From: Bacilli bacterium
Lineage (GTDB): Bacteria > Bacillota_I > Bacilli_A > ML615J-28 > CAG-698
Reading direction: 5' to 3'
Assembly (NCBI GenBank): GCA_918272565.1
Contig: CAKJYW010000008.1
Coordinates: forward strand, 1 to 64,000
DNA length: 64,000 nt
Below the pieces are notes generated by a model. That model was not told the DNA's origin, made no database searches, and saw only the letters and a program-made list of their open reading frames with translations. Positions within the stretch are counted from its first letter, which is position 1. Every line of letters starts with the position of its first letter. Shown in pieces: positions 1 through 64,000 of this stretch. Both the position numbers and the translations under genes were made by a program.

Positions 1-137
1 ACCTAACTACTGGTCAAGCAGCATGGTATAACATTGCATCAGTTATTGGTATTATGATATTCGTTGTTGTTGCGATATTATCATTAATCGTTTATAACGT
101 AATGCCTAGTACTAGAAATGAGGAGGACTTCCAATAA
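1..137 (+). CDS. Sugar ABC transporter permease (MalF-like), C-terminal end only
   Basis: An open frame enters from the left edge and stops with TAA at 135-137, giving about 44 residues. They form one hydrophobic segment followed by a short polar tail (NVMPSTRNEEDFQ). The next permease starts at 137, sharing one base with this stop, and its Shine-Dalgarno (GAGGAGGA) lies inside this frame. In binding-protein-dependent sugar importers a MalF-type permease usually precedes the MalG-type one, so this is read as the partner permease. Family assignment rests mainly on context because only the last transmembrane helix is visible. Confidence 0.75.
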   Translation, partial: LTTGQAAWYNIASVIGIMIFVVVAILSLIVYNVMPSTRNEEDFQ

Positions 138-1039
138 TGAATAATAATTATGTTGAAAAAAGTTCTCACGCAGAATTCCAAAGAAGACACATGGGAATGA
201 AGATAAAAAATAGGATTTCTAATACTATTATTTATATCATTCTTATTGTTATGACTGTTATTTGGTTATTCCCATTCTTTGCAATTCTTTGCGAATCATT
301 AAGAATGGAATCAACTGGACAAGTTGGTTATATCTTCCCTCATCAATGGGGATTTGGTAATTATATTAAACTATGGACTGAGACTGATTTCCCTAAATGG
401 TATGGAAATACAATGTTAATGGCATTGATTGTAGCTGTACTTCAAACTGTCATTGTTCTAGCAATGAGTTACACACTTTCTCGTTTACGTTTCAAAGGAC
501 GTAAAGGATTAATGAACTTCATGTTAGTTCTTGGAATGTTCCCAGGATTCTTAACAATGATCGTTTTATATACAGTACTTAAAGATATGGGCTTAACTGG
601 TCCTAATGCCGTTCCTGGTTTAATCTTAGTTTATGTTGCTAGTAGTGGAATGGGATATTATGTTTCTAAAGGATTCTTCGATACACTTCCAAGAAGCCTT
701 GATGAAGCCGCAAGAGTAGATGGAGCAACTCGTTTCCAAGTATTCTATAAAGTTATTTTACCACTATCTAAGCCAATCATTATTTATACAATCCTAGTAG
801 CTTTCATGGCTCCTTGGGGAGACTTCATTTTTGCAAAATACATTGCAAGAACATCAACTGCTGGATGGAACGTAGCGGTTGGTTTGAAGAGTTGGATTGA
901 CTCAAAGACTCTTCATGATACTAACTACACAATGTTCTGTGCCGGCGGTGTATGTGTTGCATTACCTGTAACACTACTATTTATGTTCTTACAAAAGTAT
1001 TATGTTGAAGGTGTTACTGGTGGAGCTGTTAAAGGATAA
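137..1039 (+). CDS. Sugar ABC transporter permease, MalG family
   Basis: A 300-residue inner-membrane permease of the CUT1 carbohydrate importer type. It has several hydrophobic segments and, near residue 195, the EAA loop (EAARVDGATRFQVFYKV, then LPLSKP) that docks on the ATPase. It would form the channel with the upstream MalF-like protein, taking substrate from an extracellular binding lipoprotein encoded to the left of the window. The ATPase gene follows 11 bp later and a secreted pullulanase after that, so the likely cargo is maltodextrins from starch, glycogen or pullulan. That substrate is inferred from context. The start overlaps the previous stop and has a strong upstream GAGGAGGA. 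Confidence 0.9.
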   Translation: MNNNYVEKSSHAEFQRRHMGMKIKNRISNTIIYIILIVMTVIWLFPFFAILCESLRMESTGQVGYIFPHQWGFGNYIKLWTETDFPKWYGNTMLMALIVAVLQTVIVLAMSYTLSRLRFKGRKGLMNFMLVLGMFPGFLTMIVLYTVLKDMGLTGPNAVPGLILVYVASSGMGYYVSKGFFDTLPRSLDEAARVDGATRFQVFYKVILPLSKPIIIYTILVAFMAPWGDFIFAKYIARTSTAGWNVAVGLKSWIDSKTLHDTNYTMFCAGGVCVALPVTLLFMFLQKYYVEGVTGGAVKG

Positions 1040-1050
1040 GGAGGTAAATT

Positions 1051-2223
1051 ATGGCAACTGTAAAACTTACAAATGTTAAAAAAGTATATGATAATAAAGT
1101 TGTAGCTGTTCATGACTTCAATCTTGATATAGCTGACAAAGAGTTTATCGTATTTGTTGGACCATCTGGATGTGGTAAATCAACAACTCTAAGAATGATT
1201 GCTGGTTTAGAAGAAATTTCAGATGGTATTGTGGAAATTGATGGTGAGGTTGTTAACGATTTACAACCTAAAGATAGACATATTGCGATGGTATTCCAAA
1301 ACTATGCTTTGTATCCTCATCTAACTGTTTTTGAAAATATGGCATTTAGTCTAAGATTAAAGAAATATCCTCAAAAAGAAGTATATGAAAGAGTAACAAA
1401 AGCAGCAGAGATTTTAGGAATCACTGAATATTTGACTCGTAAACCAAGAGCTTTGTCTGGTGGTCAACGTCAAAGAGTTGCAATCGGACGTGCAATGGTA
1501 AGAGATAGTAAAGTATTCTTGATGGACGAACCTCTATCAAACCTAGATGCTAAGCTTCGTAACCAAATGAGAGCAGAAATCATTTTGCTTCGTCAAAGAA
1601 TCGATACAACATTCATTTATGTTACTCATGACCAAACTGAAGCTATGACATTGGGTGATAGAATCGTTATTATGAAAGATGGTTACATTATGCAAGTAGG
1701 TACTCCAACTGAAGTATTTGAAATGCCTGACAACTTGTTTGTAGCTGAATTCATTGGTGCTCCAAAGATGAATACATTTAAGACTGATTTACTATATGAA
1801 AATGGTAAATACTACGTAACTCCATTTGGTGCTAAGATTGAAGTTGATGGCTATAAAGGCGAGAAGTTAGCTGAAATGAATGTTAAGCCTCAAGAAATAA
1901 TCTTAGGTGTTAGACCTGAACATATCGTTTTAGCTAAAGCTGGTGGAGAAAATGCAATTAAATGTACTATCGAAGTAAATGAAATGATGGGTAGTGAAGT
2001 TCATCTTCATGTAAAGACTGAATCTGGTGAGAGACTAATCGTTCGTGTTCCAACAATCAACCTATCTTTCGAAGAGAGAGAAGCTCTAATTTATGGTGCT
2101 AAGGTTTATATTACTTTTGAAGGAAAGGTAATGCATTTCTTCGATAAAGAAAAAGAACACAACTTACTTATTAAGCGAGAAGAATCTACATCACAAGATG
2201 AAGAGGATTATTCACTAGAATAA
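1051..2223 (+). CDS. msmX: Sugar importer ATP-binding protein (MsmX/MalK/UgpC type)
   Basis: A 390-residue ABC ATPase. It shows Walker A GPSGCGKST (about residues 38-46), the signature LSGGQRQRVAIGRA, Walker B VFLMDEP with the D-loop, and the switch histidine in THDQ. The last 150 or so residues form the TOBE-type regulatory domain typical of MalK and MsmX. It powers the permeases encoded just upstream. In many Bacillota one such ATPase serves several sugar importers, so it need not be dedicated to this one. It follows the permease by 11 bp with the Shine-Dalgarno GGAGG, and a hairpin terminator comes right after it. Length and motifs are normal for the family. Confidence 0.93.
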   Translation: MATVKLTNVKKVYDNKVVAVHDFNLDIADKEFIVFVGPSGCGKSTTLRMIAGLEEISDGIVEIDGEVVNDLQPKDRHIAMVFQNYALYPHLTVFENMAFSLRLKKYPQKEVYERVTKAAEILGITEYLTRKPRALSGGQRQRVAIGRAMVRDSKVFLMDEPLSNLDAKLRNQMRAEIILLRQRIDTTFIYVTHDQTEAMTLGDRIVIMKDGYIMQVGTPTEVFEMPDNLFVAEFIGAPKMNTFKTDLLYENGKYYVTPFGAKIEVDGYKGEKLAEMNVKPQEIILGVRPEHIVLAKAGGENAIKCTIEVNEMMGSEVHLHVKTESGERLIVRVPTINLSFEEREALIYGAKVYITFEGKVMHFFDKEKEHNLLIKREESTSQDEEDYSLE

Positions 2224-2229
2224 AAATAG

Positions 2230-2252
2230 GCCCAACATTGTTGGGCTTATTT
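2230..2252 (+). terminator. Hairpin terminator after the sugar ABC operon
   Basis: A 7-bp perfect stem (GCCCAAC / GTTGGGC, loop ATT) is followed by TTATTTA. The U-tract is weak, so some read-through into the pullulanase gene 26 bp downstream is plausible. Confidence 0.7.
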
Positions 2253-2277
2253 ATAATAGAAAGAGGTAAAAAGATTA

Positions 2278-5070
2278 ATGAATAGAATTAAAAAATTATT
2301 AATAGTTTTTGTATTTCTAGTTGTTGGACTAGTATGTAGCGTATCATTTCATGCTTCTAGTGTTGGTACAGTTTATTTTCACTACTACAGGTTAGATGGA
2401 AATTACACTGGATGGGACATGTGGATTTGGGAATCAGCTCCATCTTCATTAGGTGGTGCTGGATATGATTTTGTTGATGATGCTACAGACAGTAATTATA
2501 ATTTTGGAGGAAAAGTAGTCGTTTTGGATTTAGAGAAAACTGGATTAAAAGAAGCTACTCAACTTGGATTTATCGTTCGTCAAGGTGGAAGCAGCTGGAG
2601 TGGTAAAGATGTTGATGCTGATAGATTTGTTGATATAAAGAAAGACACAATTGATGGCACACAACATGTTTACATTGTACAAGGAGAACCTACTTTCGGT
2701 TCTAGCCTAGATGATCCTGATACACCTAGTAGAACTCATAAAATAACAAGTGGTTATTTTGTAAGTAATTATAAAATCGAATATTTCTCAACTGACAAAG
2801 TAGTTAGCGCTAAAGTATATTGCGATGGTGAAGAACTAACTGTTTCTAATCCTAAGTTTGAAACTAAAAAAGGAAGCTTAGAAGTAACATCAAAAGTATC
2901 ACTAACATCAAAATACATTATCGAAGCAACATTTTCTAATGGTGATGTAAGTCAAACTGAATTAACATTTGATGGACTTTATGATTCAGCTGAATTCAAT
3001 GAAGCTTATGGTTATACTGGTAATGACTTAGGTGCAGTAGTTACTAACAATAAGACTACATTCAAATTATGGGCTCCTGTATCAGAAAAAGTAGAAGTTA
3101 ACCTTTACAAGAGTGGTACACCATCTAAATATAGTGGTGGTAGTGATGAAAAGACAACTTATGAAATGACTAGAAAAGAAAAAGGTGTCTTTGAAATATC
3201 ATTTGATGAAAATCTTCATAATACTTATTACACTTATACTGTTTATAATGGTAAAAACGTAAATGAAGTAGTTGACCCATATGCTAAGAGTGTTGGTATC
3301 AATGGTGAAAGAGGACTAGTAGTTGACTTTAGTAAAGTAAATCCTAGTGGATTTGAATATGGTAAGAGAGCAAATAATATCACTAATATCACTGATGCAA
3401 TAATTTACGAACTTCATGTTCGTGACTTAACATCAAGCTCTACTTGGAATGGTAGCATCGAAAATAAGATGAGATATTTAGGATTAGTTGAAGCAGGAAC
3501 TACATATGAAGGTGTTTCAACAGGATTTGATCACATCAAAGAATTAGGTGTTACTCACGTTCAACTTCAACCAATCTTCGATTATGGTAATGCGGTTGAT
3601 GAAAGTGATGTTGATAGTAACGGAATCGTTAAAAAGTTCAATTGGGGATATATGCCTGAAAACTACAATGCTTTAGAAGGTGCATATTCAAGAAATCCTT
3701 ATGACGGACTTGAACGTATTAAAGAAATGAAGATGGTTGTTATGGCCTTTACTGAAGCTAACATCCGTGTTAATATGGACGTTGTTTATAATCATACAGG
3801 AAAGACTGACAACAGCAACTTCAACTTGATTGTTCCTGGTTATTATTATAGAAAGACATCTACTGGTAAGTGGAGTAATGGTAGTGGTTGTGGAAACGAA
3901 ACTGCTTCTGAAAGATTCATGGTTAGAAAGTTCATCGTTGATTCTGTTGTTTTCTGGGCAAGTGAATATAATTTGTCTGGATTTAGATTTGACTTAATGG
4001 GCTTACATGATGTTGAAACAATGAATGAAGTAGCTAAAGCTTTAAAAGAAATAGATCCAACTATTATGGTTTATGGTGAACCTTGGACTGGTGGAACTAC
4101 TACTCTAAGTAGCAACTTACAAGCAACAAAAGAAACACTAAGAGAGATAAATGGCGTTGGTGCATTCAACGATGACATTAGAGATGCTGTTAAGGGATCT
4201 GTATTTGAAGCAAGTGGAACTGGATTTGTTCAAGGATCTAAGAGCTTATCTGCAATCAATAAGATTAAATTCAGTATCGCTGGTGGTGTTGAACATGATG
4301 AAGTTAATGAACTATTCACTTCCACAACAACATTCTGGGCTGGTGAACCTGATAAGATGATTAACTATGTTACTTGTCATGATAATAACACATTATATGA
4401 TAAGTTAATGCAATCAAGCAAAGATACATCAACTGATGCTATAAAAGAAGAACTAAAGCAAGCTAATGCGATAGTACTCTTAGCAGAGGGTGTAAGTTTC
4501 TTACATGCTGGTGATGAGTTTATGAGAAGTAAACCAGATGGCAAAGGTGGATATGATTCAAATAGTTACGATTCAAGCGATGAAGTCAACCAAATCGACT
4601 GGAGTTTGAAAGTAAAATATAAGGATGTATTTGATTACTTTGTTGGTTTAATTGCTTTAAGAAAATCTACTCCTGAATTTAGACTTGCTAAATCAACTGA
4701 TATTGCAAGTAAACTTCATTTTGTTGATTTCGATGCTAAAGAAGTAATTGGTTACACAATTGATTCTGATTCTAAAGACTACTCAAAGATTTTAGTAATT
4801 CATGCTAATGCTGAAAAAGAAATTACTTTACCTGAAGGAAAGTTCTGGAAAGTTGTTGTTGATAAAGAAATCGCTAATAACGAAGCAGGAAAGACTTACA
4901 AAGGTGGAGAAGTAGTAACAATTAGTAAGAATGAAACATTAGTACTATTTGAAGTTGCTAGTGGCAAATCAGGTGGTGGATGTAGGGGATGTGGAAGCAC
5001 AATGAGCTTCATATCATTACTTCCTTGTTTAGGATTAGTCTTCTTATTTAGAAGGAGAAGATGGTTATAA
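2278..5070 (+). CDS. pulA: Secreted pullulanase, type I (GH13_14)
   Basis: A 930-residue debranching enzyme cutting alpha-1,6 bonds in pullulan, glycogen or starch limit dextrin. After a signal peptide (residues 1-26) come a CBM41-like starch-binding region (VYFHYYR..GNYTGWDMWIW), a CBM48-like domain (FKLWAPVSEKVEVNLY, about 260) and the GH13 barrel. Conserved regions are DVVYNHTG (from 501), GFRFDLMG with nucleophile D572, YGEPWTGG with acid E601, and HDNN with D702. YELHVRDLT is typical of pullulanases. The last 35 residues are unusual: a Gly/Cys stretch (GGGCRGCGS), a hydrophobic span and RRRRWL, which looks like a surface-sorting tail and is not LPXTG. It follows the sugar importer, which would take up the released maltodextrins. 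Confidence 0.93.
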   Translation: MNRIKKLLIVFVFLVVGLVCSVSFHASSVGTVYFHYYRLDGNYTGWDMWIWESAPSSLGGAGYDFVDDATDSNYNFGGKVVVLDLEKTGLKEATQLGFIVRQGGSSWSGKDVDADRFVDIKKDTIDGTQHVYIVQGEPTFGSSLDDPDTPSRTHKITSGYFVSNYKIEYFSTDKVVSAKVYCDGEELTVSNPKFETKKGSLEVTSKVSLTSKYIIEATFSNGDVSQTELTFDGLYDSAEFNEAYGYTGNDLGAVVTNNKTTFKLWAPVSEKVEVNLYKSGTPSKYSGGSDEKTTYEMTRKEKGVFEISFDENLHNTYYTYTVYNGKNVNEVVDPYAKSVGINGERGLVVDFSKVNPSGFEYGKRANNITNITDAIIYELHVRDLTSSSTWNGSIENKMRYLGLVEAGTTYEGVSTGFDHIKELGVTHVQLQPIFDYGNAVDESDVDSNGIVKKFNWGYMPENYNALEGAYSRNPYDGLERIKEMKMVVMAFTEANIRVNMDVVYNHTGKTDNSNFNLIVPGYYYRKTSTGKWSNGSGCGNETASERFMVRKFIVDSVVFWASEYNLSGFRFDLMGLHDVETMNEVAKALKEIDPTIMVYGEPWTGGTTTLSSNLQATKETLREINGVGAFNDDIRDAVKGSVFEASGTGFVQGSKSLSAINKIKFSIAGGVEHDEVNELFTSTTTFWAGEPDKMINYVTCHDNNTLYDKLMQSSKDTSTDAIKEELKQANAIVLLAEGVSFLHAGDEFMRSKPDGKGGYDSNSYDSSDEVNQIDWSLKVKYKDVFDYFVGLIALRKSTPEFRLAKSTDIASKLHFVDFDAKEVIGYTIDSDSKDYSKILVIHANAEKEITLPEGKFWKVVVDKEIANNEAGKTYKGGEVVTISKNETLVLFEVASGKSGGGCRGCGSTMSFISLLPCLGLVFLFRRRRWL

Positions 5071-5121
5071 AAAAATAGGGACCATATTATGTTGATTTCA
5101 ACATAAGAAAGTCCCTTTTTT
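5071..5121. terminator. Bidirectional terminator between pullulanase and amylase
   Basis: Outer stem GGGAC (5078-5082) pairs with GTCCC (5111-5115) and inner stem TATGTTG (5088-5094) with CAACATA (5099-5105). An A-run flanks the left side and a T-run the right, so it can end transcription from both convergent genes. Confidence 0.85.
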
Positions 5122-5128
5122 TATGTAC

Positions 5129-6712
5129 CTATTTTAATACACAACTAGTGTAAGGTCCAATTGTTAGAATTGTTCCTTCTAATTTAGCATCGTTTTGTCC
5201 GATGAAGTCTCTAACTTCTTTGAATGTGAATGATGTTAGAGTTGATAAATCTAGAGTCGCTACTTCATCTGTAGTGTTATGGATAACACAGACAGTTGAT
5301 CCGTTGTATGTAGCTGTAAAGCCACCAACATAAGATGAAGTGTTCTTTAAGGCTCTGTATTCTCCTCTAGCAATTTCTGGATTATTGTTACGAATTGCAA
5401 TTAGTTTCTTATAATAATTTAATAAACTATTTTCGTTTTCTAATTGTTCTTTAACAGTTCCATTTGTTTGATTCTTTGCTTGGTAAGTAGTGCCTTCTGG
5501 GTCTTCCACTGTATCACCATCACCCCAAAGCATAGCAAGTCGTCTATTAGCATCGGTATTGCTACTTCCACGTGAACCTTTCATTCCAATTTCTTCACCA
5601 TAATAAATATATGGTGAACCACTTTGTAAGATGTTAAGGTTAGCAGCCATATGCATATTGTATGTCATAGATACAAGTAGATATCCTGCTGCTCTATCCA
5701 TATCGTGGTTAGAGATAAATGAATTAAGCATTGCATCACTATTTTTAGCATGAATGCTATTTAAGAATGTTTCAACATAATTACAATAAGAATTAACATT
5801 TCCGCCTTTAGCAGTTAAAGCAGTCATTCCTTCGCTTTGACTCATTGTGAAGTTAAAGCAGTTTAGTGCTTCATTGTATTGAATAACTTCAGGATCTCCA
5901 CTCCAGTCTTCACCAACACAGTAGATATCAGGCTTGATTTCTTTTAACTCACTCATATACCATTTCCAGAAATCAACATTTTTCTTTGTGTCTCCGTAAT
6001 AGATATATTTTACTGCATCGAATCTAAATCCATCAATTCCTAAATCAAGGTAGTATTTTGCTACATTTAGCATTTCTTCTCTAACTTTAGGATTATCGTA
6101 GTTTAGTTCAGGCATTCCAGAACTAAATGAGCACTCATAATATTCATCAGTTCCACTTATTTGACTTACTCCAACACCATTTGCCCATTCACCTTTTTTA
6201 AAGTAGCTGTAATAGTCATAATATTCATTGTTTGGATTATTTGCTTGATGTGCCCCAACAAAGCTCTTGAACCATTCATGTTGGTTACTTGTGTGATTTA
6301 ATACTAAATCTAGGATAACAATTACATTACGTTTGTGACATTCTTCAACTAATTCTTTCAAATCATCCATTGAACCAAAGTATGGATCAATTCTGTAATA
6401 GTCTCTTGCATCATATTTGTGATATGTAGGTGAGAAGAAGATTGGTGATAGCCACAATCCTTGAACACCTAGGCTTTCTCCTGAGTTGATGTTTCCATCG
6501 TTTAAATAATCAAGTCTATTGATTATTCCTCTTAGGTCTCCAATACCATCTTCATTAGAATCAGAGAATGATCCAACAAATATTTGATACATTACTCGAT
6601 AATTGTCATCGATTGGGTCAACTTTTGCTTCAGCTTTATTATTACAGCTAGCAAGAGCAAATAGTTGAATAAATAAGACAAATATTAATAAAAACTTTTT
6701 AATATATTTCAT
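5129..6712 (-). CDS. Alpha-amylase family lipoprotein (GH13)
   Basis: A 527-residue extracellular glucan hydrolase. The N-terminus is a lipoprotein signal with lipobox LASC, so the enzyme should be tethered to the outer face of the membrane. All four GH13 regions are present: DLVLNHTS, GFRFDAVKY with nucleophile D232, CVGEDW with acid E268, and SNHDMD with D337. The layout resembles neopullulanase-like and oligosaccharide-acting amylases; exact specificity cannot be told. It starts 2 bp after the galactanase stop. Its Shine-Dalgarno AAGGAG lies in the last codons of that gene, so translation of the two is coupled. Transcription presumably comes from the promoter near 8715-8741. Confidence 0.9.
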   Translation of the reverse strand: MKYIKKFLLIFVLFIQLFALASCNNKAEAKVDPIDDNYRVMYQIFVGSFSDSNEDGIGDLRGIINRLDYLNDGNINSGESLGVQGLWLSPIFFSPTYHKYDARDYYRIDPYFGSMDDLKELVEECHKRNVIVILDLVLNHTSNQHEWFKSFVGAHQANNPNNEYYDYYSYFKKGEWANGVGVSQISGTDEYYECSFSSGMPELNYDNPKVREEMLNVAKYYLDLGIDGFRFDAVKYIYYGDTKKNVDFWKWYMSELKEIKPDIYCVGEDWSGDPEVIQYNEALNCFNFTMSQSEGMTALTAKGGNVNSYCNYVETFLNSIHAKNSDAMLNSFISNHDMDRAAGYLLVSMTYNMHMAANLNILQSGSPYIYYGEEIGMKGSRGSSNTDANRRLAMLWGDGDTVEDPEGTTYQAKNQTNGTVKEQLENENSLLNYYKKLIAIRNNNPEIARGEYRALKNTSSYVGGFTATYNGSTVCVIHNTTDEVATLDLSTLTSFTFKEVRDFIGQNDAKLEGTILTIGPYTSCVLK

Positions 6713-6714
6713 AT

Positions 6715-8697
6715 TTACTCCTTACTTGAGTTTAGTAGGGCATCATCAATTTTACCCCAGGCACCATTTCCAGCACCATTACATTTAACTCTAATACCTA
6801 CTATTATTTCATCAGTTCCATTATAATTTATACCATTAATTGTTTGTGTATCCCAACTATTATAAACAGTTATTGTTAGAGGGACTGTTTTAACAATCTC
6901 ACCATTGATTTTAACATAAGCATAAATATCAGTAGTACCTGCATCTCCACCCATGATTGAGATTGAGAATTTGTAAGTTCCACTTGGAAGGTTCTCAACT
7001 TTTTGTTCTAAGTTGAAGTCAACTGAGTTAGCTTCAGGACTCCAGAAGTGGAAGTGATTATCACCAGTTAGTGAGTCAGTTCCCTTTGTTTCTACATATA
7101 GCTGTTCTGAAGCCGCATTGTCAGTAACCATCCAACCAGTTGGTATTTTAACACCATTACTATCTTCTTCAAAACTATAATTAGTTAAGTAGTTATATTC
7201 AACCATAGAAACATAGCATTTAGCTGTCATTCCACCAGCAGTTCCTTTGATTTCATATTTATTTGGACCATTATTATGCATTGCATCTTCATCAAATGTT
7301 TCCCAAGTAACTTCTAGCTCTTGTTTAGAATTATCGTTCATTACAGCGTTTACTGTCTTAGGTAGGGTAATTGGTTGCGCTAAGTCACAAATGATTGTGG
7401 TATCTTCGATGGCATCAGCTTTTAGTTCGATAACATTACCGCCTTTAACTAAACTAAATACTTTTAATGATTCTAAAGGATGTCCATCTTTATCAAACAT
7501 TGCTTGATTATCAACTGCGCACCCTCCATAATACTTACCAGCATCTTTAGGGTCGTAGTTTGCAGCGTAGCTTGCTGCCCAGCCGGAACCATATTTTTCC
7601 CAAAGAGCTAAATTATCTTCATATGATTTAGTTCCAACAGTAATCCAAGTTCCTTCCCAGTAACATACACCAATTCCATTTGTTGTCTTGTTTTTGATTG
7701 TATCAATTATATTAGCTATGGAATTTGCTTGACCTTGGACAGTGTATGGGTTAGGTTTATAAACTCCACCACCATCGCCTATGGTGTTACCGAAGAAGTC
7801 GGTATCATCGGTAGTGTAACAGTAAGATGTTTCCATTACCATAACTTTCTTATTATATTTTGTGGCAATGTCACTTAAGACAGTAGCTAGGTTATCTAGA
7901 GTTCCATGCCAATATGGATAATAAGATGAAGCAAATACATCATAATCTAAGTTGTAATATTCTAACTTTTTAGCAATTCCATCGTAGCTACCTGCTTTTT
8001 CTGGATTTGCAAAGTGTACGGCTACTAAAGCATTAGGGTATATTTCTCTTGTTGCTTTAGCGCCTTGAGCCATAAGCTTATAAATATTCATCCAAATAGT
8101 TTCGCCACATAAGAAACCATTTGTTTCATTTCCAACTTGTACCATCCCAACATCAACTTTAGCATTCTTTAGTTTTGTTAGGCAATCTTTAGTAAATTCA
8201 TATAATGCTACTTCTTTAGTATCAATATCCATTCCTTGCCAAGCCTTTGGAACCATTTGTTTTCCAGGGTCAGCCCAGAAGTCTGAATAATGGAAGTCAA
8301 GAAGTAACTTCATTCCATATTTTGTTGCTCGTTTACCAATTTCTATAGCATTATTGATATCACAGTTACCACCACCGTAGCCATTACCATCGCTATCAAA
8401 TGGATCATTCCAAACTCTAACACGGATGTAATTTACGCCACTTTCTGCTAAAGTTAAGAATACGTCTTGTTCAGTACCATCATAGTTATAGTACTTAACG
8501 CCACTTGCTTCTAGTGATATAACGCATGAAGCGTCCATTCCCATGATGAAATCATCATCCAAGTTTTCTATTTTTTTAACATAAAGTGAATCGCTCGATT
8601 TCACTAAATCGACTTTTTTCTTGCCACATCCACTCATAATAACAAATAGAGCTACCATGAGTAAGATTAAGGCTTTAGTTATTAAGTTTTTCTTCAT
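6715..8697 (-). CDS. Arabinogalactan endo-beta-1,4-galactanase lipoprotein (GH53)
   Basis: A 660-residue lipoprotein (lipobox MSGC) with a GH53 barrel from about residue 50 to 390. The typical sequences FIMGMDASC, YIRVRVWNDP and LLLDFHYSDFWADPG are present. QVGNETNG gives the acid/base E191 and VMETSY the nucleophile E289. The enzyme cuts beta-1,4-galactan side chains of pectin. An Ig-like domain follows (about 430-510, ending ..GGMTAKCYVSMV), then a beta-sandwich resembling carbohydrate-binding modules (TNYSFEEDS...). It is the first gene of an operon with the amylase. That pairing of galactan and alpha-glucan degradation suggests plant-material use. The start is preceded by AAGGAG at good spacing. 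Confidence 0.93.
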   Translation of the reverse strand: MKKNLITKALILLMVALFVIMSGCGKKKVDLVKSSDSLYVKKIENLDDDFIMGMDASCVISLEASGVKYYNYDGTEQDVFLTLAESGVNYIRVRVWNDPFDSDGNGYGGGNCDINNAIEIGKRATKYGMKLLLDFHYSDFWADPGKQMVPKAWQGMDIDTKEVALYEFTKDCLTKLKNAKVDVGMVQVGNETNGFLCGETIWMNIYKLMAQGAKATREIYPNALVAVHFANPEKAGSYDGIAKKLEYYNLDYDVFASSYYPYWHGTLDNLATVLSDIATKYNKKVMVMETSYCYTTDDTDFFGNTIGDGGGVYKPNPYTVQGQANSIANIIDTIKNKTTNGIGVCYWEGTWITVGTKSYEDNLALWEKYGSGWAASYAANYDPKDAGKYYGGCAVDNQAMFDKDGHPLESLKVFSLVKGGNVIELKADAIEDTTIICDLAQPITLPKTVNAVMNDNSKQELEVTWETFDEDAMHNNGPNKYEIKGTAGGMTAKCYVSMVEYNYLTNYSFEEDSNGVKIPTGWMVTDNAASEQLYVETKGTDSLTGDNHFHFWSPEANSVDFNLEQKVENLPSGTYKFSISIMGGDAGTTDIYAYVKINGEIVKTVPLTITVYNSWDTQTINGINYNGTDEIIVGIRVKCNGAGNGAWGKIDDALLNSSKE

Positions 8698-8714
8698 TAT
8701 TATCTCCTTACTTA

Positions 8715-8741
8715 ATTATATTTTACTATAAATTGACACAA
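8715..8741 (-). promoter_or_regulatory. Promoter of the galactanase-amylase operon
   Basis: On the minus strand, TTGTGT (8736-8741) and TATAAT (8715-8720) are separated by 15 bp, or 16 bp if the -35 is TTTGTG. The spacing is short, which often goes with activator dependence. A cre-like operator lies 4 bp upstream. Confidence 0.55.
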
Positions 8742-8745
8742 AAAT

Positions 8746-8760
8746 AAATAACGTTTTCAT
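8746..8760 (-). promoter_or_regulatory. cre-like / LacI-family operator
   Basis: The minus strand reads ATGAAAACGTTATTT, matching the CcpA cre consensus WTGNAANCGNWNNCW except for one base (position 14, T instead of C). The core AACGTT is also usual for LacI-family sugar regulators. It sits just upstream of the galactanase -35 and overlaps the expected -35 of the divergent acetyltransferase gene, so one site could control both. Confidence 0.5.
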
Positions 8761-8783
8761 TTTACTTTTTGTTGTGGTATGAT
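8755..8783 (+). promoter_or_regulatory. Promoter of the acetyltransferase gene (extended -10)
   Basis: TATGAT at 8778-8783 is preceded by TGG (8775-8777), an extended -10. The -35 position (8755-8760, TTTCAT) is poor. Transcription should start near 8790, downstream of the first in-frame ATG at 8786, which is why 8804 is taken as the start codon. Confidence 0.6.
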
Positions 8784-8803
8784 AAATGAGAGAGGATAAA
8801 ATA

Positions 8804-9415
8804 ATGAGTGAATTTGAAAAGATGATTAGTGGGGAGATTTACGACCCCAATAACGAAGAATTAGTTAAAGCTAAAAGAAAAGCGCACAGATTATGCTATC
8901 AATATAATAATACGTTAGAAGAAGATGAAGAAACAAGGAGAAAGATATTAGATGAATTACTTCCTAATAGTAGTAAAAATATTATCTTACAGGGGCCAAT
9001 CTTTTTTGATTATGGGGTTAATATTGAAATAGGTGATAATAGTTATGCTAATTTTAATTTTACTATTTTAGATACATGTAAAGTTAAAATTGGTAAAAAT
9101 GTTTTGTTTGGACCTAATGTGGCAATTTATACGCCTCTTCATCCTTTCTATTATAGTGAAAGATCATTTTATTATGACAGCGAAAAAGGCTATTATACCG
9201 ATGATGAGTATGGAAAAGAAGTTGAAATTGGTGATGACACTTGGATATGTGGCAATGTTACTATATGTAGTGGTGTTAAAATTGGTGCAAGGTGCGTAAT
9301 TGGAGCTGGTAGTGTCGTTACTCGTGATATCCCTAGTGACGCGCTTGCTTTTGGTAATCCTTGTAAGGTGATAAGGAAGATTACTGAAAAAGACAGAATG
9401 ACTTATAGAAAATAA
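8804..9415 (+). CDS. Sugar O-acetyltransferase (maltose/galactoside acetyltransferase family)
   Basis: A 203-residue hexapeptide-repeat acetyltransferase that moves acetyl from acetyl-CoA to sugar hydroxyls, as Maa and LacA do. An N-terminal helical region (EKMISGEIYDPNNEELVKA..) is typical of the family. Left-handed beta-helix repeats follow, with FDYGVNIEIGDNSYAN, the catalytic-histidine context TPLHPF, and IGAGSVVTRDIP near the end. The frame also has an ATG at 8786, but that lies at the predicted transcription start. The ATG at 8804 has GAGAGG 9 bases upstream and is preferred. It is divergent from the galactanase operon and may detoxify non-metabolised sugars; that role is inferred. Confidence 0.88.
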   Translation: MSEFEKMISGEIYDPNNEELVKAKRKAHRLCYQYNNTLEEDEETRRKILDELLPNSSKNIILQGPIFFDYGVNIEIGDNSYANFNFTILDTCKVKIGKNVLFGPNVAIYTPLHPFYYSERSFYYDSEKGYYTDDEYGKEVEIGDDTWICGNVTICSGVKIGARCVIGAGSVVTRDIPSDALAFGNPCKVIRKITEKDRMTYRK

Positions 9416-9417
9416 CG

Positions 9418-9440
9418 AAGCACTTTTGAAGTGCTTTTTT
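9418..9440 (+). terminator. Hairpin terminator after the acetyltransferase gene
   Basis: An 8-bp stem AAGCACTT / AAGTGCTT with loop TTG, followed by TTTTT. Confidence 0.85.
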
Positions 9441-9464
9441 AATCTTCTTTAATTGAATAATATG

Positions 9465-9473
9465 TGGTATAAT
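9465..9473 (+). promoter_or_regulatory. Extended -10 promoter of the rsmI operon
   Basis: TGGTATAAT, an exact copy of the motif found before several other genes in this window. No good -35 is visible. The rsmI start codon is 25 bases downstream. Confidence 0.7.
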
Positions 9474-9497
9474 AACTAAGTAAAAAAGGTGAAGATT

Positions 9498-10316
9498 ATG
9501 GGCAAATTATATCTAATTCCAACACCTATTGGAAATTTAGGTGATATGACATTTAGAAGTATCGAAGTATTAAAAAATGTTCATCACATTTATTGTGAAG
9601 ATACACGTAATACTAGAATTCTACTTTCTCATTATGACATTCATAAAGTCTTAAAGAGCTATCACATGTTTAATGAAGACAATAAATCATATGAAATAAT
9701 TAGAGAATTAAAAGAAGGAATGGATATTGCTTTAGTAAGTGATGCGGGATATCCGGGAATAAGTGATCCAGGGTATTTGGTTTGTAAAAGAGCAATAGAA
9801 GAAGGAATCGATGTAGTGACTCTACCTGGCGCAACAGCTAGCTTAACAGCGTTAGTTACTAGTGGCATTCCTTGTGATAAGTTCTATTTCTATGGCTTTT
9901 TAAACCATGATTTAAATCAAAAGAAAAAAGAATTAGAATCACTAAAAGATTTTGATAAGACACTAATCTTCTATGAATCACCTCATAGAATTGATGAAAC
10001 TTTAGAAGTGTTACTTGAAATCTTTGGTAATCGCTATATGTGTATAGCAAAAGATCTAACTAAAAGGTATGAAGAATATATTAGAGGAACTGTAAAAGAG
10101 ATAATTGATAAAGGCTTAGAACTTAAAGGCGAAATGGTTCTAATAATTGAAGGAGCAAAGAGTGATTCAGCACTTGATGCGTTAGGCGAGCTTTCAATTA
10201 AAGAACATTATGAATTCTATCTAAAGCAAGGAACTGAATCAAAAGAAGCGATGAAGAAGGTTGCTAAAGATAGAGGTATTTCAAAAAGCGATGTTTATCG
10301 CGAGGTAATAAAATAA
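9498..10316 (+). CDS. rsmI: 16S rRNA (cytidine1402-2'-O)-methyltransferase RsmI
   Basis: A 272-residue SAM-dependent methyltransferase of the tetrapyrrole-methylase fold that modifies C1402 in the decoding centre of 16S rRNA. The sequence opens with GKLYLIPTPIGNLGDMTFRS, and the SAM-site signatures EDTRNTRILLSHY, VSDAGYPGISDPGYLV and LPGATASLTALV follow. FYFYGFLN and FYESPHRI are also typical. A longer frame begins at GTG 9489, but that codon is part of the Shine-Dalgarno AGGTGA, so ATG 9498 is chosen. It is first in a tightly packed operon; the next gene overlaps its stop by one base. Confidence 0.95.
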   Translation: MGKLYLIPTPIGNLGDMTFRSIEVLKNVHHIYCEDTRNTRILLSHYDIHKVLKSYHMFNEDNKSYEIIRELKEGMDIALVSDAGYPGISDPGYLVCKRAIEEGIDVVTLPGATASLTALVTSGIPCDKFYFYGFLNHDLNQKKKELESLKDFDKTLIFYESPHRIDETLEVLLEIFGNRYMCIAKDLTKRYEEYIRGTVKEIIDKGLELKGEMVLIIEGAKSDSALDALGELSIKEHYEFYLKQGTESKEAMKKVAKDRGISKSDVYREVIK

Positions 10317-11506
10317 TGAGTGAAAGCACTAAACTTAAAATTTTAGTGTTTTTGAGATATTTAGGGGATAGTTTTTTCTATCCTTTTCTATCTTTATATC
10401 TTAATTCACTATTATTTGGAGAATCTAAAATAGGATTTTTGATTGCTTTAGTCCCACTTATTTCAATCATAATGAATCCTTTATATTCTAAAGCGATAAG
10501 AAATAGCAAGATTTTGAAGAATGTTCTGATGATTGTTGGGTTGGTTGAAGGTGTATTTATCTTACTAATTGGACTTTCTAATAATTTTTATGTTGTTTTA
10601 GCTTGTATTATCTTAATAGCAGTAAGTGGATGTAGCCACTACGGAATGCTTGATGCTTTAATGACAATACATGCTAAAAATCACAACCTTAATTTTAGTA
10701 GCTTTAGAATCTTTGGTTCACTCGCTTATGTTTTTGGTACTGCTGCAAGTGGCCTAATTATAGGATACACTTCATATTCGTTCTGTTTTCTAATTAGTTT
10801 TATATTATTTGCCTTAACTAGCTTAATGTATTTACTTCTAAAACCACTTTATTCTAATAATCCTGAAGTTAAGGAAGAAAAGAGAAGTTTTAAAGAAGTA
10901 TTTAAGAATAAAGGATGTCTTTTATTTACTTTGTTTTATGTTTTAGCATATGGAGTTATTAAGACAGGTTCAACATTTTATGGCTTACTTCTTAATAATA
11001 GAGGCTATGATAGTAAAGTTTATGGCTTTGTGTTTAGTGGTGTTGTGATTGTTGAAGTGGTGACAATGTTTATTCTAAATAAGATTGACAAGAAACTTAA
11101 TTATAAAATAATGCTATTTATTAGTATTTTGTCAATCACTATCGCTAACCTCATCAATTCAACAAACCTCCCAACATATGTTTTAATTGCTTGTTGGGGC
11201 TTAAGAGGACTCGCAATAGCTATAATTTATCATATCAATTATAAAGTTCAGGTGAACCTAATTGGAATAAAGAATATTACAATTGTATCACTATTAGAAG
11301 AGTTACTTCTAAATATCTTCTTTATTTCAATGTATTATTCAGGTGGGGTGATTATTGAATACATTTCATATAATACATTCTATCTTGTTGTTGGTTTAAT
11401 TGGTGCAGCTACATGCATCTATTATTTGGTGTTTGTTTCAAAATATGTATTAAAAAATAAAGGCGAATGTTATAATTTAAATGTAGGTGAAGAGAATGCA
11501 AATTAA
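10316..11506 (+). CDS. MFS transporter, substrate unknown
   Basis: A 396-residue membrane protein with about twelve hydrophobic segments in two halves, separated by a charged cytoplasmic loop near residue 190 (NNPEVKEEKRSFKEVFKNK). The N-terminus (LRYLGDSFFYPFLSLYLNSL..ESKIGFLIAL) resembles the LacY-like/MFS_1 branch found in Bacillota. No motif tells the substrate. Its start ATG shares a base with the rsmI stop, and the next gene starts inside its last codons, so it is translated with them. Neighbours do not suggest a function. Confidence 0.75.
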   Translation: MSESTKLKILVFLRYLGDSFFYPFLSLYLNSLLFGESKIGFLIALVPLISIIMNPLYSKAIRNSKILKNVLMIVGLVEGVFILLIGLSNNFYVVLACIILIAVSGCSHYGMLDALMTIHAKNHNLNFSSFRIFGSLAYVFGTAASGLIIGYTSYSFCFLISFILFALTSLMYLLLKPLYSNNPEVKEEKRSFKEVFKNKGCLLFTLFYVLAYGVIKTGSTFYGLLLNNRGYDSKVYGFVFSGVVIVEVVTMFILNKIDKKLNYKIMLFISILSITIANLINSTNLPTYVLIACWGLRGLAIAIIYHINYKVQVNLIGIKNITIVSLLEELLLNIFFISMYYSGGVIIEYISYNTFYLVVGLIGAATCIYYLVFVSKYVLKNKGECYNLNVGEENAN

Positions 11507-12212
11507 AGTAATGACATTTAATATTCAATCAACAAGAGACTACGTCAATCGTAATTTTGATGCTCATCTTATGAGTAGAACAATAAAGCGTGTTGGCGCA
11601 ACTATCATCGGATTAAATGAAGTGAGAGGAGAAGGTGAAGATGAATTCTTCACTGATCAGGTTAGAATTATTGCTAGTGACCTAGGATTTAAGTATTACT
11701 ATTTTGGTAAAGCAATCGATATTAAGAATAAAGGTCCTTATGGTAATGCCTTTATTTCTAAATATCCTATTAAGAAAATCGAAACTATCATGATTCCTGA
11801 TCCATTAGTTAAGGATGAAGATGCATATTATGAAACTAGGTGCATCATTAAAGGCGTGGTTGATGTTGATGGGAAAGATTTAAATATCTTAGTTACTCAT
11901 GTGGGACTAGCTAAAAGCGAAGAAGAGAACGCAATAAAACTATTACTTGAACTAATTGATGAAATTAAAGGTAATTTGTTATTAATGGGTGACTTTAATA
12001 TGACACCTGATAATGCGTTAATTAAAAAAGTTCAAGAAAAGATGTTTGATACAGTATCACTAATGGGTGATAATCCCTTAACCTTCCCTTCAATTAATGC
12101 AAATCGCAAGATTGATTACATTTTTACAAGATTCCTAGATGTTAAAGAAGCTAAGGTTGAAGAGATTGTGGCTAGTGACCACTATCCTTGTTCAGCTGTA
12201 ATTGAATTATAA
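11496..12212 (+). CDS. Endonuclease/exonuclease/phosphatase family protein
   Basis: A 238-residue single-domain protein of the EEP (DNase I-like) superfamily of metal-dependent phosphodiesterases and nucleases. Visible motifs are MTFNIQS at the start, GLNEVRGEG (metal-binding Glu), LLMGDFNMTPD (Asp/Asn pair), and ASDHYPCSAVIEL at the end with the catalytic Asp-His. RKIDYIFTR is the usual IDYIF element. The substrate could be nucleic acid, a lipid head group or an inositol phosphate; the sequence does not say. GTG 11487 is inside the Shine-Dalgarno AGGTGA, so ATG 11496 is preferred. It overlaps the MFS gene by 11 bp. Confidence 0.85.
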   Translation: MQIKVMTFNIQSTRDYVNRNFDAHLMSRTIKRVGATIIGLNEVRGEGEDEFFTDQVRIIASDLGFKYYYFGKAIDIKNKGPYGNAFISKYPIKKIETIMIPDPLVKDEDAYYETRCIIKGVVDVDGKDLNILVTHVGLAKSEEENAIKLLLELIDEIKGNLLLMGDFNMTPDNALIKKVQEKMFDTVSLMGDNPLTFPSINANRKIDYIFTRFLDVKEAKVEEIVASDHYPCSAVIEL

Positions 12213-12214
12213 TT

Positions 12215-12694
12215 ATGGAAAAAACTAATGTAATGAGAATATTGGATCAAAAGAAGATTCAATATGAAGCTAGGTTTTATGATGCTAATATCACTAATGG
12301 GGTAGATGTAGCATCCGTTTTAAGTGAAGCAAAAGAAGATGTCTATAAGACATTAGTGACTGTTTCTAATAATGGTAAATTCTATGTTTTTGTTGTTCCA
12401 GTTTACCTTGAACTTGACTTAAAGAAAGCTGCAAAAGTAGCAGGGGTCAAATCAATTGAAATGATTAAACAAAAGGATCTGCTTCCTTTAACTGGCTATA
12501 TCCATGGAGGATGTAGCCCAATAGGAATGAAGAAACTTTTTCCAACATTCATTGATAGTAGTGCAAAAGAAAAGGGCTTTATCTTTGTTAGTGCTGGTAA
12601 ATGTGGAGCACAAATAAAGATTAATCCTAACGATTTAATAAAGATAATTAATGCAAGATACGAATTAGTAGCAAAAGGAGAAAACGATGATTAA
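12215..12694 (+). CDS. ybaK: Cys-tRNA(Pro)/Cys-tRNA(Cys) deacylase, YbaK/EbsC family
   Basis: A 159-residue YbaK-type trans-editing protein that clears mischarged aminoacyl-tRNA in the cytoplasm. Typical segments are KTNVMRILDQKKIQYEAR at the start, VYKTLVTVSNNGKFYVFVVPV, YIHGGCSPIGMKK (the family's GGxSPxG loop, here with Cys) and FVSAGKCGAQIKINPNDL. Length is normal for the family. It begins 2 bp after the previous stop without a clear Shine-Dalgarno, so its translation probably depends on coupling. It overlaps the next gene by 8 bp. Confidence 0.9.
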   Translation: MEKTNVMRILDQKKIQYEARFYDANITNGVDVASVLSEAKEDVYKTLVTVSNNGKFYVFVVPVYLELDLKKAAKVAGVKSIEMIKQKDLLPLTGYIHGGCSPIGMKKLFPTFIDSSAKEKGFIFVSAGKCGAQIKINPNDLIKIINARYELVAKGENDD

Positions 12695-12977
12695 ACATAT
12701 AGTTTGTTTTAAATTAAAAGATAATAGTGACTTAAGTAAGCAAAAAGCAAAAGAAGTGCTACTTAGTATGGAGGGTAGAGTTCCTCAAATTAAAGGAATT
12801 CAAGTTGGTTGTGATTTTTTAAAGAGCTCTAGATCATATGATGTTATTTTGGAAGTTCTACTTGATGATGCTAGTGCTCTAGCTGACTACCAAAATAATC
12901 CATATCATTGTAGCGTTGTTAAAAAGTATATGCACGAAGCAAGAACTGATAGTGTAGCTGTTGATTATGAAATATAA
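12687..12977 (+). CDS. Dabb (stress-responsive alpha/beta barrel) domain protein
   Basis: A 96-residue single-domain protein. MIKHIVCFKLKD at the start, the GIQVGCDF strand and the YQNNPYHCSVVKKYM element (family pattern Y..hPxHxxv) identify the Dabb fold, a dimeric ferredoxin-like barrel. Biochemical roles differ between members and none can be assigned here. It is the last gene of the rsmI operon, overlapping ybaK, with a strong terminator 5 bases beyond. Confidence 0.85.
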   Translation: MIKHIVCFKLKDNSDLSKQKAKEVLLSMEGRVPQIKGIQVGCDFLKSSRSYDVILEVLLDDASALADYQNNPYHCSVVKKYMHEARTDSVAVDYEI

Positions 12978-12981
12978 AAAT

Positions 12982-13013
12982 AAGGAGATATCGATATGAT
13001 ATCTCCTTTATTA
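12982..13013 (+). terminator. Terminator of the rsmI operon
   Basis: An 11-bp stem AAGGAGATATC / GATATCTCCTT with a 5-base loop, followed by TATTATT. Confidence 0.8.
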
Positions 13014-13035
13014 TTCTACGCTTATATTATATCAT

Positions 13036-13077
13036 ATTTTAGTTTTTATTTCAAATTACTCACGCAACAACTAAAAT
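13036..13077. repeat. Inverted repeat upstream of the ABC exporter operon
   Basis: ATTTTAGTT (13036-13044) and AACTAAAAT (13069-13077) are perfect 9-base inverted arms 24 bases apart, about 30 bases before the exporter's -35. TTTTAGTTT recurs at about 13098. It could be a regulator site or chance in AT-rich DNA. Confidence 0.35.
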
Positions 13078-13108
13078 AACATTGGTAAAAAATATATTTT
13101 TAGTTTGT

Positions 13109-13138
13109 TTGATTATTTATTATAAAACGTGTTATAAT
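13109..13138 (+). promoter_or_regulatory. Promoter of the ABC exporter operon
   Basis: TTGATT (13109-13114), 18 bp spacer, TATAAT (13133-13138) with upstream TGT (extended -10). It lies inside the longest reading frame, which supports the downstream start at 13157. Confidence 0.7.
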
Positions 13139-13156
13139 CATTTAAAGGTGTCAAAA

Positions 13157-14959
13157 ATGAAGTCGTTTAAGTATTCGTTTAAATCTTTAATAATGCTAGT
13201 CAAAAGATATCCAGTATATCTACTAATTGAAGCTGTTAGCCTAGTATGTGGAATTGTTTCTACAGTTGTACCAGTTTATTTGATTAGAGATGTAGTAAAT
13301 ACCTTTACAGAAAGTAGCTTTCAAATCCAATCAGTTGGTCATTTTATGGATTTGGTTGGATATAAGATACTAATCTATGTTGGTATTGAACTTGGTGCTG
13401 TCTTGATTTCCCTTTTAATGGACTTTTTAAAGAGTTACATTGAAAGAGGATTCTATGTGTATGTGGCAACATCATTATTTAAAAAGCTTGATAGTATCGA
13501 CTATGAGTTCCATGAAAACGCAAGCTTTTTGGATAATTACACTAGAGCCTTAGAAAATGGTGATCAAAACATTTACAATGCTGCTACAGGCCAAGTGCAA
13601 CTAATTAAGATTATCTTTCAAAGTGCATCATTATTAGCGATTGTTTTTACAATTAATTATTTAGCAATTGTATATGCTATTGCTATTGGAATAATATATT
13701 ACTTTATTAGAATTAGAGTTAATAAACTTAACTTTGAGCATCGTAGTGCCGCAATGCCATTAAACAGAAAACGTAACTACATTTCAAGAGTAATGTACGT
13801 TAAAGAATCAATGGCTGATATTAAAACAACTGACATTAGCGATGTTTTACTTGAAAACCATAAGAATCAAAGTGATGAACTCTTGGCTGTTGCGAAAGGT
13901 TATTTAAAGAAACAAACATTGTTCCAAATCTTAGGTACCCTTGCAATGACATCTGCCTATCCAGTTATAATTGGAATAGTAGCTTATTTTGTTTTAGAAA
14001 CTAAGGACTTAGGAAGCTTAGCAAGTTTAACACTTGCTGCAAGTTCTTTGTCTAACTTAATCAGCCGTTTTGTTAACCAAATCACAACAATTCAAAATTA
14101 CTCACTTGAAGCTAAAGTTTCATTTGATTTGCTTGATATGAGTGGTAAGATTGAAGGCGTTAAAAAGCAAGAGGTTGAAGAGAATTTCAAAAAGCTTGAA
14201 ATCAAAAACATCGAGTTTGCCTATGTTGATGATCGAAAGATTTTAAATGATATTTCCCTATATATTAATAAGGGTGAGAAGATTGCAATTGTTGGGGAAA
14301 ATGGAGCAGGTAAGACAACACTAGTCAAGTTACTACTTCGTTTGTATGATGTAAATAAAGGTGAGATATTATATAATGATGTTCCTTATACTAACCTTAC
14401 ACCACTTTCATTAAGAAAGAAAGTTGGTGCTGTTTTCCAACAGCCAGAAGTTTATAGTGTTACGGTTGCGGAAAATGTATTGCTTCGTAAGTGCGAAACA
14501 AAAGAAGATGAGGACCTTGTAATTGAGGCATTAAAGTTTAGTGATTTATATGACTATGTAGCGACCCTTGAAGATGGAATTCATACAATGGTAACCAGAG
14601 AATTCCATAGACGTGGTACCATTTTCTCAGGTGGCCAAACGCAAAAGCTTGCTGTTGCTAGAGGCTATGCTCAAAATTATGAACTATTTGTCTTAGATGA
14701 ACCAAGTAGTGCCCTTGATCCGATTGCGGAAACTAAGATGTACCATAACATGCTTGAACTTGGGCGTAATAAAACACTAATATTTATTTCTCATAGACTT
14801 AGTGCAACTGTTAATGTTGATAGAATATATTTATTTGAAAAGGGTAAAATTGTAGAACAAGGTAGCCATGAAGAACTAATGAAGATACCTAATGGCAAGT
14901 ATAAAGAGATGTTTGATTCTCAATCTGAAAAGTACTTAAGAGGTGAAAACCATGCTTAA
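13157..14959 (+). CDS. ABC exporter half-transporter, subunit 1
   Basis: A 600-residue fusion of a six-helix exporter membrane domain (about 1-330) and an ATPase. The ATPase has Walker A GENGAGKTT, Q-loop VFQQPEVYSVTVAENV, signature FSGGQTQKLAVARG, Walker B LFVLDEPSSALDP and switch ISHRLS. It belongs to the multidrug/lipid/peptide exporter type. The following gene encodes a second half-transporter overlapping by 8 bp, so a heterodimer is likely. Substrate unknown; no peptide precursor or protease domain is nearby. The frame runs back to 13082, but the promoter lies there, and AAAGGTG sits 7 bases before ATG 13157. Confidence 0.88.
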   Translation: MKSFKYSFKSLIMLVKRYPVYLLIEAVSLVCGIVSTVVPVYLIRDVVNTFTESSFQIQSVGHFMDLVGYKILIYVGIELGAVLISLLMDFLKSYIERGFYVYVATSLFKKLDSIDYEFHENASFLDNYTRALENGDQNIYNAATGQVQLIKIIFQSASLLAIVFTINYLAIVYAIAIGIIYYFIRIRVNKLNFEHRSAAMPLNRKRNYISRVMYVKESMADIKTTDISDVLLENHKNQSDELLAVAKGYLKKQTLFQILGTLAMTSAYPVIIGIVAYFVLETKDLGSLASLTLAASSLSNLISRFVNQITTIQNYSLEAKVSFDLLDMSGKIEGVKKQEVEENFKKLEIKNIEFAYVDDRKILNDISLYINKGEKIAIVGENGAGKTTLVKLLLRLYDVNKGEILYNDVPYTNLTPLSLRKKVGAVFQQPEVYSVTVAENVLLRKCETKEDEDLVIEALKFSDLYDYVATLEDGIHTMVTREFHRRGTIFSGGQTQKLAVARGYAQNYELFVLDEPSSALDPIAETKMYHNMLELGRNKTLIFISHRLSATVNVDRIYLFEKGKIVEQGSHEELMKIPNGKYKEMFDSQSEKYLRGENHA

Positions 14960-16739
14960 AGATTTGATGAAAAACATTAGAGTTGCAAAATTCGTATTTA
15001 AGTTCTGCCCAGGATACTTTGTATTCTCTTTGATTAATATTGTTATTGGAGCCTTCTTAGCTTTAGCTAAAGTTAAGTTGATTCAATATGTTGTAAAACT
15101 TGTAAGTGAGAATGAACCGTTTAATAGTGTTGTAGTGATCCTTGCAATATATGGCGGTATTTTGTTTGTTGGTTCACTTTACCAAACAATATATTCTAAT
15201 TATATTCAAAGAGTATACAGTACAATGTATGTCAACAAGATGCAAAACTACTTGCTAGGAAGAGTTAAAAATGTTGACTATTCTGACTTTGACAACCCAG
15301 AGTTTTATGATTCTTATTCAAGAGCCTTAAGAGATGGTACTTGGAGAGGAATTAATGTTTATGAAAACTTTGTAAATCTAATTGGTAGTTTAGTTAATAC
15401 AATTACCTTAGGAACATTCATCATCTTAAGTGATTATATGTTAATTGCTATTGTATTAATATCAATTATCTTTAGTATTATAGTTAATATAAGAACTAAT
15501 AAGTTATGGCATGATTTAGACTTCAAGAATGAGAAGAGCAGAAGAATGCATTTCTATATCAATCGTGTCTTCTACCAACAAAGATTTGCAGCAGAGATTA
15601 AGACAACTCCTATTAGTGATTTATTAATTCAAAGATATAATGATAGTCATCGTGAGATGTATCACAATTATATCAATATGCAAGGTAAGATCTTAGTTTG
15701 GAACACTTTCAAAAACATTGTTTCATACATTTTTGAAAATGCCTTAGTACTACTTTACTTAGGAGTTAAGTTATTTATTAGGTTTACAATCACTGTTGGT
15801 GATTTCACATCAGTGATTAATGCCACAAACCAATTTAAAAACAATGTATTAACAATGGCTAATGCTTTCAATACTATTAAACTTCATGCTTTATATATCG
15901 ATGATTTCTTAAAGTATGTTGATTATAAACCAGGGCTTGAAACTGTTGGAACTGATAGTGTCAAAGAAGACTTTAAAGAACTTAACATTCAAGATGTTAA
16001 TTTCACTTATCCTGGTAATACCTATCGAAGTGTTGTTAACATGAATCTAAAGATTGAAAAGAATGAGAAATTGGCAATTGTTGGACTAAATGGTGCTGGT
16101 AAAACAACACTAATAAAACTATTACTTAAGTTTTATAATCCAGATAGTGGAAAGATATTATATAACGATCAAAACGTTCGTGATTTAAAAGAAGATGAAA
16201 TTAGAAGAAAATACTCAATAGTCTTCCAAGACTTCCAAATCTATGCTGTTAGCATTGCTGAAAACATCTTGATGCGTAAATATACTGAAGATGATGATAG
16301 TATGATTTGGAAAGCATTAGAAGATGTAGGATTAGCTTCTAAGATTCGTAGTCTTCCAAATGGTATTCACACAATGGTTACTAGAGAATTTGAACGTGAT
16401 GGTATGGTATTTAGTGGTGGTGAAAAACAAAGGTTAGTAATCGCTAGAATCTTGGTTAGCGATGCTAAGGTATGTATCTTAGACGAACCTACTAGTTCAC
16501 TAGATCCACTGGCTGAGCGTAATATCAACCAACTAATCATGGAAAAGAGCGCCGATAAGACAATCATCATTATCGCTCACCGTCTTTCAACCGTAGTTGA
16601 TAGTGATAGAATCATTTTAATTGAAAATGGTGAAATTGTTGAAAGTGGAACTCATGATGAACTGATGAATGAGAAGAATAGATATTATAAGATGTTTACT
16701 TCTCAAGCATCGCTTTACCAAAAACTTAAAGAAAGTTAA
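14952..16739 (+). CDS. ABC exporter half-transporter, subunit 2
   Basis: A 595-residue partner of the preceding half-transporter with the same plan: six-helix membrane domain, then an ATPase with Walker A GLNGAGKTT, VFQDFQIYAVSIAENI, signature FSGGEKQRLVIARI, Walker B VCILDEPTSSLDP and switch IAHRLSTV. Both ATP sites look complete, unlike many heterodimeric exporters with one degenerate site. Both copies share unusual wording (VDYSDFDNPEFYDSYSRAL here, IDYEFHENASFLDNYTRAL in subunit 1), so they look like diverged duplicates. GTG 14943 belongs to the Shine-Dalgarno AGAGGTG, so ATG 14952 is used. A terminator follows at once. Confidence 0.88.
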   Translation: MLKDLMKNIRVAKFVFKFCPGYFVFSLINIVIGAFLALAKVKLIQYVVKLVSENEPFNSVVVILAIYGGILFVGSLYQTIYSNYIQRVYSTMYVNKMQNYLLGRVKNVDYSDFDNPEFYDSYSRALRDGTWRGINVYENFVNLIGSLVNTITLGTFIILSDYMLIAIVLISIIFSIIVNIRTNKLWHDLDFKNEKSRRMHFYINRVFYQQRFAAEIKTTPISDLLIQRYNDSHREMYHNYINMQGKILVWNTFKNIVSYIFENALVLLYLGVKLFIRFTITVGDFTSVINATNQFKNNVLTMANAFNTIKLHALYIDDFLKYVDYKPGLETVGTDSVKEDFKELNIQDVNFTYPGNTYRSVVNMNLKIEKNEKLAIVGLNGAGKTTLIKLLLKFYNPDSGKILYNDQNVRDLKEDEIRRKYSIVFQDFQIYAVSIAENILMRKYTEDDDSMIWKALEDVGLASKIRSLPNGIHTMVTREFERDGMVFSGGEKQRLVIARILVSDAKVCILDEPTSSLDPLAERNINQLIMEKSADKTIIIIAHRLSTVVDSDRIILIENGEIVESGTHDELMNEKNRYYKMFTSQASLYQKLKES

Positions 16740-16743
16740 AAAT

Positions 16744-16772
16744 AATCTCCGTGGAATTCACGGAGATTTTTA
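16744..16772 (+). terminator. Terminator of the ABC exporter operon
   Basis: A 10-bp stem AATCTCCGTG / CACGGAGATT with loop GAATT, followed by TTTT. Confidence 0.88.
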
Positions 16773-16830
16773 AGTTAAATTTAAGTTATGACATTATAAT
16801 TAAAAATGATATAAGAAAAAGAATAAATAA

Positions 16831-16857
16831 TTAGCACTAAATAGGTTAGAGTGCTAA
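16831..16857 (+). promoter_or_regulatory. CIRCE-like element (HrcA operator)
   Basis: TTAGCACTA, 9 bases, then GAGTGCTAA. The known CIRCE is TTAGCACTC-N9-GAGTGCTAA, so 17 of 18 defined bases match with the exact 9-base gap. It ends 7 bases before the -35 of the TetR gene promoter. A TATAAT at 16795-16800 upstream could give a longer transcript carrying the element in its leader, the usual CIRCE position, but that second promoter has no good -35. HrcA itself is not in this window. Confidence 0.75.
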
Positions 16858-16864
16858 AAAATAG

Positions 16865-16893
16865 TTGACATTTTTAAATCTTAGGGGTATAAT
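16865..16893 (+). promoter_or_regulatory. Consensus promoter of the TetR gene
   Basis: TTGACA (16865-16870), 17 bp, TATAAT (16888-16893): the best sigma-A promoter in the window. Confidence 0.88.
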
Positions 16894-16917
16894 AATATTA
16901 GAATCGAGGTGAATCTT

Positions 16918-17511
16918 ATGCCAACAAGAACATTTTTAAACTTGCCTAAGGAAAAGAGACTTAGAGTTTTAAGAGCTGCTAAAAAAGAATTTAGTAGAGT
17001 ACCTTTAGAAAAAGCGGTTATTGCTAACATTGTTAAAGATGCTGATATTCCTCGTGGTAGTTTCTATCAATATTTCTATGACGTTGATGATCTATTTGTT
17101 TATGTACTTGAATACATGTATGGTATCGATCGAAAGAAATTTATGAAGTTCTTGAATGATACTAATGGCGATATTTACGAAGCACTAAAGATTAGATTCG
17201 CAGATGAGATTGATAAATTATCAAGTGAAGAAAATAGGCAATTTAAAATTAATGCGATAACAACATTACTAAATCAAAATGGCACTTCTTCAAAGTTGAT
17301 TCCACTTGCAATTGAAAAACAAAACCAAGTTGATTTAACTTATTTCCCAATTGAAGTTCAAAAACAAAAGAATTTTGATAACTTCATGAATATTGTGAAG
17401 ATGATTGGTAATATTTGTGTTCAAAAATATATTACTAAACAAGCAAACGAAGACGAAATCAAAAACTATTACAACGATTGTATTGATTTTGTTAAGAGTG
17501 GTTTACAATAG
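16918..17511 (+). CDS. TetR/AcrR family transcriptional regulator
   Basis: A 197-residue regulator. The N-terminal helix-turn-helix reads AAKKEFSRVPLEKAVIAN..VKDADIPRGSFYQYFYDVDDLF, with the family's GSFYxYF recognition helix. The helical C-terminal domain, where a ligand would bind, has no known signature. Its gene stands alone with a perfect promoter and a CIRCE-like operator, which would place it under heat-shock repressor HrcA; that is inference. It lies between the ABC exporter operon and queT, and the exporter is a natural candidate target. GTG 16909 is part of the Shine-Dalgarno GAGGTGA, so ATG 16918 is chosen. Confidence 0.9.
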   Translation: MPTRTFLNLPKEKRLRVLRAAKKEFSRVPLEKAVIANIVKDADIPRGSFYQYFYDVDDLFVYVLEYMYGIDRKKFMKFLNDTNGDIYEALKIRFADEIDKLSSEENRQFKINAITTLLNQNGTSSKLIPLAIEKQNQVDLTYFPIEVQKQKNFDNFMNIVKMIGNICVQKYITKQANEDEIKNYYNDCIDFVKSGLQ

Positions 17512-17518
17512 AACGAAT

Positions 17519-17551
17519 AATCTTCATGGCATATGCTATGGAGATTTTTTT
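17519..17551 (+). terminator. Terminator after the TetR gene
   Basis: AATCTTCATGGC pairs with GCTATGGAGATT (two G-U pairs), followed by TTTTTTT. Confidence 0.8.
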
Positions 17552-17553
17552 GT

Positions 17554-17582
17554 TTTACATTATCACCAAATAGTGGTATAAT
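17554..17582 (+). promoter_or_regulatory. Promoter of queT
   Basis: TTTACA (17554-17559), 17 bp, TATAAT (17577-17582) with TGG directly before it (RTGGTATAAT motif). It is followed by the riboswitch leader. Confidence 0.85.
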
Positions 17583-17587
17583 ACCTA

Positions 17588-17632
17588 AAGAGATGTTCCT
17601 TGCCTAACCATCTCAAATAAAAAACAAGGAGA
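17588..17632 (+). ncRNA. preQ1-I riboswitch, translational type
   Basis: The leader has hairpin P1, GAGATG (17590-17595) with CATCTC (17609-17614), an A-rich tail (AAATAAAAAA), and then CAAGG (17625-17629). CAAGG can pair with CCTTG (17598-17602) in the P1 loop, giving the H-type pseudoknot of the preQ1-I class. The pairing covers the first part of the Shine-Dalgarno AAGGAG, so ligand binding would block translation of queT. The queuosine-precursor transporter gene directly downstream fits. Confidence 0.9.
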
Positions 17633-17637
17633 TTAAA

Positions 17638-18147
17638 ATGGAAAAAATTAAAGTTAAGGATATTGCAAGACTTGCAATAATTTGCGCACTTTATGTTGCG
17701 TTAACATATGCTTTTAGTTTTATGGCATATGGCGATATTCAATTTAGAATTGCAGAAATATTGGTTTTATTATGTTTCTTTAGAAAGGACTATACTATAG
17801 CTTTAGTTTTAGGTTGCATTCTAGCAAACATCTTTAGTCCTATGGGATTTGTTGATGTTGTCTTTGGAACTCTAGCTACACTACTTGCTTGCCTTTCTAT
17901 TTGTTTTTTAAAAAACATATTCTTGTGTATTCTTCCACCTGTCATCTTTAATGGAGTGATTGTAGGGCTAGAATTACACTACATCCTAGATTTGCCATTT
18001 GTACCATCTATGATTAGTGTTGCTATAGGCGAAGCAGCAGTAGTTACAATAGGTGCTGTTATTTTCTTCTTCCTAAGAAAGAAGAAAGGCTTCTTAAGAA
18101 TGATAATGGCTAATCAAAACTGTGATTTAGAAGAAGTTGAAGAATAA
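17638..18147 (+). CDS. queT: QueT family queuosine-precursor transporter (ECF substrate-binding membrane subunit)
   Basis: A 169-residue membrane protein with five or six hydrophobic segments. VKDIARLAIICALYVALTYA, the YGDIQFRIAEILVLLCFF motif and GCILANIFSPMGFVDVVFGTLATL are hallmarks of the QueT family. It is a predicted S component that uses a shared energy-coupling (ECF) module for uptake of preQ1 or a related precursor. The ECF ATPases and EcfT are not in this window. Regulation by a preQ1-I riboswitch immediately upstream strengthens the call. ATG 17638 is 5 bases after AAGGAG. A strong terminator closes the single-gene unit. Confidence 0.93.
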   Translation: MEKIKVKDIARLAIICALYVALTYAFSFMAYGDIQFRIAEILVLLCFFRKDYTIALVLGCILANIFSPMGFVDVVFGTLATLLACLSICFLKNIFLCILPPVIFNGVIVGLELHYILDLPFVPSMISVAIGEAAVVTIGAVIFFFLRKKKGFLRMIMANQNCDLEEVEE

Positions 18148-18149
18148 GA

Positions 18150-18190
18150 ATTTAAGTCAAATTGAAAAGTCAATTTGACTTAATTTTATA
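18150..18190 (+). terminator. Terminator after queT
   Basis: A 12-bp perfect stem TAAGTCAAATTG / CAATTTGACTTA with a 6-base loop, followed by ATTTTAT. Confidence 0.8.
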
Positions 18191-18202
18191 AGGAGAGTAA
18201 TT

Positions 18203-19939
18203 ATGTTATTAATTGCTGAAGGACTAAAAAAAGGATATAGCGATAAGAAGCTCTTAGATAATGTTTCTATTAACATCGAAGATCATGATAAGATTGGGCT
18301 TGTCGGAATAAATGGGTGTGGTAAAAGCACTCTCCTTAAGATTTTGGCAGGTGTGATTGAAGCTGATAGTGGCGAAGTTAATTTGATTGGTAAAACTAAG
18401 GTTAGCTACTTATCACAAGACTTAACAATTGATTTAAATAATACTATCTTAACTGAAGTACTTAAAAACATTCCAAATGATAATGAGACTATCCATAAAG
18501 CTAAATCTATTTTAACTAAATTAGAATTAACAGATTATGATAAAGTTATTTCAAGTTTAAGCGGTGGAGAAAAGAGAAAGGTTGCCCTAGCTTGTGCTTT
18601 AGTTAAAGATTGTGATTTGCTTATCCTAGATGAACCTACTAACCATCTTGATAGCGATATGATTGAATGGTTAGAAAAGTATTTAATTAGATTTGAAAAA
18701 GCATTAATCATGGTTACTCACGATAGGTACTTTTTAGAGCGTGTTGTTAGTAAGATCGATGAACTTGAAAATGGTAAATTATATGAATACGACGCTAACT
18801 ATTCACGTTTTCTAGTATTAAAAGAAGAGCGACTTGCATCACTTGCAACACAAGAAAAGAAAATTGAAGTATTCTTAAGAAAAGAAACTGAATGGATTAA
18901 TAGAGGTGCTAGAGCTCGTAGTACTAAAGAGAAAAAGAGAATAGAAAAATACGATGAATTAATGAATCGTGAAAAATATGTTGAAAGCAGTTTTGAGCTA
19001 AGAAGCGAAACTACTAGACTTGGTAAAAACACTATTGAACTTACTAATGTTAGTAAGAAATATGAAAAAGTGTTATTCAGTGACTTCTCTATAGACGTAG
19101 AAAAGGATGCTCGTATTGGAATAATTGGTAAAAATGGTAGTGGGAAGACGACTCTACTTAAGGTTATGATTGGAGAAGTAGAGCCAACAGAAGGAACAGT
19201 TAAAATAGGTGAAACTGTTAAAATTGGCTATTTCTTCCAAACAAGCGAAGAACTACCTGATATGAAAGTGGTCGATTATATCAAGGATGAAAGTGAAGTA
19301 ATTAAGACTAAAACAGGTTACATTACTGCAAGCCAAATGCTAGAAAAGTTCTTGTTTGATGAGCCTTATATTCCTATATCTAGGTTATCAGGAGGCGAGA
19401 AAAGAAGGCTAGCATTGGTAAGAGTTTTGATGAAAAACCCTAATATTTTAGTCCTAGATGAACCTACAAACGATCTTGATATTGAAACCTTAGCGATTCT
19501 AGAAGACTATCTAGAAGACTTTAATGGTGCTGTAATTATCGTTAGTCACGATAGGTATTTTTTGGATAAAGTGGTTAATGTAATCTATGCTTTAGAAGAT
19601 GATCTTCATTTCCATAAATACAATGGTGGATATTCTAGCTATTTAGAAAAGCGCACTGAGGTAGAAAAAGCTAAGGTAAAAGTAGATACTAGAACTAAAG
19701 AAAAGAAGATTAAATTAAGCTATCTTGAACAAAAAGAGTATGAAAAAATAGAAGAAGATATGGAAATAATCGCTTCGCAAATAGAAGAAATCCAAAAAGA
19801 AATTGATAAAAATATCACTAATTATTTAGTTACAAAAGACTTATATTCTAAGAAGGAAACTCTAGAAAAAGAGTTAGAAGAGAAATTCAATAGGTGGGAG
19901 TATCTATCTGAAATAGATAGAATGAGTAAAGAAAAATGA
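18203..19939 (+). CDS. ABC-F ATPase, Uup/YfmR-like
   Basis: A 578-residue soluble protein with two ABC ATPase domains and no membrane part. Domain 1 has GINGCGKST, LSGGEKRKVALA and LLILDEPTNHLD. Domain 2 has GKNGSGKTT, LSGGEKRRLALVRVLM and ILVLDEPTNDLDIETLAILEDYL. The TNDLDIETLxxLEDYL wording and the C-terminal coiled coil (about 505-578, rich in Glu/Lys) are typical of the Uup branch. ABC-F proteins bind the ribosomal E site and relieve stalling or antibiotic inhibition. The stop overlaps the next start (ATGA). The Shine-Dalgarno AAGGAG is 8 bases upstream of ATG. Confidence 0.88.
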   Translation: MLLIAEGLKKGYSDKKLLDNVSINIEDHDKIGLVGINGCGKSTLLKILAGVIEADSGEVNLIGKTKVSYLSQDLTIDLNNTILTEVLKNIPNDNETIHKAKSILTKLELTDYDKVISSLSGGEKRKVALACALVKDCDLLILDEPTNHLDSDMIEWLEKYLIRFEKALIMVTHDRYFLERVVSKIDELENGKLYEYDANYSRFLVLKEERLASLATQEKKIEVFLRKETEWINRGARARSTKEKKRIEKYDELMNREKYVESSFELRSETTRLGKNTIELTNVSKKYEKVLFSDFSIDVEKDARIGIIGKNGSGKTTLLKVMIGEVEPTEGTVKIGETVKIGYFFQTSEELPDMKVVDYIKDESEVIKTKTGYITASQMLEKFLFDEPYIPISRLSGGEKRRLALVRVLMKNPNILVLDEPTNDLDIETLAILEDYLEDFNGAVIIVSHDRYFLDKVVNVIYALEDDLHFHKYNGGYSSYLEKRTEVEKAKVKVDTRTKEKKIKLSYLEQKEYEKIEEDMEIIASQIEEIQKEIDKNITNYLVTKDLYSKKETLEKELEEKFNRWEYLSEIDRMSKEK

Positions 19940-20400
19940 TTAAGTTAAAAAAAGCATCGTTAGAAGAACTTGATATCATTAATTCTTTGTGTGAAGAAGC
20001 AAAGAAGGATTACAAATTATGGGATAGTGAATATCCTACATATGAAGATTTCTTAAGTTGTTTTGAGGATGTTGGTGTCTATATTTTAGTTGGTGATAGC
20101 GAAATAATTGGTTCTATTAGTGCTGAAGCGAGTGATGCTGGAGATAACTATGTTTCTTTGTCTAAGTTCTTTATTGTTAAAAAATACAAAAGACAAGGAT
20201 ATGGTAGATTACTTTTTAAGCTTATAGAAGAAGAATTTAAAAACAAATATGAATATATCGATTTCTATGTTGATGAAAGGCATCCGTTTGCTTTTAAGAT
20301 GTATGAAAGTTTCGGTTACACTGACTTAGGTAGGGCAAGTGTTTCATGGGAGAGTGATTACTACTACCATAGGTTTATAAAAAGAATTGAAAACGATTGA
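19936..20400 (+). CDS. GNAT family N-acetyltransferase
   Basis: A 154-residue acetyl-CoA-dependent acetyltransferase. The acetyl-CoA site is KYKRQGYGRLLFKLIEEEF (family pattern RxxGxG), preceded by the VSLSKFFIVKK strand and followed by IDFYVDERHPFAFKMYESFGY. The N-terminal arm starts with MIKLKKASLEELDII. The substrate cannot be told from sequence. It is translationally coupled to the upstream ABC-F gene by a four-base ATGA overlap and ends at a strong terminator, so the two form an operon. Confidence 0.88.
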   Translation: MIKLKKASLEELDIINSLCEEAKKDYKLWDSEYPTYEDFLSCFEDVGVYILVGDSEIIGSISAEASDAGDNYVSLSKFFIVKKYKRQGYGRLLFKLIEEEFKNKYEYIDFYVDERHPFAFKMYESFGYTDLGRASVSWESDYYYHRFIKRIEND

Positions 20401-20405
20401 AGTGC

Positions 20406-20437
20406 AAGTCCCCAATATTGAGTTTTGGGGACTTTTG
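20406..20437 (+). terminator. Terminator after the GNAT gene
   Basis: A 10-bp stem AAGTCCCCAA / TTGGGGACTT, followed by TTGTGT. Confidence 0.85.
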
Positions 20438-20446
20438 TGTTAAAAT
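20438..20446 (+). promoter_or_regulatory. Putative extended -10 before the second ABC-F gene
   Basis: TGTTAAAAT, directly after the terminator and 25 bases before the start codon. There is no clear -35. Confidence 0.4.
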
Positions 20447-20471
20447 AAGACGTTAAAAAAAGGTAAAGAGT

Positions 20472-22001
20472 ATGAGCGTTTTAGAATTACAAGACGTTTG
20501 CTTTGGCTATCAAGGTGAAGTCCTACTTAAAAATGTTAATATGAGATTGCTTCCACATGAACATATGGGGTTAGTCGGAGTGAACGGGAGTGGCAAAACC
20601 ACTTTGCTTAATTTGATTGCTCATCGCTTAGCCCCTGATAGTGGAAAAATCAGTTGGCTTAATGAATCTTTTTCTTATTTGGATCAACATTTAAAGATTC
20701 ATGATGAACTTACTATTCATGAATATTTGTATCAAGTTTATGATGAACTATTCCAAAAAGAGAAAGAGATGAATGACTTATATTCATCACTTGAATTTAG
20801 TGATGAATCTCAATATGATAAGATTTTAAACAAGGCATATAACATCCAAAACTATTTAGATGAAAAGAACTTTTATATGATTAAGTCTAAAATTGGTAAT
20901 GTCATTAATGGCTTAGGTATTAGCTACGATGAAAACTGGGTATTAAAGAACCTTAGTAGTGGTCAACGTGGTAAAGTATTCTTGGCTAAGATGTTGCTTG
21001 AAGAAAAAGATGTTTTGTTACTTGATGAACCTACCAACTTCCTTGATAGAAGTCATATTGAGTGGCTAAGTAAGTTTCTAAATTCTTATAGCAAAGAATT
21101 CATCGTTATTAGCCATGATAATAATTTCTTGAATCAAATTTGCAATGTCATCTATGCAATTGAGAATAAGACTTTAGTTAGATACAAAGGTAATTACGAA
21201 GATTATTTAAGACTAAAAGAGCTTAGAAGCAAAGAATATGAAGCTTTATACATTGCTCAACAAAAGTACATTAAGAAAACTCAAGACTTTATTGATAAAA
21301 ACATCGTTAGAGCATCAACTACAAAACGTGCTCAAAGTAGAAGAAAAGAGCTAGAGAAGATTGTGGTTTTAGAAAAACCAACAACTATTAAGAAAGCAAG
21401 ATTCTCTTTCCCTTTTTCAACAAGCTTTAATAGTGAATCGATTGTTACTAAAAAGTTAGTCATTGGATATAGTGGACCACTGCTAGCTCCAATTGATGTT
21501 AAGATCTATTTTGGAGAAAAGGTCGTAATTACTGGTAAGAATGGTATTGGTAAATCAACATTTATTAAGACATTGCTTGGTGAAATACCTTCTATTTCTG
21601 GTTATTTTAAGGTGGCACCTTTTAATAAGATTGTTTATTATGAACAAGAATATAAAGGTGATTTAGAGATTAGTCCGATTGATTATATTAAAAACGATTA
21701 TCCACTAATGGATGATAAGAAAGTTAGAGACTTACTTGGTCAGTACGGAATTATTGGAGAGCTTGCTATTAAGAAACTTAAAGAGTTATCTGGTGGCGAG
21801 TTAACTAAGGTGAGATTTAGTAAATTACAACTTCAATCGTCTAACCTTCTAATCCTTGATGAGCCTACTAACCATTTAGATAAAAATAGTAAAGAAGCGT
21901 TATATAGTGCTTTAAATGAGTATCCAGGAACACTTCTAATTGTTACTCATGAGAAGGACATTAATAAGATATTAAATACGAAAGAAATTCATTTCAGTTA
22001 G
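20472..22001 (+). CDS. ABC-F family ATPase
   Basis: A 509-residue protein with two ABC ATPase domains. Domain 1 has GVNGSGKTT, LSSGQRGKVFLAKMLL and LLLDEPTNFLD. Domain 2 has GKNGIGKST, LSGGELTKVRFSKL and LLILDEPTNHLD. Between them lies the charged linker (ASTTKRAQSRRKELEKI) that reaches toward the ribosome's P-site tRNA in this family. It differs from the Uup-like gene 600 bp upstream and lacks its C-terminal coiled coil. Whether it is a housekeeping factor or an antibiotic-protection protein cannot be told. TypA follows 9 bp later. Confidence 0.87.
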   Translation: MSVLELQDVCFGYQGEVLLKNVNMRLLPHEHMGLVGVNGSGKTTLLNLIAHRLAPDSGKISWLNESFSYLDQHLKIHDELTIHEYLYQVYDELFQKEKEMNDLYSSLEFSDESQYDKILNKAYNIQNYLDEKNFYMIKSKIGNVINGLGISYDENWVLKNLSSGQRGKVFLAKMLLEEKDVLLLDEPTNFLDRSHIEWLSKFLNSYSKEFIVISHDNNFLNQICNVIYAIENKTLVRYKGNYEDYLRLKELRSKEYEALYIAQQKYIKKTQDFIDKNIVRASTTKRAQSRRKELEKIVVLEKPTTIKKARFSFPFSTSFNSESIVTKKLVIGYSGPLLAPIDVKIYFGEKVVITGKNGIGKSTFIKTLLGEIPSISGYFKVAPFNKIVYYEQEYKGDLEISPIDYIKNDYPLMDDKKVRDLLGQYGIIGELAIKKLKELSGGELTKVRFSKLQLQSSNLLILDEPTNHLDKNSKEALYSALNEYPGTLLIVTHEKDINKILNTKEIHFS

Positions 22002-22010
22002 GATAAAATT

Positions 22011-23843
22011 ATGGAAATTAGAAATGTAGCTATTATTGCCCATGTTGACCATGGCAAAACAACATTGGTAGACCAATTATTAAAAAAGAGCGAAACTTTA
22101 GCATCTAGAGAAAACATCGATGAAAGAGTAATGGATAGCAATGATTTAGAGCGTGAACGTGGAATCACAATTCTTGCTAAAAACACTGCTGTTAAATATA
22201 AAGGATATAAGATTAATATCCTTGATACTCCAGGACATGCTGACTTCAGCGGTGAAGTTGAGCGTATCATGAAGATGGTTGATGGCGTTGTGTTGGTTGT
22301 TGATGCATATGAAGGTGCGATGCCTCAAACTAGATTCGTTTTAAAACAAGCTCTAGAAAATAACTTAAAACCAATTGTTGTTATAAATAAAGTAGATAAA
22401 CCAAGTGCTAGACCAGTTGAGGTTGTGGATGAAGTGTTAGATTTATTCATCGAACTTGGTGCAAATGATGATCAATTAGATTTCAAGGTTGCTTATGCTA
22501 GCGCAACTCATGGAACAAGTAGTTTATCTCCTGAACTTGAAAGCCAAGAACCTACAATGGACTACATCTTAGATTTGATTGTTTCTGAAATTCCTGCTCC
22601 TGAAGTAGAAAAAGAAGGACATTTACAATTCCAAGGTGCATTGCTAGATTACAATGAATATGTTGGTAGAATGGCAATTGGTAGAATCAAACGAGGAACT
22701 ATTAGAACTAATGAGATAGTTAGTTGTTTAAGAAATGATGGAACAACTAAGCAATTTAGAATTCAAAAGATTTATAGTTTCTTAGGACTTCAAAAGAGTG
22801 AAATCCAAGAAGCATATGCTGGTGACATCGTAGCGGTTGCAGGGTTAGCTGACATCAATGTTGGTGAGACACTATGTGATGTTGGTTTCGAAGAAGCTCT
22901 TCCTCCAATTCATGTTAGTGAACCTACTGTTGAAATGTATTTTTCAACAAACGACTCTCCATTTGCTGGTAAAGAAGGCAAATTTGTCACTTCAACAAAA
23001 CTAGAAGAACGTTTATATCGTGAAACTCAAAAAGACGTTAGTTTAAGAGTAGTTAAGTCTGGTAACCAAGATGAATGGATAGTTTGTGGTAGAGGTGAAC
23101 TTCACCTAGGTATTTTAATTGAAAATATGCGTCGTGAAGGTTATGAATTCCAAGTTGCTAAACCAAAACCAATTATCAAAGAAATCGATGGCGTAAAAAG
23201 TGAACCTTACGAATATGTTCAAATCGATTTACCTAATGAATATGTTGGTCCAACTATCGAACTAATTGGTAGACGTGGAGGAATTCTTGAATCAATGAAT
23301 AGTGATGTAAGTCAAACTAGACTAATTTACACTGTTCCTTCTCGTGGCTTAATTGGACTTTCTACTGACTTCATGACTTCTACAAAAGGCTTTGGTACTT
23401 TAAGTCACTACTTCTTAGAATATCGTCCAATGGAAAATGTTCAAGTTGGTAAGAGAAAACTTGGAGTATTAGTAGCTTCTGAAGATGGTGTAACTACAGC
23501 TTATGGTATTGGTCAAATTGAAGATAGAGGTATTTTGTTTGTTGAACCTAACACTAATGTTTATGAAGGTATGATTGTTGGTGAATGTAACAAAGAAGAA
23601 GATTTGACTGTTAATGTTGCTAAGATGAAGCAACAAACTAACCAACGTTCTTCAAACAAAGATATGACTGTTGTCTTAAAACGCCCAAGAATTATGGGAC
23701 TAGAAGCTTGTATGGAATACATCAACGATGATGAATTAGTTGAGATTACTCCTCGTAGTATTAGACTTAGAAAGAAGATTCTAAATACTGAGTTAAGAAA
23801 GAAATTTGATGCTAAGAGAATGAAGGAAGAAAAGAATGCATAA
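22011..23843 (+). CDS. typA: Translational GTPase TypA/BipA
   Basis: A 610-residue ribosome-associated GTPase involved in 50S assembly and stress adaptation. G1 is AHVDHGKTT (residues 10-18), switch I RERGITI, G3 DTPGHADF, and G4 NKVDKP. The elongation-factor-like domains II, III and V and the TypA C-terminal domain (SRGLIGLSTDFMTSTKGFGT, NVYEGMIVGE, TNQRSSNKD) are complete. Length is normal. Only a weak Shine-Dalgarno is visible 9 bp after the ABC-F gene, so co-transcription and coupling with it are likely. The following lipoprotein gene overlaps its 3' end by 8 bp. Confidence 0.97.
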   Translation: MEIRNVAIIAHVDHGKTTLVDQLLKKSETLASRENIDERVMDSNDLERERGITILAKNTAVKYKGYKINILDTPGHADFSGEVERIMKMVDGVVLVVDAYEGAMPQTRFVLKQALENNLKPIVVINKVDKPSARPVEVVDEVLDLFIELGANDDQLDFKVAYASATHGTSSLSPELESQEPTMDYILDLIVSEIPAPEVEKEGHLQFQGALLDYNEYVGRMAIGRIKRGTIRTNEIVSCLRNDGTTKQFRIQKIYSFLGLQKSEIQEAYAGDIVAVAGLADINVGETLCDVGFEEALPPIHVSEPTVEMYFSTNDSPFAGKEGKFVTSTKLEERLYRETQKDVSLRVVKSGNQDEWIVCGRGELHLGILIENMRREGYEFQVAKPKPIIKEIDGVKSEPYEYVQIDLPNEYVGPTIELIGRRGGILESMNSDVSQTRLIYTVPSRGLIGLSTDFMTSTKGFGTLSHYFLEYRPMENVQVGKRKLGVLVASEDGVTTAYGIGQIEDRGILFVEPNTNVYEGMIVGECNKEEDLTVNVAKMKQQTNQRSSNKDMTVVLKRPRIMGLEACMEYINDDELVEITPRSIRLRKKILNTELRKKFDAKRMKEEKNA

Positions 23844-25329
23844 GCTTTTTAAAAAATCATTTCTATTATCTTTAATCATTTCGCTAATCTTACTTGCTAG
23901 TTGTTCAATTAAAATTGATGTAAATGATGATGAACCAAGTAAAAATTATAGCGACGAAGCTGTTACCTTTACTATTTTTTCAATCAATGATTTTCATGGA
24001 TGCTTATTTGAAAATGAAGATCAAGCAGGAATTGCTAGAATTGGTGAATATGTATTAAATGAAAAAGAGAAGAACCCAGATACAACTTTAGTTATATCAG
24101 CTGGTGATATGTTTCAAGGAACTGCGATTTCATCTTTATCAAGAGGTAAGTCTGTAGTAGAAGCAATGAACTATATTGGGTTTGATGCTATGACAATTGG
24201 TAACCATGAATTTGACTGGGGAATAGAAGAAGTTTTGAAATATCAAGATGGTGACCCTAGTAATGGAGAAGCGAATTTCCCATTCTTAGTTGCTAATGTT
24301 ACTGATATTAACACTAACAAGTTAGCTAGTTGGGCAACACCTTACGTAGTTATTGAAAAAGCGGGTTATAAATTTGGTATTATTGGAATTATTGGTAGTG
24401 AACAAACTAATGAAATACTTGCTACTTATGTTAAAGATTACCAATTTACAAACGAGCTTTCCGCAATCAAAAAATACACTAAGATTTTAAGAGAAGAAGA
24501 GAAAGTTGATTTTGTTATCGTTTCTTGTCATTGCGATACTACTTCAATTAATACAGGACTTGTTGCTTTAAGTGGTGAATATAAAATTGATATGATTTTA
24601 AATGGCCACACTCATCAAGCTTATTATGGTCTACTTGATGGTGGAATTAGAAATTGTAGCGTTCCATATATTCAATCAGGATGCTATGGTAAATATTTAG
24701 GTGTAACTACCCTAACTGCTCTAAATGGTGAGCTAATTCAATCTAACTGCATTAATTTAAGTAGTTCTAGATTTAAAGAAGCAAATACTGAATTAACTAG
24801 AATCATTAATAGCTACACTGAAGAGATTGCAATAGCTAGTAAAGAGATTGGAATCTGTGGAAAGACACTTTACAAAAAAGATGGAGAAGTGTTCTGTGCT
24901 GATGCGGCACTTGATACCATCAGTAATGCTCAAATTGGTATTGTTAATTCTGGTGGTATTAGAGGAAATGCTTTCCCAGTAAATGAAGGAGATATGGTTA
25001 CATATGGTGACATCTTTGAAATGACACCATTTGAAAACAAAGTTGTAGCTTCAACCATTAGTGGTAGTGAGCTATTAAGGCTATTTACTTTTGATGGAAT
25101 AAGATTTAGTTCTAATGTTGATCCAAGTAACGCTACAGTTAATGGGGAAAAAGTTGAAGCAGGAAAGTTCTACCGTGTTGCCACAATCGACTATTTGTTT
25201 GAAAAGAGTGGTTACCCATTTAAAAATGGTACTGATATCGTAAGAACTGATATTATCTTTAGAGATGCTGTTTATAAGAGAGTATTAGATAACGTCACTA
25301 GAAATGGTAAATTCTATTATGATAGATAA
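23836..25329 (+). CDS. 5'-nucleotidase / 2',3'-cyclic phosphodiesterase family lipoprotein
   Basis: A 497-residue surface lipoprotein (lipobox LASC) of the UshA/CpdB/YfkN family. The N-terminal metallophosphatase domain has INDFHGCL, SAGDMFQGT, TIGNHEFDWG and LNGHTHQ, supplying the two-metal ligands. The C-terminal substrate-binding domain has NSGGIRG and YGDIFEMTPFENKV. It should release phosphate and nucleosides from external nucleotides. Length is typical. The gene overlaps the typA 3' end by 8 bp, an odd pairing of a ribosome factor with a surface enzyme. A strong terminator ends the unit. Confidence 0.93.
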   Translation: MHKLFKKSFLLSLIISLILLASCSIKIDVNDDEPSKNYSDEAVTFTIFSINDFHGCLFENEDQAGIARIGEYVLNEKEKNPDTTLVISAGDMFQGTAISSLSRGKSVVEAMNYIGFDAMTIGNHEFDWGIEEVLKYQDGDPSNGEANFPFLVANVTDINTNKLASWATPYVVIEKAGYKFGIIGIIGSEQTNEILATYVKDYQFTNELSAIKKYTKILREEEKVDFVIVSCHCDTTSINTGLVALSGEYKIDMILNGHTHQAYYGLLDGGIRNCSVPYIQSGCYGKYLGVTTLTALNGELIQSNCINLSSSRFKEANTELTRIINSYTEEIAIASKEIGICGKTLYKKDGEVFCADAALDTISNAQIGIVNSGGIRGNAFPVNEGDMVTYGDIFEMTPFENKVVASTISGSELLRLFTFDGIRFSSNVDPSNATVNGEKVEAGKFYRVATIDYLFEKSGYPFKNGTDIVRTDIIFRDAVYKRVLDNVTRNGKFYYDR

Positions 25330-25336
25330 AATAAAT

Positions 25337-25378
25337 GTATTAGATTATTTGTTTAAAAATAATCTAATACTTTTTTTA
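25337..25378 (+). terminator. Terminator after the nucleotidase gene
   Basis: A 13-bp stem GTATTAGATTATT / AATAATCTAATAC, then seven T. Confidence 0.9.
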
Positions 25379-25383
25379 TTATA

Positions 25384-25392
25384 TGGTATAAT
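25384..25392 (+). promoter_or_regulatory. Extended -10 promoter (RTGGTATAAT)
   Basis: TGGTATAAT, 31 bases upstream of the TIM-barrel gene start. Its last four bases overlap a perfect palindrome. Confidence 0.8.
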
Positions 25393-25410
25393 GATATCGT
25401 GATATCATTA
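25389..25410. promoter_or_regulatory. Perfect palindromic operator over the transcription start
   Basis: Arms TAATGATATC (25389-25398) and GATATCATTA (25401-25410) with a 2-base centre GT. It overlaps the end of the -10 and the expected start of transcription, the classic position for a repressor site. The regulator is not identifiable from this window. Confidence 0.6.
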
Positions 25411-25422
25411 AAGGAGTTTATT

Positions 25423-26232
25423 ATGAAAAAGTGTTTTACAATTAATTCAAGAAGAACAACAGAAGATTTCTTAGAATTTGGGAAATTACTTGATGAAGGG
25501 ATTTATCAAGCTGCTGAGATCTTTTTCCCATACACATTAAGTGAAGAGAATTATAGTATTTATTATAACAATGTTAGAAAGCTAAAAGTTGATCATCTAG
25601 GAAGCGAAATTGTAATGCACTTGCCTTTTGGTCGTGACAATAACTTGTGTGATTTGGAAGATTATCCTAGAGTTATTCAAAGGATGAAAGACGCAATTGA
25701 GTTCACTTCTCATTTTGGAACAAAGAAGCTTACAATTCATTTAGGTTATGTTGATACAAGTAAGCCAAGAAAAGAATATGTTATTCATATTATTGGTGTT
25801 TTAAAGGTTCTTTGTACATTTGCTAAAAAATATGGTATGAATATAATGATAGAAAATATGCCTGATTACGAAGAATTAGGTTATGCTCCATCAGAAATCC
25901 GCTACATTATTGATAACTGTGGCATGGATAATTTAAAGTTTATTCTAGATACTGGCCATGCTCATGTTAGTGATTATGAAATAACTGATTATATTGATTT
26001 GCTTTCTGATAAACTTTATCATATGCATTTTAGTGATAACCATGGCGAAAAAGACGAACACCTACCAATGGGTAAAGGCACAATCGACTTCAAAAAAGTA
26101 TTTGATAAACTAAAAGAAGTTGGTTATGACAACCTTCATTGTATGGAAATCCTTTTTGCCACATCCGATGAACTTCGCGCTTATGCTAAAGATTTTGACT
26201 ATTTTGCTAGTATGACAACTGATGAGAAATAG
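25423..26232 (+). CDS. Xylose isomerase-like TIM-barrel protein (AP endonuclease 2 superfamily)
   Basis: A 269-residue single-domain protein. Strand-end motifs fit sugar-phosphate isomerases and epimerases of this superfamily: KKLTIHLGYVD, NIMIENMPDY (metal-ligand Glu), KFILDTGHAHVSDY (Asp and two His), LYHMHFSDNHGEKDEHLPMGKGTIDF and HCMEIL (last Glu). The metal-binding residues appear complete. The reaction is unknown; endonuclease IV activity is less likely because the ligand pattern is the isomerase type. Its own promoter and a perfect operator suggest a dedicated regulator. The frame extends to GTG 25399 but the Shine-Dalgarno AAGGAG at 25411 fixes ATG 25423. Confidence 0.82.
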   Translation: MKKCFTINSRRTTEDFLEFGKLLDEGIYQAAEIFFPYTLSEENYSIYYNNVRKLKVDHLGSEIVMHLPFGRDNNLCDLEDYPRVIQRMKDAIEFTSHFGTKKLTIHLGYVDTSKPRKEYVIHIIGVLKVLCTFAKKYGMNIMIENMPDYEELGYAPSEIRYIIDNCGMDNLKFILDTGHAHVSDYEITDYIDLLSDKLYHMHFSDNHGEKDEHLPMGKGTIDFKKVFDKLKEVGYDNLHCMEILFATSDELRAYAKDFDYFASMTTDEK

Positions 26233-26263
26233 TCATAAATCAGGCGCCTTTATAATATTTTTG

Positions 26264-26292
26264 TTGAATTTTAGAGTATTTTAGTGTATAAT
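26264..26292 (+). promoter_or_regulatory. Promoter of the DegV gene
   Basis: TTGAAT (26264-26269), 17 bp, TATAAT (26287-26292). The start codon is 25 bases downstream. Confidence 0.75.
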
Positions 26293-26316
26293 CAAATAGA
26301 TTTAACGGAGAAAAAT

Positions 26317-27159
26317 ATGAAAATAGGAATTATTACAGACAGTACTTGCGATTTAACAAAAGAATTGCTTGAAGAAAATAACATTGAAGAATTGCCTTTA
26401 TATGTAACAATTGGTGGCAAGACTTATCAAGATGGTGTTGATATCACTAGTAAAGAGCTTTATGCGTTAGTTGATAAATTAGGTGAACTTCCTAAATCTG
26501 CAGGAGCTTCTATCACTGCTTTTGAAGAATATTTTGCTAATTATTTAGAAAAATACGATCAATTAGTTTATTGTGGTATTGGATCAAAATTATCTGGAAC
26601 TTATCAAAGTGCTGTTAAAGCTAAAGAATCATTCCCTGATGATAAGATATATATTATCGATAGCGCTAACCTTTCTAGTGGCATTGGCTTGCTTGTTTTA
26701 AAAGCTTGTAAGTTTAGAGACGAAGGTAAAACTGGTAAAGAGATTAAAGAAGAAGTTGATAAAATCGTTCCTAATGTTAGAACACAATTTGCAATTAACA
26801 CTTTAAAATATATGCATATGGGTGGAAGATGCTCAGGTGTTTCTAGACTTTTAAGTATCACTCTTAATATTAAACCTATAATTAAAGTTATCGATGGTGG
26901 CCTAAAGGTTGGTAAGAAGCCAATTGGTTACCAAAGAGCATTAAAGTCTATGCTTGAAGATATTAATAATGATAAAGATAGACTTGATACTGATTATGTA
27001 ATGGTTACACATGCAGCTGGTGATAGCGATGCAGTTTATCTAAAAGCTGAATTAAAGAAGATGCTTCCAAACCAAAGAGTTTGTGAAACATTTGCGGGGG
27101 GAGTTATTGCAACTCACTGTGGACCAAGAACAATTGGTATTTTATATATTGTTAAATAA
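26317..27159 (+). CDS. DegV family fatty-acid-binding protein (FakB-like)
   Basis: A 280-residue DegV-fold protein. It begins MKIGIITDSTCDLTKELL and contains LPLYVTIGGKTYQDGVDIT, LPKSAGAS and GSKLSGTYQSA, the residues that hold a fatty-acid carboxylate. TLKYMHMGGRCSG and GPRTIGILYIVK are also present. In many Bacillota such proteins present fatty acids to the kinase FakA for phospholipid synthesis; no FakA is in this window. The reading frame runs back to 26284 across the promoter, so ATG 26317 is preferred; CGGAG lies 6-7 bases upstream. It is a single-gene unit. Confidence 0.9.
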   Translation: MKIGIITDSTCDLTKELLEENNIEELPLYVTIGGKTYQDGVDITSKELYALVDKLGELPKSAGASITAFEEYFANYLEKYDQLVYCGIGSKLSGTYQSAVKAKESFPDDKIYIIDSANLSSGIGLLVLKACKFRDEGKTGKEIKEEVDKIVPNVRTQFAINTLKYMHMGGRCSGVSRLLSITLNIKPIIKVIDGGLKVGKKPIGYQRALKSMLEDINNDKDRLDTDYVMVTHAAGDSDAVYLKAELKKMLPNQRVCETFAGGVIATHCGPRTIGILYIVK

Positions 27160-27168
27160 GAAATAATT

Positions 27169-27234
27169 AGTCAAATTGACGTAAAGATTGCCTAAAAATA
27201 AAGGCAAAATCATTATGTTAATTTGACTTTTTTT
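27169..27234 (+). terminator. Two-level hairpin terminator after the DegV gene
   Basis: The outer 12-bp stem AGTCAAATTGAC / GTTAATTTGACT (one G-U) encloses a smaller hairpin TTGCCT / AGGCAA, followed by TTTTTTT. Confidence 0.8.
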
Positions 27235-27235
27235 A

Positions 27236-27264
27236 TTTATAGATAGGGCTAAATATGGTATAAT
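27236..27264 (+). promoter_or_regulatory. Promoter of the U32 gene
   Basis: TTTATA (27236-27241), 17 bp, TATAAT (27259-27264) preceded by TGG (RTGGTATAAT). Confidence 0.78.
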
Positions 27265-27299
27265 AATTTAGTAAAAATGAACTATTTGGAGATAAGAAA

Positions 27300-29558
27300 A
27301 TGATGGAATTATTAGCACCTGCTGGTTCAATTGAAATTGCATATTCTGCTTTTAATAGTGGCGCTGATGCCGTATATTTTGCAGGTAAAAGTTTTGGTGC
27401 TAGAGCCACAGCCCCAAATTTCACTAATGAAGAGATTGTTGAAATAACTAAGTTCGCTCATCAGAGGGATAAAAAAGTTTATGTCACTGTAAACACTATT
27501 TGTTTTGAAGATGAAATAGAAGAATGCTTAGAGTTTTTAGATTTCCTTTATCTTAATGATATCGATGGAGTCATCGTTCAAGACTTAGGACTTTCTAAAA
27601 TTATTAGTGAAAGATATCCAGGACTTGAACTTCATGGTTCTACTCAAATGAACATCCACACAAAAGAAGATGCGGAAGTGTTAAAAAAGTTAGGTTATAA
27701 AAGAGTAGTAATTTCTCGTGAAGCTCCAATTGAAGTTGTTAAAGAAATAAAAGCTACAGGGATTGAAGTTGAAGTATTTATTCATGGGGCTCTATGTGTT
27801 GCTTATTCTGGTAATTGTTACATTAGTAGTATTATTGGAAAAAGAAGTGGAAATAGGGGAAGATGCGCTCAGCCTTGTAGGTTAGAATATAAACTTAATA
27901 AAAATGGTGAGACTATTGATATTGGAGCCTTACTTAGCCCTAAAGAATTATGCACTATCGAATACATTAATGAATTAAAAGAAGCTAAGGTTGATAGCTT
28001 AAAGATTGAAGGAAGACTAAAGAGACAAGAATATGTTTCTTTGGTTGTCTCTAGTTACAAGCGTGCTATTTTAAATCATGATTTTGATTTAAATAAAGAG
28101 ATAAAGAAACTTAAAATAGCATACAATAGAGGATTTACTAAAGGTTTTATTTTCCATGAAAACAACAATTATCTAGTTAATAAAAGTTATCAAAACCACC
28201 AAGGGTTGTTAATTGGTAGTGTTGTATCTACTTATAAAGATAAAGTAAATATCAAACTTACAGATAGTTTAAAATTTGGTGATTCAATTAGGATTGTTGG
28301 GAAAAAGACTGATGGTGTAACTATCAACCAGATGTATGTTAATAATACTTTAGTAAAATGCGCTAAAGTAGGTGATATCGTCACTATCAAAGTTCATGAA
28401 GATGGTTTAGGTGGTGCTAAGGTATACCTTACTTCTTCAATTGATGCTATAAATGAAGCAAGTAACCTAAAAGATAATTATAAAGTTGATATTACTGGTA
28501 AGTTTTTTAAAGATGGCTCTTCAGTTTGTTTAGCGCTAACTGATGGAGTGAATGAAGTAAGCGTTAAAAAGGAAGTTAAATTTGATCCAAATATCAATAT
28601 TGAAGGTAGGATAAAAGAACAACTTTCTAAAACAGGTGCTACAATCTTTAACTTAACTAGCCTTGATGTTGCTTCATTTAATCCAGTTATGTCAGTTAAA
28701 GAACTAAACGAATTAAGACGAGAGGCTTTAGATAAATTAGCTGAAAAAAGAAGTAGAAAATATATTAATAGAGAAATAAAAAAAGAGAAGAGAGCTAAAT
28801 TAAAAATAGAAGAAACTAGCGATTTGCTTATTAAAGTTAAAACTAAAGAGCAGCTAGAAGCAGCCCTTAAGTTTAATGCTAAGGTGTTTATTGAAGATTA
28901 TAAGTTATTTAAAGAATACGAAGATAAAGGCGTAATGTATGCAACACCTCGTGTATTTAATAAATATTATTTAGGAAGTTCCCTAACAGAGTCTTTATCT
29001 AATATGAATAATTCATATTCATCAGTTTATTTAAATGTTAATAATAGCTACGCAATGGAAAGATTATTTGAACTTGGTGCAAAGTGCGTTGGTGTTTCAA
29101 TTGAAGCGTCTTTGGGTGAACTAAGTGATATGGTTAATGGCTTCATTAAAAGGCTAGGCGCTAAACCTAATCTATTTATTATGGCATATGGTTATTATGA
29201 ACTAATGATAACTAAATATTGTATGGTTCAAAAGGCAAATAATATTGAAAATAAGAATTGTAATCAATGCATTTTAAATAAATATGAATTAGTTGATAGA
29301 AAAGATTACCATTTTCCAATAACAAAAGGAGAAGGATGCTATACTAAAATACTTAATTCTAAGAGAGTTCATTTGCTTCCGAAACTTAATGAAATTAAAG
29401 ATCTTGGAATTAACAATATTTTGTTAGATTTCTCTATTGAAACTGGTGAAGAAACTTTTGTAATAATTGATATGTATGCTAAAGCCCTAAATGGTGATTT
29501 AGACCAAAAGCATTTAGGTGATGTTACATACGGACATTTTAATGAAGGAGTGTATTAA
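27300..29558 (+). CDS. U32 family peptidase / 23S rRNA hydroxylase-like protein (RlhA type)
   Basis: A 752-residue protein. The N-terminal TIM-barrel domain (MELLAPAGSIEIAYSAFNSGADAVYFAG, LHGSTQMNIHT, VISREAPIE) and the cysteine cluster HGALCVAYSGNCYISS..RGRCAQPCR define the U32 family. The C-terminal half (about 390-750) resembles the collagenase-like extension. U32 members include RlhA, which hydroxylates 23S rRNA, and TrhP, which acts on tRNA, so RNA modification is as likely as proteolysis. Start ATG 27300 is followed by a second ATG; either fits the GGAG at 27288. The next gene starts 2 bp after its stop. Confidence 0.88.
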   Translation: MMELLAPAGSIEIAYSAFNSGADAVYFAGKSFGARATAPNFTNEEIVEITKFAHQRDKKVYVTVNTICFEDEIEECLEFLDFLYLNDIDGVIVQDLGLSKIISERYPGLELHGSTQMNIHTKEDAEVLKKLGYKRVVISREAPIEVVKEIKATGIEVEVFIHGALCVAYSGNCYISSIIGKRSGNRGRCAQPCRLEYKLNKNGETIDIGALLSPKELCTIEYINELKEAKVDSLKIEGRLKRQEYVSLVVSSYKRAILNHDFDLNKEIKKLKIAYNRGFTKGFIFHENNNYLVNKSYQNHQGLLIGSVVSTYKDKVNIKLTDSLKFGDSIRIVGKKTDGVTINQMYVNNTLVKCAKVGDIVTIKVHEDGLGGAKVYLTSSIDAINEASNLKDNYKVDITGKFFKDGSSVCLALTDGVNEVSVKKEVKFDPNINIEGRIKEQLSKTGATIFNLTSLDVASFNPVMSVKELNELRREALDKLAEKRSRKYINREIKKEKRAKLKIEETSDLLIKVKTKEQLEAALKFNAKVFIEDYKLFKEYEDKGVMYATPRVFNKYYLGSSLTESLSNMNNSYSSVYLNVNNSYAMERLFELGAKCVGVSIEASLGELSDMVNGFIKRLGAKPNLFIMAYGYYELMITKYCMVQKANNIENKNCNQCILNKYELVDRKDYHFPITKGEGCYTKILNSKRVHLLPKLNEIKDLGINNILLDFSIETGEETFVIIDMYAKALNGDLDQKHLGDVTYGHFNEGVY

Positions 29559-29560
29559 TT

Positions 29561-32029
29561 ATGGCTAATAATAAGAAGATAGTTAAAAAAGCTACAAAGA
29601 AAGCTGTAAAAAAGGGAATAAAGAAAGCAAAGAAAAATAAAGGACTTGTGGTCTTTTTGGTTGTGCTTGTTTTAATTATTGTTGGAGTTGCTATAGGTGG
29701 TTATGTAATTTATAGCCCTAAAGTAAATAGCACAAAAGAAGAAATTAATAAAGTTGCTGAAGCTTTAGAAAACAACTATTTTGCATCACTCAACCTAACA
29801 GAGGATATCCTTCTCCCTGAAGATATCAATGGAATTGATATTAGTTATGAATCTAGCGATAAGAATGTTTTAACTAATGATGGTAAAGTAACTCAACCAT
29901 TATATTCTGAAGGAGATAAAACTGTTAATTTAACTATTACCCTATCTCCAAAAAATAAAGATGCTATCTTTAACATCTTTTGGGGTTTCTTAGGAGAAAA
30001 GAAGACAGTTAACCTTAGGTTTAAGGTTTTAGCTAAAGGCGCAAGTAGCGAAGATAAGATAGCTTTAGTAGAAGCAGGATTATTTGTTCCTAGTGAGACT
30101 AGTTGTAGCATTGGATTACTAAAAGAAGAACATTTGTTTGGCGATGTTTCTATTACTTGGACTAGTAGTAATCAAGCTGTTTTAACTAACGATGGAGTAA
30201 AAGTTGGAGCTGGTAACACTATACTAAAAGCTACTTTAGAATGTGGCAGTGATAAGAAAGAAATATCATTTAATGTAAAAGTTACAGATAGCTTACCTAT
30301 TTTAGAAGCATTAAATGTATCATTTGATGATTATCCTAATTCAACATACGCTTCAACTCTTGAAAGAGATGGTGTAACTTATGTTGGTAGTATCTTTAGC
30401 GATGATGATTATCCTAAAGTTATGGAAACTGATCCTGATTCACTTCTTGAACAAAATGATAGAGTTTTAAGATTTAAATCAACTAGTTCATCTGCTTCAT
30501 ATTTAGTAACAAATAATGCTATTACTAATCCTAAAGAAATATCATTTAGTTATGGACTTTATAAGAGTGATAGCTCAAAAATAAACAAAGATAGTTTTGT
30601 TAATGTATATTATTCAGCTGATAACGGAGCTAGTTGGACACTACTTGATAATAATAAATTAACTAGCGAATGGGTTGATTATAAAAAAGAATTAACTCTA
30701 GAAGGTAATTATTTATTTAAAGTAGAATTTGAAACAACATATTCAGAGTTAAGACTAGATTTAGATGATTTAGTAATAAAAAGAGAATTAAGTGAAGATG
30801 ATATTAAAGATAGTCTTATTAATTCTTTCTCACCTAAGTTTAGTTCTAATAAGATATTACCTCAAACAACTAAATATGGTGGAATAGTGACTTGGGCATC
30901 AACATCTGCTAATCTTACAAGTTACGGAGTTGTTACTAAGACAAAAGATGCGCAAAAAGTAACTCTAACAGCTACAATCTCAGGCTTTGCTAGTCCAATT
31001 AAAGTGACTTTTGAAGCACTAATCTCTGGACTTGATTCTGTTACTCCTGTTGAAGTTATCTTTATTGACTTAGGTAAGTACGGACTTGCGGATTGTGGGG
31101 AATCAATTTTGATTAAATATGGTTCACTTGATTTCTTGATTGACTGTGGTGATGAGATGAATGCCTCAAATCAAGCAATTCAAGAAGCAATTGATAGCAA
31201 TAGTGAAGATAAAGTATTAGAATATTTACTAGTTACTCACCCAGATAGTGACCATATGGGTGGTGCTCCATTTATTCTAAAGACTTATGAAGTATTAAAT
31301 ATCATTCATTTTAATGGTGATCATACATCTAACCTTTACAAGAAGTTTGTTCAAAGTGTTGAAGCTGAAGGTGCTTTAGAATGTACTGCACTTGATTCTT
31401 ATAATAATGTTGGTGAGTGCAAGCGAATTATTGAATTTGGTCCTGATGTTTATATTGAAATAATCAATACAACTCATTATGAAGGAAAAGAGACTAACAC
31501 AAGAAGTATCGTTTGTGTATTAAATGCCTATGGTACTAGAGTGCTTCTTACTGGAGACGCTGATAACGGAAGTGTATCAACACAAGAAACTGATTACATG
31601 AATAGTGTTGGTGATATTGATATTTTGAAAGTTGTTCACCATGGAACTGCTAATGGTACTACTTTAGATTACTTGAGAGTAATTAATCCAGAAGTAGCTA
31701 TCATTTGTAATGGTAACTATTTAGGAAATAAACATGGACATCCAACACCTGAAGCAATAAATAGAATTTATCAATATGATTCTAATATTCCAATTTATAC
31801 TATAACTGGTGGAGCATGTAATGAAGTTAAAGAATCAAAGTCAGCTGCTAGTTACAGATGTGTTGTTGATGATGCGACTGTTGATCGTAATGGAACAATT
31901 TATCTAACAATCGATAACAATGGTTATAGCATTAGTAGTGAATATTATGGAGATAATCCATTAGAATTATCAAGTACAAATTATTGGAAAACTAATCCTT
32001 GGAAAGAATACTCTTACCAGGGTAAATAA
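29561..32029 (+). CDS. Membrane-anchored ComEC-type metallo-beta-lactamase-fold protein with Ig-like domains
   Basis: An 822-residue protein with an unusual build. Residues 5-27 form a Lys-rich cytoplasmic tail and 29-51 a transmembrane anchor. Two Ig-like domains follow (SYESSDKNVLTNDGKV about 95; TWTSSNQAVLTNDGVKV about 200), then a beta-sandwich (240-400) and a third Ig-like segment (VTWASTSANLTSYGVV). The hydrolase lies at about 500-790, with THPDSDHMGG (H560-H565), LLTGDAD (about 662-668), VHHGTANGT (H693, H694) and HGHP. That spacing is the ComEC C-terminal type. Topology puts the catalytic domain outside the cell, so extracellular nuclease or phosphodiesterase activity is plausible but not shown. 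It is coupled to the U32 gene. Confidence 0.82.
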   Translation: MANNKKIVKKATKKAVKKGIKKAKKNKGLVVFLVVLVLIIVGVAIGGYVIYSPKVNSTKEEINKVAEALENNYFASLNLTEDILLPEDINGIDISYESSDKNVLTNDGKVTQPLYSEGDKTVNLTITLSPKNKDAIFNIFWGFLGEKKTVNLRFKVLAKGASSEDKIALVEAGLFVPSETSCSIGLLKEEHLFGDVSITWTSSNQAVLTNDGVKVGAGNTILKATLECGSDKKEISFNVKVTDSLPILEALNVSFDDYPNSTYASTLERDGVTYVGSIFSDDDYPKVMETDPDSLLEQNDRVLRFKSTSSSASYLVTNNAITNPKEISFSYGLYKSDSSKINKDSFVNVYYSADNGASWTLLDNNKLTSEWVDYKKELTLEGNYLFKVEFETTYSELRLDLDDLVIKRELSEDDIKDSLINSFSPKFSSNKILPQTTKYGGIVTWASTSANLTSYGVVTKTKDAQKVTLTATISGFASPIKVTFEALISGLDSVTPVEVIFIDLGKYGLADCGESILIKYGSLDFLIDCGDEMNASNQAIQEAIDSNSEDKVLEYLLVTHPDSDHMGGAPFILKTYEVLNIIHFNGDHTSNLYKKFVQSVEAEGALECTALDSYNNVGECKRIIEFGPDVYIEIINTTHYEGKETNTRSIVCVLNAYGTRVLLTGDADNGSVSTQETDYMNSVGDIDILKVVHHGTANGTTLDYLRVINPEVAIICNGNYLGNKHGHPTPEAINRIYQYDSNIPIYTITGGACNEVKESKSAASYRCVVDDATVDRNGTIYLTIDNNGYSISSEYYGDNPLELSSTNYWKTNPWKEYSYQGK

Positions 32030-32053
32030 AATGGGATTTAATCCCATTTATTT
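32028..32053 (+). terminator. Terminator between the metallohydrolase and tRNA genes
   Basis: An 8-bp stem AAATGGGA / TCCCATTT with a 5-base loop, followed by ATTTAGG. It directly abuts tRNA-Gln, so the tRNAs may partly depend on read-through. Confidence 0.6.
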
Positions 32054-32128
32054 AGGACAATCGCCAAGCGGTTAAGGCAGAGGGCTCTGACCCCTCCATC
32101 GTAGGTTCGAATCCTACTTGTCCTGCCA
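32054..32128 (+). tRNA. tRNA-Gln (anticodon CTG)
   Basis: Acceptor AGGACAA pairs perfectly with TTGTCCT. The anticodon stem is GAGGG / CCCTC with loop CTCTGAC, giving anticodon CTG (32087-32089). The T arm is GTAGG-TTCGAAT-CCTAC, and the discriminator G and CCA end are encoded. In AT-rich genomes the TTG isoacceptor is the usual one, so this is probably an additional Gln tRNA. Confidence 0.9.
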
Positions 32129-32129
32129 T

Positions 32130-32203
32130 GCACGTATGGTTTAATGGCAGAATGCTAGCTTCCCAAGCTGAAGGTGCGGGTTCGATTCCCGTTACGTGCT
32201 CCA
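32130..32203 (+). tRNA. tRNA-Gly (anticodon CCC)
   Basis: Acceptor GCACGTA pairs with TACGTGC. Anticodon loop TTCCCAA gives CCC. The T arm is GCGGG-TTCGATT-CCCGT and CCA is encoded. It starts one base after tRNA-Gln, so the two are processed from one transcript. The anticodon stem has one mismatch at its outer pair. Confidence 0.88.
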
Positions 32204-32364
32204 TACAAGTTGAATTTACACCCAAAAGTTGTCTTTTTTGTTCCAATAATTGAAGCAGTGCTTATGGATTTTGTTAATGTTTTAGTTATTACATTGTTTA
32301 TTAATTTATTCTAAAATAATAAACTGTTAATAGTTTTTATGATTATTTGAAAGAAGATGATTAC
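32204..32364 (+). other. Leader between the tRNAs and cstA, no clear signal
   Basis: 161 AT-rich bases. A short weak hairpin (AAACT ... AGTTTTT, near 32320) precedes the start codon. I see no convincing promoter, riboswitch or small gene, yet cstA needs some promoter here or co-transcription with the tRNAs. Confidence 0.4.
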
Positions 32365-33813
32365 ATGATTTCTTTATTTATATCATTTCTTGTTTTAATA
32401 ATTGGATATTTAATATATGGAAGACTAGTAGAAAAAGTCTTTTCTCCTGATGATAGACCTACTCCAGCAATCGCAATTAATGATGGAGTTGACTGTGTTC
32501 CTATGAAAACATGGAGAGCAACTCTAGTACAGTTATTAAATATTGCGGGGACTGGTCCAATCTTTGGAGCTTTAATGGGTGCTGTTTTTGGACCTGTTGT
32601 CTTTTTGTGGATTGTGTTTGGTTCTATTTTAGGTGGAGCAGTGCATGACTTTATGTCAGGAATGATTAGCTCTAGACACGAAGGAGCTTCAATTGCTGAA
32701 CTATCTGGAACATATTTAGGAAAAGTAGTTAAGTGGATTATGAGAATATTCTCAGTAATCTTACTATTACTTTGTGGAGCTGTATTTGTAACTAGCCCCG
32801 CTGGACTACTTGATAAACTAACACCAGATTGGATGAATAGCACTTTTTGGGCTATTATTATCCTTGTTTATTATTTACTAGCAACTCTATTACCTATTGA
32901 TAAATTAATTGGTAAACTTTATCCTATTTTTGGTATTCTATTAATCACTATGGCTGTTGCGGTAATTGGGGGAATCATTTTTTCTAGCGGCAGGTACACT
33001 ATTCCAGAAATATCTTTAAAGAATCTACACCCAGAAGGAACTCCTATTTGGCCTTATATGTTTATTACTGTTGCGTGTGGAGCCATTTCAGGATTTCATG
33101 CAACTCAATCACCGATGGTTGCTAAGTGCATAAAGAAAGAAAAAGATGGAAGAAAAGTTTTCTATGGTGCAATGATAGCTGAAGCGATGATTGCTTTAGT
33201 TTGGGCAGCTGCTGGTGTTGCTTATTATGGGGCAACAGATTTACTAAATGAGAGTTTAAAGAGTGGCGCATCAGGAACAGTTTATGAAATATCAACTGGA
33301 GTTTTAGGGACAGTTGGAGGGATTTTAGCTGTAGTTGGTGTTGTTGTTTGTCCAATTACCTCTGGTGATACTGCCTTTAGAAGTGCAAGACTGATTCTGT
33401 CAGAGACATTTAAAATAGAACAAAAGAAAATAAGGAATCGTCTTATTATTACTGTTCCTTTGCTAGCTGTTGGCGGCCTTATTACTTTATTTGCTTTAAT
33501 TAATGATAATGGCTTTCAAACAATATGGAGATATTTCTCATGGAGTAATCAGACTTTAGCAATGATTACCTTATGGGTAGCGACAGCATATTTACTTACT
33601 AAAGGTAAATATAAACTAGGTTCTCTAATTACTGCTATCCCTGCTACATTTATGAGCGCTGTAAGTTTAACTTACATTTTAACTGCAAAAGAAGGATTCC
33701 GCCTTCCTATTAAACTTTGTTATATTATTGGAATAGTTGTAGCGATATTATTATTCATTGGATACATCTTTTTCTTGTTTAAACTTAAATTACTTAAAAA
33801 AGAAGAAGAATAA
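32365..33813 (+). CDS. cstA: CstA family carbon starvation protein (probable pyruvate or peptide transporter)
   Basis: A 482-residue polytopic membrane protein of the CstA family. It shows GYLIYGRLVEKVFSPDDRPTPAIAINDGVDCVPMKTW, then LLNIAGTGPIFGALMGAVFGP, GAVHDFMSGMISSRHEGASIAEL and FHATQSPMVAKCI. Characterised members import pyruvate or peptides when carbon runs low. It is shorter than E. coli CstA (about 700 residues) and lacks the long C-terminal extension, as is common in Bacillota. The frame opens at TTG 32347, but ATG 32365 fits better with weak GAAAGAAG upstream. It has a strong bidirectional terminator. Confidence 0.92.
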   Translation: MISLFISFLVLIIGYLIYGRLVEKVFSPDDRPTPAIAINDGVDCVPMKTWRATLVQLLNIAGTGPIFGALMGAVFGPVVFLWIVFGSILGGAVHDFMSGMISSRHEGASIAELSGTYLGKVVKWIMRIFSVILLLLCGAVFVTSPAGLLDKLTPDWMNSTFWAIIILVYYLLATLLPIDKLIGKLYPIFGILLITMAVAVIGGIIFSSGRYTIPEISLKNLHPEGTPIWPYMFITVACGAISGFHATQSPMVAKCIKKEKDGRKVFYGAMIAEAMIALVWAAAGVAYYGATDLLNESLKSGASGTVYEISTGVLGTVGGILAVVGVVVCPITSGDTAFRSARLILSETFKIEQKKIRNRLIITVPLLAVGGLITLFALINDNGFQTIWRYFSWSNQTLAMITLWVATAYLLTKGKYKLGSLITAIPATFMSAVSLTYILTAKEGFRLPIKLCYIIGIVVAILLFIGYIFFLFKLKLLKKEEE

Positions 33814-33857
33814 AAAATAGCACAGATTCATTTCAGAATGGATCTGTGCTTTTTTTG
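33811..33857. terminator. Bidirectional terminator between cstA and ktrA
   Basis: A 14-bp stem AGCACAGATTCATT / AATGGATCTGTGCT (one G-U) with an A-run on the left and T-run on the right, serving both convergent genes. Confidence 0.9.
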
Positions 33858-34511
33858 TTATCTCTTATTTAGTTTTTCCATCTTTAATGGAGATTTGTTT
33901 TTACCGAAAATGTATAGATGATCGCCATTATAGAATGTATATTCAGGAGTTGGAAGATTTAAGATGTCATCGTGTTTAACTGCGATGATGTTTACATCGT
34001 ATTTTTGCCTGATATTTAATTCTTTAATTGATGTACCAACCCATTGTTCTGGAACTTCTATTTCAAACATACAATAATCATCATTGATTTGGAAACAATC
34101 TAAGATGTTATTGGCACTTGTTTTTAAAGCGATTCGTTTTGCTGTATCTTTTTCAGGATAAACAATCTCATCTGCTCCAGCCATTGTTAGGAATTTTGCT
34201 TGAATATCTGTTGCAGCTTTTGAAATGATATATTTCGCTTTTAATTCTTTCAAGTTAGAAGTAATCTCTAGTGATGCTTGGAAGTTAGATCCTATTGCCA
34301 CAACAACTATATCGAAGTTTTTAACACCAAGTTCAATTAGTGTTTGCTTTTGCATACAGTCACCGATAAATGCATTAGGATAATCTGTTTGCATAAGATT
34401 GATAACTGAACTATCTTGGTCAATGATACATACTTCAACTTTATCGTCTCTTAATTCGTTGGCAAGTTGTTTTCCAAACTCACCCATTCCAATTATTAAA
34501 ACATTTTTCAT
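33858..34511 (-). CDS. ktrA: Potassium uptake regulatory subunit KtrA (RCK domain protein)
   Basis: A 217-residue cytoplasmic gating subunit. The Rossmann fold (RCK_N) begins KNVLIIGMGEFGKQLANEL with the GxGxxG nucleotide site. It includes VCIIDQDSSVINLM, FIGDCMQKQTLIELGV and YPEKDTAKRIA. The C-terminal RCK_C domain (WVGTSIKELNIRQKYDVNIIAVKH) binds regulators such as c-di-AMP in related proteins. It is encoded four bases after ktrB on the same strand, the standard pair. The octameric ring gates the KtrB channel in response to ATP/ADP. Its Shine-Dalgarno lies in the end of ktrB. Confidence 0.95.
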   Translation of the reverse strand: MKNVLIIGMGEFGKQLANELRDDKVEVCIIDQDSSVINLMQTDYPNAFIGDCMQKQTLIELGVKNFDIVVVAIGSNFQASLEITSNLKELKAKYIISKAATDIQAKFLTMAGADEIVYPEKDTAKRIALKTSANNILDCFQINDDYCMFEIEVPEQWVGTSIKELNIRQKYDVNIIAVKHDDILNLPTPEYTFYNGDHLYIFGKNKSPLKMEKLNKR

Positions 34512-34515
34512 AATT

Positions 34516-35862
34516 TTACCCCACTATTATTTTTCCTATTGGTTCTTGTAAAGCTGTCGCTTTCTTTTCTTTAACAAATACACTTAAAAGGGTAAGTGTT
34601 CCAAGTCTTCCCGCATACATTAGTAATATCAAGATAATCTTAGTAAATAAGTTACCAGCAGCGCTTACTCCACTTGTTAATCCTACAGTACAAACTGCAG
34701 ATACTACTTCAAAGATGATTTGTTCAAATGTGAAGTTATCAAAAGTTGTGATAAGAAGAGATGCAAATAGTACTAAGATAATAAATGATATTAAAAGTGC
34801 ACTTGATTGTCTAATAACACTATTTGATATTTGTTTTTTGAATAATACAACGTCTTTTTGACCTCTCATTTGAGAAACTAAGTTTGCTATTACTACAACA
34901 AATGTTGTGACTTTAAGTCCACCAGCAGTAGAACCACTGTTTCCTCCGATTGCCATCAAGATGACAGTTAGGATTTTACCTGAACTTGTAAGTTCATTTA
35001 CATCAAGTGAATAGAAGCCTGCTGTTCTTGGTGTGACTGAAAGGAAGAAGGCGTTAACAATTTTATCTTTAATATTCATGTCTATAAAGTGTCCGCTTGT
35101 ACCAATCTTAGTAAATTCAAATAGTAAGAATAGAAGTGCAGGGACAACGATTATAATTAGATTGAACACTAATACAATCTTACTATGAAGTTTTAATCTT
35201 TTGAATTTAAACTTTGAATCGATTAAGTCGTTCCATAGAATAAAGCCTGATCCACCAATTACTATTAATGCCATTATTACAATAAGTAGCCAATGGTTAG
35301 TATTCATTGGGGCAAGTGAATCTCCAAAGACATCAAATCCCGCATTACAGAAAGCTGAGATTGAGTGGAAGATTCCATAGAAGATGGCTTTATCACCATA
35401 AGTTGGAGAAATGATTAAATAAATTAGATATGCTCCGATTCCTTCAAATAGCACAGTTCCCACAACAATTATAATGATTAATTTCTTTACTTCACTAATC
35501 GTATATGATCCAGATGACTGAATCATGATTGTTTGATTGTAAATAGAAATCTTTTTACCAATCATCATAAAGAGTAGGGTGACGATTGTCATAAAGCCTA
35601 ATCCACCGATTTGAATAAGTGAAATTATTACAATTTTACCAAACAAAGTAAAATGCTCTAAAGTGTTTACTACTGTTAAGCCGGTAACGCAAACAGCAGA
35701 TGTTGCGGTGAATATGGCTTCAATGAAGGTGGTTTTCCCAGTATTTGATGCAAATGGCATTAGTAATAAAATTGTTCCTATTGCAATTGTAATCAAATAA
35801 CCAAGTGATAAAACTTTAACGGGAGACATATTTTTTTTGATTTTTATGTCTTTTTTACTCAT
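34516..35862 (-). CDS. ktrB: Potassium uptake channel subunit KtrB (TrkH family)
   Basis: A 448-residue membrane protein with four pore-loop repeats. The filter-like segments are TSAVCVTGLTVVNT, HSISAFCNAGFDVFG, GGNSGSTAGGLK and VSAVCTVGLTSGV. This matches KtrB/TrkG/TrkH channels that import K+, in some cases with Na+. With KtrA downstream it forms the KtrAB system used in osmotic adjustment. The gene has AGAGGGGA before the ATG and an extended -10 promoter on the minus strand 24 bases upstream. Length is normal for KtrB. Confidence 0.95.
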   Translation of the reverse strand: MSKKDIKIKKNMSPVKVLSLGYLITIAIGTILLLMPFASNTGKTTFIEAIFTATSAVCVTGLTVVNTLEHFTLFGKIVIISLIQIGGLGFMTIVTLLFMMIGKKISIYNQTIMIQSSGSYTISEVKKLIIIIVVGTVLFEGIGAYLIYLIISPTYGDKAIFYGIFHSISAFCNAGFDVFGDSLAPMNTNHWLLIVIMALIVIGGSGFILWNDLIDSKFKFKRLKLHSKIVLVFNLIIIVVPALLFLLFEFTKIGTSGHFIDMNIKDKIVNAFFLSVTPRTAGFYSLDVNELTSSGKILTVILMAIGGNSGSTAGGLKVTTFVVVIANLVSQMRGQKDVVLFKKQISNSVIRQSSALLISFIILVLFASLLITTFDNFTFEQIIFEVVSAVCTVGLTSGVSAAGNLFTKIILILLMYAGRLGTLTLLSVFVKEKKATALQEPIGKIIVG

Positions 35863-35885
35863 TGATACTCCCCTCTAATGTAAAT

Positions 35886-35894
35886 ATTATACCA
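35886..35894 (-). promoter_or_regulatory. Extended -10 promoter of ktrBA (RTGGTATAAT)
   Basis: The minus strand reads TGGTATAAT. The -35 position is AT-rich without a clear hexamer. Confidence 0.75.
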
Positions 35895-35955
35895 CTTTTT
35901 AGTTAAAAATAAAATATAAAATGGTGCCTCTAGAACTTGTTTTTATAAAAAAGCA

Positions 35956-35984
35956 TTGATAAAATTGTAGTTTTCCTTTATATT
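35956..35984 (+). promoter_or_regulatory. Promoter of the fRMsr gene
   Basis: TTGATA (35956-35961), 17 bp, TATATT (35979-35984). Confidence 0.65.
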
Positions 35985-36005
35985 ATTAATAGAAATGAGG
36001 ATTAT

Positions 36006-36455
36006 ATGGATTATAAAGATTTAAAGACGGTAATTGAAGCGCTTATTGCTGACGCTAAATATGAAGTATCAATGTTATCAAACGTTAGTGCTGTTTTATA
36101 CCAAGAATTAGAAGATATTAATTGGGTAGGCTTTTATTATTTAAATGATAAAGAATTGTTCTTGGGACCATTCCAAGGAAAGGTTGCTTGTAGCATATTG
36201 CCTTATGGTAAAGGGGTTTGTTGGAAAGCGGTACTAGATAAGGAGACTATAGTAGTAGATAACGTCCATGAATTTGAAACACACATTGCCTGTGATGCTG
36301 ATTCTAATTCAGAAATTGTTATTCCAATTTTAAAAGAAGGTGAAATCTATTTAGTGCTTGATATTGATAGCCCTAAACTAAATAGATTTAAAGAAGATGA
36401 TAAGTGCGGTTTAGAAGAAATTGCGCTACTTATCAATAAATGTTTAGATAAATAA
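36006..36455 (+). CDS. Free methionine-(R)-sulfoxide reductase (GAF domain)
   Basis: A 149-residue single GAF-domain enzyme that reduces free methionine-R-sulfoxide, a repair step after oxidative damage. Family motifs are INWVGFYYL, LFLGPFQGKVACSILPYGKGVCW (two catalytic-site cysteines) and VHEFETHIACDADSNSEIVIPI (third Cys in HIACD). Catalytic Cys positions match the fRMsr pattern. Usual homologues have GxGVCG where this has GKGVCW. Length is normal. It stands alone between ktrBA and mntP with its own promoter and a bidirectional terminator. Confidence 0.92.
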   Translation: MDYKDLKTVIEALIADAKYEVSMLSNVSAVLYQELEDINWVGFYYLNDKELFLGPFQGKVACSILPYGKGVCWKAVLDKETIVVDNVHEFETHIACDADSNSEIVIPILKEGEIYLVLDIDSPKLNRFKEDDKCGLEEIALLINKCLDK

Positions 36456-36486
36456 AAAATCACTTCTAAGTAGAAGTGATTTTTTA
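36454..36486. terminator. Bidirectional terminator between fRMsr and mntP
   Basis: A 15-base perfect stem AAAAAATCACTTCTA / TAGAAGTGATTTTTT with a 2-base formal loop (realistically 4-6). The T-run overlaps the mntP stop codon. Confidence 0.9.
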
Positions 36487-37137
36487 TATATTGAAATAAT
36501 GTGAAAGTAGAATCCAAATTCCTAAAAGGATTAAAATTGAGCCACCAATTATTCCAGTGATTTCAAATTTGCCTTTTAATAATTTACTGATTTGTCTAGC
36601 TAAAAAGATTCCAATTAGGCACATAAAGAATGTGATTACCATAATAATTGAAGCATGTAGCCAAATTGTTGATGGGGTAGAAAATGTCTCTCCACTAGCG
36701 TTAGTGTTATTAAAAGCAACACCAGTAGCTAAGGCGTCGATTGCGGTTGCTACTCCCATTATTAATACTTCTTTAACGGAGAAGAACTTGTCACTTTTTT
36801 CTTCGGCTTCTAGCTTTGCTTCTTTTAAGGCTTCTATTATCATTTTGATTCCTAAGAAAAGGAGAAGTGTAAAAGAAAGCCAGCTAACAGTAGTATCTAG
36901 AATGTGTCCAAATTTGCTACTAGCTTCGTTTCCAACAACAATTCTAGCTAAATGGATTAAGAAGTAACCTATTATTGGAAATAGGGCTTGGAAGAAACCA
37001 TATGTAAAAGCGATGAACACGGATTTCTTTTTATTTAGATCTTTAAATGTTAATCCTTCGGTGATGCTTACCATAAAGGCATCCATTGATAAGGCAAAAC
37101 CAAAGAGGATTACTTCAATTATTATTTCTAGTGTCAT
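36484..37137 (-). CDS. mntP: Manganese efflux pump MntP family protein
   Basis: A 217-residue membrane protein with six hydrophobic segments. The two diagnostic repeats are FALSMDAFMVSITEGL (N-terminal half) and GVATAIDALATGVAF (C-terminal half), whose Asp residues are needed for Mn2+ export in MntP. A charged loop (EALKEAKLEAEEKSDKFFSVKE) separates the halves. I looked for a yybP-ykoY manganese riboswitch upstream; the divergent intergenic space of about 130 bp is probably too short and shows none. Regulation is unknown. ATG 37137 has GAGG upstream. Confidence 0.92.
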   Translation of the reverse strand: MTLEIIIEVILFGFALSMDAFMVSITEGLTFKDLNKKKSVFIAFTYGFFQALFPIIGYFLIHLARIVVGNEASSKFGHILDTTVSWLSFTLLLFLGIKMIIEALKEAKLEAEEKSDKFFSVKEVLIMGVATAIDALATGVAFNNTNASGETFSTPSTIWLHASIIMVITFFMCLIGIFLARQISKLLKGKFEITGIIGGSILILLGIWILLSHYFNI

Positions 37138-37206
37138 AATTTACCTCATATGCACCCATATAAGTTAACACAAACAGTGAATTATTTCAACGATAAAATA
37201 AAAAAT

Positions 37207-37236
37207 ATTTATTATTGTAAAAGAGTGATAATAAAT
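37207..37236. promoter_or_regulatory. AT-rich inverted repeat spanning the arcA -35
   Basis: Arms ATTTATTAT (37207-37215) and ATAATAAAT (37228-37236), perfect, 12 bases apart, covering the -35 and spacer. It could be a regulator site (arginine or redox control would make sense) but AT-rich chance is possible. Confidence 0.35.
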
Positions 37237-37243
37237 GTATAAT
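37215..37243 (+). promoter_or_regulatory. Promoter of the arginine deiminase operon
   Basis: TTGTAA (37215-37220), 17 bp, TATAAT (37238-37243). Confidence 0.78.
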
Positions 37244-37267
37244 ATGATAGGGAAAAAAGGTGACAAC

Positions 37268-38491
37268 ATGGAAAAGAGTGTATTAAGAGTAAATTCAGAA
37301 ATTGGAAGACTTAAAACGGTTTTACTTCATGAACCAGGAGAGGAATTAAATAACCTTACTCCTAAATATTTAGGAGAGTTACTATTTGATGATATCCCTT
37401 GGTTGCCACTAGCTAAAAAGGAACATCAAGCTTTTGCACAAGTATTTAAAGATGCTGGTGTTAAAGTTGTTTATTTGGTTGATTTGGTAGTTGAAGCACT
37501 TGATGTAAGCGAAGAAATCAAAAAAGAATTCATTTTAGAATTTGTTGAAGAAGCTGATATCTATAGTGAAACCTTAAAAGAGTTAACTACTGAGTTTTTA
37601 TTAAATATAAAGTCTACAAAAGAATTAGTTTTAAAGACTATGAGTGGAATTCAAAAGAAAGAATTACCTGAATACCACGCTAGAACGCTAACTGATTTGG
37701 TTGGAGAAGAGCCTTTTATTACTAACCCTATGCCTAATCTTTATTTCACTAGAGATCCTTTTGCAATTGTTGGGGATGGAGTTTGTTTAAATAAGATGTA
37801 CTCTACTACTCGTAGACGTGAAACAATCTATGGAAAATATATTTTCCTATATCATCCAGTTTATAAAACTAACAAATTGTTCTATAATAGGACAGATAAA
37901 ATGAATATTGAAGGTGGAGATATCTTAGTTTTAAATAAAGAAACTTTGATTATCGGTGTTAGTCAAAGAACTCACCCTTCAGCAATCGAACTACTTGCTA
38001 AGAATTTGTTCTTCAAGTTTGATAGTGGATTTAAAACTATTTTAGCTTTCACTATTCCTAAATTTAGAACATTTATGCATTTAGATACAGTATTTACACA
38101 ACTTGATTATGATAAATTTGCTATTCATGAAAATGTTGCGAAAGAGTTAAGAATCTTTAGGATTGAAAAAGATCCAGTTAGACCTAGTAAACTTAGAGTT
38201 ACTGAAGAAAAAGAAAAGACTGAACTAGTGTTAGAGCGTTATGTTGGTAGAATTGTTACTTTGATTCCTTGTGGAGGTAGAGATACAATCTCTGCTGATA
38301 GAGAACAATGGAGTGATGGAAGCAACACTGTTGCTATTGCTCCTGGTGAAGTAATAGTTTATGAAAGAAACAACATTACTAATGAAGTATTAACTAGAAA
38401 TAATATTAAAGTACATACTATTCCATCAAGTGAATTATCAAGAGGTCGCGGTGGACCTAGATGTATGTGCATGCCATTAGAAAGGGAATAA
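37268..38491 (+). CDS. arcA: Arginine deiminase
   Basis: A 407-residue enzyme converting arginine to citrulline and ammonia, the first step of fermentative arginine use. Motifs are [43 protein letters not shown] and the C-terminal [12 protein letters not shown] carrying the catalytic Cys. Length matches the family. The reading frame extends to 37235 across the -10, but AAGGTG at 37257-37262 places the start at ATG 37268. It leads an operon with ornithine carbamoyltransferase, carbamate kinase and a PLP decarboxylase, so arginine yields one ATP plus ornithine. No arginine/ornithine antiporter is seen here. Confidence 0.97.
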
Positions 38492-38495
38492 AAGA

Positions 38496-39488
38496 ATGAA
38501 CTTATACGGAAGAAACTTACTAACTCTACTTGACTATAGTCCAAGTGAGATAGATTATTTAATCAATTTAGCAATTGATTTAAAAGATAAAAAGAAAAAA
38601 GGAATTGATACTAAAGTATTAAAAGGTAAAAATATCGTTTTGTTATTTGAAAAAGACTCTACACGTACTAGATGTGCTTTTGAAGTAAGCGGCTATGATT
38701 TAGGTATGGGAGTTACTTACTTAGGTCCTACTGGTAGTCAAATGGGTAAAAAAGAAAGTATCAAAGATACCGCAAGAGTTCTAGGTAGAATGTATGATGG
38801 TATTGAATACCGTGGCTTTAAACAAGAAACAGTTGAAACTTTAGCTAAATATTCTGGTGTTCCTGTTTGGAACGGCCTAACTGAAAAATTCCATCCAACG
38901 CAAATTCTAGCTGACTTAATGACAATTAAAGAACACTTTGGTCACTTAAAAGGAATCAAAATGGCATATTTTGGTGATGCAAGATATAATATGGGTAATT
39001 CTTTAATGATTGGTGCTAGTAAGATGGGGCTTGACTTTAGAGCAGTTGCTCCAAAAGAACTTTGGCCAGAAGAATCTTTAGTTAATAAATGTAAAGATGT
39101 GGCTAAAGAGACCGGTGCTAAGATTACTCTAACTGAAGATATTGAAGAAGGCATCAAAGATGCTGATGTAGTTGTTACAGATGTATGGGTTTCAATGGGT
39201 GAAGCTGATAGTGTTTGGGCTGAAAGAATTAAGATGCTTAAACCTTATCAAGTTAATAGCGCCCTAATGGCTAAGGCATCAAAGAGTGCTATCTTCTTGC
39301 ATTGCTTACCATCTTTCCATAATCTAGAAACAAAAATCGGTTATGAAGTTTATGAAAAGTTTGGACTTGACGGCTTAGAAGTAACTGAAGAAGTATTTGA
39401 AAGTGATAGATCACTAGTGTTTGATGAAGCAGAAAATAGATTACATACAATTAAAGCTGTAATCTATGCTACAATGGTAAAAGAATGA
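38496..39488 (+). CDS. arcB: Ornithine carbamoyltransferase (catabolic by context)
   Basis: A 330-residue enzyme. It has the carbamoyl-phosphate site [22 protein letters not shown], and the ornithine-binding elements VWVSMGE and FLHCLPSFH. In this operon it runs in the catabolic direction, citrulline plus phosphate to ornithine and carbamoyl phosphate. It follows arcA by 4 bp and overlaps arcC by 4 bp (ATGA). Sequence alone does not separate anabolic ArgF from catabolic ArcB; the neighbours decide it. Confidence 0.96.
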
Positions 39489-40402
39489 GACTAGTGATTG
39501 CTCTTGGTGGCAATGCTTTAGGTGAGACTCCCGAAAAACAAAAAGAAATGGCGAGTATCACAGCTAAATACATTGTACCAATTATAAAAAGCGGATATGA
39601 CGTAATAATTACTCATGGTAATGGTCCTCAAGTTGGACTAATCAACTTAGCATTTACTGAAGGCGGAAAAATTAACGAGAAAGTTTACAAAATGCCATTT
39701 AGTGAATGTGGAGCTATGAGTCAAGGATACATTGGCTTTCATCTAGAGAATGCTCTAATTAATGAGTTAAATAAAGAAGGAGTTAAAAAGTCAGTTGTAT
39801 CAATTACTACCGAAGTAGAAGTAGATAAGAATGACCCTGCTTTCTCTAATCCAACAAAACCAATTGGTTCTTTCTATTCTAAAGAAGAAGCAGAAAAGAT
39901 GCCATATGTTATGAAGGAAGATAGTGGAAGAGGTTATCGTAGAGTTATTGCATCCCCTAAACCTGTTAAAGTTTTAGAGATGGATGTAATAAAGAGTTTG
40001 AATGAATCTGGATATGTTGTAATAACATGTGGTGGTGGAGGTATTCCTGTTATAAAAGAAAATGATAAGTATAATGGCATTGATGCGGTCATCGATAAAG
40101 ATTATGCATCTAGCATTTTAGCTAGTAGCGTTAATGCAGATATCCTTATGATTTTAACAGCTATTGATTGTTGTAAGATTAACTTCAATAAGCCAAATGA
40201 GGAAAAACTTGGTGTTGTAACGGTTTCTGATATGAAAAAATATAATCTTGAAGGTCACTTCCTTTCTGGAAGCATGAAACCTAAAGTAGAAGCTTGCATC
40301 GACTTTGTTTCTAAAGACAAACAAAGAGTTGCTATTATCACAACTATCGAAAAGGCACTTGATGCTTTGGACGGTAAATGTGGAACAAAAATAATATATT
40401 AA
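39485..40402 (+). CDS. arcC: Carbamate kinase
   Basis: A 305-residue amino-acid-kinase-fold enzyme making ATP from carbamoyl phosphate and ADP, the energy-yielding last step of the arginine deiminase route. Motifs are [57 protein letters not shown] and [16 protein letters not shown] overlaps the stop of the previous gene. The next gene, a PLP decarboxylase, starts 12 bp after, so all four belong to one transcript. Confidence 0.97.
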
Positions 40403-40414
40403 GTAAAGGCGACA

Positions 40415-41722
40415 ATGGAAAAGATAGAATGCATACAACATGGTGCCATTTATTATAATGGCACAAGTTTATTAGATTTGGCTTTGGAGTATAAGACTCC
40501 ATTAAAGGTAACATTCTTAGATGTTATCAAATATCGTGTAGAAAAACTAAAGAAGAGCTTTGATGAAGCAATTAAGGTTTTAGGCTACAAAGGTAAATTT
40601 ATTTACCTTAATGCTAATAAGGCTAACTACGGCTTAAAAGAAGTTGCTACAGCATTTAAAGCATCAGACGGCTTAGAGACATCAAGTTATTATGATTTAT
40701 TATTCTCATTAAAGATATTTGAAAAGTATAGTGAGAAAGATAAATACTTAGTTTTAAATGGATATAAACAAGATGATTATCTTGATAGTTTCGTTAAGGC
40801 GAGTCTAGATGGTTATAATATCGTTGATATCATCGATTCACTAGATGAATATGAAAGACTAAAGAAATATGATAAGAAGCTAAATGTTGGGCTAAGGGTT
40901 CATATTCCTAGTTTATATTCTGAGGGCGATGAAGAAGAAAACGATCGCTTTGGTTTAACTGATAAAGAATTTGATTTTATCTTAAGTGATTTAAAGAATA
41001 CTAAGCTCATCCTTTCAACAATCCACTTTCATCAAAGAGGATTTGATTATGAAAAGGAAAAGTTTGAAGCAAACTTCCTAAAAGTATTTAGAAATTACTA
41101 CGTTAAAGCAAGCAAGATGTATGATAGTGTTATTAACTTTGATATGGGTGGAGGTACACCACTTCCAATTGATAATGGTTTTGACTATTTAGAGTGGGCT
41201 AAATATGTTATTACTTTATTAAAAGAAGAAGCAAAGAAGTATAACGTTAAAGAACCTAACCTAATCAGTGAAAATGGTAAATACAGTCAAAAAGACTCAA
41301 CAGTAAATATCTATAAAGTTATTGCTAGGAAAAATACGAGCGAATATCCTTGGTATGTTGTTGATGGTAGCTTGCTTATTGCTCTACCTGAAATGTACGC
41401 ATTAGGTGAACCAATTAAGATTGAAGCAATTAACGATTTAGATAAAAACAAGGTTAAAGTGAAGTTAGCTGGCGTGACATGTGACTGTGATGATGTTTAT
41501 TTTGGTAAAGATGGTTACGTTTTAATGCCAGAAAGCAGTGAGCTTTATATTGGTTTAATGGGAACTGGAAGTTATCAAAACAGCATGAATGGTAAACGTG
41601 GTGTTCATCATTGCATGCTTCCTGAAGAAACTGATTTAGTTATTGAAACAGTTGATGGAAAATTAGTTAAAACAATTCGTAATAAACTTCAAACAATCGA
41701 TGAGATAATGAAGTTAGTTTAA
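40415..41722 (+). CDS. Fold-III PLP-dependent decarboxylase (arginine/ornithine/diaminopimelate type)
   Basis: A 435-residue alanine-racemase-fold decarboxylase. The PLP lysine is in FIYLNANKANYG (about residue 69), the specificity helix neighbourhood starts GLETSSYYDLLFSL, and NVGLRVHIPS, STIHFHQRG, FDMGGGTPLP (phosphate loop) and the C-terminal active-site Cys in GVTCDCDDVYF are all present. The wording recalls biosynthetic arginine decarboxylase SpeA, but the protein is about 200 residues shorter. As fourth gene of the arc operon it may decarboxylate arginine or the ornithine produced, giving polyamine precursors. Diaminopimelate as substrate is less likely here. Confidence 0.78.
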   Translation: MEKIECIQHGAIYYNGTSLLDLALEYKTPLKVTFLDVIKYRVEKLKKSFDEAIKVLGYKGKFIYLNANKANYGLKEVATAFKASDGLETSSYYDLLFSLKIFEKYSEKDKYLVLNGYKQDDYLDSFVKASLDGYNIVDIIDSLDEYERLKKYDKKLNVGLRVHIPSLYSEGDEEENDRFGLTDKEFDFILSDLKNTKLILSTIHFHQRGFDYEKEKFEANFLKVFRNYYVKASKMYDSVINFDMGGGTPLPIDNGFDYLEWAKYVITLLKEEAKKYNVKEPNLISENGKYSQKDSTVNIYKVIARKNTSEYPWYVVDGSLLIALPEMYALGEPIKIEAINDLDKNKVKVKLAGVTCDCDDVYFGKDGYVLMPESSELYIGLMGTGSYQNSMNGKRGVHHCMLPEETDLVIETVDGKLVKTIRNKLQTIDEIMKLV

Positions 41723-41733
41723 AAGAGGAAAAT

Positions 41734-42837
41734 ATGAAAAAAGCTATTCTTTATTGTGTGGCGATAATCTTTGCATCCCTAATTGCCACATTATTCCTAC
41801 CATTCTCTTGTGCTCCAAAGGCAAAGAATGATGAAAAATTTGATATAGTGATGGATAAAATAAGCGACGATACTTTAGTAACTGAGGTTAGAATGCTTGG
41901 TGCTCATGATGCCTTTAGTAGTGATATCGGTTATATGAGTAGAGCAAACCCTAACCAAGATGACTTAATAACTAGTGGAATAGTTAATAAGTTTGCTAAA
42001 GGTGTTGTTGTGAGATTCTCTAAAGCACAAAATGGAAGTGCCCTAGATTTGCTTAATGGTGGTGTTAGATATTTTGATACTAGAATCACTTTATCTGGAG
42101 AAGACTTCTATACTTGCCATGGGTATTTATCTAATAACTTTGATTATTATCTAAAAGATATCATCGATTTCCTAGATTCTCATCCAAGTGAATTTGTAAT
42201 CTTAGATATCCAAGAATACTTTGCAAGTGGAACTAAAGATGGTAGCCTTGAAGCAGAAGACTGGGATAAATTATTATTACACTTAAGTGAAACTAAAGGA
42301 GCATCAGGTAAAACAATCATCGATTTTATTAGATATGATGCTAAAGTAGATGCACTTAAAGATTTAACAGTAGGACAAGTCACAAATAATAAAAATAGCG
42401 GTGGAGTTGTAATTTTAGCTAAGACTAGTGATTATAGTGAATTCTATTTAAGAGATAGCAACGCTGACTATAATGAAGAGCGAGAATATACTTCAATTAG
42501 ATCATACTGGCATGAAACTAATTCAACAGACGAGCTTATTAGTGGAATCGATAATGAAGAAGCGTTTGTAGAAAAGATGAACTATGGTGGATTATTTGTT
42601 GTTAACCAAGCTCAAAAGACAGCTTTTATTATGAGTGGTAAACTAGTTAGAAGCATCTTCGGTTGGAGTTTAACTAAGATGGCAAGCAAGTTCAATAAAG
42701 AATTAGTAAAAGATGAAGAACGATTCAATAAATGGCTTGATGAAATGCCTATCCTAATGGTTGATTATGCCTTAAGTAGTAAAGGCGACTTCAATAAATT
42801 AGCTAATACATATATTATTGCTTATAATAGTAAATAA
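41734..42837 (+). CDS. Secreted phosphatidylinositol-specific phospholipase C-like protein
   Basis: A 367-residue exported protein with an N-terminal hydrophobic signal ending LPFSCAPK, possibly a lipobox (FSC, weak). The PI-PLC X domain shows MLGAHDAFSSDIG with H58, GVRYFDTRITL and YTCHGYLS with H129, the two general acid/base histidines, then HPSEFVILDIQEYF. Such enzymes cleave phosphatidylinositol or GPI-like lipids without calcium. Bacteria rarely contain this lipid, so a host or other microbial lipid may be the target. It follows the arc operon by 11 bp and has its own terminator, so it is probably co-transcribed. Confidence 0.85.
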   Translation: MKKAILYCVAIIFASLIATLFLPFSCAPKAKNDEKFDIVMDKISDDTLVTEVRMLGAHDAFSSDIGYMSRANPNQDDLITSGIVNKFAKGVVVRFSKAQNGSALDLLNGGVRYFDTRITLSGEDFYTCHGYLSNNFDYYLKDIIDFLDSHPSEFVILDIQEYFASGTKDGSLEAEDWDKLLLHLSETKGASGKTIIDFIRYDAKVDALKDLTVGQVTNNKNSGGVVILAKTSDYSEFYLRDSNADYNEEREYTSIRSYWHETNSTDELISGIDNEEAFVEKMNYGGLFVVNQAQKTAFIMSGKLVRSIFGWSLTKMASKFNKELVKDEERFNKWLDEMPILMVDYALSSKGDFNKLANTYIIAYNSK

Positions 42838-42867
42838 AAAAAGGGCGAAGAATTTCGCCTTTTATTT
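42838..42867 (+). terminator. Terminator of the arc/PI-PLC unit
   Basis: Stem AAAGG-GCGAA / TTCGC-CTTT with one bulged base, followed by TATTTTA. Confidence 0.8.
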
Positions 42868-42875
42868 TAGACTAA

Positions 42876-42895
42876 TTTAGCCAAAAAAAGCTAAA
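42876..42895. promoter_or_regulatory. Inverted repeat just upstream of the HAD gene promoter
   Basis: TTTAGC (42876-42881) and GCTAAA (42890-42895) with an 8-base A-rich gap, at the -35 position of the extended -10 promoter that lacks a -35 hexamer. Candidate regulator site. Confidence 0.35.
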
Positions 42896-42899
42896 CATA

Positions 42900-42908
42900 T
42901 GGTATAAT
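42900..42908 (+). promoter_or_regulatory. Extended -10 promoter (RTGGTATAAT)
   Basis: TGGTATAAT only 16 bases before the start codon, so the transcript leader is about 10 bases and consists mostly of the GAGG ribosome site. Confidence 0.75.
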
Positions 42909-42924
42909 AAGAACGAGGTTTTTT

Positions 42925-43692
42925 ATGTATATTGTAATTGATTTAGATGATACTTTATTAACAAATGAAAGAAAGATAACAGATTATTCTTTGAAGCGTC
43001 TTAAGTACTTTCAGTCACTTGGACATAAGATTGTTATCAATACCGCAAGAAATATCTATAGGACAAGATCTATAATAGAAACACTAAGGCCTGACTATAC
43101 TATTTTAGATGGTGGTAATGTCATTTTAGATAAAGAGATGAATTTGATTTATGATTATCCTTATCCTTATGATATTATTAATAATTTGATTTTAGATTTA
43201 AGTGAGTTTTGTAGCGATGTGTGTGTGCAGACCTATGGTCAATTATATGCTATTAATCCTAATTATCACTCTCAAGGAGCTCTAACTAGGGATTTTAAAG
43301 AGGATCCTATTAAAGAAAACGAAGGCGTTTATAAGATAATCTTTGTGCCCCTTGATATAGATAGGGCGTATAAACTAAAAGAAAAATATAATATTGAAGT
43401 TTTTAATTATCTAAATGGTAAATGGTTTAGATCGAACCCTAAAAACATCACAAAGTTCTTTGGAGTAGAAAGATTACTTGAGATAACTAAAGGAAATTTG
43501 AGTGATGTTATTGCTTTTGGGGATGATTATAGTGATTTAGATATGATATTAAAAGCATATCATGGAGTTGCTATGGCTAATAGTGTGCCTTATGTTTTAG
43601 AGAGAGCTAAAAATATCGCATTAAGCAACGAAGAAGATGGTGTAGTAAAATATTTGAATAAATATTTAGGAGAAGAAGATGAAGAAAACTAG
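42925..43692 (+). CDS. HAD hydrolase, Cof type
   Basis: A 255-residue cytoplasmic phosphatase of the Cof-type HAD-IIB subfamily. Motif I is VIDLDDTLL (nucleophile and acid Asp), motif II VINTARN, motif III the Lys before DVIAFGDDYSDLDMI, which is motif IV. A C2B cap lies between. Members dephosphorylate sugar phosphates, FMN or pyridoxal phosphate; the substrate here is unknown. The last 14 bases overlap the start of the following lipoprotein gene, so the two are translated together. The leader is very short. Confidence 0.92.
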   Translation: MYIVIDLDDTLLTNERKITDYSLKRLKYFQSLGHKIVINTARNIYRTRSIIETLRPDYTILDGGNVILDKEMNLIYDYPYPYDIINNLILDLSEFCSDVCVQTYGQLYAINPNYHSQGALTRDFKEDPIKENEGVYKIIFVPLDIDRAYKLKEKYNIEVFNYLNGKWFRSNPKNITKFFGVERLLEITKGNLSDVIAFGDDYSDLDMILKAYHGVAMANSVPYVLERAKNIALSNEEDGVVKYLNKYLGEEDEEN

Positions 43693-46102
43693 AGCTTTTT
43701 TATTCTTATTAATACTTTTAATTAGTTTTACTTTTGCGTGCGGAAAAAAAGAACCTACTCTTGAACCAATTGACCCACATATTGAGGTAAGTTCAGAAAC
43801 TGCTATAATTGAAGATGGAAAGATTTATCTTGAATATGGTGATACTATCTATTTAGTTGTATCATATTTTAGTGATGATTATAGAGATGGAACATCAAAT
43901 GGAATTAATGTATCAAAATCAGATAATAAAGAAGTTATCCTTCTTGATGGTTTTAAGGTAAGTGCTATTGGACTTGGAGAAGATTACATCGATTTTAGCT
44001 ATAAAGCAGGTGATGCTGAATATAAAGAGCATATTGAAATCTTTGTTAGTGAAAGAACTTACGATATTGAGCGCTTATTAATTAAAAGCAAAAATGTTGT
44101 TAGCGTTGGTGACTTCTTTGAAATCGAATTAGATACCTTTGGAGCCACACGTGAAGCACAAATCGGTTATAAATCAAGTAATGAAGATGTAGCTACTGTT
44201 GATAGTGACGGTTATGTTACTGGTGTTAGTGAAGGTGTCTGTGAGATAACTGCTTATTTAATTGATAAACCAGAAATAAAGAACACAATGTTACTAAATG
44301 TTATTTCTACAGGCGAAGTAACAACAACTGGAGATGCAAGGTTCTATGTTCAAGAAGCTACTAATTATAAAGAGCTTCCTTATGGACTAATCTTCCAAAA
44401 GCTAACAGCTTTAACTTCAACTCCACTAACTGGAGCTGACGCTGATGGGTATAGTGGAATCACTGCTCCACTAGTTCCTGATAGATATTATCTTCAACAA
44501 ATCTCCCTACTTGAAGTACCTAATAGTGGTGATGTCAAAGTCACTAGTTGGGCTAATTGGGGTGGATCTAGATGGACATTAACAACTGTTAGAGGATTAA
44601 TTAATAACTATGAAAAGAATAACCCTGGTTGGAAAGTTATTGCCGCAATCAATGGTGATTTCTTTGATATTAATGCTAATGGTAATTTGCCATATCAAAC
44701 TAATAGTGTAGTTATTAGTAATGGTAATTTCTATAAAACTACAGGAAGTGGCTCTGTTGCTTTCCCTAATGATGGAACTGGAGTTATTGGAAATAAGCCT
44801 ATCGTTAGATCAAAGAACATGCATTTAGATGTTTTAGATGATGATGGAAATGTAATTAAGAGCTTTGAAATAGAAAATGTTAATAGCGAAGCTAAAGATG
44901 GAGAAAGCACAGTTTATTTTGCTTCTTATGATAGTGATAAAAACATTATGACTTTTGAAATAGAGGCTGATAACAATACTTTCTTTGTTAGTAGTGCTGA
45001 ACTTGCTCTACCTAATAATGCTAATGATTTCTATGGACGTGGTGTCATAACAAGTGCTAGTGGAACTATCAAAATCGATAAAGGTAATTTTGCTATTTAT
45101 ACTAAAAACTCTGAGATATTGAATTATTTAAAAGAAGGAATGAGAATAAGAGTTCAATATGTTTTAGAAGGGGATTATAGTGGAATAGGAGATATTACGG
45201 GTTGTGGTGGAACATTGATGCTTGATGGTGAATATAATCCTGGTGGAGCAATCAATGATAGAGCACCTAGAACAGTAATTGGTTCTACAGCTGATGGTAG
45301 AATTATCATGATGGTAATTGATGGGCGTCAAGGCTCTAAGAACATGTATGGAGCTGATGCTAGAGAACTTGCAGCAATCATGAAAGCTTATGGTTGTGTT
45401 GAAGCATTTAACCTTGATGGTGGTGGCTCAAGTACAATGGTAATTAGGCAAAATGGTTCATTTGTTGTTACAAATAGCCCATCAGATGGTCGTGAAAGAA
45501 GCGATAGTAACTGTGTATTAATCGTTGTCCGTGATATCGACTTTGATGTTAGTGTCAGTGATGTTACAAAGACTAGTGCTAAAATCAATGTTAAAGTAAA
45601 TGAGACATTCGGAAAAGATGTTAAAAAGGTATATGCCAAAGTAGATAACGTCTTATATGAAATAGTTGATGGATCTTGTACTATAAATGGATTAGTTCAC
45701 AATAATACATATAATTACATTTTGTGTTATGAAAACTCTAAAGGTGAAATCTATGAAACTTTAACTGGCGGAGAGATTAAGACAGAAAAAGATTTGTATA
45801 CATATTTTGCCACATTCGTTTATGAGGAAGAAGAAACATTTACAATAGAGGTTAGATACTTAGATAAAGACAAGTCTTCAACAATTAATGGTGCTAAAAT
45901 TGCTTTAACATCAGTTAAAGATGGAGTAGAAATCAATAATAATACATTCTTAACAGGTGATGGAACTATCACATTAAAGAAGAGTATCATCGGAGAAGAA
46001 ATCAAAAAGATGGATATAACATTCTCTTATCAAGTCGATTATCAAACAAGAGAGACGGTTGATTTATTAGATGTTGAGTTCTTCTATATTGATAAAAGAT
46101 AA
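43679..46102 (+). CDS. Phosphodiester glycosidase (NAGPA-like) surface lipoprotein
   Basis: An 807-residue lipoprotein (lipobox FTFAC). Residues 30-210 hold two Ig-like domains, the second a Big_2 type (YKSSNEDVATVDSDGYVTGV). The catalytic NAGPA/DUF2233 domain spans about 300-620, with IAAINGDFFD, NDRAPRTVIGS (about 525) and AFNLDGGGSSTMV (about 579). C-terminal beta-sandwich domains follow (about 630-800). Homologous domains split sugar-1-phosphodiester bonds, as in exposed GlcNAc or teichoic/exopolysaccharide phosphodiesters. Surface location and the neighbouring PI-PLC and HAD genes fit scavenging of phosphodiester-linked glycans; that is inference. Start ATG lies within the HAD gene. Confidence 0.88.
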   Translation: MKKTRAFLFLLILLISFTFACGKKEPTLEPIDPHIEVSSETAIIEDGKIYLEYGDTIYLVVSYFSDDYRDGTSNGINVSKSDNKEVILLDGFKVSAIGLGEDYIDFSYKAGDAEYKEHIEIFVSERTYDIERLLIKSKNVVSVGDFFEIELDTFGATREAQIGYKSSNEDVATVDSDGYVTGVSEGVCEITAYLIDKPEIKNTMLLNVISTGEVTTTGDARFYVQEATNYKELPYGLIFQKLTALTSTPLTGADADGYSGITAPLVPDRYYLQQISLLEVPNSGDVKVTSWANWGGSRWTLTTVRGLINNYEKNNPGWKVIAAINGDFFDINANGNLPYQTNSVVISNGNFYKTTGSGSVAFPNDGTGVIGNKPIVRSKNMHLDVLDDDGNVIKSFEIENVNSEAKDGESTVYFASYDSDKNIMTFEIEADNNTFFVSSAELALPNNANDFYGRGVITSASGTIKIDKGNFAIYTKNSEILNYLKEGMRIRVQYVLEGDYSGIGDITGCGGTLMLDGEYNPGGAINDRAPRTVIGSTADGRIIMMVIDGRQGSKNMYGADARELAAIMKAYGCVEAFNLDGGGSSTMVIRQNGSFVVTNSPSDGRERSDSNCVLIVVRDIDFDVSVSDVTKTSAKINVKVNETFGKDVKKVYAKVDNVLYEIVDGSCTINGLVHNNTYNYILCYENSKGEIYETLTGGEIKTEKDLYTYFATFVYEEEETFTIEVRYLDKDKSSTINGAKIALTSVKDGVEINNNTFLTGDGTITLKKSIIGEEIKKMDITFSYQVDYQTRETVDLLDVEFFYIDKR

Positions 46103-46104
46103 TT

Positions 46105-46140
46105 AATAATTCCCTATATTCTATAGGGAATTATTTTTAT
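46105..46140 (+). terminator. Terminator before polC
   Basis: A 14-bp perfect stem AATAATTCCCTATA / TATAGGGAATTATT with loop TTC, followed by TTTAT. Confidence 0.9.
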
Positions 46141-46160
46141 AAATATTCTTATATTTTTAT

Positions 46161-46189
46161 TTGAAAACAAGCAGTGTTTGTGATAAAAT
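46161..46189 (+). promoter_or_regulatory. Promoter of polC
   Basis: TTGAAA (46161-46166), 17 bp, TAAAAT (46184-46189) preceded by TGA (extended -10). Confidence 0.8.
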
Positions 46190-46231
46190 TAGAATACTCA
46201 TAATTAGAAAAAAAGATAGAAGGAGGTAACA

Positions 46232-49200
46232 ATGGAAGAAAGAAAAAGAGTTTTTCAAAACATTTTAAAGAATATTAATTTCCCACTACTTGAAGGTGTA
46301 TTGTCTGGTGAAGTTAGTGAAGCAATATTTGATAAAACTGATTATTCATTATCATTAAAGATTGATTTTAGTGAATTTGTTGCCCCTGATACTTTATATG
46401 ATTTGATGAAGAGTTTGCAAGAAGGTTTGGTTCAAGCCAAGGTTGCAAATAAAGTAACTGTTAAATATCATTTCAGTGTTGAAGAAGTACCACCACTAAC
46501 ACTTGAAGTCTTTTACAAATATTTTGTACAAGAATTATCTAGTAGACAAGTAAGATACCATTCTTTAGGTAACTTTGAAACATCTTATAATGATAACACT
46601 GTTAAACTTATGGTTGCTAATGAGTTTGATAAAGGTGTTATTGAAGCTTTGCTTCCTGCTGTTAGAGAGTGCTTTAAGAAGTTTGGTTTAGAGATTGTTA
46701 AAGTTGTTAGTGAAATTAATACTTTTATTGTTCCACTGGAAGATGAAATTGAAACATCTAATGCTTTAGCTGAACAAAAAATCAATCGTGAACAAGTCAT
46801 CTATGATAACTCTATTGCAAATAGGGATAATACTAAACAAAATCCTAAGATGACAAAGATGAAGCGTCAACAATCACCACTTAATGGTGTTGTTATGCCT
46901 ATTAAAGATGTCCCTGCAACTGAATATGAGCTTGTTGAATATTTACAAAAGAACAACAAAAAGAACTTCTTAGTTGAAGGTGATGTCATTAAAGCTGAGA
47001 TTAGAGAGCTTAATGGTGGATTAAAGTTGTATGAAGCAACTTTGTTTGATGGAGAAAGTTCAATTGTTATTAAGACATTCGTTAATAACAATCAAAACAA
47101 GCAACAAGAAGATTTCTATCGTAAGAGTTGCATGGTTGGTCAAAGAGTTCGCTGCTATGGCTATTTGAAATATGACACCTTTGCTCGTGATATGGTCTTG
47201 ATGATTGTTGAAACAGCGGGACTAGGAGAAGTTCAAAAGGTTGTTCATACTGATGGCGAAGTAGAAAAGAGAGTTGAATTACACGCTCACACAAAGATGA
47301 GTGCACAAGACTCTGTTTTAGCTGTCGATGAATATGTAGCTAGAGCAAAAGAATACGGTCATGTAGCTTTGGCTGTTACTGATAAATATAATGTTCAAGG
47401 CTTACCTGAACTTGCCAAAGAATGTAAAAAAGCGGGAATCAAGCCAATATTTGGACTTGAAGGAGCTTTGGTTGATGAAGAAGGATTCAAGATTGCTTTA
47501 ACTGATCATGATATTGATTTAGATGAAGCAACATATGTTGTATATGACTTAGAAACAACAGGTATTTCTAGTAATTACAATGAGATTATTGAGATAGCTG
47601 CTTGTAAGATTTATCATGGAAACATCATTGATGAATTTCAAACATTTGTTAATCCTAGAAGAAAGATTAGTGAGTTCACAACAAACCTAACTTCTATCAC
47701 TGATGATGATGTTAGAAATGCTCCATTTATTGAAACAGCAATTATGGATTTCTATCACTTCATTGATGGTGCCATTTTAGTTGCTCATAATGCCACATTC
47801 GATAATTCACATCTTTATCGTAATTTAGCAGATCAAGGAATTAAAGATGTATCTTTCCCAACAATCGATACATTGCAAATTGCTAGAGTTTGCTATGGCG
47901 ACAAGATGAAAAGATTCAATCTAAAGGCTGTTAGTAAGTACTTTGATGTTGAACTTGAACAACATCACCGTGCTATAAGCGATGCTACAACAACCGCATA
48001 TGTTTTCCTTAAGATGTTAAATCACTTAAGAGAACTACATATCAATAACTATAATGAGATAAATAGTGTTATTAATGAAAATGAAGCTTTCAAATTTGCT
48101 TATCCTACTCATGTAACATTGCTTGCTAAAAATAGAGAAGGATTAGTAAATATTAATAGGATTGTTTCTCAATCATACACTGTTAATTTTAGTAAAGAAC
48201 CTAAGATTTTAAAGAAATTCTTAGAGAGTCATAGAGAAGGTATTTTAGTTGGATCTAGTTGCTATAATGGCGATGTATTCACCAAAGCATTAAATAAGTC
48301 TTATCAAGAACTACTTGATAGTATGGATTTCTATGATTTTATTGAAGTTCAACCACCTGATGTTTATTCACATCTAATTGAATCTAGTGGTGGAGAGATT
48401 ACTAGTGAGCATATTGAAAAGATTATTGGTAAGATTTTACTTGCGGCTAGTGAAAAAGGAAAGTTGGTTGTAGCTACAGGTGACGTTCATCACCTTGATA
48501 AGGAAGACAAGAAGTATCGTCAAATGTTATTTGAAGTTCCTATGGTTGGTGGCGGAATGCACGATTTTAGTGAACTAAAAGACATTCCATCTACTCACTT
48601 TAGAACAACAAAAGAGATGTTAGATGATTTTGCTTTCTTAGGAAATGAAAAAGCATTTGAAATAGTTGTTACAAACACTAATTACATCAATAGCTTAATT
48701 GAAGAATTCCCACTATTCCCTAAGAAGCTTTATGCTCCTGGTGATGACTTTATGGCAAAAGAAGGAATTCCAAGTGCTAAAGAGGAATTACTAAAGCTAA
48801 CATATGCTACAGCTCATAAGAAATATGGTGAGAATTTACCTAAATTAGTTCAAGATAGGCTAGATAAAGAACTAAATAGCATTATCAATAACGACTATGC
48901 CACAATCTATTTCATTGCTTATATGCTAGTTAAGCACTCAAAAGAAGCTGGATACGTTGTTGGTAGCCGTGGATCTGTTGGATCAAGTCTCGTTGCTAAT
49001 TTTATGGGAATAACTGAAGTTAATTCTCTTCCTCCACACTACGTTTGTCCTCATTGCCACTTCACTGCTTTTAAGCTATCTCCAGAAGAAAAGAGAAAAT
49101 ATGGTCAAAGTGAAGATGAACTAAAATTTGAAGACATCTTACAAAAATATGGTACTGGCTTTGACATGCCAGAAGAGAAGTGCCCTGTTTGTGGAGAGAC

Positions 49201-50725
49201 TATGGTTAGTGATGGCTGTGATATTCCATTTGAAACATTCTTAGGATTTAGTGGAAATAAGACACCTGATATCGACCTTAACTTTAGTGGTGAATATCAA
49301 GAGCGTGCTCATAACTATTGTAGAGACATCTTTGGCGTAGATTATTCATTTAGAGCAGGAACTATCAATGGTATTGCGGAAAACACTGCTTTCGGTTATG
49401 TTAAAGGTCACTACGAGAGACTAAAACAAACTGTTAGAAGCTGTGAACTTGATAGAGAAGGTGCTAAGCTTCTTAACGTTAAAAAGACAACAGGTCAACA
49501 TCCAGGTGGAATCGTCGTTCTACCTCAAGGACTTGACGTTAATGAGATTACACCTGTTCAATATCCTGCTGATAATATTGAAAATGATTGGAAGACAACT
49601 CATCAAACTTATCATAACTTTGAAGATAATTTGTTGAAACTTGATATCCTAGGTCATGATGACCCAACAATGATTCGTCACTTAATGAATTATGTTGAAG
49701 CGTTCCCTGATGAATTCCCATTTAGTAGGGTTGAAGATATTCCACTTGATGATAAGAAAGTTCTTAAGATGTTTGCTGGAGTGGATGTGCTTGGTGTAAC
49801 TAAAGAACAAATCATGGAAGAAATCCCAACAACCGGACTTCCTGAATTTGGTACAGGTCTAACTAAAGATATGCTAAAAGAAATCCACCCAACTAGAGTA
49901 AGCGACTTAATCAAAATAAGTGGTCTTTCTCATGGAACTGGTATTTGGGCAGGAAATATGAGAGATTTATTCTTAGGATTAAAGCCAGGAGTTAACAACC
50001 TCGAATTTAATGACCTGATCGGATGTCGTGACGACATTATGGCATATTTAATTAGTATGGACTTACCTGCACTTGATGCCTTCACTATTATGGAATGTGT
50101 TAGAAAAGGTAAAGGACTTAAACCTGACCAAGAGAGATTAATGCTTGAACATAATGTTCCTAAGTGGTACATTGAAGCATGTAAATCAATCCAATACATG
50201 TTCCCTAAAGCCCATGCCACAGCTTATGTTATCATGGCTTTAAGAATTGGTTGGTTCAAGATGTATAAACCTATCTATTATTATGCTGGTTTCTTCTCTA
50301 AACGTGCTAAGGCATTCGAGATTGAAACAATGGTTGCTGGATATGATGCCATTAAAGCTAGACTTAATGAACTTCAAGCCTTGAAGAAGATGACTAATAA
50401 AGAAAGTGATATTTATTATACTTTATTACTTTCTTTAGAAATGTATGCAAGAGGATTCAATTTCAAACAAATTGATATCTTTAAGTCTGATTGGCAAGAT
50501 TTCATTATTGAAGGTAATAGCTTAATCATTCCATTTGGTGCTATGGATTCACTAGGCCCTTCAATTGCCAAATCAATTGTTGATGCTAGAAACGAATCAA
50601 TGTTCACATCAATTAAAGACGTAGCTAGAAGAAGTAGAATAAATAATACCCTAATGGAGAAATTCATTAGAATGGGTGTTTTCCATGACTTGCCAAATGA
50701 TGATCAAATAGGATTATTTATGTAA
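46232..50725 (+). CDS. polC: DNA polymerase III alpha subunit, Gram-positive PolC type
   Basis: A 1497-residue replicative polymerase with built-in proofreading. Order: N-terminal domains (1-240), OB fold (about 245-345), PHP domain opening with ELHAHTKMS at 350, inserted DEDDh exonuclease from 436 (YDLETTGISSNYNEIIEIA; NATFDNSHL; HHRAISDA), rest of PHP (VVATGDVHHLD, STHFRTTKEML), palm (GSRGSVGSSLV), a zinc module (CPHCHF...CPVC, about 938-990), PDIDLNFSG (about 1012) and fingers to the C-terminus. The PHP motif usually VTDH reads VTDK here. Start ATG follows GGAGGT. Presence of PolC rather than DnaE1 alone supports Bacillota. Confidence 0.97.
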   Translation: MEERKRVFQNILKNINFPLLEGVLSGEVSEAIFDKTDYSLSLKIDFSEFVAPDTLYDLMKSLQEGLVQAKVANKVTVKYHFSVEEVPPLTLEVFYKYFVQELSSRQVRYHSLGNFETSYNDNTVKLMVANEFDKGVIEALLPAVRECFKKFGLEIVKVVSEINTFIVPLEDEIETSNALAEQKINREQVIYDNSIANRDNTKQNPKMTKMKRQQSPLNGVVMPIKDVPATEYELVEYLQKNNKKNFLVEGDVIKAEIRELNGGLKLYEATLFDGESSIVIKTFVNNNQNKQQEDFYRKSCMVGQRVRCYGYLKYDTFARDMVLMIVETAGLGEVQKVVHTDGEVEKRVELHAHTKMSAQDSVLAVDEYVARAKEYGHVALAVTDKYNVQGLPELAKECKKAGIKPIFGLEGALVDEEGFKIALTDHDIDLDEATYVVYDLETTGISSNYNEIIEIAACKIYHGNIIDEFQTFVNPRRKISEFTTNLTSITDDDVRNAPFIETAIMDFYHFIDGAILVAHNATFDNSHLYRNLADQGIKDVSFPTIDTLQIARVCYGDKMKRFNLKAVSKYFDVELEQHHRAISDATTTAYVFLKMLNHLRELHINNYNEINSVINENEAFKFAYPTHVTLLAKNREGLVNINRIVSQSYTVNFSKEPKILKKFLESHREGILVGSSCYNGDVFTKALNKSYQELLDSMDFYDFIEVQPPDVYSHLIESSGGEITSEHIEKIIGKILLAASEKGKLVVATGDVHHLDKEDKKYRQMLFEVPMVGGGMHDFSELKDIPSTHFRTTKEMLDDFAFLGNEKAFEIVVTNTNYINSLIEEFPLFPKKLYAPGDDFMAKEGIPSAKEELLKLTYATAHKKYGENLPKLVQDRLDKELNSIINNDYATIYFIAYMLVKHSKEAGYVVGSRGSVGSSLVANFMGITEVNSLPPHYVCPHCHFTAFKLSPEEKRKYGQSEDELKFEDILQKYGTGFDMPEEKCPVCGETMVSDGCDIPFETFLGFSGNKTPDIDLNFSGEYQERAHNYCRDIFGVDYSFRAGTINGIAENTAFGYVKGHYERLKQTVRSCELDREGAKLLNVKKTTGQHPGGIVVLPQGLDVNEITPVQYPADNIENDWKTTHQTYHNFEDNLLKLDILGHDDPTMIRHLMNYVEAFPDEFPFSRVEDIPLDDKKVLKMFAGVDVLGVTKEQIMEEIPTTGLPEFGTGLTKDMLKEIHPTRVSDLIKISGLSHGTGIWAGNMRDLFLGLKPGVNNLEFNDLIGCRDDIMAYLISMDLPALDAFTIMECVRKGKGLKPDQERLMLEHNVPKWYIEACKSIQYMFPKAHATAYVIMALRIGWFKMYKPIYYYAGFFSKRAKAFEIETMVAGYDAIKARLNELQALKKMTNKESDIYYTLLLSLEMYARGFNFKQIDIFKSDWQDFIIEGNSLIIPFGAMDSLGPSIAKSIVDARNESMFTSIKDVARRSRINNTLMEKFIRMGVFHDLPNDDQIGLFM

Positions 50726-50729
50726 AAAT

Positions 50730-50776
50730 AAGCAAGATATGACATTTATGAAGATGTTGTATCTTGCCTTTTTTTG
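50730..50776 (+). terminator. Terminator after polC
   Basis: Stem GCAAGATA (50732-50739) / TATCTTGC (50760-50767) with an inner ACAT/ATGT helix, then a run of T. The -35 of the next promoter lies in its 3' arm. Confidence 0.82.
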
Positions 50777-50792
50777 TTTATTCTTATATAAT
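50764..50792 (+). promoter_or_regulatory. Promoter of the BI-1 gene
   Basis: TTGCCT (50764-50769), 17 bp, TATAAT (50787-50792). Confidence 0.6.
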
Positions 50793-50827
50793 TTATATAG
50801 TAATATTAAGTATCAATGGAGGGGAAT

Positions 50828-51556
50828 ATGAGAAGTTCTAATTTAGTATTTCGTAGATTAAGAAATATGGATTTCGATGATTCGAGTTATGAAGTAGCTA
50901 CCTATTCTGGTGTTGCTAAAAAGACATTTATCTATATGCTAGTAACAATCCTTAGTGCATTTGGAGGAATATTTTTAGGTAAATATGTGTCTAGTACACT
51001 TTATTTATCTTTGATAATTGCTTCAGCCCTAACAACATTTATCTTTGGAATTCTTTCTTTATGGATTCCAAGGGCATCAAAGATATGTGGAATCATATAT
51101 TGTGCTGGTGAAGGAATCTTAGTAGGATTTATTTCAATGGCTTATGCTAGTGTTTCACAAGGAATCGTTCCTGCAGCTTTACTATCAACATTTATGGTAT
51201 TTGGGGTTGTTGTGACACTATTTGTTACTAATATCGTCAAAGTCACTAATAAGTTTAGGAGATTTGCTTTAACATTTGCTATTAGCTTTGTAATTAGTTA
51301 TTTAATAATATATTTATTACTTTGGTTAACTGGAAGTGAGTTTAGCACTCCAATCACATTACTTGTATGCCTTGGTTCAACATTCCTAGCATCAATCTTC
51401 ATCTTACTTGATTTAGATGCTGTTAGAATGATTGTTGAAAGTGGAGCACCAAAAGAATATGAGTGGTATGCTGCATTTGGTCTAGCTTATACTCTAATAT
51501 GGCTTTATATTGAGATTTTGCGTCTTGCCACAATTATCTTTGGTAGAAGAAATTAA
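50828..51556 (+). CDS. Bax inhibitor-1/YccA family membrane protein
   Basis: A 242-residue integral membrane protein with seven hydrophobic segments. It shows the BI-1 family N-terminal SGVAKKTFIYMLVTILSAFGG and the C-terminal region FILLDLDAVRMIVESGAPKEYEWYAAFGLAYTLIWLYIEILRL, with the acidic residues of the pH-sensing pore. Bacterial homologues include a calcium-leak channel and FtsH-associated YccA; the role here is not known. The frame also opens at ATG 50816, but GGAGGGG at 50818-50824 fixes ATG 50828. It is a single-gene unit with its own promoter and terminator. Confidence 0.9.
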   Translation: MRSSNLVFRRLRNMDFDDSSYEVATYSGVAKKTFIYMLVTILSAFGGIFLGKYVSSTLYLSLIIASALTTFIFGILSLWIPRASKICGIIYCAGEGILVGFISMAYASVSQGIVPAALLSTFMVFGVVVTLFVTNIVKVTNKFRRFALTFAISFVISYLIIYLLLWLTGSEFSTPITLLVCLGSTFLASIFILLDLDAVRMIVESGAPKEYEWYAAFGLAYTLIWLYIEILRLATIIFGRRN

Positions 51557-51561
51557 TAATG

Positions 51562-51590
51562 AATGCTTCTTAATTAGAAGCATTTTATTT
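51562..51590 (+). terminator. Terminator after the BI-1 gene
   Basis: Stem AATGCTTCT / AGAAGCATT with a 5-base loop, followed by TTATTTT. Confidence 0.82.
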
Positions 51591-51617
51591 TACAATTTAT
51601 AAAAAGTATTATATAAT
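51589..51617 (+). promoter_or_regulatory. Promoter of aroQ
   Basis: TTTACA (51589-51594), 17 bp, TATAAT (51612-51617). Confidence 0.8.
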
Positions 51618-51633
51618 ACTAAGGGTGAATAAA

Positions 51634-52107
51634 ATGAAGTTATTAGTAATTAATGGTCCTAGCATTAATATGCTTGGAATTAGAGAAAAAGAAATATATG
51701 GAGAAAAATCTTATAAAGAATTATGTTCTTTTATAAAAGAAATCTCTAAAGCAAATAACGCTAAAACTAAGATCTATCAATCAAATTCTGAAGGAAAGAT
51801 AATTGATGCTATTCAAAGAGCTTATTTTAAGAAAGTTGATGGTATCATTATTAACCCAGGAGCTTATACTCACTACTCTTATGCAATTAGAGATGCAATA
51901 AAAGCAGTAAATATTAAGACTATAGAGGTTCATTTGAGTGATATAAGTTCTAGAGAAGACTTTAGAAAAGTATCTGTTATTAGCGATGTTTGTGTAAAAA
52001 CGATTTCTGGAAAAGGGTTTGATAGTTATAAAGAAGCTATTGAACTACTAGTAAATGGTCCTAAAGGACTTAAAATTAAAAAACATATTGAAAAAATCCT
52101 CAAATAG
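51634..52107 (+). CDS. aroQ: Type II 3-dehydroquinate dehydratase
   Basis: A 157-residue enzyme of the shikimate pathway, converting 3-dehydroquinate to 3-dehydroshikimate. VINGPSINMLGIREKEIYG carries the catalytic Arg and Tyr of the flexible lid. INPGAYTHYSYAIRDA, EVHLSD with the catalytic His, and REDFRKVSVISDV with the second Arg complete the active site. The usual SN after EVHL reads SD, and FRHHS reads FRKVS. No other shikimate gene is nearby, so it stands alone. GTG 51625 lies within AAGGGTGA, so ATG 51634 is used. The gap promoter lies in its 3' end. Confidence 0.93.
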   Translation: MKLLVINGPSINMLGIREKEIYGEKSYKELCSFIKEISKANNAKTKIYQSNSEGKIIDAIQRAYFKKVDGIIINPGAYTHYSYAIRDAIKAVNIKTIEVHLSDISSREDFRKVSVISDVCVKTISGKGFDSYKEAIELLVNGPKGLKIKKHIEKILK

Positions 52108-52116
52108 TGATAGAAT
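52088..52116 (+). promoter_or_regulatory. Promoter of gap, inside the 3' end of aroQ
   Basis: TTGAAA (52088-52093), 17 bp, TAGAAT (52111-52116) with TGA directly before it. Confidence 0.72.
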
Positions 52117-52156
52117 AATAGAGGTAAAAAATAGACCATATGGAGGTATATAAAAA

Positions 52157-53227
52157 ATGGCTGTTAAAGTTGCAATTAATGGATTTGGACGTATTGGACG
52201 TTTAGCTTTCAGACAAATGTTTGGAGCAAAGGGTTATGAAATCGTTGCTATCAACGACTTAACTCAACCTAGCATGTTAGCTAATCTATTAAAGTATGAC
52301 ACTGCTCAAGGTGGATACGCTGGTTATATCGGTGAAGGCAAACACACTGTTACTTCTAAGGAACCAGTTTTAGCTGAAGATGGAAAGACTATTCTAACAA
52401 ACGGTTCAATCACAGTTGATGGAAAAGAAATTACTATTTATGCTGAACCTAAAGCTGAAAATTTACCTTGGGGTAAATTAGACGTTGATGTTGTATTAGA
52501 ATGTACTGGATTCTATACAAAGAAAGAAAAAGCACAAGCTCACATCAATGCTGGTGCTAAGAAAGTTGTTATCTCTGCTCCTGCAGGAAATGACTTACCA
52601 ACTGTCGTATTTGGCGTTAACGAAGGCGTATTAACTAAAGATGATACAATCATTAGTGCTGCAAGTTGTACTACAAACTGCTTAGCACCAATGGCTAAAG
52701 CATTAAATGATTATGCACCAATTCAATCTGGTATCATGTCTACAATTCATGCATACACTGGTGACCAAATGATCCTTGATGGACCTCATCGTAAAGGCGA
52801 TTTAAGAAGAGCAAGAGCTGGAGCTGCTAACATCGTTCCTAACTCTACTGGTGCTGCAAAAGCAATCGGACTAGTTATTCCTGAATTAAATGGTAAACTA
52901 ATCGGTTCTGCACAACGTGTTCCTGTAGTTACTGGTTCAACAACTATTCTAACTGCAGTAGTTAAAGCTAAAGATTTAACTAAAGAAGGAATCAATGCTT
53001 ATATGAAGTCTCAAGCTAACGAATCTTATGGATACAATGAAGATCCAATCGTTTCTAGTGACGTTATTGGTATGAAGTTCGGTTCATTATTTGATGCTAC
53101 TCAAACTATGGTTGCTAAGATCGCTGATGATCTATATGAAGTTCAAGTTGTTTCTTGGTATGACAACGAAAATTCATACACTAGCCAAATGGTTAGAACA
53201 ATCAAATACTTTGCTGAATTAAAATAG
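52157..53227 (+). CDS. gap: Glyceraldehyde-3-phosphate dehydrogenase, type I
   Basis: A 356-residue glycolytic enzyme. The NAD site is [16 protein letters not shown], the catalytic Cys is C171 in [12 protein letters not shown], and [15 protein letters not shown] and [15 protein letters not shown] are standard. It is about 20 residues longer than typical GapA because of an insertion near residues 55-85 ([20 protein letters not shown]), before the catalytic domain, so the catalytic Cys is shifted from about 150 to 171. A strong GGAGGT and many frequent codons fit high expression. It is a single-gene unit ending at a terminator. Confidence 0.97.
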
Positions 53228-53240
53228 TGAATAATTAAAT

Positions 53241-53276
53241 GGTGGATGGCGCATTTAGCGTTATCCACTTTTTTTG
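53241..53276 (+). terminator. Terminator after gap
   Basis: A 10-bp stem GTGGATGGCG / CGTTATCCAC (two G-U pairs), then seven T. Confidence 0.85.
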
Positions 53277-53546
53277 TTTATGCTAGTGTATATTTGTAAA
53301 TATTTGTGATAAAAATAATGATTAAAACAATATATTGGTTGAAACTAAAATATACCCTGTAAATCGGACACAATAAAAAAAAGCATAGCCCTGTAAATCA
53401 ACACGATTACAAGGCCATGCCTTTTTTTTATTATGTACTTGACATAGGGAGTACTTTAATTGTAGTTTGCTTTTTTATTTGGTTGTATAATTCTTTTTTT
53501 TATAGCTTTAATATGATAAAATAAATACATATTAATGAGGTATTAT
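53277..53546 (+). other. Intergenic region with a duplicated 11-mer and a decayed hairpin
   Basis: 270 AT-rich bases, the longest gene-free stretch here. CCCTGTAAATC occurs at 53355-53365 and again at 53389-53399. The second copy is in the 5' arm of a long imperfect hairpin (separate entry). TTGACA at 53439-53444 has no matching -10. A TATAAT at 53486-53491 and TATGAT at 53512-53517 are possible -10 boxes for the next gene. No protein is evident. Confidence 0.5.
53380..53430 (+). terminator. Orphan terminator-like hairpin
   Basis: Bases 53381-53399 pair with 53405-53423 around loop AACAC, with one bulge and about three mismatches, followed by eight T. No gene ends just upstream, since gap already has its own terminator. 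It may be the remnant of a lost gene or mobile element. Confidence 0.5.
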
Positions 53547-55157
53547 ATGGATGAAAGAAGAATACTAAAGAATAAAATATTTTTATATTTAACAGAGTTT
53601 TTTGCTGGAATGAGTGTAATGGCAATTGAGCTTGGAGCACAAAGGTTACTTGCTCCTTATTTTTCTTCAAGCCAAATTGTTTGGACAATCGTAATTGGTT
53701 CGATTATGATTGCGATGGCTTTAGGTAATATTTATGGAGGAAGAAAAGCTGATAAAGATCCTAATCCTGATAAATTATATTTGAGGATTATAATTAGTGG
53801 TGCTTGGATTGCCCTAATTCCATTTTTAGGAAAATACGTGATTGCTGGAATTAGTGCCCTACTCATTTTTGCGGTTCATAAAGGATTTTTGATTGTAGCC
53901 GCAATAGTTTCTTGCTTAGTGCTATTTATTTTTCCTTTGTTTTTACTTGGAACAACTACACCATGCCTAGCAAAATATTGTACAAAGTCATTAGATGAAA
54001 GTGGTAAAACCGTAGGTTATTTGAATGCTTTTAATACAGTAGGTTCTATAATTGGAACATTCACACCAACATTTATCACTATCCCAACAATCGGAACAAA
54101 CTGGACATTCTTGATTTTTGCTATTATCTTATTAGGCCTTGCAATTACTTATTTTATTAGTATTAAGGTATTTAAAGCGAGAATGGTAGTATCAGTAATA
54201 TTGTTAATTATTGGAATAATATTTGGTCATAATTCTCATTTTGCTTTTTGGAATAATGATTTAATCTATGAAGGTGAATCAATTTATAACTATTTACAAG
54301 TCTATGAAGATGGTAATATGACCGCTCTATCAACAAACGTTATGTTTGGAATCCAGTCTTATTACTTTGAAGAAAAAGAACTTCACTATGATCATTATTA
54401 TGACTATGACTTAGCTGCCCTGTTAATGGCTAATTACAATAAAAAAGATAATTTTAAGGTGCTAATCTTGGGCATGGGAAGTGGAACTTATGCCAAGCAA
54501 ATTGAAAGGTATTTTAGTAATGTTGAAATAACTGGTGTAGAAATCGATGAGAAGATCACGATGCTTGCTAAAAAGTACTTTAATCAAAGTGAGGATATAA
54601 CTGTCTATACATATGATGGTAGAGCATTCTTAAATGCCACAAATGAAAAATATGATGTCATTATGGTTGATGCTTATCAAGATATTACTATTCCATTTCA
54701 AATGTCATCTGTTGAGTTCTTTACTTTAGTTAAAGAACATTTAACTGATGACGGAGTAATGGTAACTAATCTAAATATGAGATCAGATGAAGATAAAAAC
54801 ATCAACTATTATTTGTGTGATACTATAAGCAGCGTCTTTAGTAATAACTATTATGTTAATGTTCGCTCTTCAACAAACCGAGAACTCTTTTCAACAAACT
54901 CCTCATCTCCACTTGATGTTTTAAGTGAAAGTATCGAAGAATTAGATGATAGAGAGCTAGCTAGTTTTATAGATAAATATGTTAATAAGACATTGATTAA
55001 ATACGTTAATGGAGACTTACTTTTAACTGATGATAAGGCTCCAGTAGAACTTTTAGGTATTAATGTTATTGATACACTAATAAATGAAAGTGCTAGCTAT
55101 TATAGAAGGATATTTAAAGAAAAAGGACTAAAAGGTTTATTTGAAGTTTTAAATTAA
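53547..55157 (+). CDS. Membrane-bound spermidine synthase-like protein
   Basis: A 536-residue fusion. Residues 1-230 are membrane helices (EFFAGMSVMAIELGAQRLLAPYF, IGSIMIAMALGNIYGGRKAD, LLGTTTPCLAKYC). Residues 245-510 form a spermidine-synthase-like Rossmann domain with LILGMGSGTYAKQIERYF (SAM-type glycine loop), ITGVEIDEKITMLAKKYF, YTYDGRAFL and MVDAYQDITIPFQMSS. Such fused proteins are common in bacteria, but aminopropyl transfer is proven for few. A link to polyamines made via the arc-operon decarboxylase is possible. ATG 53535 contains the GAGG ribosome site, so ATG 53547 is chosen. Confidence 0.82.
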   Translation: MDERRILKNKIFLYLTEFFAGMSVMAIELGAQRLLAPYFSSSQIVWTIVIGSIMIAMALGNIYGGRKADKDPNPDKLYLRIIISGAWIALIPFLGKYVIAGISALLIFAVHKGFLIVAAIVSCLVLFIFPLFLLGTTTPCLAKYCTKSLDESGKTVGYLNAFNTVGSIIGTFTPTFITIPTIGTNWTFLIFAIILLGLAITYFISIKVFKARMVVSVILLIIGIIFGHNSHFAFWNNDLIYEGESIYNYLQVYEDGNMTALSTNVMFGIQSYYFEEKELHYDHYYDYDLAALLMANYNKKDNFKVLILGMGSGTYAKQIERYFSNVEITGVEIDEKITMLAKKYFNQSEDITVYTYDGRAFLNATNEKYDVIMVDAYQDITIPFQMSSVEFFTLVKEHLTDDGVMVTNLNMRSDEDKNINYYLCDTISSVFSNNYYVNVRSSTNRELFSTNSSSPLDVLSESIEELDDRELASFIDKYVNKTLIKYVNGDLLLTDDKAPVELLGINVIDTLINESASYYRRIFKEKGLKGLFEVLN

Positions 55158-55171
55158 TGAGGTGATTCATT

Positions 55172-56527
55172 ATGAATGAAACAATAAAAGTAGGAAATAT
55201 TTATTTAGCAGAGTGCGCTGATATTAACCATGAAGGGCTAGGAGTTTTTAGAATTAATGACTTTGTGGTGTTTGCTCCTAATGCTATAAAAGGTGAAAAA
55301 GTGAAGTTAGAAATAACTAAAGTGAACTCTAACTTTGCTTTAGGTAATATCAAAGAATTCATCACTAAATCAAGTTGTAGGGTAAAACCTATTTGTAAGT
55401 ATTTTTATGAATGTGGCGGATGTGATTTAATGCATATGGATTACGCTACTCAGCTAGAGTTTAAAAAGAATATGGTTTTATCAACTTTAAAAAAGATTGC
55501 GAAATTAGATGAAGTCAACTTCTTAGGAATAGTAGGCGCTAAGAACCAATATTATTACCGTAATAAAGTTCAGATTCCATTTTCTTTTAAGAATGGTAAA
55601 AACATATGTGGTTTTTATAAGAAGAAGAGCCACGATATTATTCCTCTTGATGAATGTTTCATTGAACCTACCTTATCTACTGATATTGCTAAATTTATAA
55701 AGAATCTATTAAATGAATATAAGATTAATGCTTATAATGAAGCAAACGATAAAGGAACTATTAGGCATGTACTTATTAGAAATACTTTTGATAATAAATA
55801 CATGGTTATATTAGTATCTAAAACAAAAGAGATTGATTGTCTAGATTTAATAGTTGAGAAGATTAAAAATAGATACAAAGAAGTAGAAAGTATCATTTTA
55901 AATATCCAAGATAAAAAGACTAATGTCATATTAGGAGATAGTAGTATTACCTTATTTGGTAAAGATGAGATTGTTGATGAGATATTAGGTAATAAATTTA
56001 AGCTATCACACAAATCATTCTTACAAATTAATCATGAGCAAACTATCGAGCTATATAAAATTGTTAAAGAATTTGCGGATGTTGGTAGAAATGATATAGT
56101 ACTAGATGCTTACTGTGGAGTTGGAACAATTGGAGAGACTCTAGCTAGGGATGCTAAGGAAGTATATGGGATAGAGATAGTAGAAGATGCTATTATTAAC
56201 GCTAGGGAAAACGCGAAGTTAAATAAGCTTGATAACTGTAAGTACTTTGTTGGAAAAAGTGAAGATATAATTAAAGAGCTAGATGTAGATTTTGATGTTG
56301 CGTTAGTTGATCCTCCTAGAAAAGGGTGTGAAAGAACATTCTTAGAAGCGATTGTAGAAAAAGGGGTAAAAAGAATAGTCTATGTCTCTTGTGATGTAGC
56401 CACATTATCTAGAGATTTATTATATTTGAAAGATTATTATAATGTTGAAAAGGTTAAGTGTTGCGACCTCTTCCCTAATTCAATTCATTGCGAGGTTGTG
56501 ACGAAACTCGTACGTAAAGAGAGTTAA
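55172..56527 (+). CDS. 23S rRNA (uracil-5-)-methyltransferase, RlmD/RlmCD-like
   Basis: A 451-residue SAM-dependent enzyme. An N-terminal TRAM domain (GNIYLAECADINHEGLGVFRINDFVVF) is followed by the iron-sulfur cysteines CKYFYECGGCDLMHMD. The C-terminal methyltransferase has LDAYCGVGTIGETLA, VALVDPPRKGCERTFLE and the nucleophile Cys in IVYVSCDVATLSRDL. It forms m5U at 23S rRNA positions (747/1939 in Bacillus-type RlmCD); the exact site is unknown. It follows the spermidine-synthase-like gene by 14 bp with Shine-Dalgarno GAGGTG, and ends at a terminator. Confidence 0.92.
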   Translation: MNETIKVGNIYLAECADINHEGLGVFRINDFVVFAPNAIKGEKVKLEITKVNSNFALGNIKEFITKSSCRVKPICKYFYECGGCDLMHMDYATQLEFKKNMVLSTLKKIAKLDEVNFLGIVGAKNQYYYRNKVQIPFSFKNGKNICGFYKKKSHDIIPLDECFIEPTLSTDIAKFIKNLLNEYKINAYNEANDKGTIRHVLIRNTFDNKYMVILVSKTKEIDCLDLIVEKIKNRYKEVESIILNIQDKKTNVILGDSSITLFGKDEIVDEILGNKFKLSHKSFLQINHEQTIELYKIVKEFADVGRNDIVLDAYCGVGTIGETLARDAKEVYGIEIVEDAIINARENAKLNKLDNCKYFVGKSEDIIKELDVDFDVALVDPPRKGCERTFLEAIVEKGVKRIVYVSCDVATLSRDLLYLKDYYNVEKVKCCDLFPNSIHCEVVTKLVRKES

Positions 56528-56539
56528 TTTGTTTTGATT

Positions 56540-56580
56540 AGTCATAAGATTTAATTTAATTCTTATGACTTTTAATTTAT
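56540..56580 (+). terminator. Terminator after the rRNA methyltransferase gene
   Basis: A 10-bp stem AGTCATAAGA / TCTTATGACT, followed by TTTAATTTAT. Confidence 0.82.
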
Positions 56581-56583
56581 CAC

Positions 56584-56612
56584 TTGACAAAAGGTCGGTT
56601 TACCGATATACT
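56584..56612 (+). promoter_or_regulatory. Consensus promoter of the HTH cassette
   Basis: TTGACA (56584-56589), 17 bp, TATACT (56607-56612). The spacer holds a palindromic operator. Confidence 0.88.
56595..56606. promoter_or_regulatory. Palindromic operator in the promoter spacer
   Basis: TCGGT and ACCGA arms separated by TT, ending exactly where the -10 begins. This GC-containing palindrome stands out in AT-rich DNA and is placed for autorepression by the HTH protein it precedes. Confidence 0.68.
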
Positions 56613-56634
56613 ATTATTGAAAGTAGGTGTTATT

Positions 56635-57030
56635 ATGACATTTGGGGATCTGCTATTGAAAAACAATACAACCGTATATAAATTATCAAAAGAATCAGGA
56701 GTTCCTAAAACAACTGTTTTTGATATTGCCTCTGGAAAATCTAATATAATGGATTGTAGTGGGAGAAATTTATTAAGATTGTCAAAGGTTTTAAATATGA
56801 CAATTGAAGATCTATTAGATTTAGACCAAGAACTATATAACCCTATCTACGAAAAAAACATTCCTGAGTTTTTAAAAAATACAATTGAAAATATAAAAAA
56901 GGCTAAAAAGAAAAGAAGTAGTTTACTTGATTGTTACTTAGATGAAGCAAACAGTAGCATTAATGTTTGTGAAGTCGAAAATATGATTTCTAAAGAACAA
57001 GCTAGCTATTTAAGAAAGAAATATTTATAG
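56635..57030 (+). CDS. XRE-like HTH regulator, probable antitoxin/autorepressor
   Basis: A 131-residue protein. Residues 1-65 form a helix-turn-helix: LLLKNNTTVYKLSKESGVPKT, then VFDIASGKSNIMDCSGRNLLRLSKVL and NMTIEDLLDLD. The C-terminal half is a separate charged helical region (LKNTIENIKKAKKKRSSLLD, ISKEQASYLRKKYL). Homologues with this layout often sit beside small partner genes in toxin-antitoxin-like loci; that knowledge is general and the pairing here is inferred. The long frame starts at TTG 56584, but that codon is the -35 itself, so ATG 56635 is correct. Shine-Dalgarno GTAGGTG precedes it. Confidence 0.75.
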   Translation: MTFGDLLLKNNTTVYKLSKESGVPKTTVFDIASGKSNIMDCSGRNLLRLSKVLNMTIEDLLDLDQELYNPIYEKNIPEFLKNTIENIKKAKKKRSSLLDCYLDEANSSINVCEVENMISKEQASYLRKKYL

Positions 57031-57038
57031 GAGGTGAA

Positions 57039-57254
57039 ATGATGGAACACGTTCTTTCTAAAACAATCCTCATTTCTCAAACTATAGAGTTGATAGCAAA
57101 GAAATATAAGCTGAGCCTTGAAGAAGCAAGAAATAGATTCTATGAATCTGATGTTGTAAGAATGTTAGATGATGATGAAACTGGTCTTTATGGTGAATCA
57201 GCACTATATTTACTATCTTTGTATGAAAAACATTTAAGTGACAATTCTTATTGA
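57039..57254 (+). CDS. Small helical protein, partner of the HTH regulator (DUF3791-like)
   Basis: A 71-residue acidic, probably all-helical protein. SQTIELIAKKYKLSLEEARNR and VVRMLDDDETGLYGESALYL are its recognisable parts. The LDDDETGLYGESALY turn recalls a family of small conserved proteins of unknown function (DUF3791-like) encoded beside XRE genes. It starts 8 bp after the HTH gene behind a strong GGAGGTG, so the two are co-translated. It could be the toxin, a co-antitoxin or a second regulator. A second ATG at 57042 is equally possible as start. Confidence 0.65.
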   Translation: MMEHVLSKTILISQTIELIAKKYKLSLEEARNRFYESDVVRMLDDDETGLYGESALYLLSLYEKHLSDNSY

Positions 57255-57281
57255 TAACAGATTTTTGAGGGAATTAATAAT

Positions 57282-57764
57282 ATGATACATTTAGAAAAAC
57301 TCACCTATGAAAACTTTGATGATGTTTTTGATCTTGAAATAAAAAAAGAACAATATCCGTTTGTAGCTGATAACTGTTATAGTGTCGCGGAAGCTTATGT
57401 GACACTAATTAATGGCGGAAAAGTCTTTCCGTTTGCTGTTTATAACGATGATACGCTAGTCGGCTTTATTCAACTTGCTTATGGGGAGACTGCTGATTAG
57501 GATGGTGTTAGTGTTGAAAAAGATAATTATCAAGTTTGGCGTTTTATGATTGATAAAAGATATCAAGGCAAAGGTTATGGAAAAGAGGCTTTAAGACTTG
57601 CACTTGATTTTATTAAGACTTGGCCTTGTGGGAAAGCGGATTTGTGCTGGATTTCTTATGAAAGAGATAATATAATTGCTAAAAATCTTTACGCATCTTT
57701 TGGTTTTAAAGAAACTGGCGAAATGTGTGACGATGAAATCGTTGCTGTGTTGAAATTTGAATAA
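57282..57764 (+). pseudogene. GNAT acetyltransferase interrupted by an in-frame TAG
   Basis: One reading frame of 160 sense codons is broken by TAG at 57498-57500. The first part (72 residues) gives IHLEKLTYENFDDVFDLEI, DDTLVGFIQLAYGE. After the stop the same frame continues DGVSVEKDNYQVWRFMIDKRYQGKGYGKEALRLAL (acetyl-CoA site) and NLYASFGFKETGEM, so together they make a normal GNAT domain. No frameshift is needed. A single base change (GAG, AAG or CAG to TAG) explains it: recent mutation, sequencing error or read-through. The downstream half has its own ATG 57546 but lacks the full fold. Confidence 0.85.
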
Positions 57765-57780
57765 AATAAAAACATTAGGA

Positions 57781-57829
57781 AAAAAGATAATGCTAGTATG
57801 GTTACTAAAAAGAGCATTTATCTTTTTTT
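57781..57829 (+). terminator. Terminator before the GGDEF gene
   Basis: AAAAAGATAATGCT pairs with AGCATTTATCTTTTT (one bulged T), followed by a T-run. It lies inside the upstream part of the longest GGDEF reading frame, further evidence for the later start. Confidence 0.8.
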
Positions 57830-57851
57830 ACTTTTGTTTTATAAGGTTTTA

Positions 57852-57860
57852 TGGTATAAT
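57852..57860 (+). promoter_or_regulatory. Extended -10 promoter (RTGGTATAAT), apparently leaderless
   Basis: TGGTATAAT ends 7 bases before ATG 57868. Transcription would begin at or next to the start codon. Confidence 0.72.
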
Positions 57861-57867
57861 CATAATT

Positions 57868-58938
57868 ATGATAGAAGCTATTAAAGAATATATTTTTCAA
57901 AACTGGATTTTAATGTTAGTACTGGGAGCGTTTATTGTTGTTCTTTCAATTACGTCTTTTTCAAGTAAGAAAGCAACAATGCGTTACATGTCACTACTAA
58001 TATTGATTTTCCTTTTATCGATTGTTGTTTTTGCAGAGTTTTATCTGCCATCTGTTTCCGAGAATAAGACAATAAGGCTAATACTTATGGCCATAAGATA
58101 TAGCGCAACACCATTTGTTTTAGCGCTTGTCATGATGGTTTTAGTAAGGCGTCTAAGGTATTTTACCCTTATTCCTGCTGCTGTTTTGCTAGTTATTGAC
58201 ATTGTTTCCATATTTAACGGAATCGTATTTAGTATTAATGAATCTAATGAATTAGTTAGAGGGCCACTTGGATATCTTCCATTTATTATGTGTGGATTAT
58301 ATATGGTCTTTCTAATCTACATTTTGATTAAGAGAAGTAATAAACGTTTGATTGAAATCGTTCCTATCGCTTTTTTATCTATCTCATTAGCATCAGGAGT
58401 TATCTTTCCTTTTATTTTTGGAAACAAGTTCGCTCAAATCTTTTGTACAATCATTGTAGTGTCTTTATTCATCTATTATGTATTTGATATATTACTATTA
58501 GTAAAGAAGGATTCTTTAACAGGACTACTAAATAGACAAGCATATTATGTTGAAACAAGAAGAGATTATAAAGACATCACCGCAATCGTCTCTTTAGACA
58601 TGAACGGACTAAAGAAAATCAATGATACTTATGGTCATCTTGCGGGGGATGAAGCTTTAATTGCTTTAGCTGTTTGCTTTTCAAAAGCATCTAGAGCAAG
58701 GGAATCAGTTTACCGTATGGGTGGAGATGAATTCGTTATCGTTTGTAGGAAGACATCAAAAGAAGATGTTCAAGCTTTAGTTGAAAGAATTGAGAAAAAT
58801 GTAAAAGAAACTAAATACACTTGTTCGATTGGTTATAGTTACCATGAGCCAGGTTCAATTAAATTAGAAGATTTCTTAAAAGAATCTGATGAAATAATGT
58901 ATGCTAATAAAGCCGATTATTATAATAAGAAGAATTAA
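57868..58938 (+). CDS. Membrane diguanylate cyclase (GGDEF)
   Basis: A 356-residue protein. Residues 1-220 hold about seven transmembrane helices, a sensor of the 7TM type. The GGDEF domain follows: DSLTGLLNRQAYYVE, LDMNGLKKINDTYGHLAGDEAL, and RMGGDEFVIVC with GGDEF at 285-289, all catalytic residues intact. It makes c-di-GMP from two GTP. No RxxD inhibitory site precedes GGDEF (RESV instead). The frame opens earlier at 57757, but a terminator and promoter lie there. ATG 57868 has no Shine-Dalgarno and fits a leaderless transcript. The following gene is an EAL phosphodiesterase. Confidence 0.88.
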   Translation: MIEAIKEYIFQNWILMLVLGAFIVVLSITSFSSKKATMRYMSLLILIFLLSIVVFAEFYLPSVSENKTIRLILMAIRYSATPFVLALVMMVLVRRLRYFTLIPAAVLLVIDIVSIFNGIVFSINESNELVRGPLGYLPFIMCGLYMVFLIYILIKRSNKRLIEIVPIAFLSISLASGVIFPFIFGNKFAQIFCTIIVVSLFIYYVFDILLLVKKDSLTGLLNRQAYYVETRRDYKDITAIVSLDMNGLKKINDTYGHLAGDEALIALAVCFSKASRARESVYRMGGDEFVIVCRKTSKEDVQALVERIEKNVKETKYTCSIGYSYHEPGSIKLEDFLKESDEIMYANKADYYNKKN

Positions 58939-58975
58939 TTATCAAGGTGAAGCAATACTAAAAAAGTTTTAAAAG

Positions 58976-59000
58976 AAACCACCTAAGGGTGGTTTTAAAT
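58976..59000 (+). terminator. Weak terminator after the GGDEF gene
   Basis: An 8-bp stem AAACCACC / GGTGGTTT with a 4-base loop, tail TTAAAT. Confidence 0.6.
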
Positions 59001-59029
59001 ATTTAATAAATAATTAGTAAGGTATGACT

Positions 59030-60715
59030 ATGAGAAATAATAATATTATCAATAAATTAAAAAGATATGTGTTGATTGTTGAAGATGAGATAATCAATCA
59101 AGAAATATTAAAAGAAATATTATCTAAAGACTATGAAATCTTAACTGCTGGTAATGGAATTGAAGCTCTACACGTTATTGAAACAAGCATCGCTCCTATT
59201 TCTTTGATTTTGTTAGACTTAAATATGCCATTAATGGATGGGTTTACTCTTTTAAAAGAACTAAAGAAAGATGAAAAGAATAAAAACATTCCAGTTATCG
59301 TTCTAACAAGTGATAAGGGTAGTGAACTGGAAGCGTTAAACTTAGGAGCTGCTGATTTTATTACTAAGCCTTATGATTTAAAAGAGATAATCATTGCGAG
59401 AGTTAATAAGTCAATTGAGCTTTCTGAAAAGAGAATTATTGTTAACGCTGAAGAAAGAGACGGACTAACTGATGTTTATAATAAGCACATATTTACTGAA
59501 TACGTTAGTCGCATTGATAATTATCGCCCTGATGCCATTATGGATATGGTTGTCTTTAACATAACAAGATTCCATCTTTATAATGAGCTTTATGGCAAAG
59601 AGGCAGGGGATAATGTCTTAGTTTATGTTGCTAATATCTTAAAAGACTTAGCAAGAGAAAACGATGGAATTGTTGCTAGAATTCAAGGAGACTATTTTGC
59701 TTTATATATCAACCATCAAGATGATTATGATGCTTTACTAAATAATATTTATGCTATATTGAAAGATAAATATAATGTTTCTAATGTTACATTTAGACTA
59801 GGAATTTATAGAGCTGAATCAACTAAAGACAGTGTTGACCTAAGATTAGAAAGAGCTAAAAAAGTTTGTGATGAGATTAGAAAATCAAATAATAAGTTCT
59901 TTAATATCTATAGTGAAGAAGACCAAAAGACTCAACTATTTAAAGAAAGACTAAATCACGACTTTAATAAAGCGATTATTAATAAAGAATTTAAAGTTTT
60001 TTATCAACCTAAAGTTAACATTGTTGGGGATAAATATGTTTTATCATCAACTGAAGCCTTAGTTAGATGGATTCATCCTGAGCTTGGCTTCATTTCTCCT
60101 GGAATGTTTATTCCTCTATTTGAAGAGAATGGAAACATTAGGATTTTAGATAGGTATGTTTGGAGGGAAGCCGCAAACCAAATTAGAGAGTGGAAAGAGA
60201 AATTCAACGTTACTCTTCCAGTTTCTGTCAATGTTTCTAGAGTTGATATGTTTGATGCAGACATTGTAAATACTATTAATAATATTGTTTTAGAAAGCGG
60301 AATTAGTCCAAGTGATATCTATTTAGAGATAACAGAATCAGCTTATAACAATGAAACAGATCAAATAATTGGTATTATTAATGGCTTAAGAGAAAAGGGC
60401 TTTAGAATCGAAATCGATGACTTTGGTAGTGGATATTCTTCACTTAATACCCTAGCAACTCTTTCATTTGATGTTTTGAAACTCGATATGAAGTTTGTTA
60501 AAGACATGTTTAAGAATGAAAAGACATTGAAGATGGTCGGGATTGTATCTGATATTGCTAAATATTTGAATGTTATAATAGTAGCTGAAGGTGTTGAAAC
60601 AGTTGAACAATTAAACAAATTAAAAGAAATGAAATATGATATTGTTCAAGGATACTATTTTTCTAAACCAGTTAATAGCGTAGAATTTGAACAGTTCTTT
60701 AAAAAGGAGTTTTAG
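59030..60715 (+). CDS. Response regulator with degenerate GGDEF and intact EAL domains
   Basis: A 561-residue cytoplasmic protein. The receiver domain (about 8-130) has IVEDEIINQE, phosphoacceptor D63 in LLDLNMP, VLTSD and the TKPYD lysine. The GGDEF domain (about 145-290) is degenerate: the motif reads QGDYF, so it probably only binds GTP. The EAL domain (about 305-560) keeps TEALVRW, NVSRVD, LEITESAY, EIDDFGSG, LKLDMKF, EGVETVEQ and QGYYFSKP, so c-di-GMP hydrolysis is expected. Phosphorylation should switch it, and an HPt gene follows directly. ATG 59024 overlaps AAGGT, so ATG 59030 is preferred. Confidence 0.92.
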   Translation: MRNNNIINKLKRYVLIVEDEIINQEILKEILSKDYEILTAGNGIEALHVIETSIAPISLILLDLNMPLMDGFTLLKELKKDEKNKNIPVIVLTSDKGSELEALNLGAADFITKPYDLKEIIIARVNKSIELSEKRIIVNAEERDGLTDVYNKHIFTEYVSRIDNYRPDAIMDMVVFNITRFHLYNELYGKEAGDNVLVYVANILKDLARENDGIVARIQGDYFALYINHQDDYDALLNNIYAILKDKYNVSNVTFRLGIYRAESTKDSVDLRLERAKKVCDEIRKSNNKFFNIYSEEDQKTQLFKERLNHDFNKAIINKEFKVFYQPKVNIVGDKYVLSSTEALVRWIHPELGFISPGMFIPLFEENGNIRILDRYVWREAANQIREWKEKFNVTLPVSVNVSRVDMFDADIVNTINNIVLESGISPSDIYLEITESAYNNETDQIIGIINGLREKGFRIEIDDFGSGYSSLNTLATLSFDVLKLDMKFVKDMFKNEKTLKMVGIVSDIAKYLNVIIVAEGVETVEQLNKLKEMKYDIVQGYYFSKPVNSVEFEQFFKKEF

Positions 60716-60716
60716 G

Positions 60717-61058
60717 ATGTTATCAATTGATAAATTAAAAGAATTTGGTGCTGATACTAGTAAAGGCCTTGGTAGATGTGTTAATAATGAAGCACTGTAC
60801 TTGCGCCTTGTGGCGATGGTTCCTAAGAATGATAGCTTTGCTAAACTAAATCAAGCAATTAATGCTAACAATTTAGAAGAAGCATTTAGTGCTTCCCATT
60901 CTTTAAAAGGAATTCTTTCAAATCTAGAATTAACTCCTTTACTTGAACCTGTTTTAGAAATAACTGAACGACTTCGTAATAAAGAAAATTGTGATTATTC
61001 TATTTATTTAGATGAAATTAATAAAAAAAGACAAGAACTAGAAAAAATGTGTGAATAA
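60717..61058 (+). CDS. HPt phosphotransfer protein
   Basis: A 113-residue four-helix-bundle histidine phosphotransfer protein. The phosphorylated His is H61 in AFSASHSLKGILSNLEL, matching the family HxLKG pattern. It starts one base after the stop of the response-regulator gene, with AAGGAG 8 bases upstream in the last codons of that gene. The longer frame from 60687 is rejected because it overlaps that coding region. It likely passes phosphate to or from the neighbouring receiver. No histidine kinase is present in the window. Confidence 0.9.
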   Translation: MLSIDKLKEFGADTSKGLGRCVNNEALYLRLVAMVPKNDSFAKLNQAINANNLEEAFSASHSLKGILSNLELTPLLEPVLEITERLRNKENCDYSIYLDEINKKRQELEKMCE

Positions 61059-61064
61059 TATTTA

Positions 61065-61096
61065 ATAGTCGTAAATTAGTTTTACGACTATTTGTT
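61065..61096 (+). terminator. Terminator after the HPt gene
   Basis: An 11-bp stem ATAGTCGTAAA / TTTACGACTAT, followed by TTGTTT. Confidence 0.88.
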
Positions 61097-61112
61097 TATA
61101 TTGAGGTGAAAT

Positions 61113-61562
61113 ATGGGTTACATGTTAGATTTGAGGAAATATGTTGGTAAAAAATGCTTGATTCAAGTAGCAGCTTCAATCATTATCATTAATAGTAAAG
61201 GCGAAATCCTTTTAGGTAAGAGGGCAGATAATGGTATGTGGGGGTATGCTGGTGGATCAATGGAGATCGATGAAAAGCCTGAAGAGTGCGCAAAAAGAGA
61301 ACTTTACGAAGAGATGGGTTTAATAGCTAATGAGATTACTCTTTTTATGATAAATGCGGGGAAAGAGACTCACTACACTTATCCTAATGGTGATGAAGTT
61401 TCTAATGTTGAAATAATCTATCTATGTAATAATTACCAAGGAGAAATAAAGGCCATAGATAGAGAACTAACCGAACTTAAGTTCTTCAAAATAGACAACT
61501 TACCAGAAATCTCTCCACCAATTAGACCGGTTTTTGTTAAACTAAAGGAATACTTAAAATAA
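61113..61562 (+). CDS. Nudix hydrolase
   Basis: A 149-residue Nudix-domain pyrophosphohydrolase. The Nudix box GSMEIDEKPEECAKRELYEE followed by MGL (about residues 48-70) matches Gx5Ex7REUxEExGU exactly. KRADNGMWGYAGG before it is the usual substrate-entry strand. The substrate (an oxidised nucleotide, NDP-sugar or other) cannot be told. Shine-Dalgarno GAGGTG precedes ATG 61113. The nitroreductase-like and GNAT genes follow closely, forming a three-gene unit ended by the terminator at 63160. Confidence 0.92.
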   Translation: MGYMLDLRKYVGKKCLIQVAASIIIINSKGEILLGKRADNGMWGYAGGSMEIDEKPEECAKRELYEEMGLIANEITLFMINAGKETHYTYPNGDEVSNVEIIYLCNNYQGEIKAIDRELTELKFFKIDNLPEISPPIRPVFVKLKEYLK

Positions 61563-61577
61563 ATAAAGGAGAAAAAG

Positions 61578-62366
61578 ATGTTAGAACTTTACCCTTATAT
61601 TTTTAAAAGAAAATCATATCATCTGTTTAGAGATAATAAAACTAAAGAGCAATATAGGGATAATTACCATATAACTAGTAGCGAGATTGAAGATATTTAC
61701 AATGCCTTTAAAACTTTTACTCCTTTAATAAAGGATATTAAGGTAGAAATAAAAGTTGCAAAGAATGAAGAAGCTACATGTAAAAGAGGACAAGAATATG
61801 TGGTTTTATTCTATAGTGAGAAAAAGCCTAATTATTTACAAAATATTGGCTTTTTAGGAGAGCAACTTGACTTGTACCTTGCAAGTAAAAACATTGGTGC
61901 TTTGTGGTTTGGAATTGGTAGTGCTAAAGAAAAGGAAGTTAATGGACTTTCGTTTGTGCATATGATAGCAATATGTAAAGTACCAAGCGATTCTTTTAGA
62001 AAAGATATGTTTAAGTCTAAAAGAAGAGAAACTTCAGAAATCTATGAAGGTAGTAAGTACACGGATATAGCAAACATTGTTAGGTTTGCTCCATCTAGTT
62101 GTAACTTACAACCTTGGAAGATGGTTGATGCTTCTAAGGGAATAGAAGTTTATAGAATTAAAAGACCATTTTTAAGAGGGATTATTCCACTAAGAAAAAT
62201 CGTTTATCAAAACTTGATTGATATTGGTATTTTTATGTGTTTTATTGCTTTAGCGTTAGAAAACAGTAAAATCAAATATGAATTAATAGTATCTAACGAT
62301 GATGAAGAAAGTAAGGAAGAAGAGGTTTTAGCTTGTTTGTTTAAAATAGGAGAAGAAAATGATTAA
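61578..62366 (+). CDS. Nitroreductase-like flavoprotein (TM1586 type)
   Basis: A 262-residue protein with two weakly similar nitroreductase-fold halves, as in the TM1586 family. RKSYHLFRDN opens the first half, IGFLGEQLDLYLASKNIGALWFGIG closes it, and IVRFAPSSCNLQPWKMVDA is the FMN-binding element of the second. YQNLIDIGIFMCFIALALEN fits the last core helix. The reaction and electron acceptor are unknown. AAGGAG precedes the ATG, 15 bp after the Nudix gene, and its end overlaps the next gene by 8 bp. Confidence 0.82.
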   Translation: MLELYPYIFKRKSYHLFRDNKTKEQYRDNYHITSSEIEDIYNAFKTFTPLIKDIKVEIKVAKNEEATCKRGQEYVVLFYSEKKPNYLQNIGFLGEQLDLYLASKNIGALWFGIGSAKEKEVNGLSFVHMIAICKVPSDSFRKDMFKSKRRETSEIYEGSKYTDIANIVRFAPSSCNLQPWKMVDASKGIEVYRIKRPFLRGIIPLRKIVYQNLIDIGIFMCFIALALENSKIKYELIVSNDDEESKEEEVLACLFKIGEEND

Positions 62367-63159
62367 AGTATATGAAGATGGTAGTAGCTTTTATTTAGAT
62401 AATAAGGACTTTTTGCTAACTAACATTCATACTGAGGTATTTTTTAGATTTGATGCTCCACTACTAAAAAAAGCTAACAAAGATGAATATGCCTTAAAGG
62501 TCTATAATGACAAGAGTAGGTTAGTTGCTTTACTTAAAGAACCTTTTAATATTTTACTTTATGGTGATAGTTCGCTAGCGGGCGAATTAATTGACTTTTT
62601 AATTAATAATCAATATAAAATCAAAGGGTATCTAGCACCAACAGAGCTAGGTGAAGCATTCATGGCGGAACTAGGTAAAAGAAACATTAAGTCTCACCTA
62701 GATCTTGGTATGGACTTTATGGAAGCTCGTGTTAAGCTTTTACCAAGTAGTGAAGAAGTAGAAGTAGCTAAAGAAGATGACGTTGATGAAATATTAAATA
62801 TGGCAGTAAGTTTCTTTAATGATTGTGGGTTAAGTGATGAGGTAACAAAAGAAAAGATTCTAAAAGCAATTGATGGTTTTAGAATCATTAGAGAAGATGG
62901 AAAAATAGTTTCAATGGCTAAAATGAGTGCTTCATCGAGTGAAGATATGAGGATTTCTTTTGTTTATACAAGGAATGAATATCGTGGAAAAGGTTATGCT
63001 AAAAAGATATGTACTAATATTGTTAATGAAATAATAGATAAAGGATTCTATGCTACCCTTAATGTAGATAAGAAGAACCCTATTAGTAATCACATCTATT
63101 CGTCAATTGGATTTAAAAAGACTTTTTCTCAAGGTGTATTTTTAATAGATGAAAAATAA
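62359..63159 (+). CDS. GNAT family acetyltransferase with N-terminal extension
   Basis: A 266-residue protein. The C-terminal GNAT domain (about 130-266) has DVDEILNMAVSFFND, RISFVYTRNEYRGKGYAKKIC (acetyl-CoA binding), LNVDKKNPISNHIYSSIGFKK. The N-terminal 125 residues (..LLYGDSSLAGELIDFLINN..) form a separate alpha/beta region of the kind seen in other two-part GNAT proteins. Substrate unknown. The start codon overlaps the end of the nitroreductase-like gene (ATGATTAA), so they are translated together. Confidence 0.85.
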   Translation: MIKVYEDGSSFYLDNKDFLLTNIHTEVFFRFDAPLLKKANKDEYALKVYNDKSRLVALLKEPFNILLYGDSSLAGELIDFLINNQYKIKGYLAPTELGEAFMAELGKRNIKSHLDLGMDFMEARVKLLPSSEEVEVAKEDDVDEILNMAVSFFNDCGLSDEVTKEKILKAIDGFRIIREDGKIVSMAKMSASSSEDMRISFVYTRNEYRGKGYAKKICTNIVNEIIDKGFYATLNVDKKNPISNHIYSSIGFKKTFSQGVFLIDEK

Positions 63160-63186
63160 AAGACAGACTTTAAGTCTGTCTTTTTG
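63160..63186. terminator. Terminator between the GNAT gene and the convergent secreted-protein gene
   Basis: Stem AGACAGACTT / AAGTCTGTCT followed by TTTT. A-rich bases to the left make it usable on the minus strand too. Confidence 0.85.
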
Positions 63187-63187
63187 T

Positions 63188-64000
63188 TTATTTAGATATA
63201 CTCAAATCATCAAAGATAACATAGCCATTACCTGTTGTATCATTGAAGTTAAACATTAACCACATTAGAGTTTGTGTAGAGAATGGCTTTTTGTCTTTGT
63301 CACTTAAGAAGCTAGAAAAGTCGAGTGTGAATGTTCCTTCTTTTTTAGCGTTTAAGTCTAGAGTGTAACTATAAGTATTATATGCAGTATCAGCTAGCTG
63401 GATTATTAGTTGGCCTTTATAAGCAGTAAAGTCAGCATAGAATTCCATTTTCTTCATTCCATCTCCGCTTCCAGTTTCTAGTTTGAAGATGAAGTTTTGC
63501 CAGCCTTTACCAGCTGATGTGATCTTTACACCCTTAGCGTCTAGGGTACAAGTTAAGCCATCATGAACAGCCATTGATGTAGCGATGTAACTTGATAGAG
63601 CGCTTTGATCTTTAAAGTCGAAGTTACAAACGATTAATCTATCATCATCTTTTAGATAGAACACAAATCCATCGTTTGTTGAAGGGGTAGAGCCAAGTTC
63701 ATTTTTAGCAGATGCTTTGATGTAATATGGCTTTCCTTGTTCAAACAAAGTTTTATCAATTGTGAAAGTAGTTGATGCTTGTTCTAGTGAGTAAATAGGA
63801 GTAGTGTTATTTGCTGTTGTTATAGTTAATTCATAACTATTAGCAAATAGAGCACTTGATAATGTTACATTAATCTTATCATCTGTTTCGTTTACTGTAG
63901 ATATTGCAAAGCTTCGAGGTGCTGTTCTATCTACATGGATAAACATCGCACTAGCAATATCAAATGTTACTTCTTTGTTTGCTTCAACCATTACTTCAAC
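63188..64000 (-). CDS. Secreted multidomain protein, C-terminal part (partial)
   Basis: The frame runs off the right edge of the window, and residues upstream of the first visible Met continue without a stop. The visible 270 residues hold a fibronectin-III-like domain (APRSFAISTVNE, ending about residue 110: YYIKASAKNELGSTPST) and a C-terminal beta-sandwich (about 115-267) resembling carbohydrate-binding modules (FDFKDQSALSSY, WQNFIFKLETG, YVIFDDLSI). The catalytic part, if any, lies outside. By analogy with the galactanase and amylase it may be another extracellular polysaccharide enzyme, but nothing visible proves it. Confidence 0.72.
   Translation of the reverse strand, partial: VEVMVEANKEVTFDIASAMFIHVDRTAPRSFAISTVNETDDKINVTLSSALFANSYELTITTANNTTPIYSLEQASTTFTIDKTLFEQGKPYYIKASAKNELGSTPSTNDGFVFYLKDDDRLIVCNFDFKDQSALSSYIATSMAVHDGLTCTLDAKGVKITSAGKGWQNFIFKLETGSGDGMKKMEFYADFTAYKGQLIIQLADTAYNTYSYTLDLNAKKEGTFTLDFSSFLSDKDKKPFSTQTLMWLMFNFNDTTGNGYVIFDDLSISK

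Follow-up and report, generated by a model that had tools for sequence, protein, structure and literature searches.

HrcA regulons are narrow and conserved, and the genes of the HrcA/CIRCE (class I) heat-shock regulon encode a chaperone or protease, with the element placed across the -35 or the start region. Heat raises the HrcA-dependent promoters of Acholeplasma laidlawii about 100-fold and also elicits a response from nine further regulons (PMC5138195). Functional CIRCEs in Mollicutes contain at most two mutations (PMC5138195, PMC4245973), and in Mycoplasma gallisepticum a CIRCE has been described in a degenerate dnaJ promoter (PMC4245973). In Geobacter sulfurreducens, a CIRCE is found 5' of rpoH, with a predicted control of this regulator by HrcA (PMC545781). 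In Lactobacillus plantarum, 29 regulator genes, some of them of TetR/AcrR types, were induced when hrcA was lost, the directness of this effect not being demonstrated in that study (PMC3842655). No CIRCE-controlled TetR was found in the literature searched.

The locus described here has in common with the class I regulon the operator sequence, its spacing, an intact HrcA and, elsewhere in the genome, canonical targets. However, it differs in that the gene following the element is a tetR gene, and in that the element is located 5' of the -35. Thus, the type of system is known, and tetR as its target would be new. The relevant features lie in the window, the whole stretch of 64,000 nucleotides that was analysed, and are the following:

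13082 to 16739, plus strand: two ABC exporter half-transporter genes 5' of tetR, an adjacency that is not conserved
16744 to 16768, both strands: terminator-like hairpin dividing the ABC exporter pair from tetR
16795 to 16800, plus strand: isolated TATAAT pointed out in the earlier note, without a matching -35 and probably not a promoter
16831 to 16857, no strand assigned: CIRCE (HrcA operator), TTAGCACTAAATAGGTTAGAGTGCTAA, 17/18 consensus match, N9 spacer
16865 to 16870, plus strand: -35 hexamer TTGACA, beginning 7 nt past the CIRCE
16888 to 16893, plus strand: -10 hexamer TATAAT, with a 17-nt spacer from the -35; promoter match 12/12
16918 to 17511, plus strand: tetR-family gene, 197 aa, single-gene unit, ATG at 16918, TetR_N domain
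17519 to 17546, plus strand: terminator-like hairpin 3' of tetR

The element reads TTAGCACTA-AATAGGTTA-GAGTGCTAA, with the half-sites flanking the N9 spacer. Set against the pattern used to define a CIRCE (TTAGCACTC-N9-GAGTGCTAA, few mismatches allowed), it has the exact spacing and the 17 of 18 matching positions that the earlier note had claimed. The sole mismatch is an A for C at position 9, one of the two positions that vary most (of 46 sites of the family, 63% have C here and 15% have A), and the matrix score ranks 26th of 47, mid-range among the family's heat-shock CIRCEs. With one mismatch only, the site is inside the two-mismatch limit for Mollicutes. Judged by its sequence, the element is a bona fide CIRCE.

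When up to three mismatches are allowed, it is the single match in the window (shuffled sequences giving a mean of 0.04). With about 136 kb of the source genome as training data, a first-order Markov model predicts 6e-5 sites with at most one mismatch for the window and 0.0016 for the whole genome of 1.69 Mb, and a reversed control pattern gave 0 matches with at most one mismatch in 395 genomes of the class. The Markov expectation and the empty control therefore place the match above ordinary background, and the claim that it is unlikely by chance stands, with the caveat that this CIRCE was picked out of a large scan of many windows, so that chance weighs more. Such a scan enriches rare accidents, which favours an explanation in which the site is due to chance or functionally idle, having arisen by mutation, so that HrcA may bind it and tetR expression would not be meaningfully altered. 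We consider this unlikely, although far from negligible, since the expectation for one intergenic region would be far less than that for the genome and the reversed pattern is absent from the whole class.

The CIRCE occupies an intergenic region of 178 bp, between two terminators and directly 5' of the perfect promoter, from which a transcript start near 16900 is predicted. As tetR lies between two terminator-like hairpins, a single-gene transcript is probable, and the earlier description of a lone TetR-family gene with a perfect promoter and a CIRCE 7 nt 5' of its -35 was accurate. It had also been suggested that the TATAAT at 16795 could give a longer transcript carrying the CIRCE in its leader; the hexamer is indeed present, but the promoter search found no pair of hexamers at that position. 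The CIRCE as the operator of a divergent gene was rejected, the minus strand of the intergenic region being without a worthwhile open frame.

The encoded protein contains the N-terminal helix-turn-helix domain expected of the family (PF00440, TetR_N, E 1.6e-5, narrowly past the cut-off). Its best PDB relatives are 3vok, which we take to be Lactococcus HrtR, and 3nrg, both alike in the N-terminal DNA-binding domain (E 1e-12 and 1e-11, respectively). However, the likeness ends at residue 67-74 and therefore neither ligand nor targets are transferable. TetR-family genes frequently repress themselves via upstream palindromes, and the palindrome might be the operator of TetR itself, its resemblance to CIRCE being incidental. 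In this sense, paralogues about 37% identical to this TetR have palindromes of the TGACA-N3-TGTCA type over the -35 (upstream regions L035, L024, L025 and L036), which suggests that these paralogues could be self-repressed. Nevertheless, the TetR of a same-genus relative (G003) has, by eye, a nearly identical helix-turn-helix, yet no CIRCE-like palindrome upstream, and in 11 orthologues the CIRCE matrix is blank and no shared palindrome appears. Moreover, a 17/18 match to the operator of a different repressor would be a coincidence, and we regard this as the least probable of the explanations weighed here.

The source genome (G000) is a draft of 47 contigs and looks like a metagenome bin, which is what its relatives are, and an assembly or binning artefact could have joined a CIRCE promoter to tetR. 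However, the CIRCE is interior to a 93-kb contig, and the order tetR, queT, ABC-F, GNAT and next ABC-F is common to the source genome and G003, which makes such an artefact very unlikely.

The gene for HrcA, the presence of which had been proposed as a check, is intact in G000 (C47:12919-13944, 341 aa, PF01628 E 1e-53), with both the DNA-binding and the C-terminal domains, and stands 5' of grpE and dnaK. At up to three mismatches, this genome contains five CIRCE sites, which correspond to clpB, htpG, two at hrcA (the hrcA-grpE-dnaK operon) and tetR. All the remaining sites being at clpB, htpG and hrcA, the CIRCE pattern is specific in G000. The further expectation of CIRCEs at dnaK and groES was confirmed for hrcA-grpE-dnaK and failed for groESL, as a canonical groEL was not found in G000. 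A bona fide CIRCE, an intact hrcA and CIRCEs at hrcA-grpE-dnaK, clpB and htpG together make it very probable that the HrcA of G000 can bind the element at tetR. In the family as a whole, 39 sites with at most one mismatch were found in 28 genomes, 38 of them 5' of a heat-shock gene (clpB, htpG, hrcA, Hsp20 or groES) and the tetR site being the only exception. These targets were assigned from the following reading frame and its neighbours, or by the promoter layout for the site of G004, where the coding sequence is masked.

Neither canonical groEL nor Hsp20 was found in G000, and, with HrcA kept, its usual GroEL partner may be missing. The only Cpn60-like gene of this genome (L156:691-3000, on C13) is very diverged, is preceded by an ORF that weakly matches Cpn10 and is possibly phage-borne. 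In G003, a gene for a very diverged GroEL-like protein (L120:5806-7359, minus strand; PF00118, 517 aa, sharing about 23% identity with the canonical GroEL of the family) is located directly 5' of the tetR orthologue. Taken together, the groEL and Hsp20 gaps of G000 and the GroEL-like gene of G003 make it conceivable that the CIRCE was left beside tetR by a rearrangement in which a chaperone operon (groEL or Hsp20) was lost, and the CIRCE left in a pseudogene promoter of M. gallisepticum (PMC4245973) offers a parallel. However, a tblastn search detected no groEL remnant in the window, the groEL-like gene of G003 lacks a CIRCE, and the intergenic region shows no DNA similarity to the other CIRCE promoters of G000. 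In addition, the companion chaperone promoter would be gone while the CIRCE is near-perfect, which passive decay would not predict, and a relic of this kind thus seems distinctly improbable. The duplication of another promoter region of G000 was rejected in the absence of a meaningful DNA match.

With respect to the predicted start, the CIRCE at tetR extends from about -69 to -43. In the aligned sites of the family, two arrangements were observed: in the first, the CIRCE starts a few bases past the -10 (clpB, proximal hrcA and proximal groE/Hsp20, with the exception of clpB in G025 and G016, where the -10 is further upstream), and in the second it contains the -35 TTGACA (htpG and distal hrcA). 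The tetR CIRCE shows no overlap with the core promoter or the start region of the kind seen in these aligned sites, and this different register is again compatible with a site that has no function. A class-wide search for a CIRCE followed by a perfect promoter revealed four genomes in the sister family f2 (G031, G039, G038 and G042), all of genus g20 (L178, L179, L180 and L181), in which the CIRCE of htpG lies 5' of a TTGACA/TATAAT promoter; in the family of the window, this layout was seen only at tetR. The gap between CIRCE and -35 is 17-18 nt at these htpG genes and 7 nt at tetR, about one helical turn apart, and htpG is, unlike tetR, a classical chaperone target. Furthermore, another CIRCE-like repeat appears past the -10 in two of the four, whereas the other two have no visible second CIRCE in the region read. 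The htpG precedent therefore indicates that the placement at tetR, although unusual, occurs naturally at a bona fide heat-shock gene. The remaining class-wide matches fell either at Hsp20, as double CIRCEs, or at genes divergent from clpB/Hsp20. Among the latter, in L176, L177, L175 and L183 the CIRCE separates clpB or Hsp20 from a gene read in the opposite direction (e.g., dihydrolipoamide dehydrogenase-like or peptidase-like, named by eye); as this gene has its own perfect promoter beside the CIRCE, HrcA might act on both sides.

The conservation that the earlier note had put forward as a test is where its reading fails. The relatives compared are other species than the source, and the family contains 11 TetR orthologues (49-79% identity), none of which has a CIRCE within 300 bp 5' of the gene, the best matrix scores being at the level of shuffled sequences. 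This includes the same-genus orthologue of G003, 79% identical, in which the -35 TTGACA is kept and no CIRCE is present upstream. Therefore, there is no cross-species sign of selection, as would also be the case for an idle site. No tetR orthologue was seen in G001 and G002, the remaining members of the genus, G002 being 61% complete and the absence in G001 being uncertain, as its contig stops just 5' of queT. Taking G003 and the other orthologues together, the simplest account is that the tetR CIRCE was gained in the lineage of the source species, and the wiring of tetR would thus be a recent change, common to no examined relative.

The proposed control of the adjacent ABC exporter by TetR finds no support in synteny, and hence none from comparison, because the exporter adjoins tetR in no relative. 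Instead, the recurrent neighbours are downstream ECF transporter genes (a CbiQ-like component and a double ATPase) and/or QueT. A PreQ1 riboswitch-like element is found in the window at 17586-17633, in the expected location 5' of queT, with a score of 28.2, below the Rfam curated cut-off of 39 bits (E 0.002); a closely similar sequence is also present 5' of queT in G001 (L161).

With somewhat better than even confidence, we favour the explanation that HrcA genuinely uses the element as an operator, that this operator arose in this lineage, and that it places the single-gene tetR unit in the HrcA (class I) heat-shock regulon, tetR being a probable new, non-conserved HrcA target. A match so close that chance hardly ever yields it, the mid-range matrix score, the intact HrcA, the exclusive association of the other G000 sites with heat-shock genes, the intergenic promoter position and the htpG precedent support it. 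Counting against it are the 0/11 orthologues, the condition of being the only non-heat-shock site of 39, a geometry unlike that of the aligned family sites and the selection from a large scan.

The DNA shows the operator and its neighbouring promoter, as well as HrcA and the rest of the regulon; from these we infer binding, repression, heat induction and a downstream effect as follows. Under non-stress conditions, an HrcA dimer would sit on the element, covering the DNA just 5' of the -35, the usual contact of the RNA polymerase alpha subunit, and would thereby lower tetR transcription. Under heat or protein-folding stress, HrcA would let go and the level of TetR would go up, altering the expression of TetR's own targets. 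A more speculative extension, possible yet doubtful in our opinion, is that, in a lineage that had lost groESL and Hsp20, HrcA acquired control of a second-tier TetR repressor via the CIRCE 5' of the -35, resulting in a species-specific heat-shock cascade that would reach transport/efflux genes. As with rpoH of G. sulfurreducens, the tetR product would be a predicted second-tier regulator under HrcA, but rpoH encodes a heat-shock sigma factor and this TetR has no known heat-shock link.

In sum, a heat-shock operator stands before an unrelated regulator gene in an Acholeplasma-like gut bacterium, and this regulator may be under heat-shock control. If the site were an accident or a relic, it would illustrate that regulon prediction can be led astray even by an operator with 17/18 matches. 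The site also bears on whether HrcA represses from 5' of the -35. Given that every other close match in the family is at a heat-shock gene, the added regulator would be, if the favoured explanation is true, a clean natural example of an ancient repressor gaining a target, set in a genome with few regulators.
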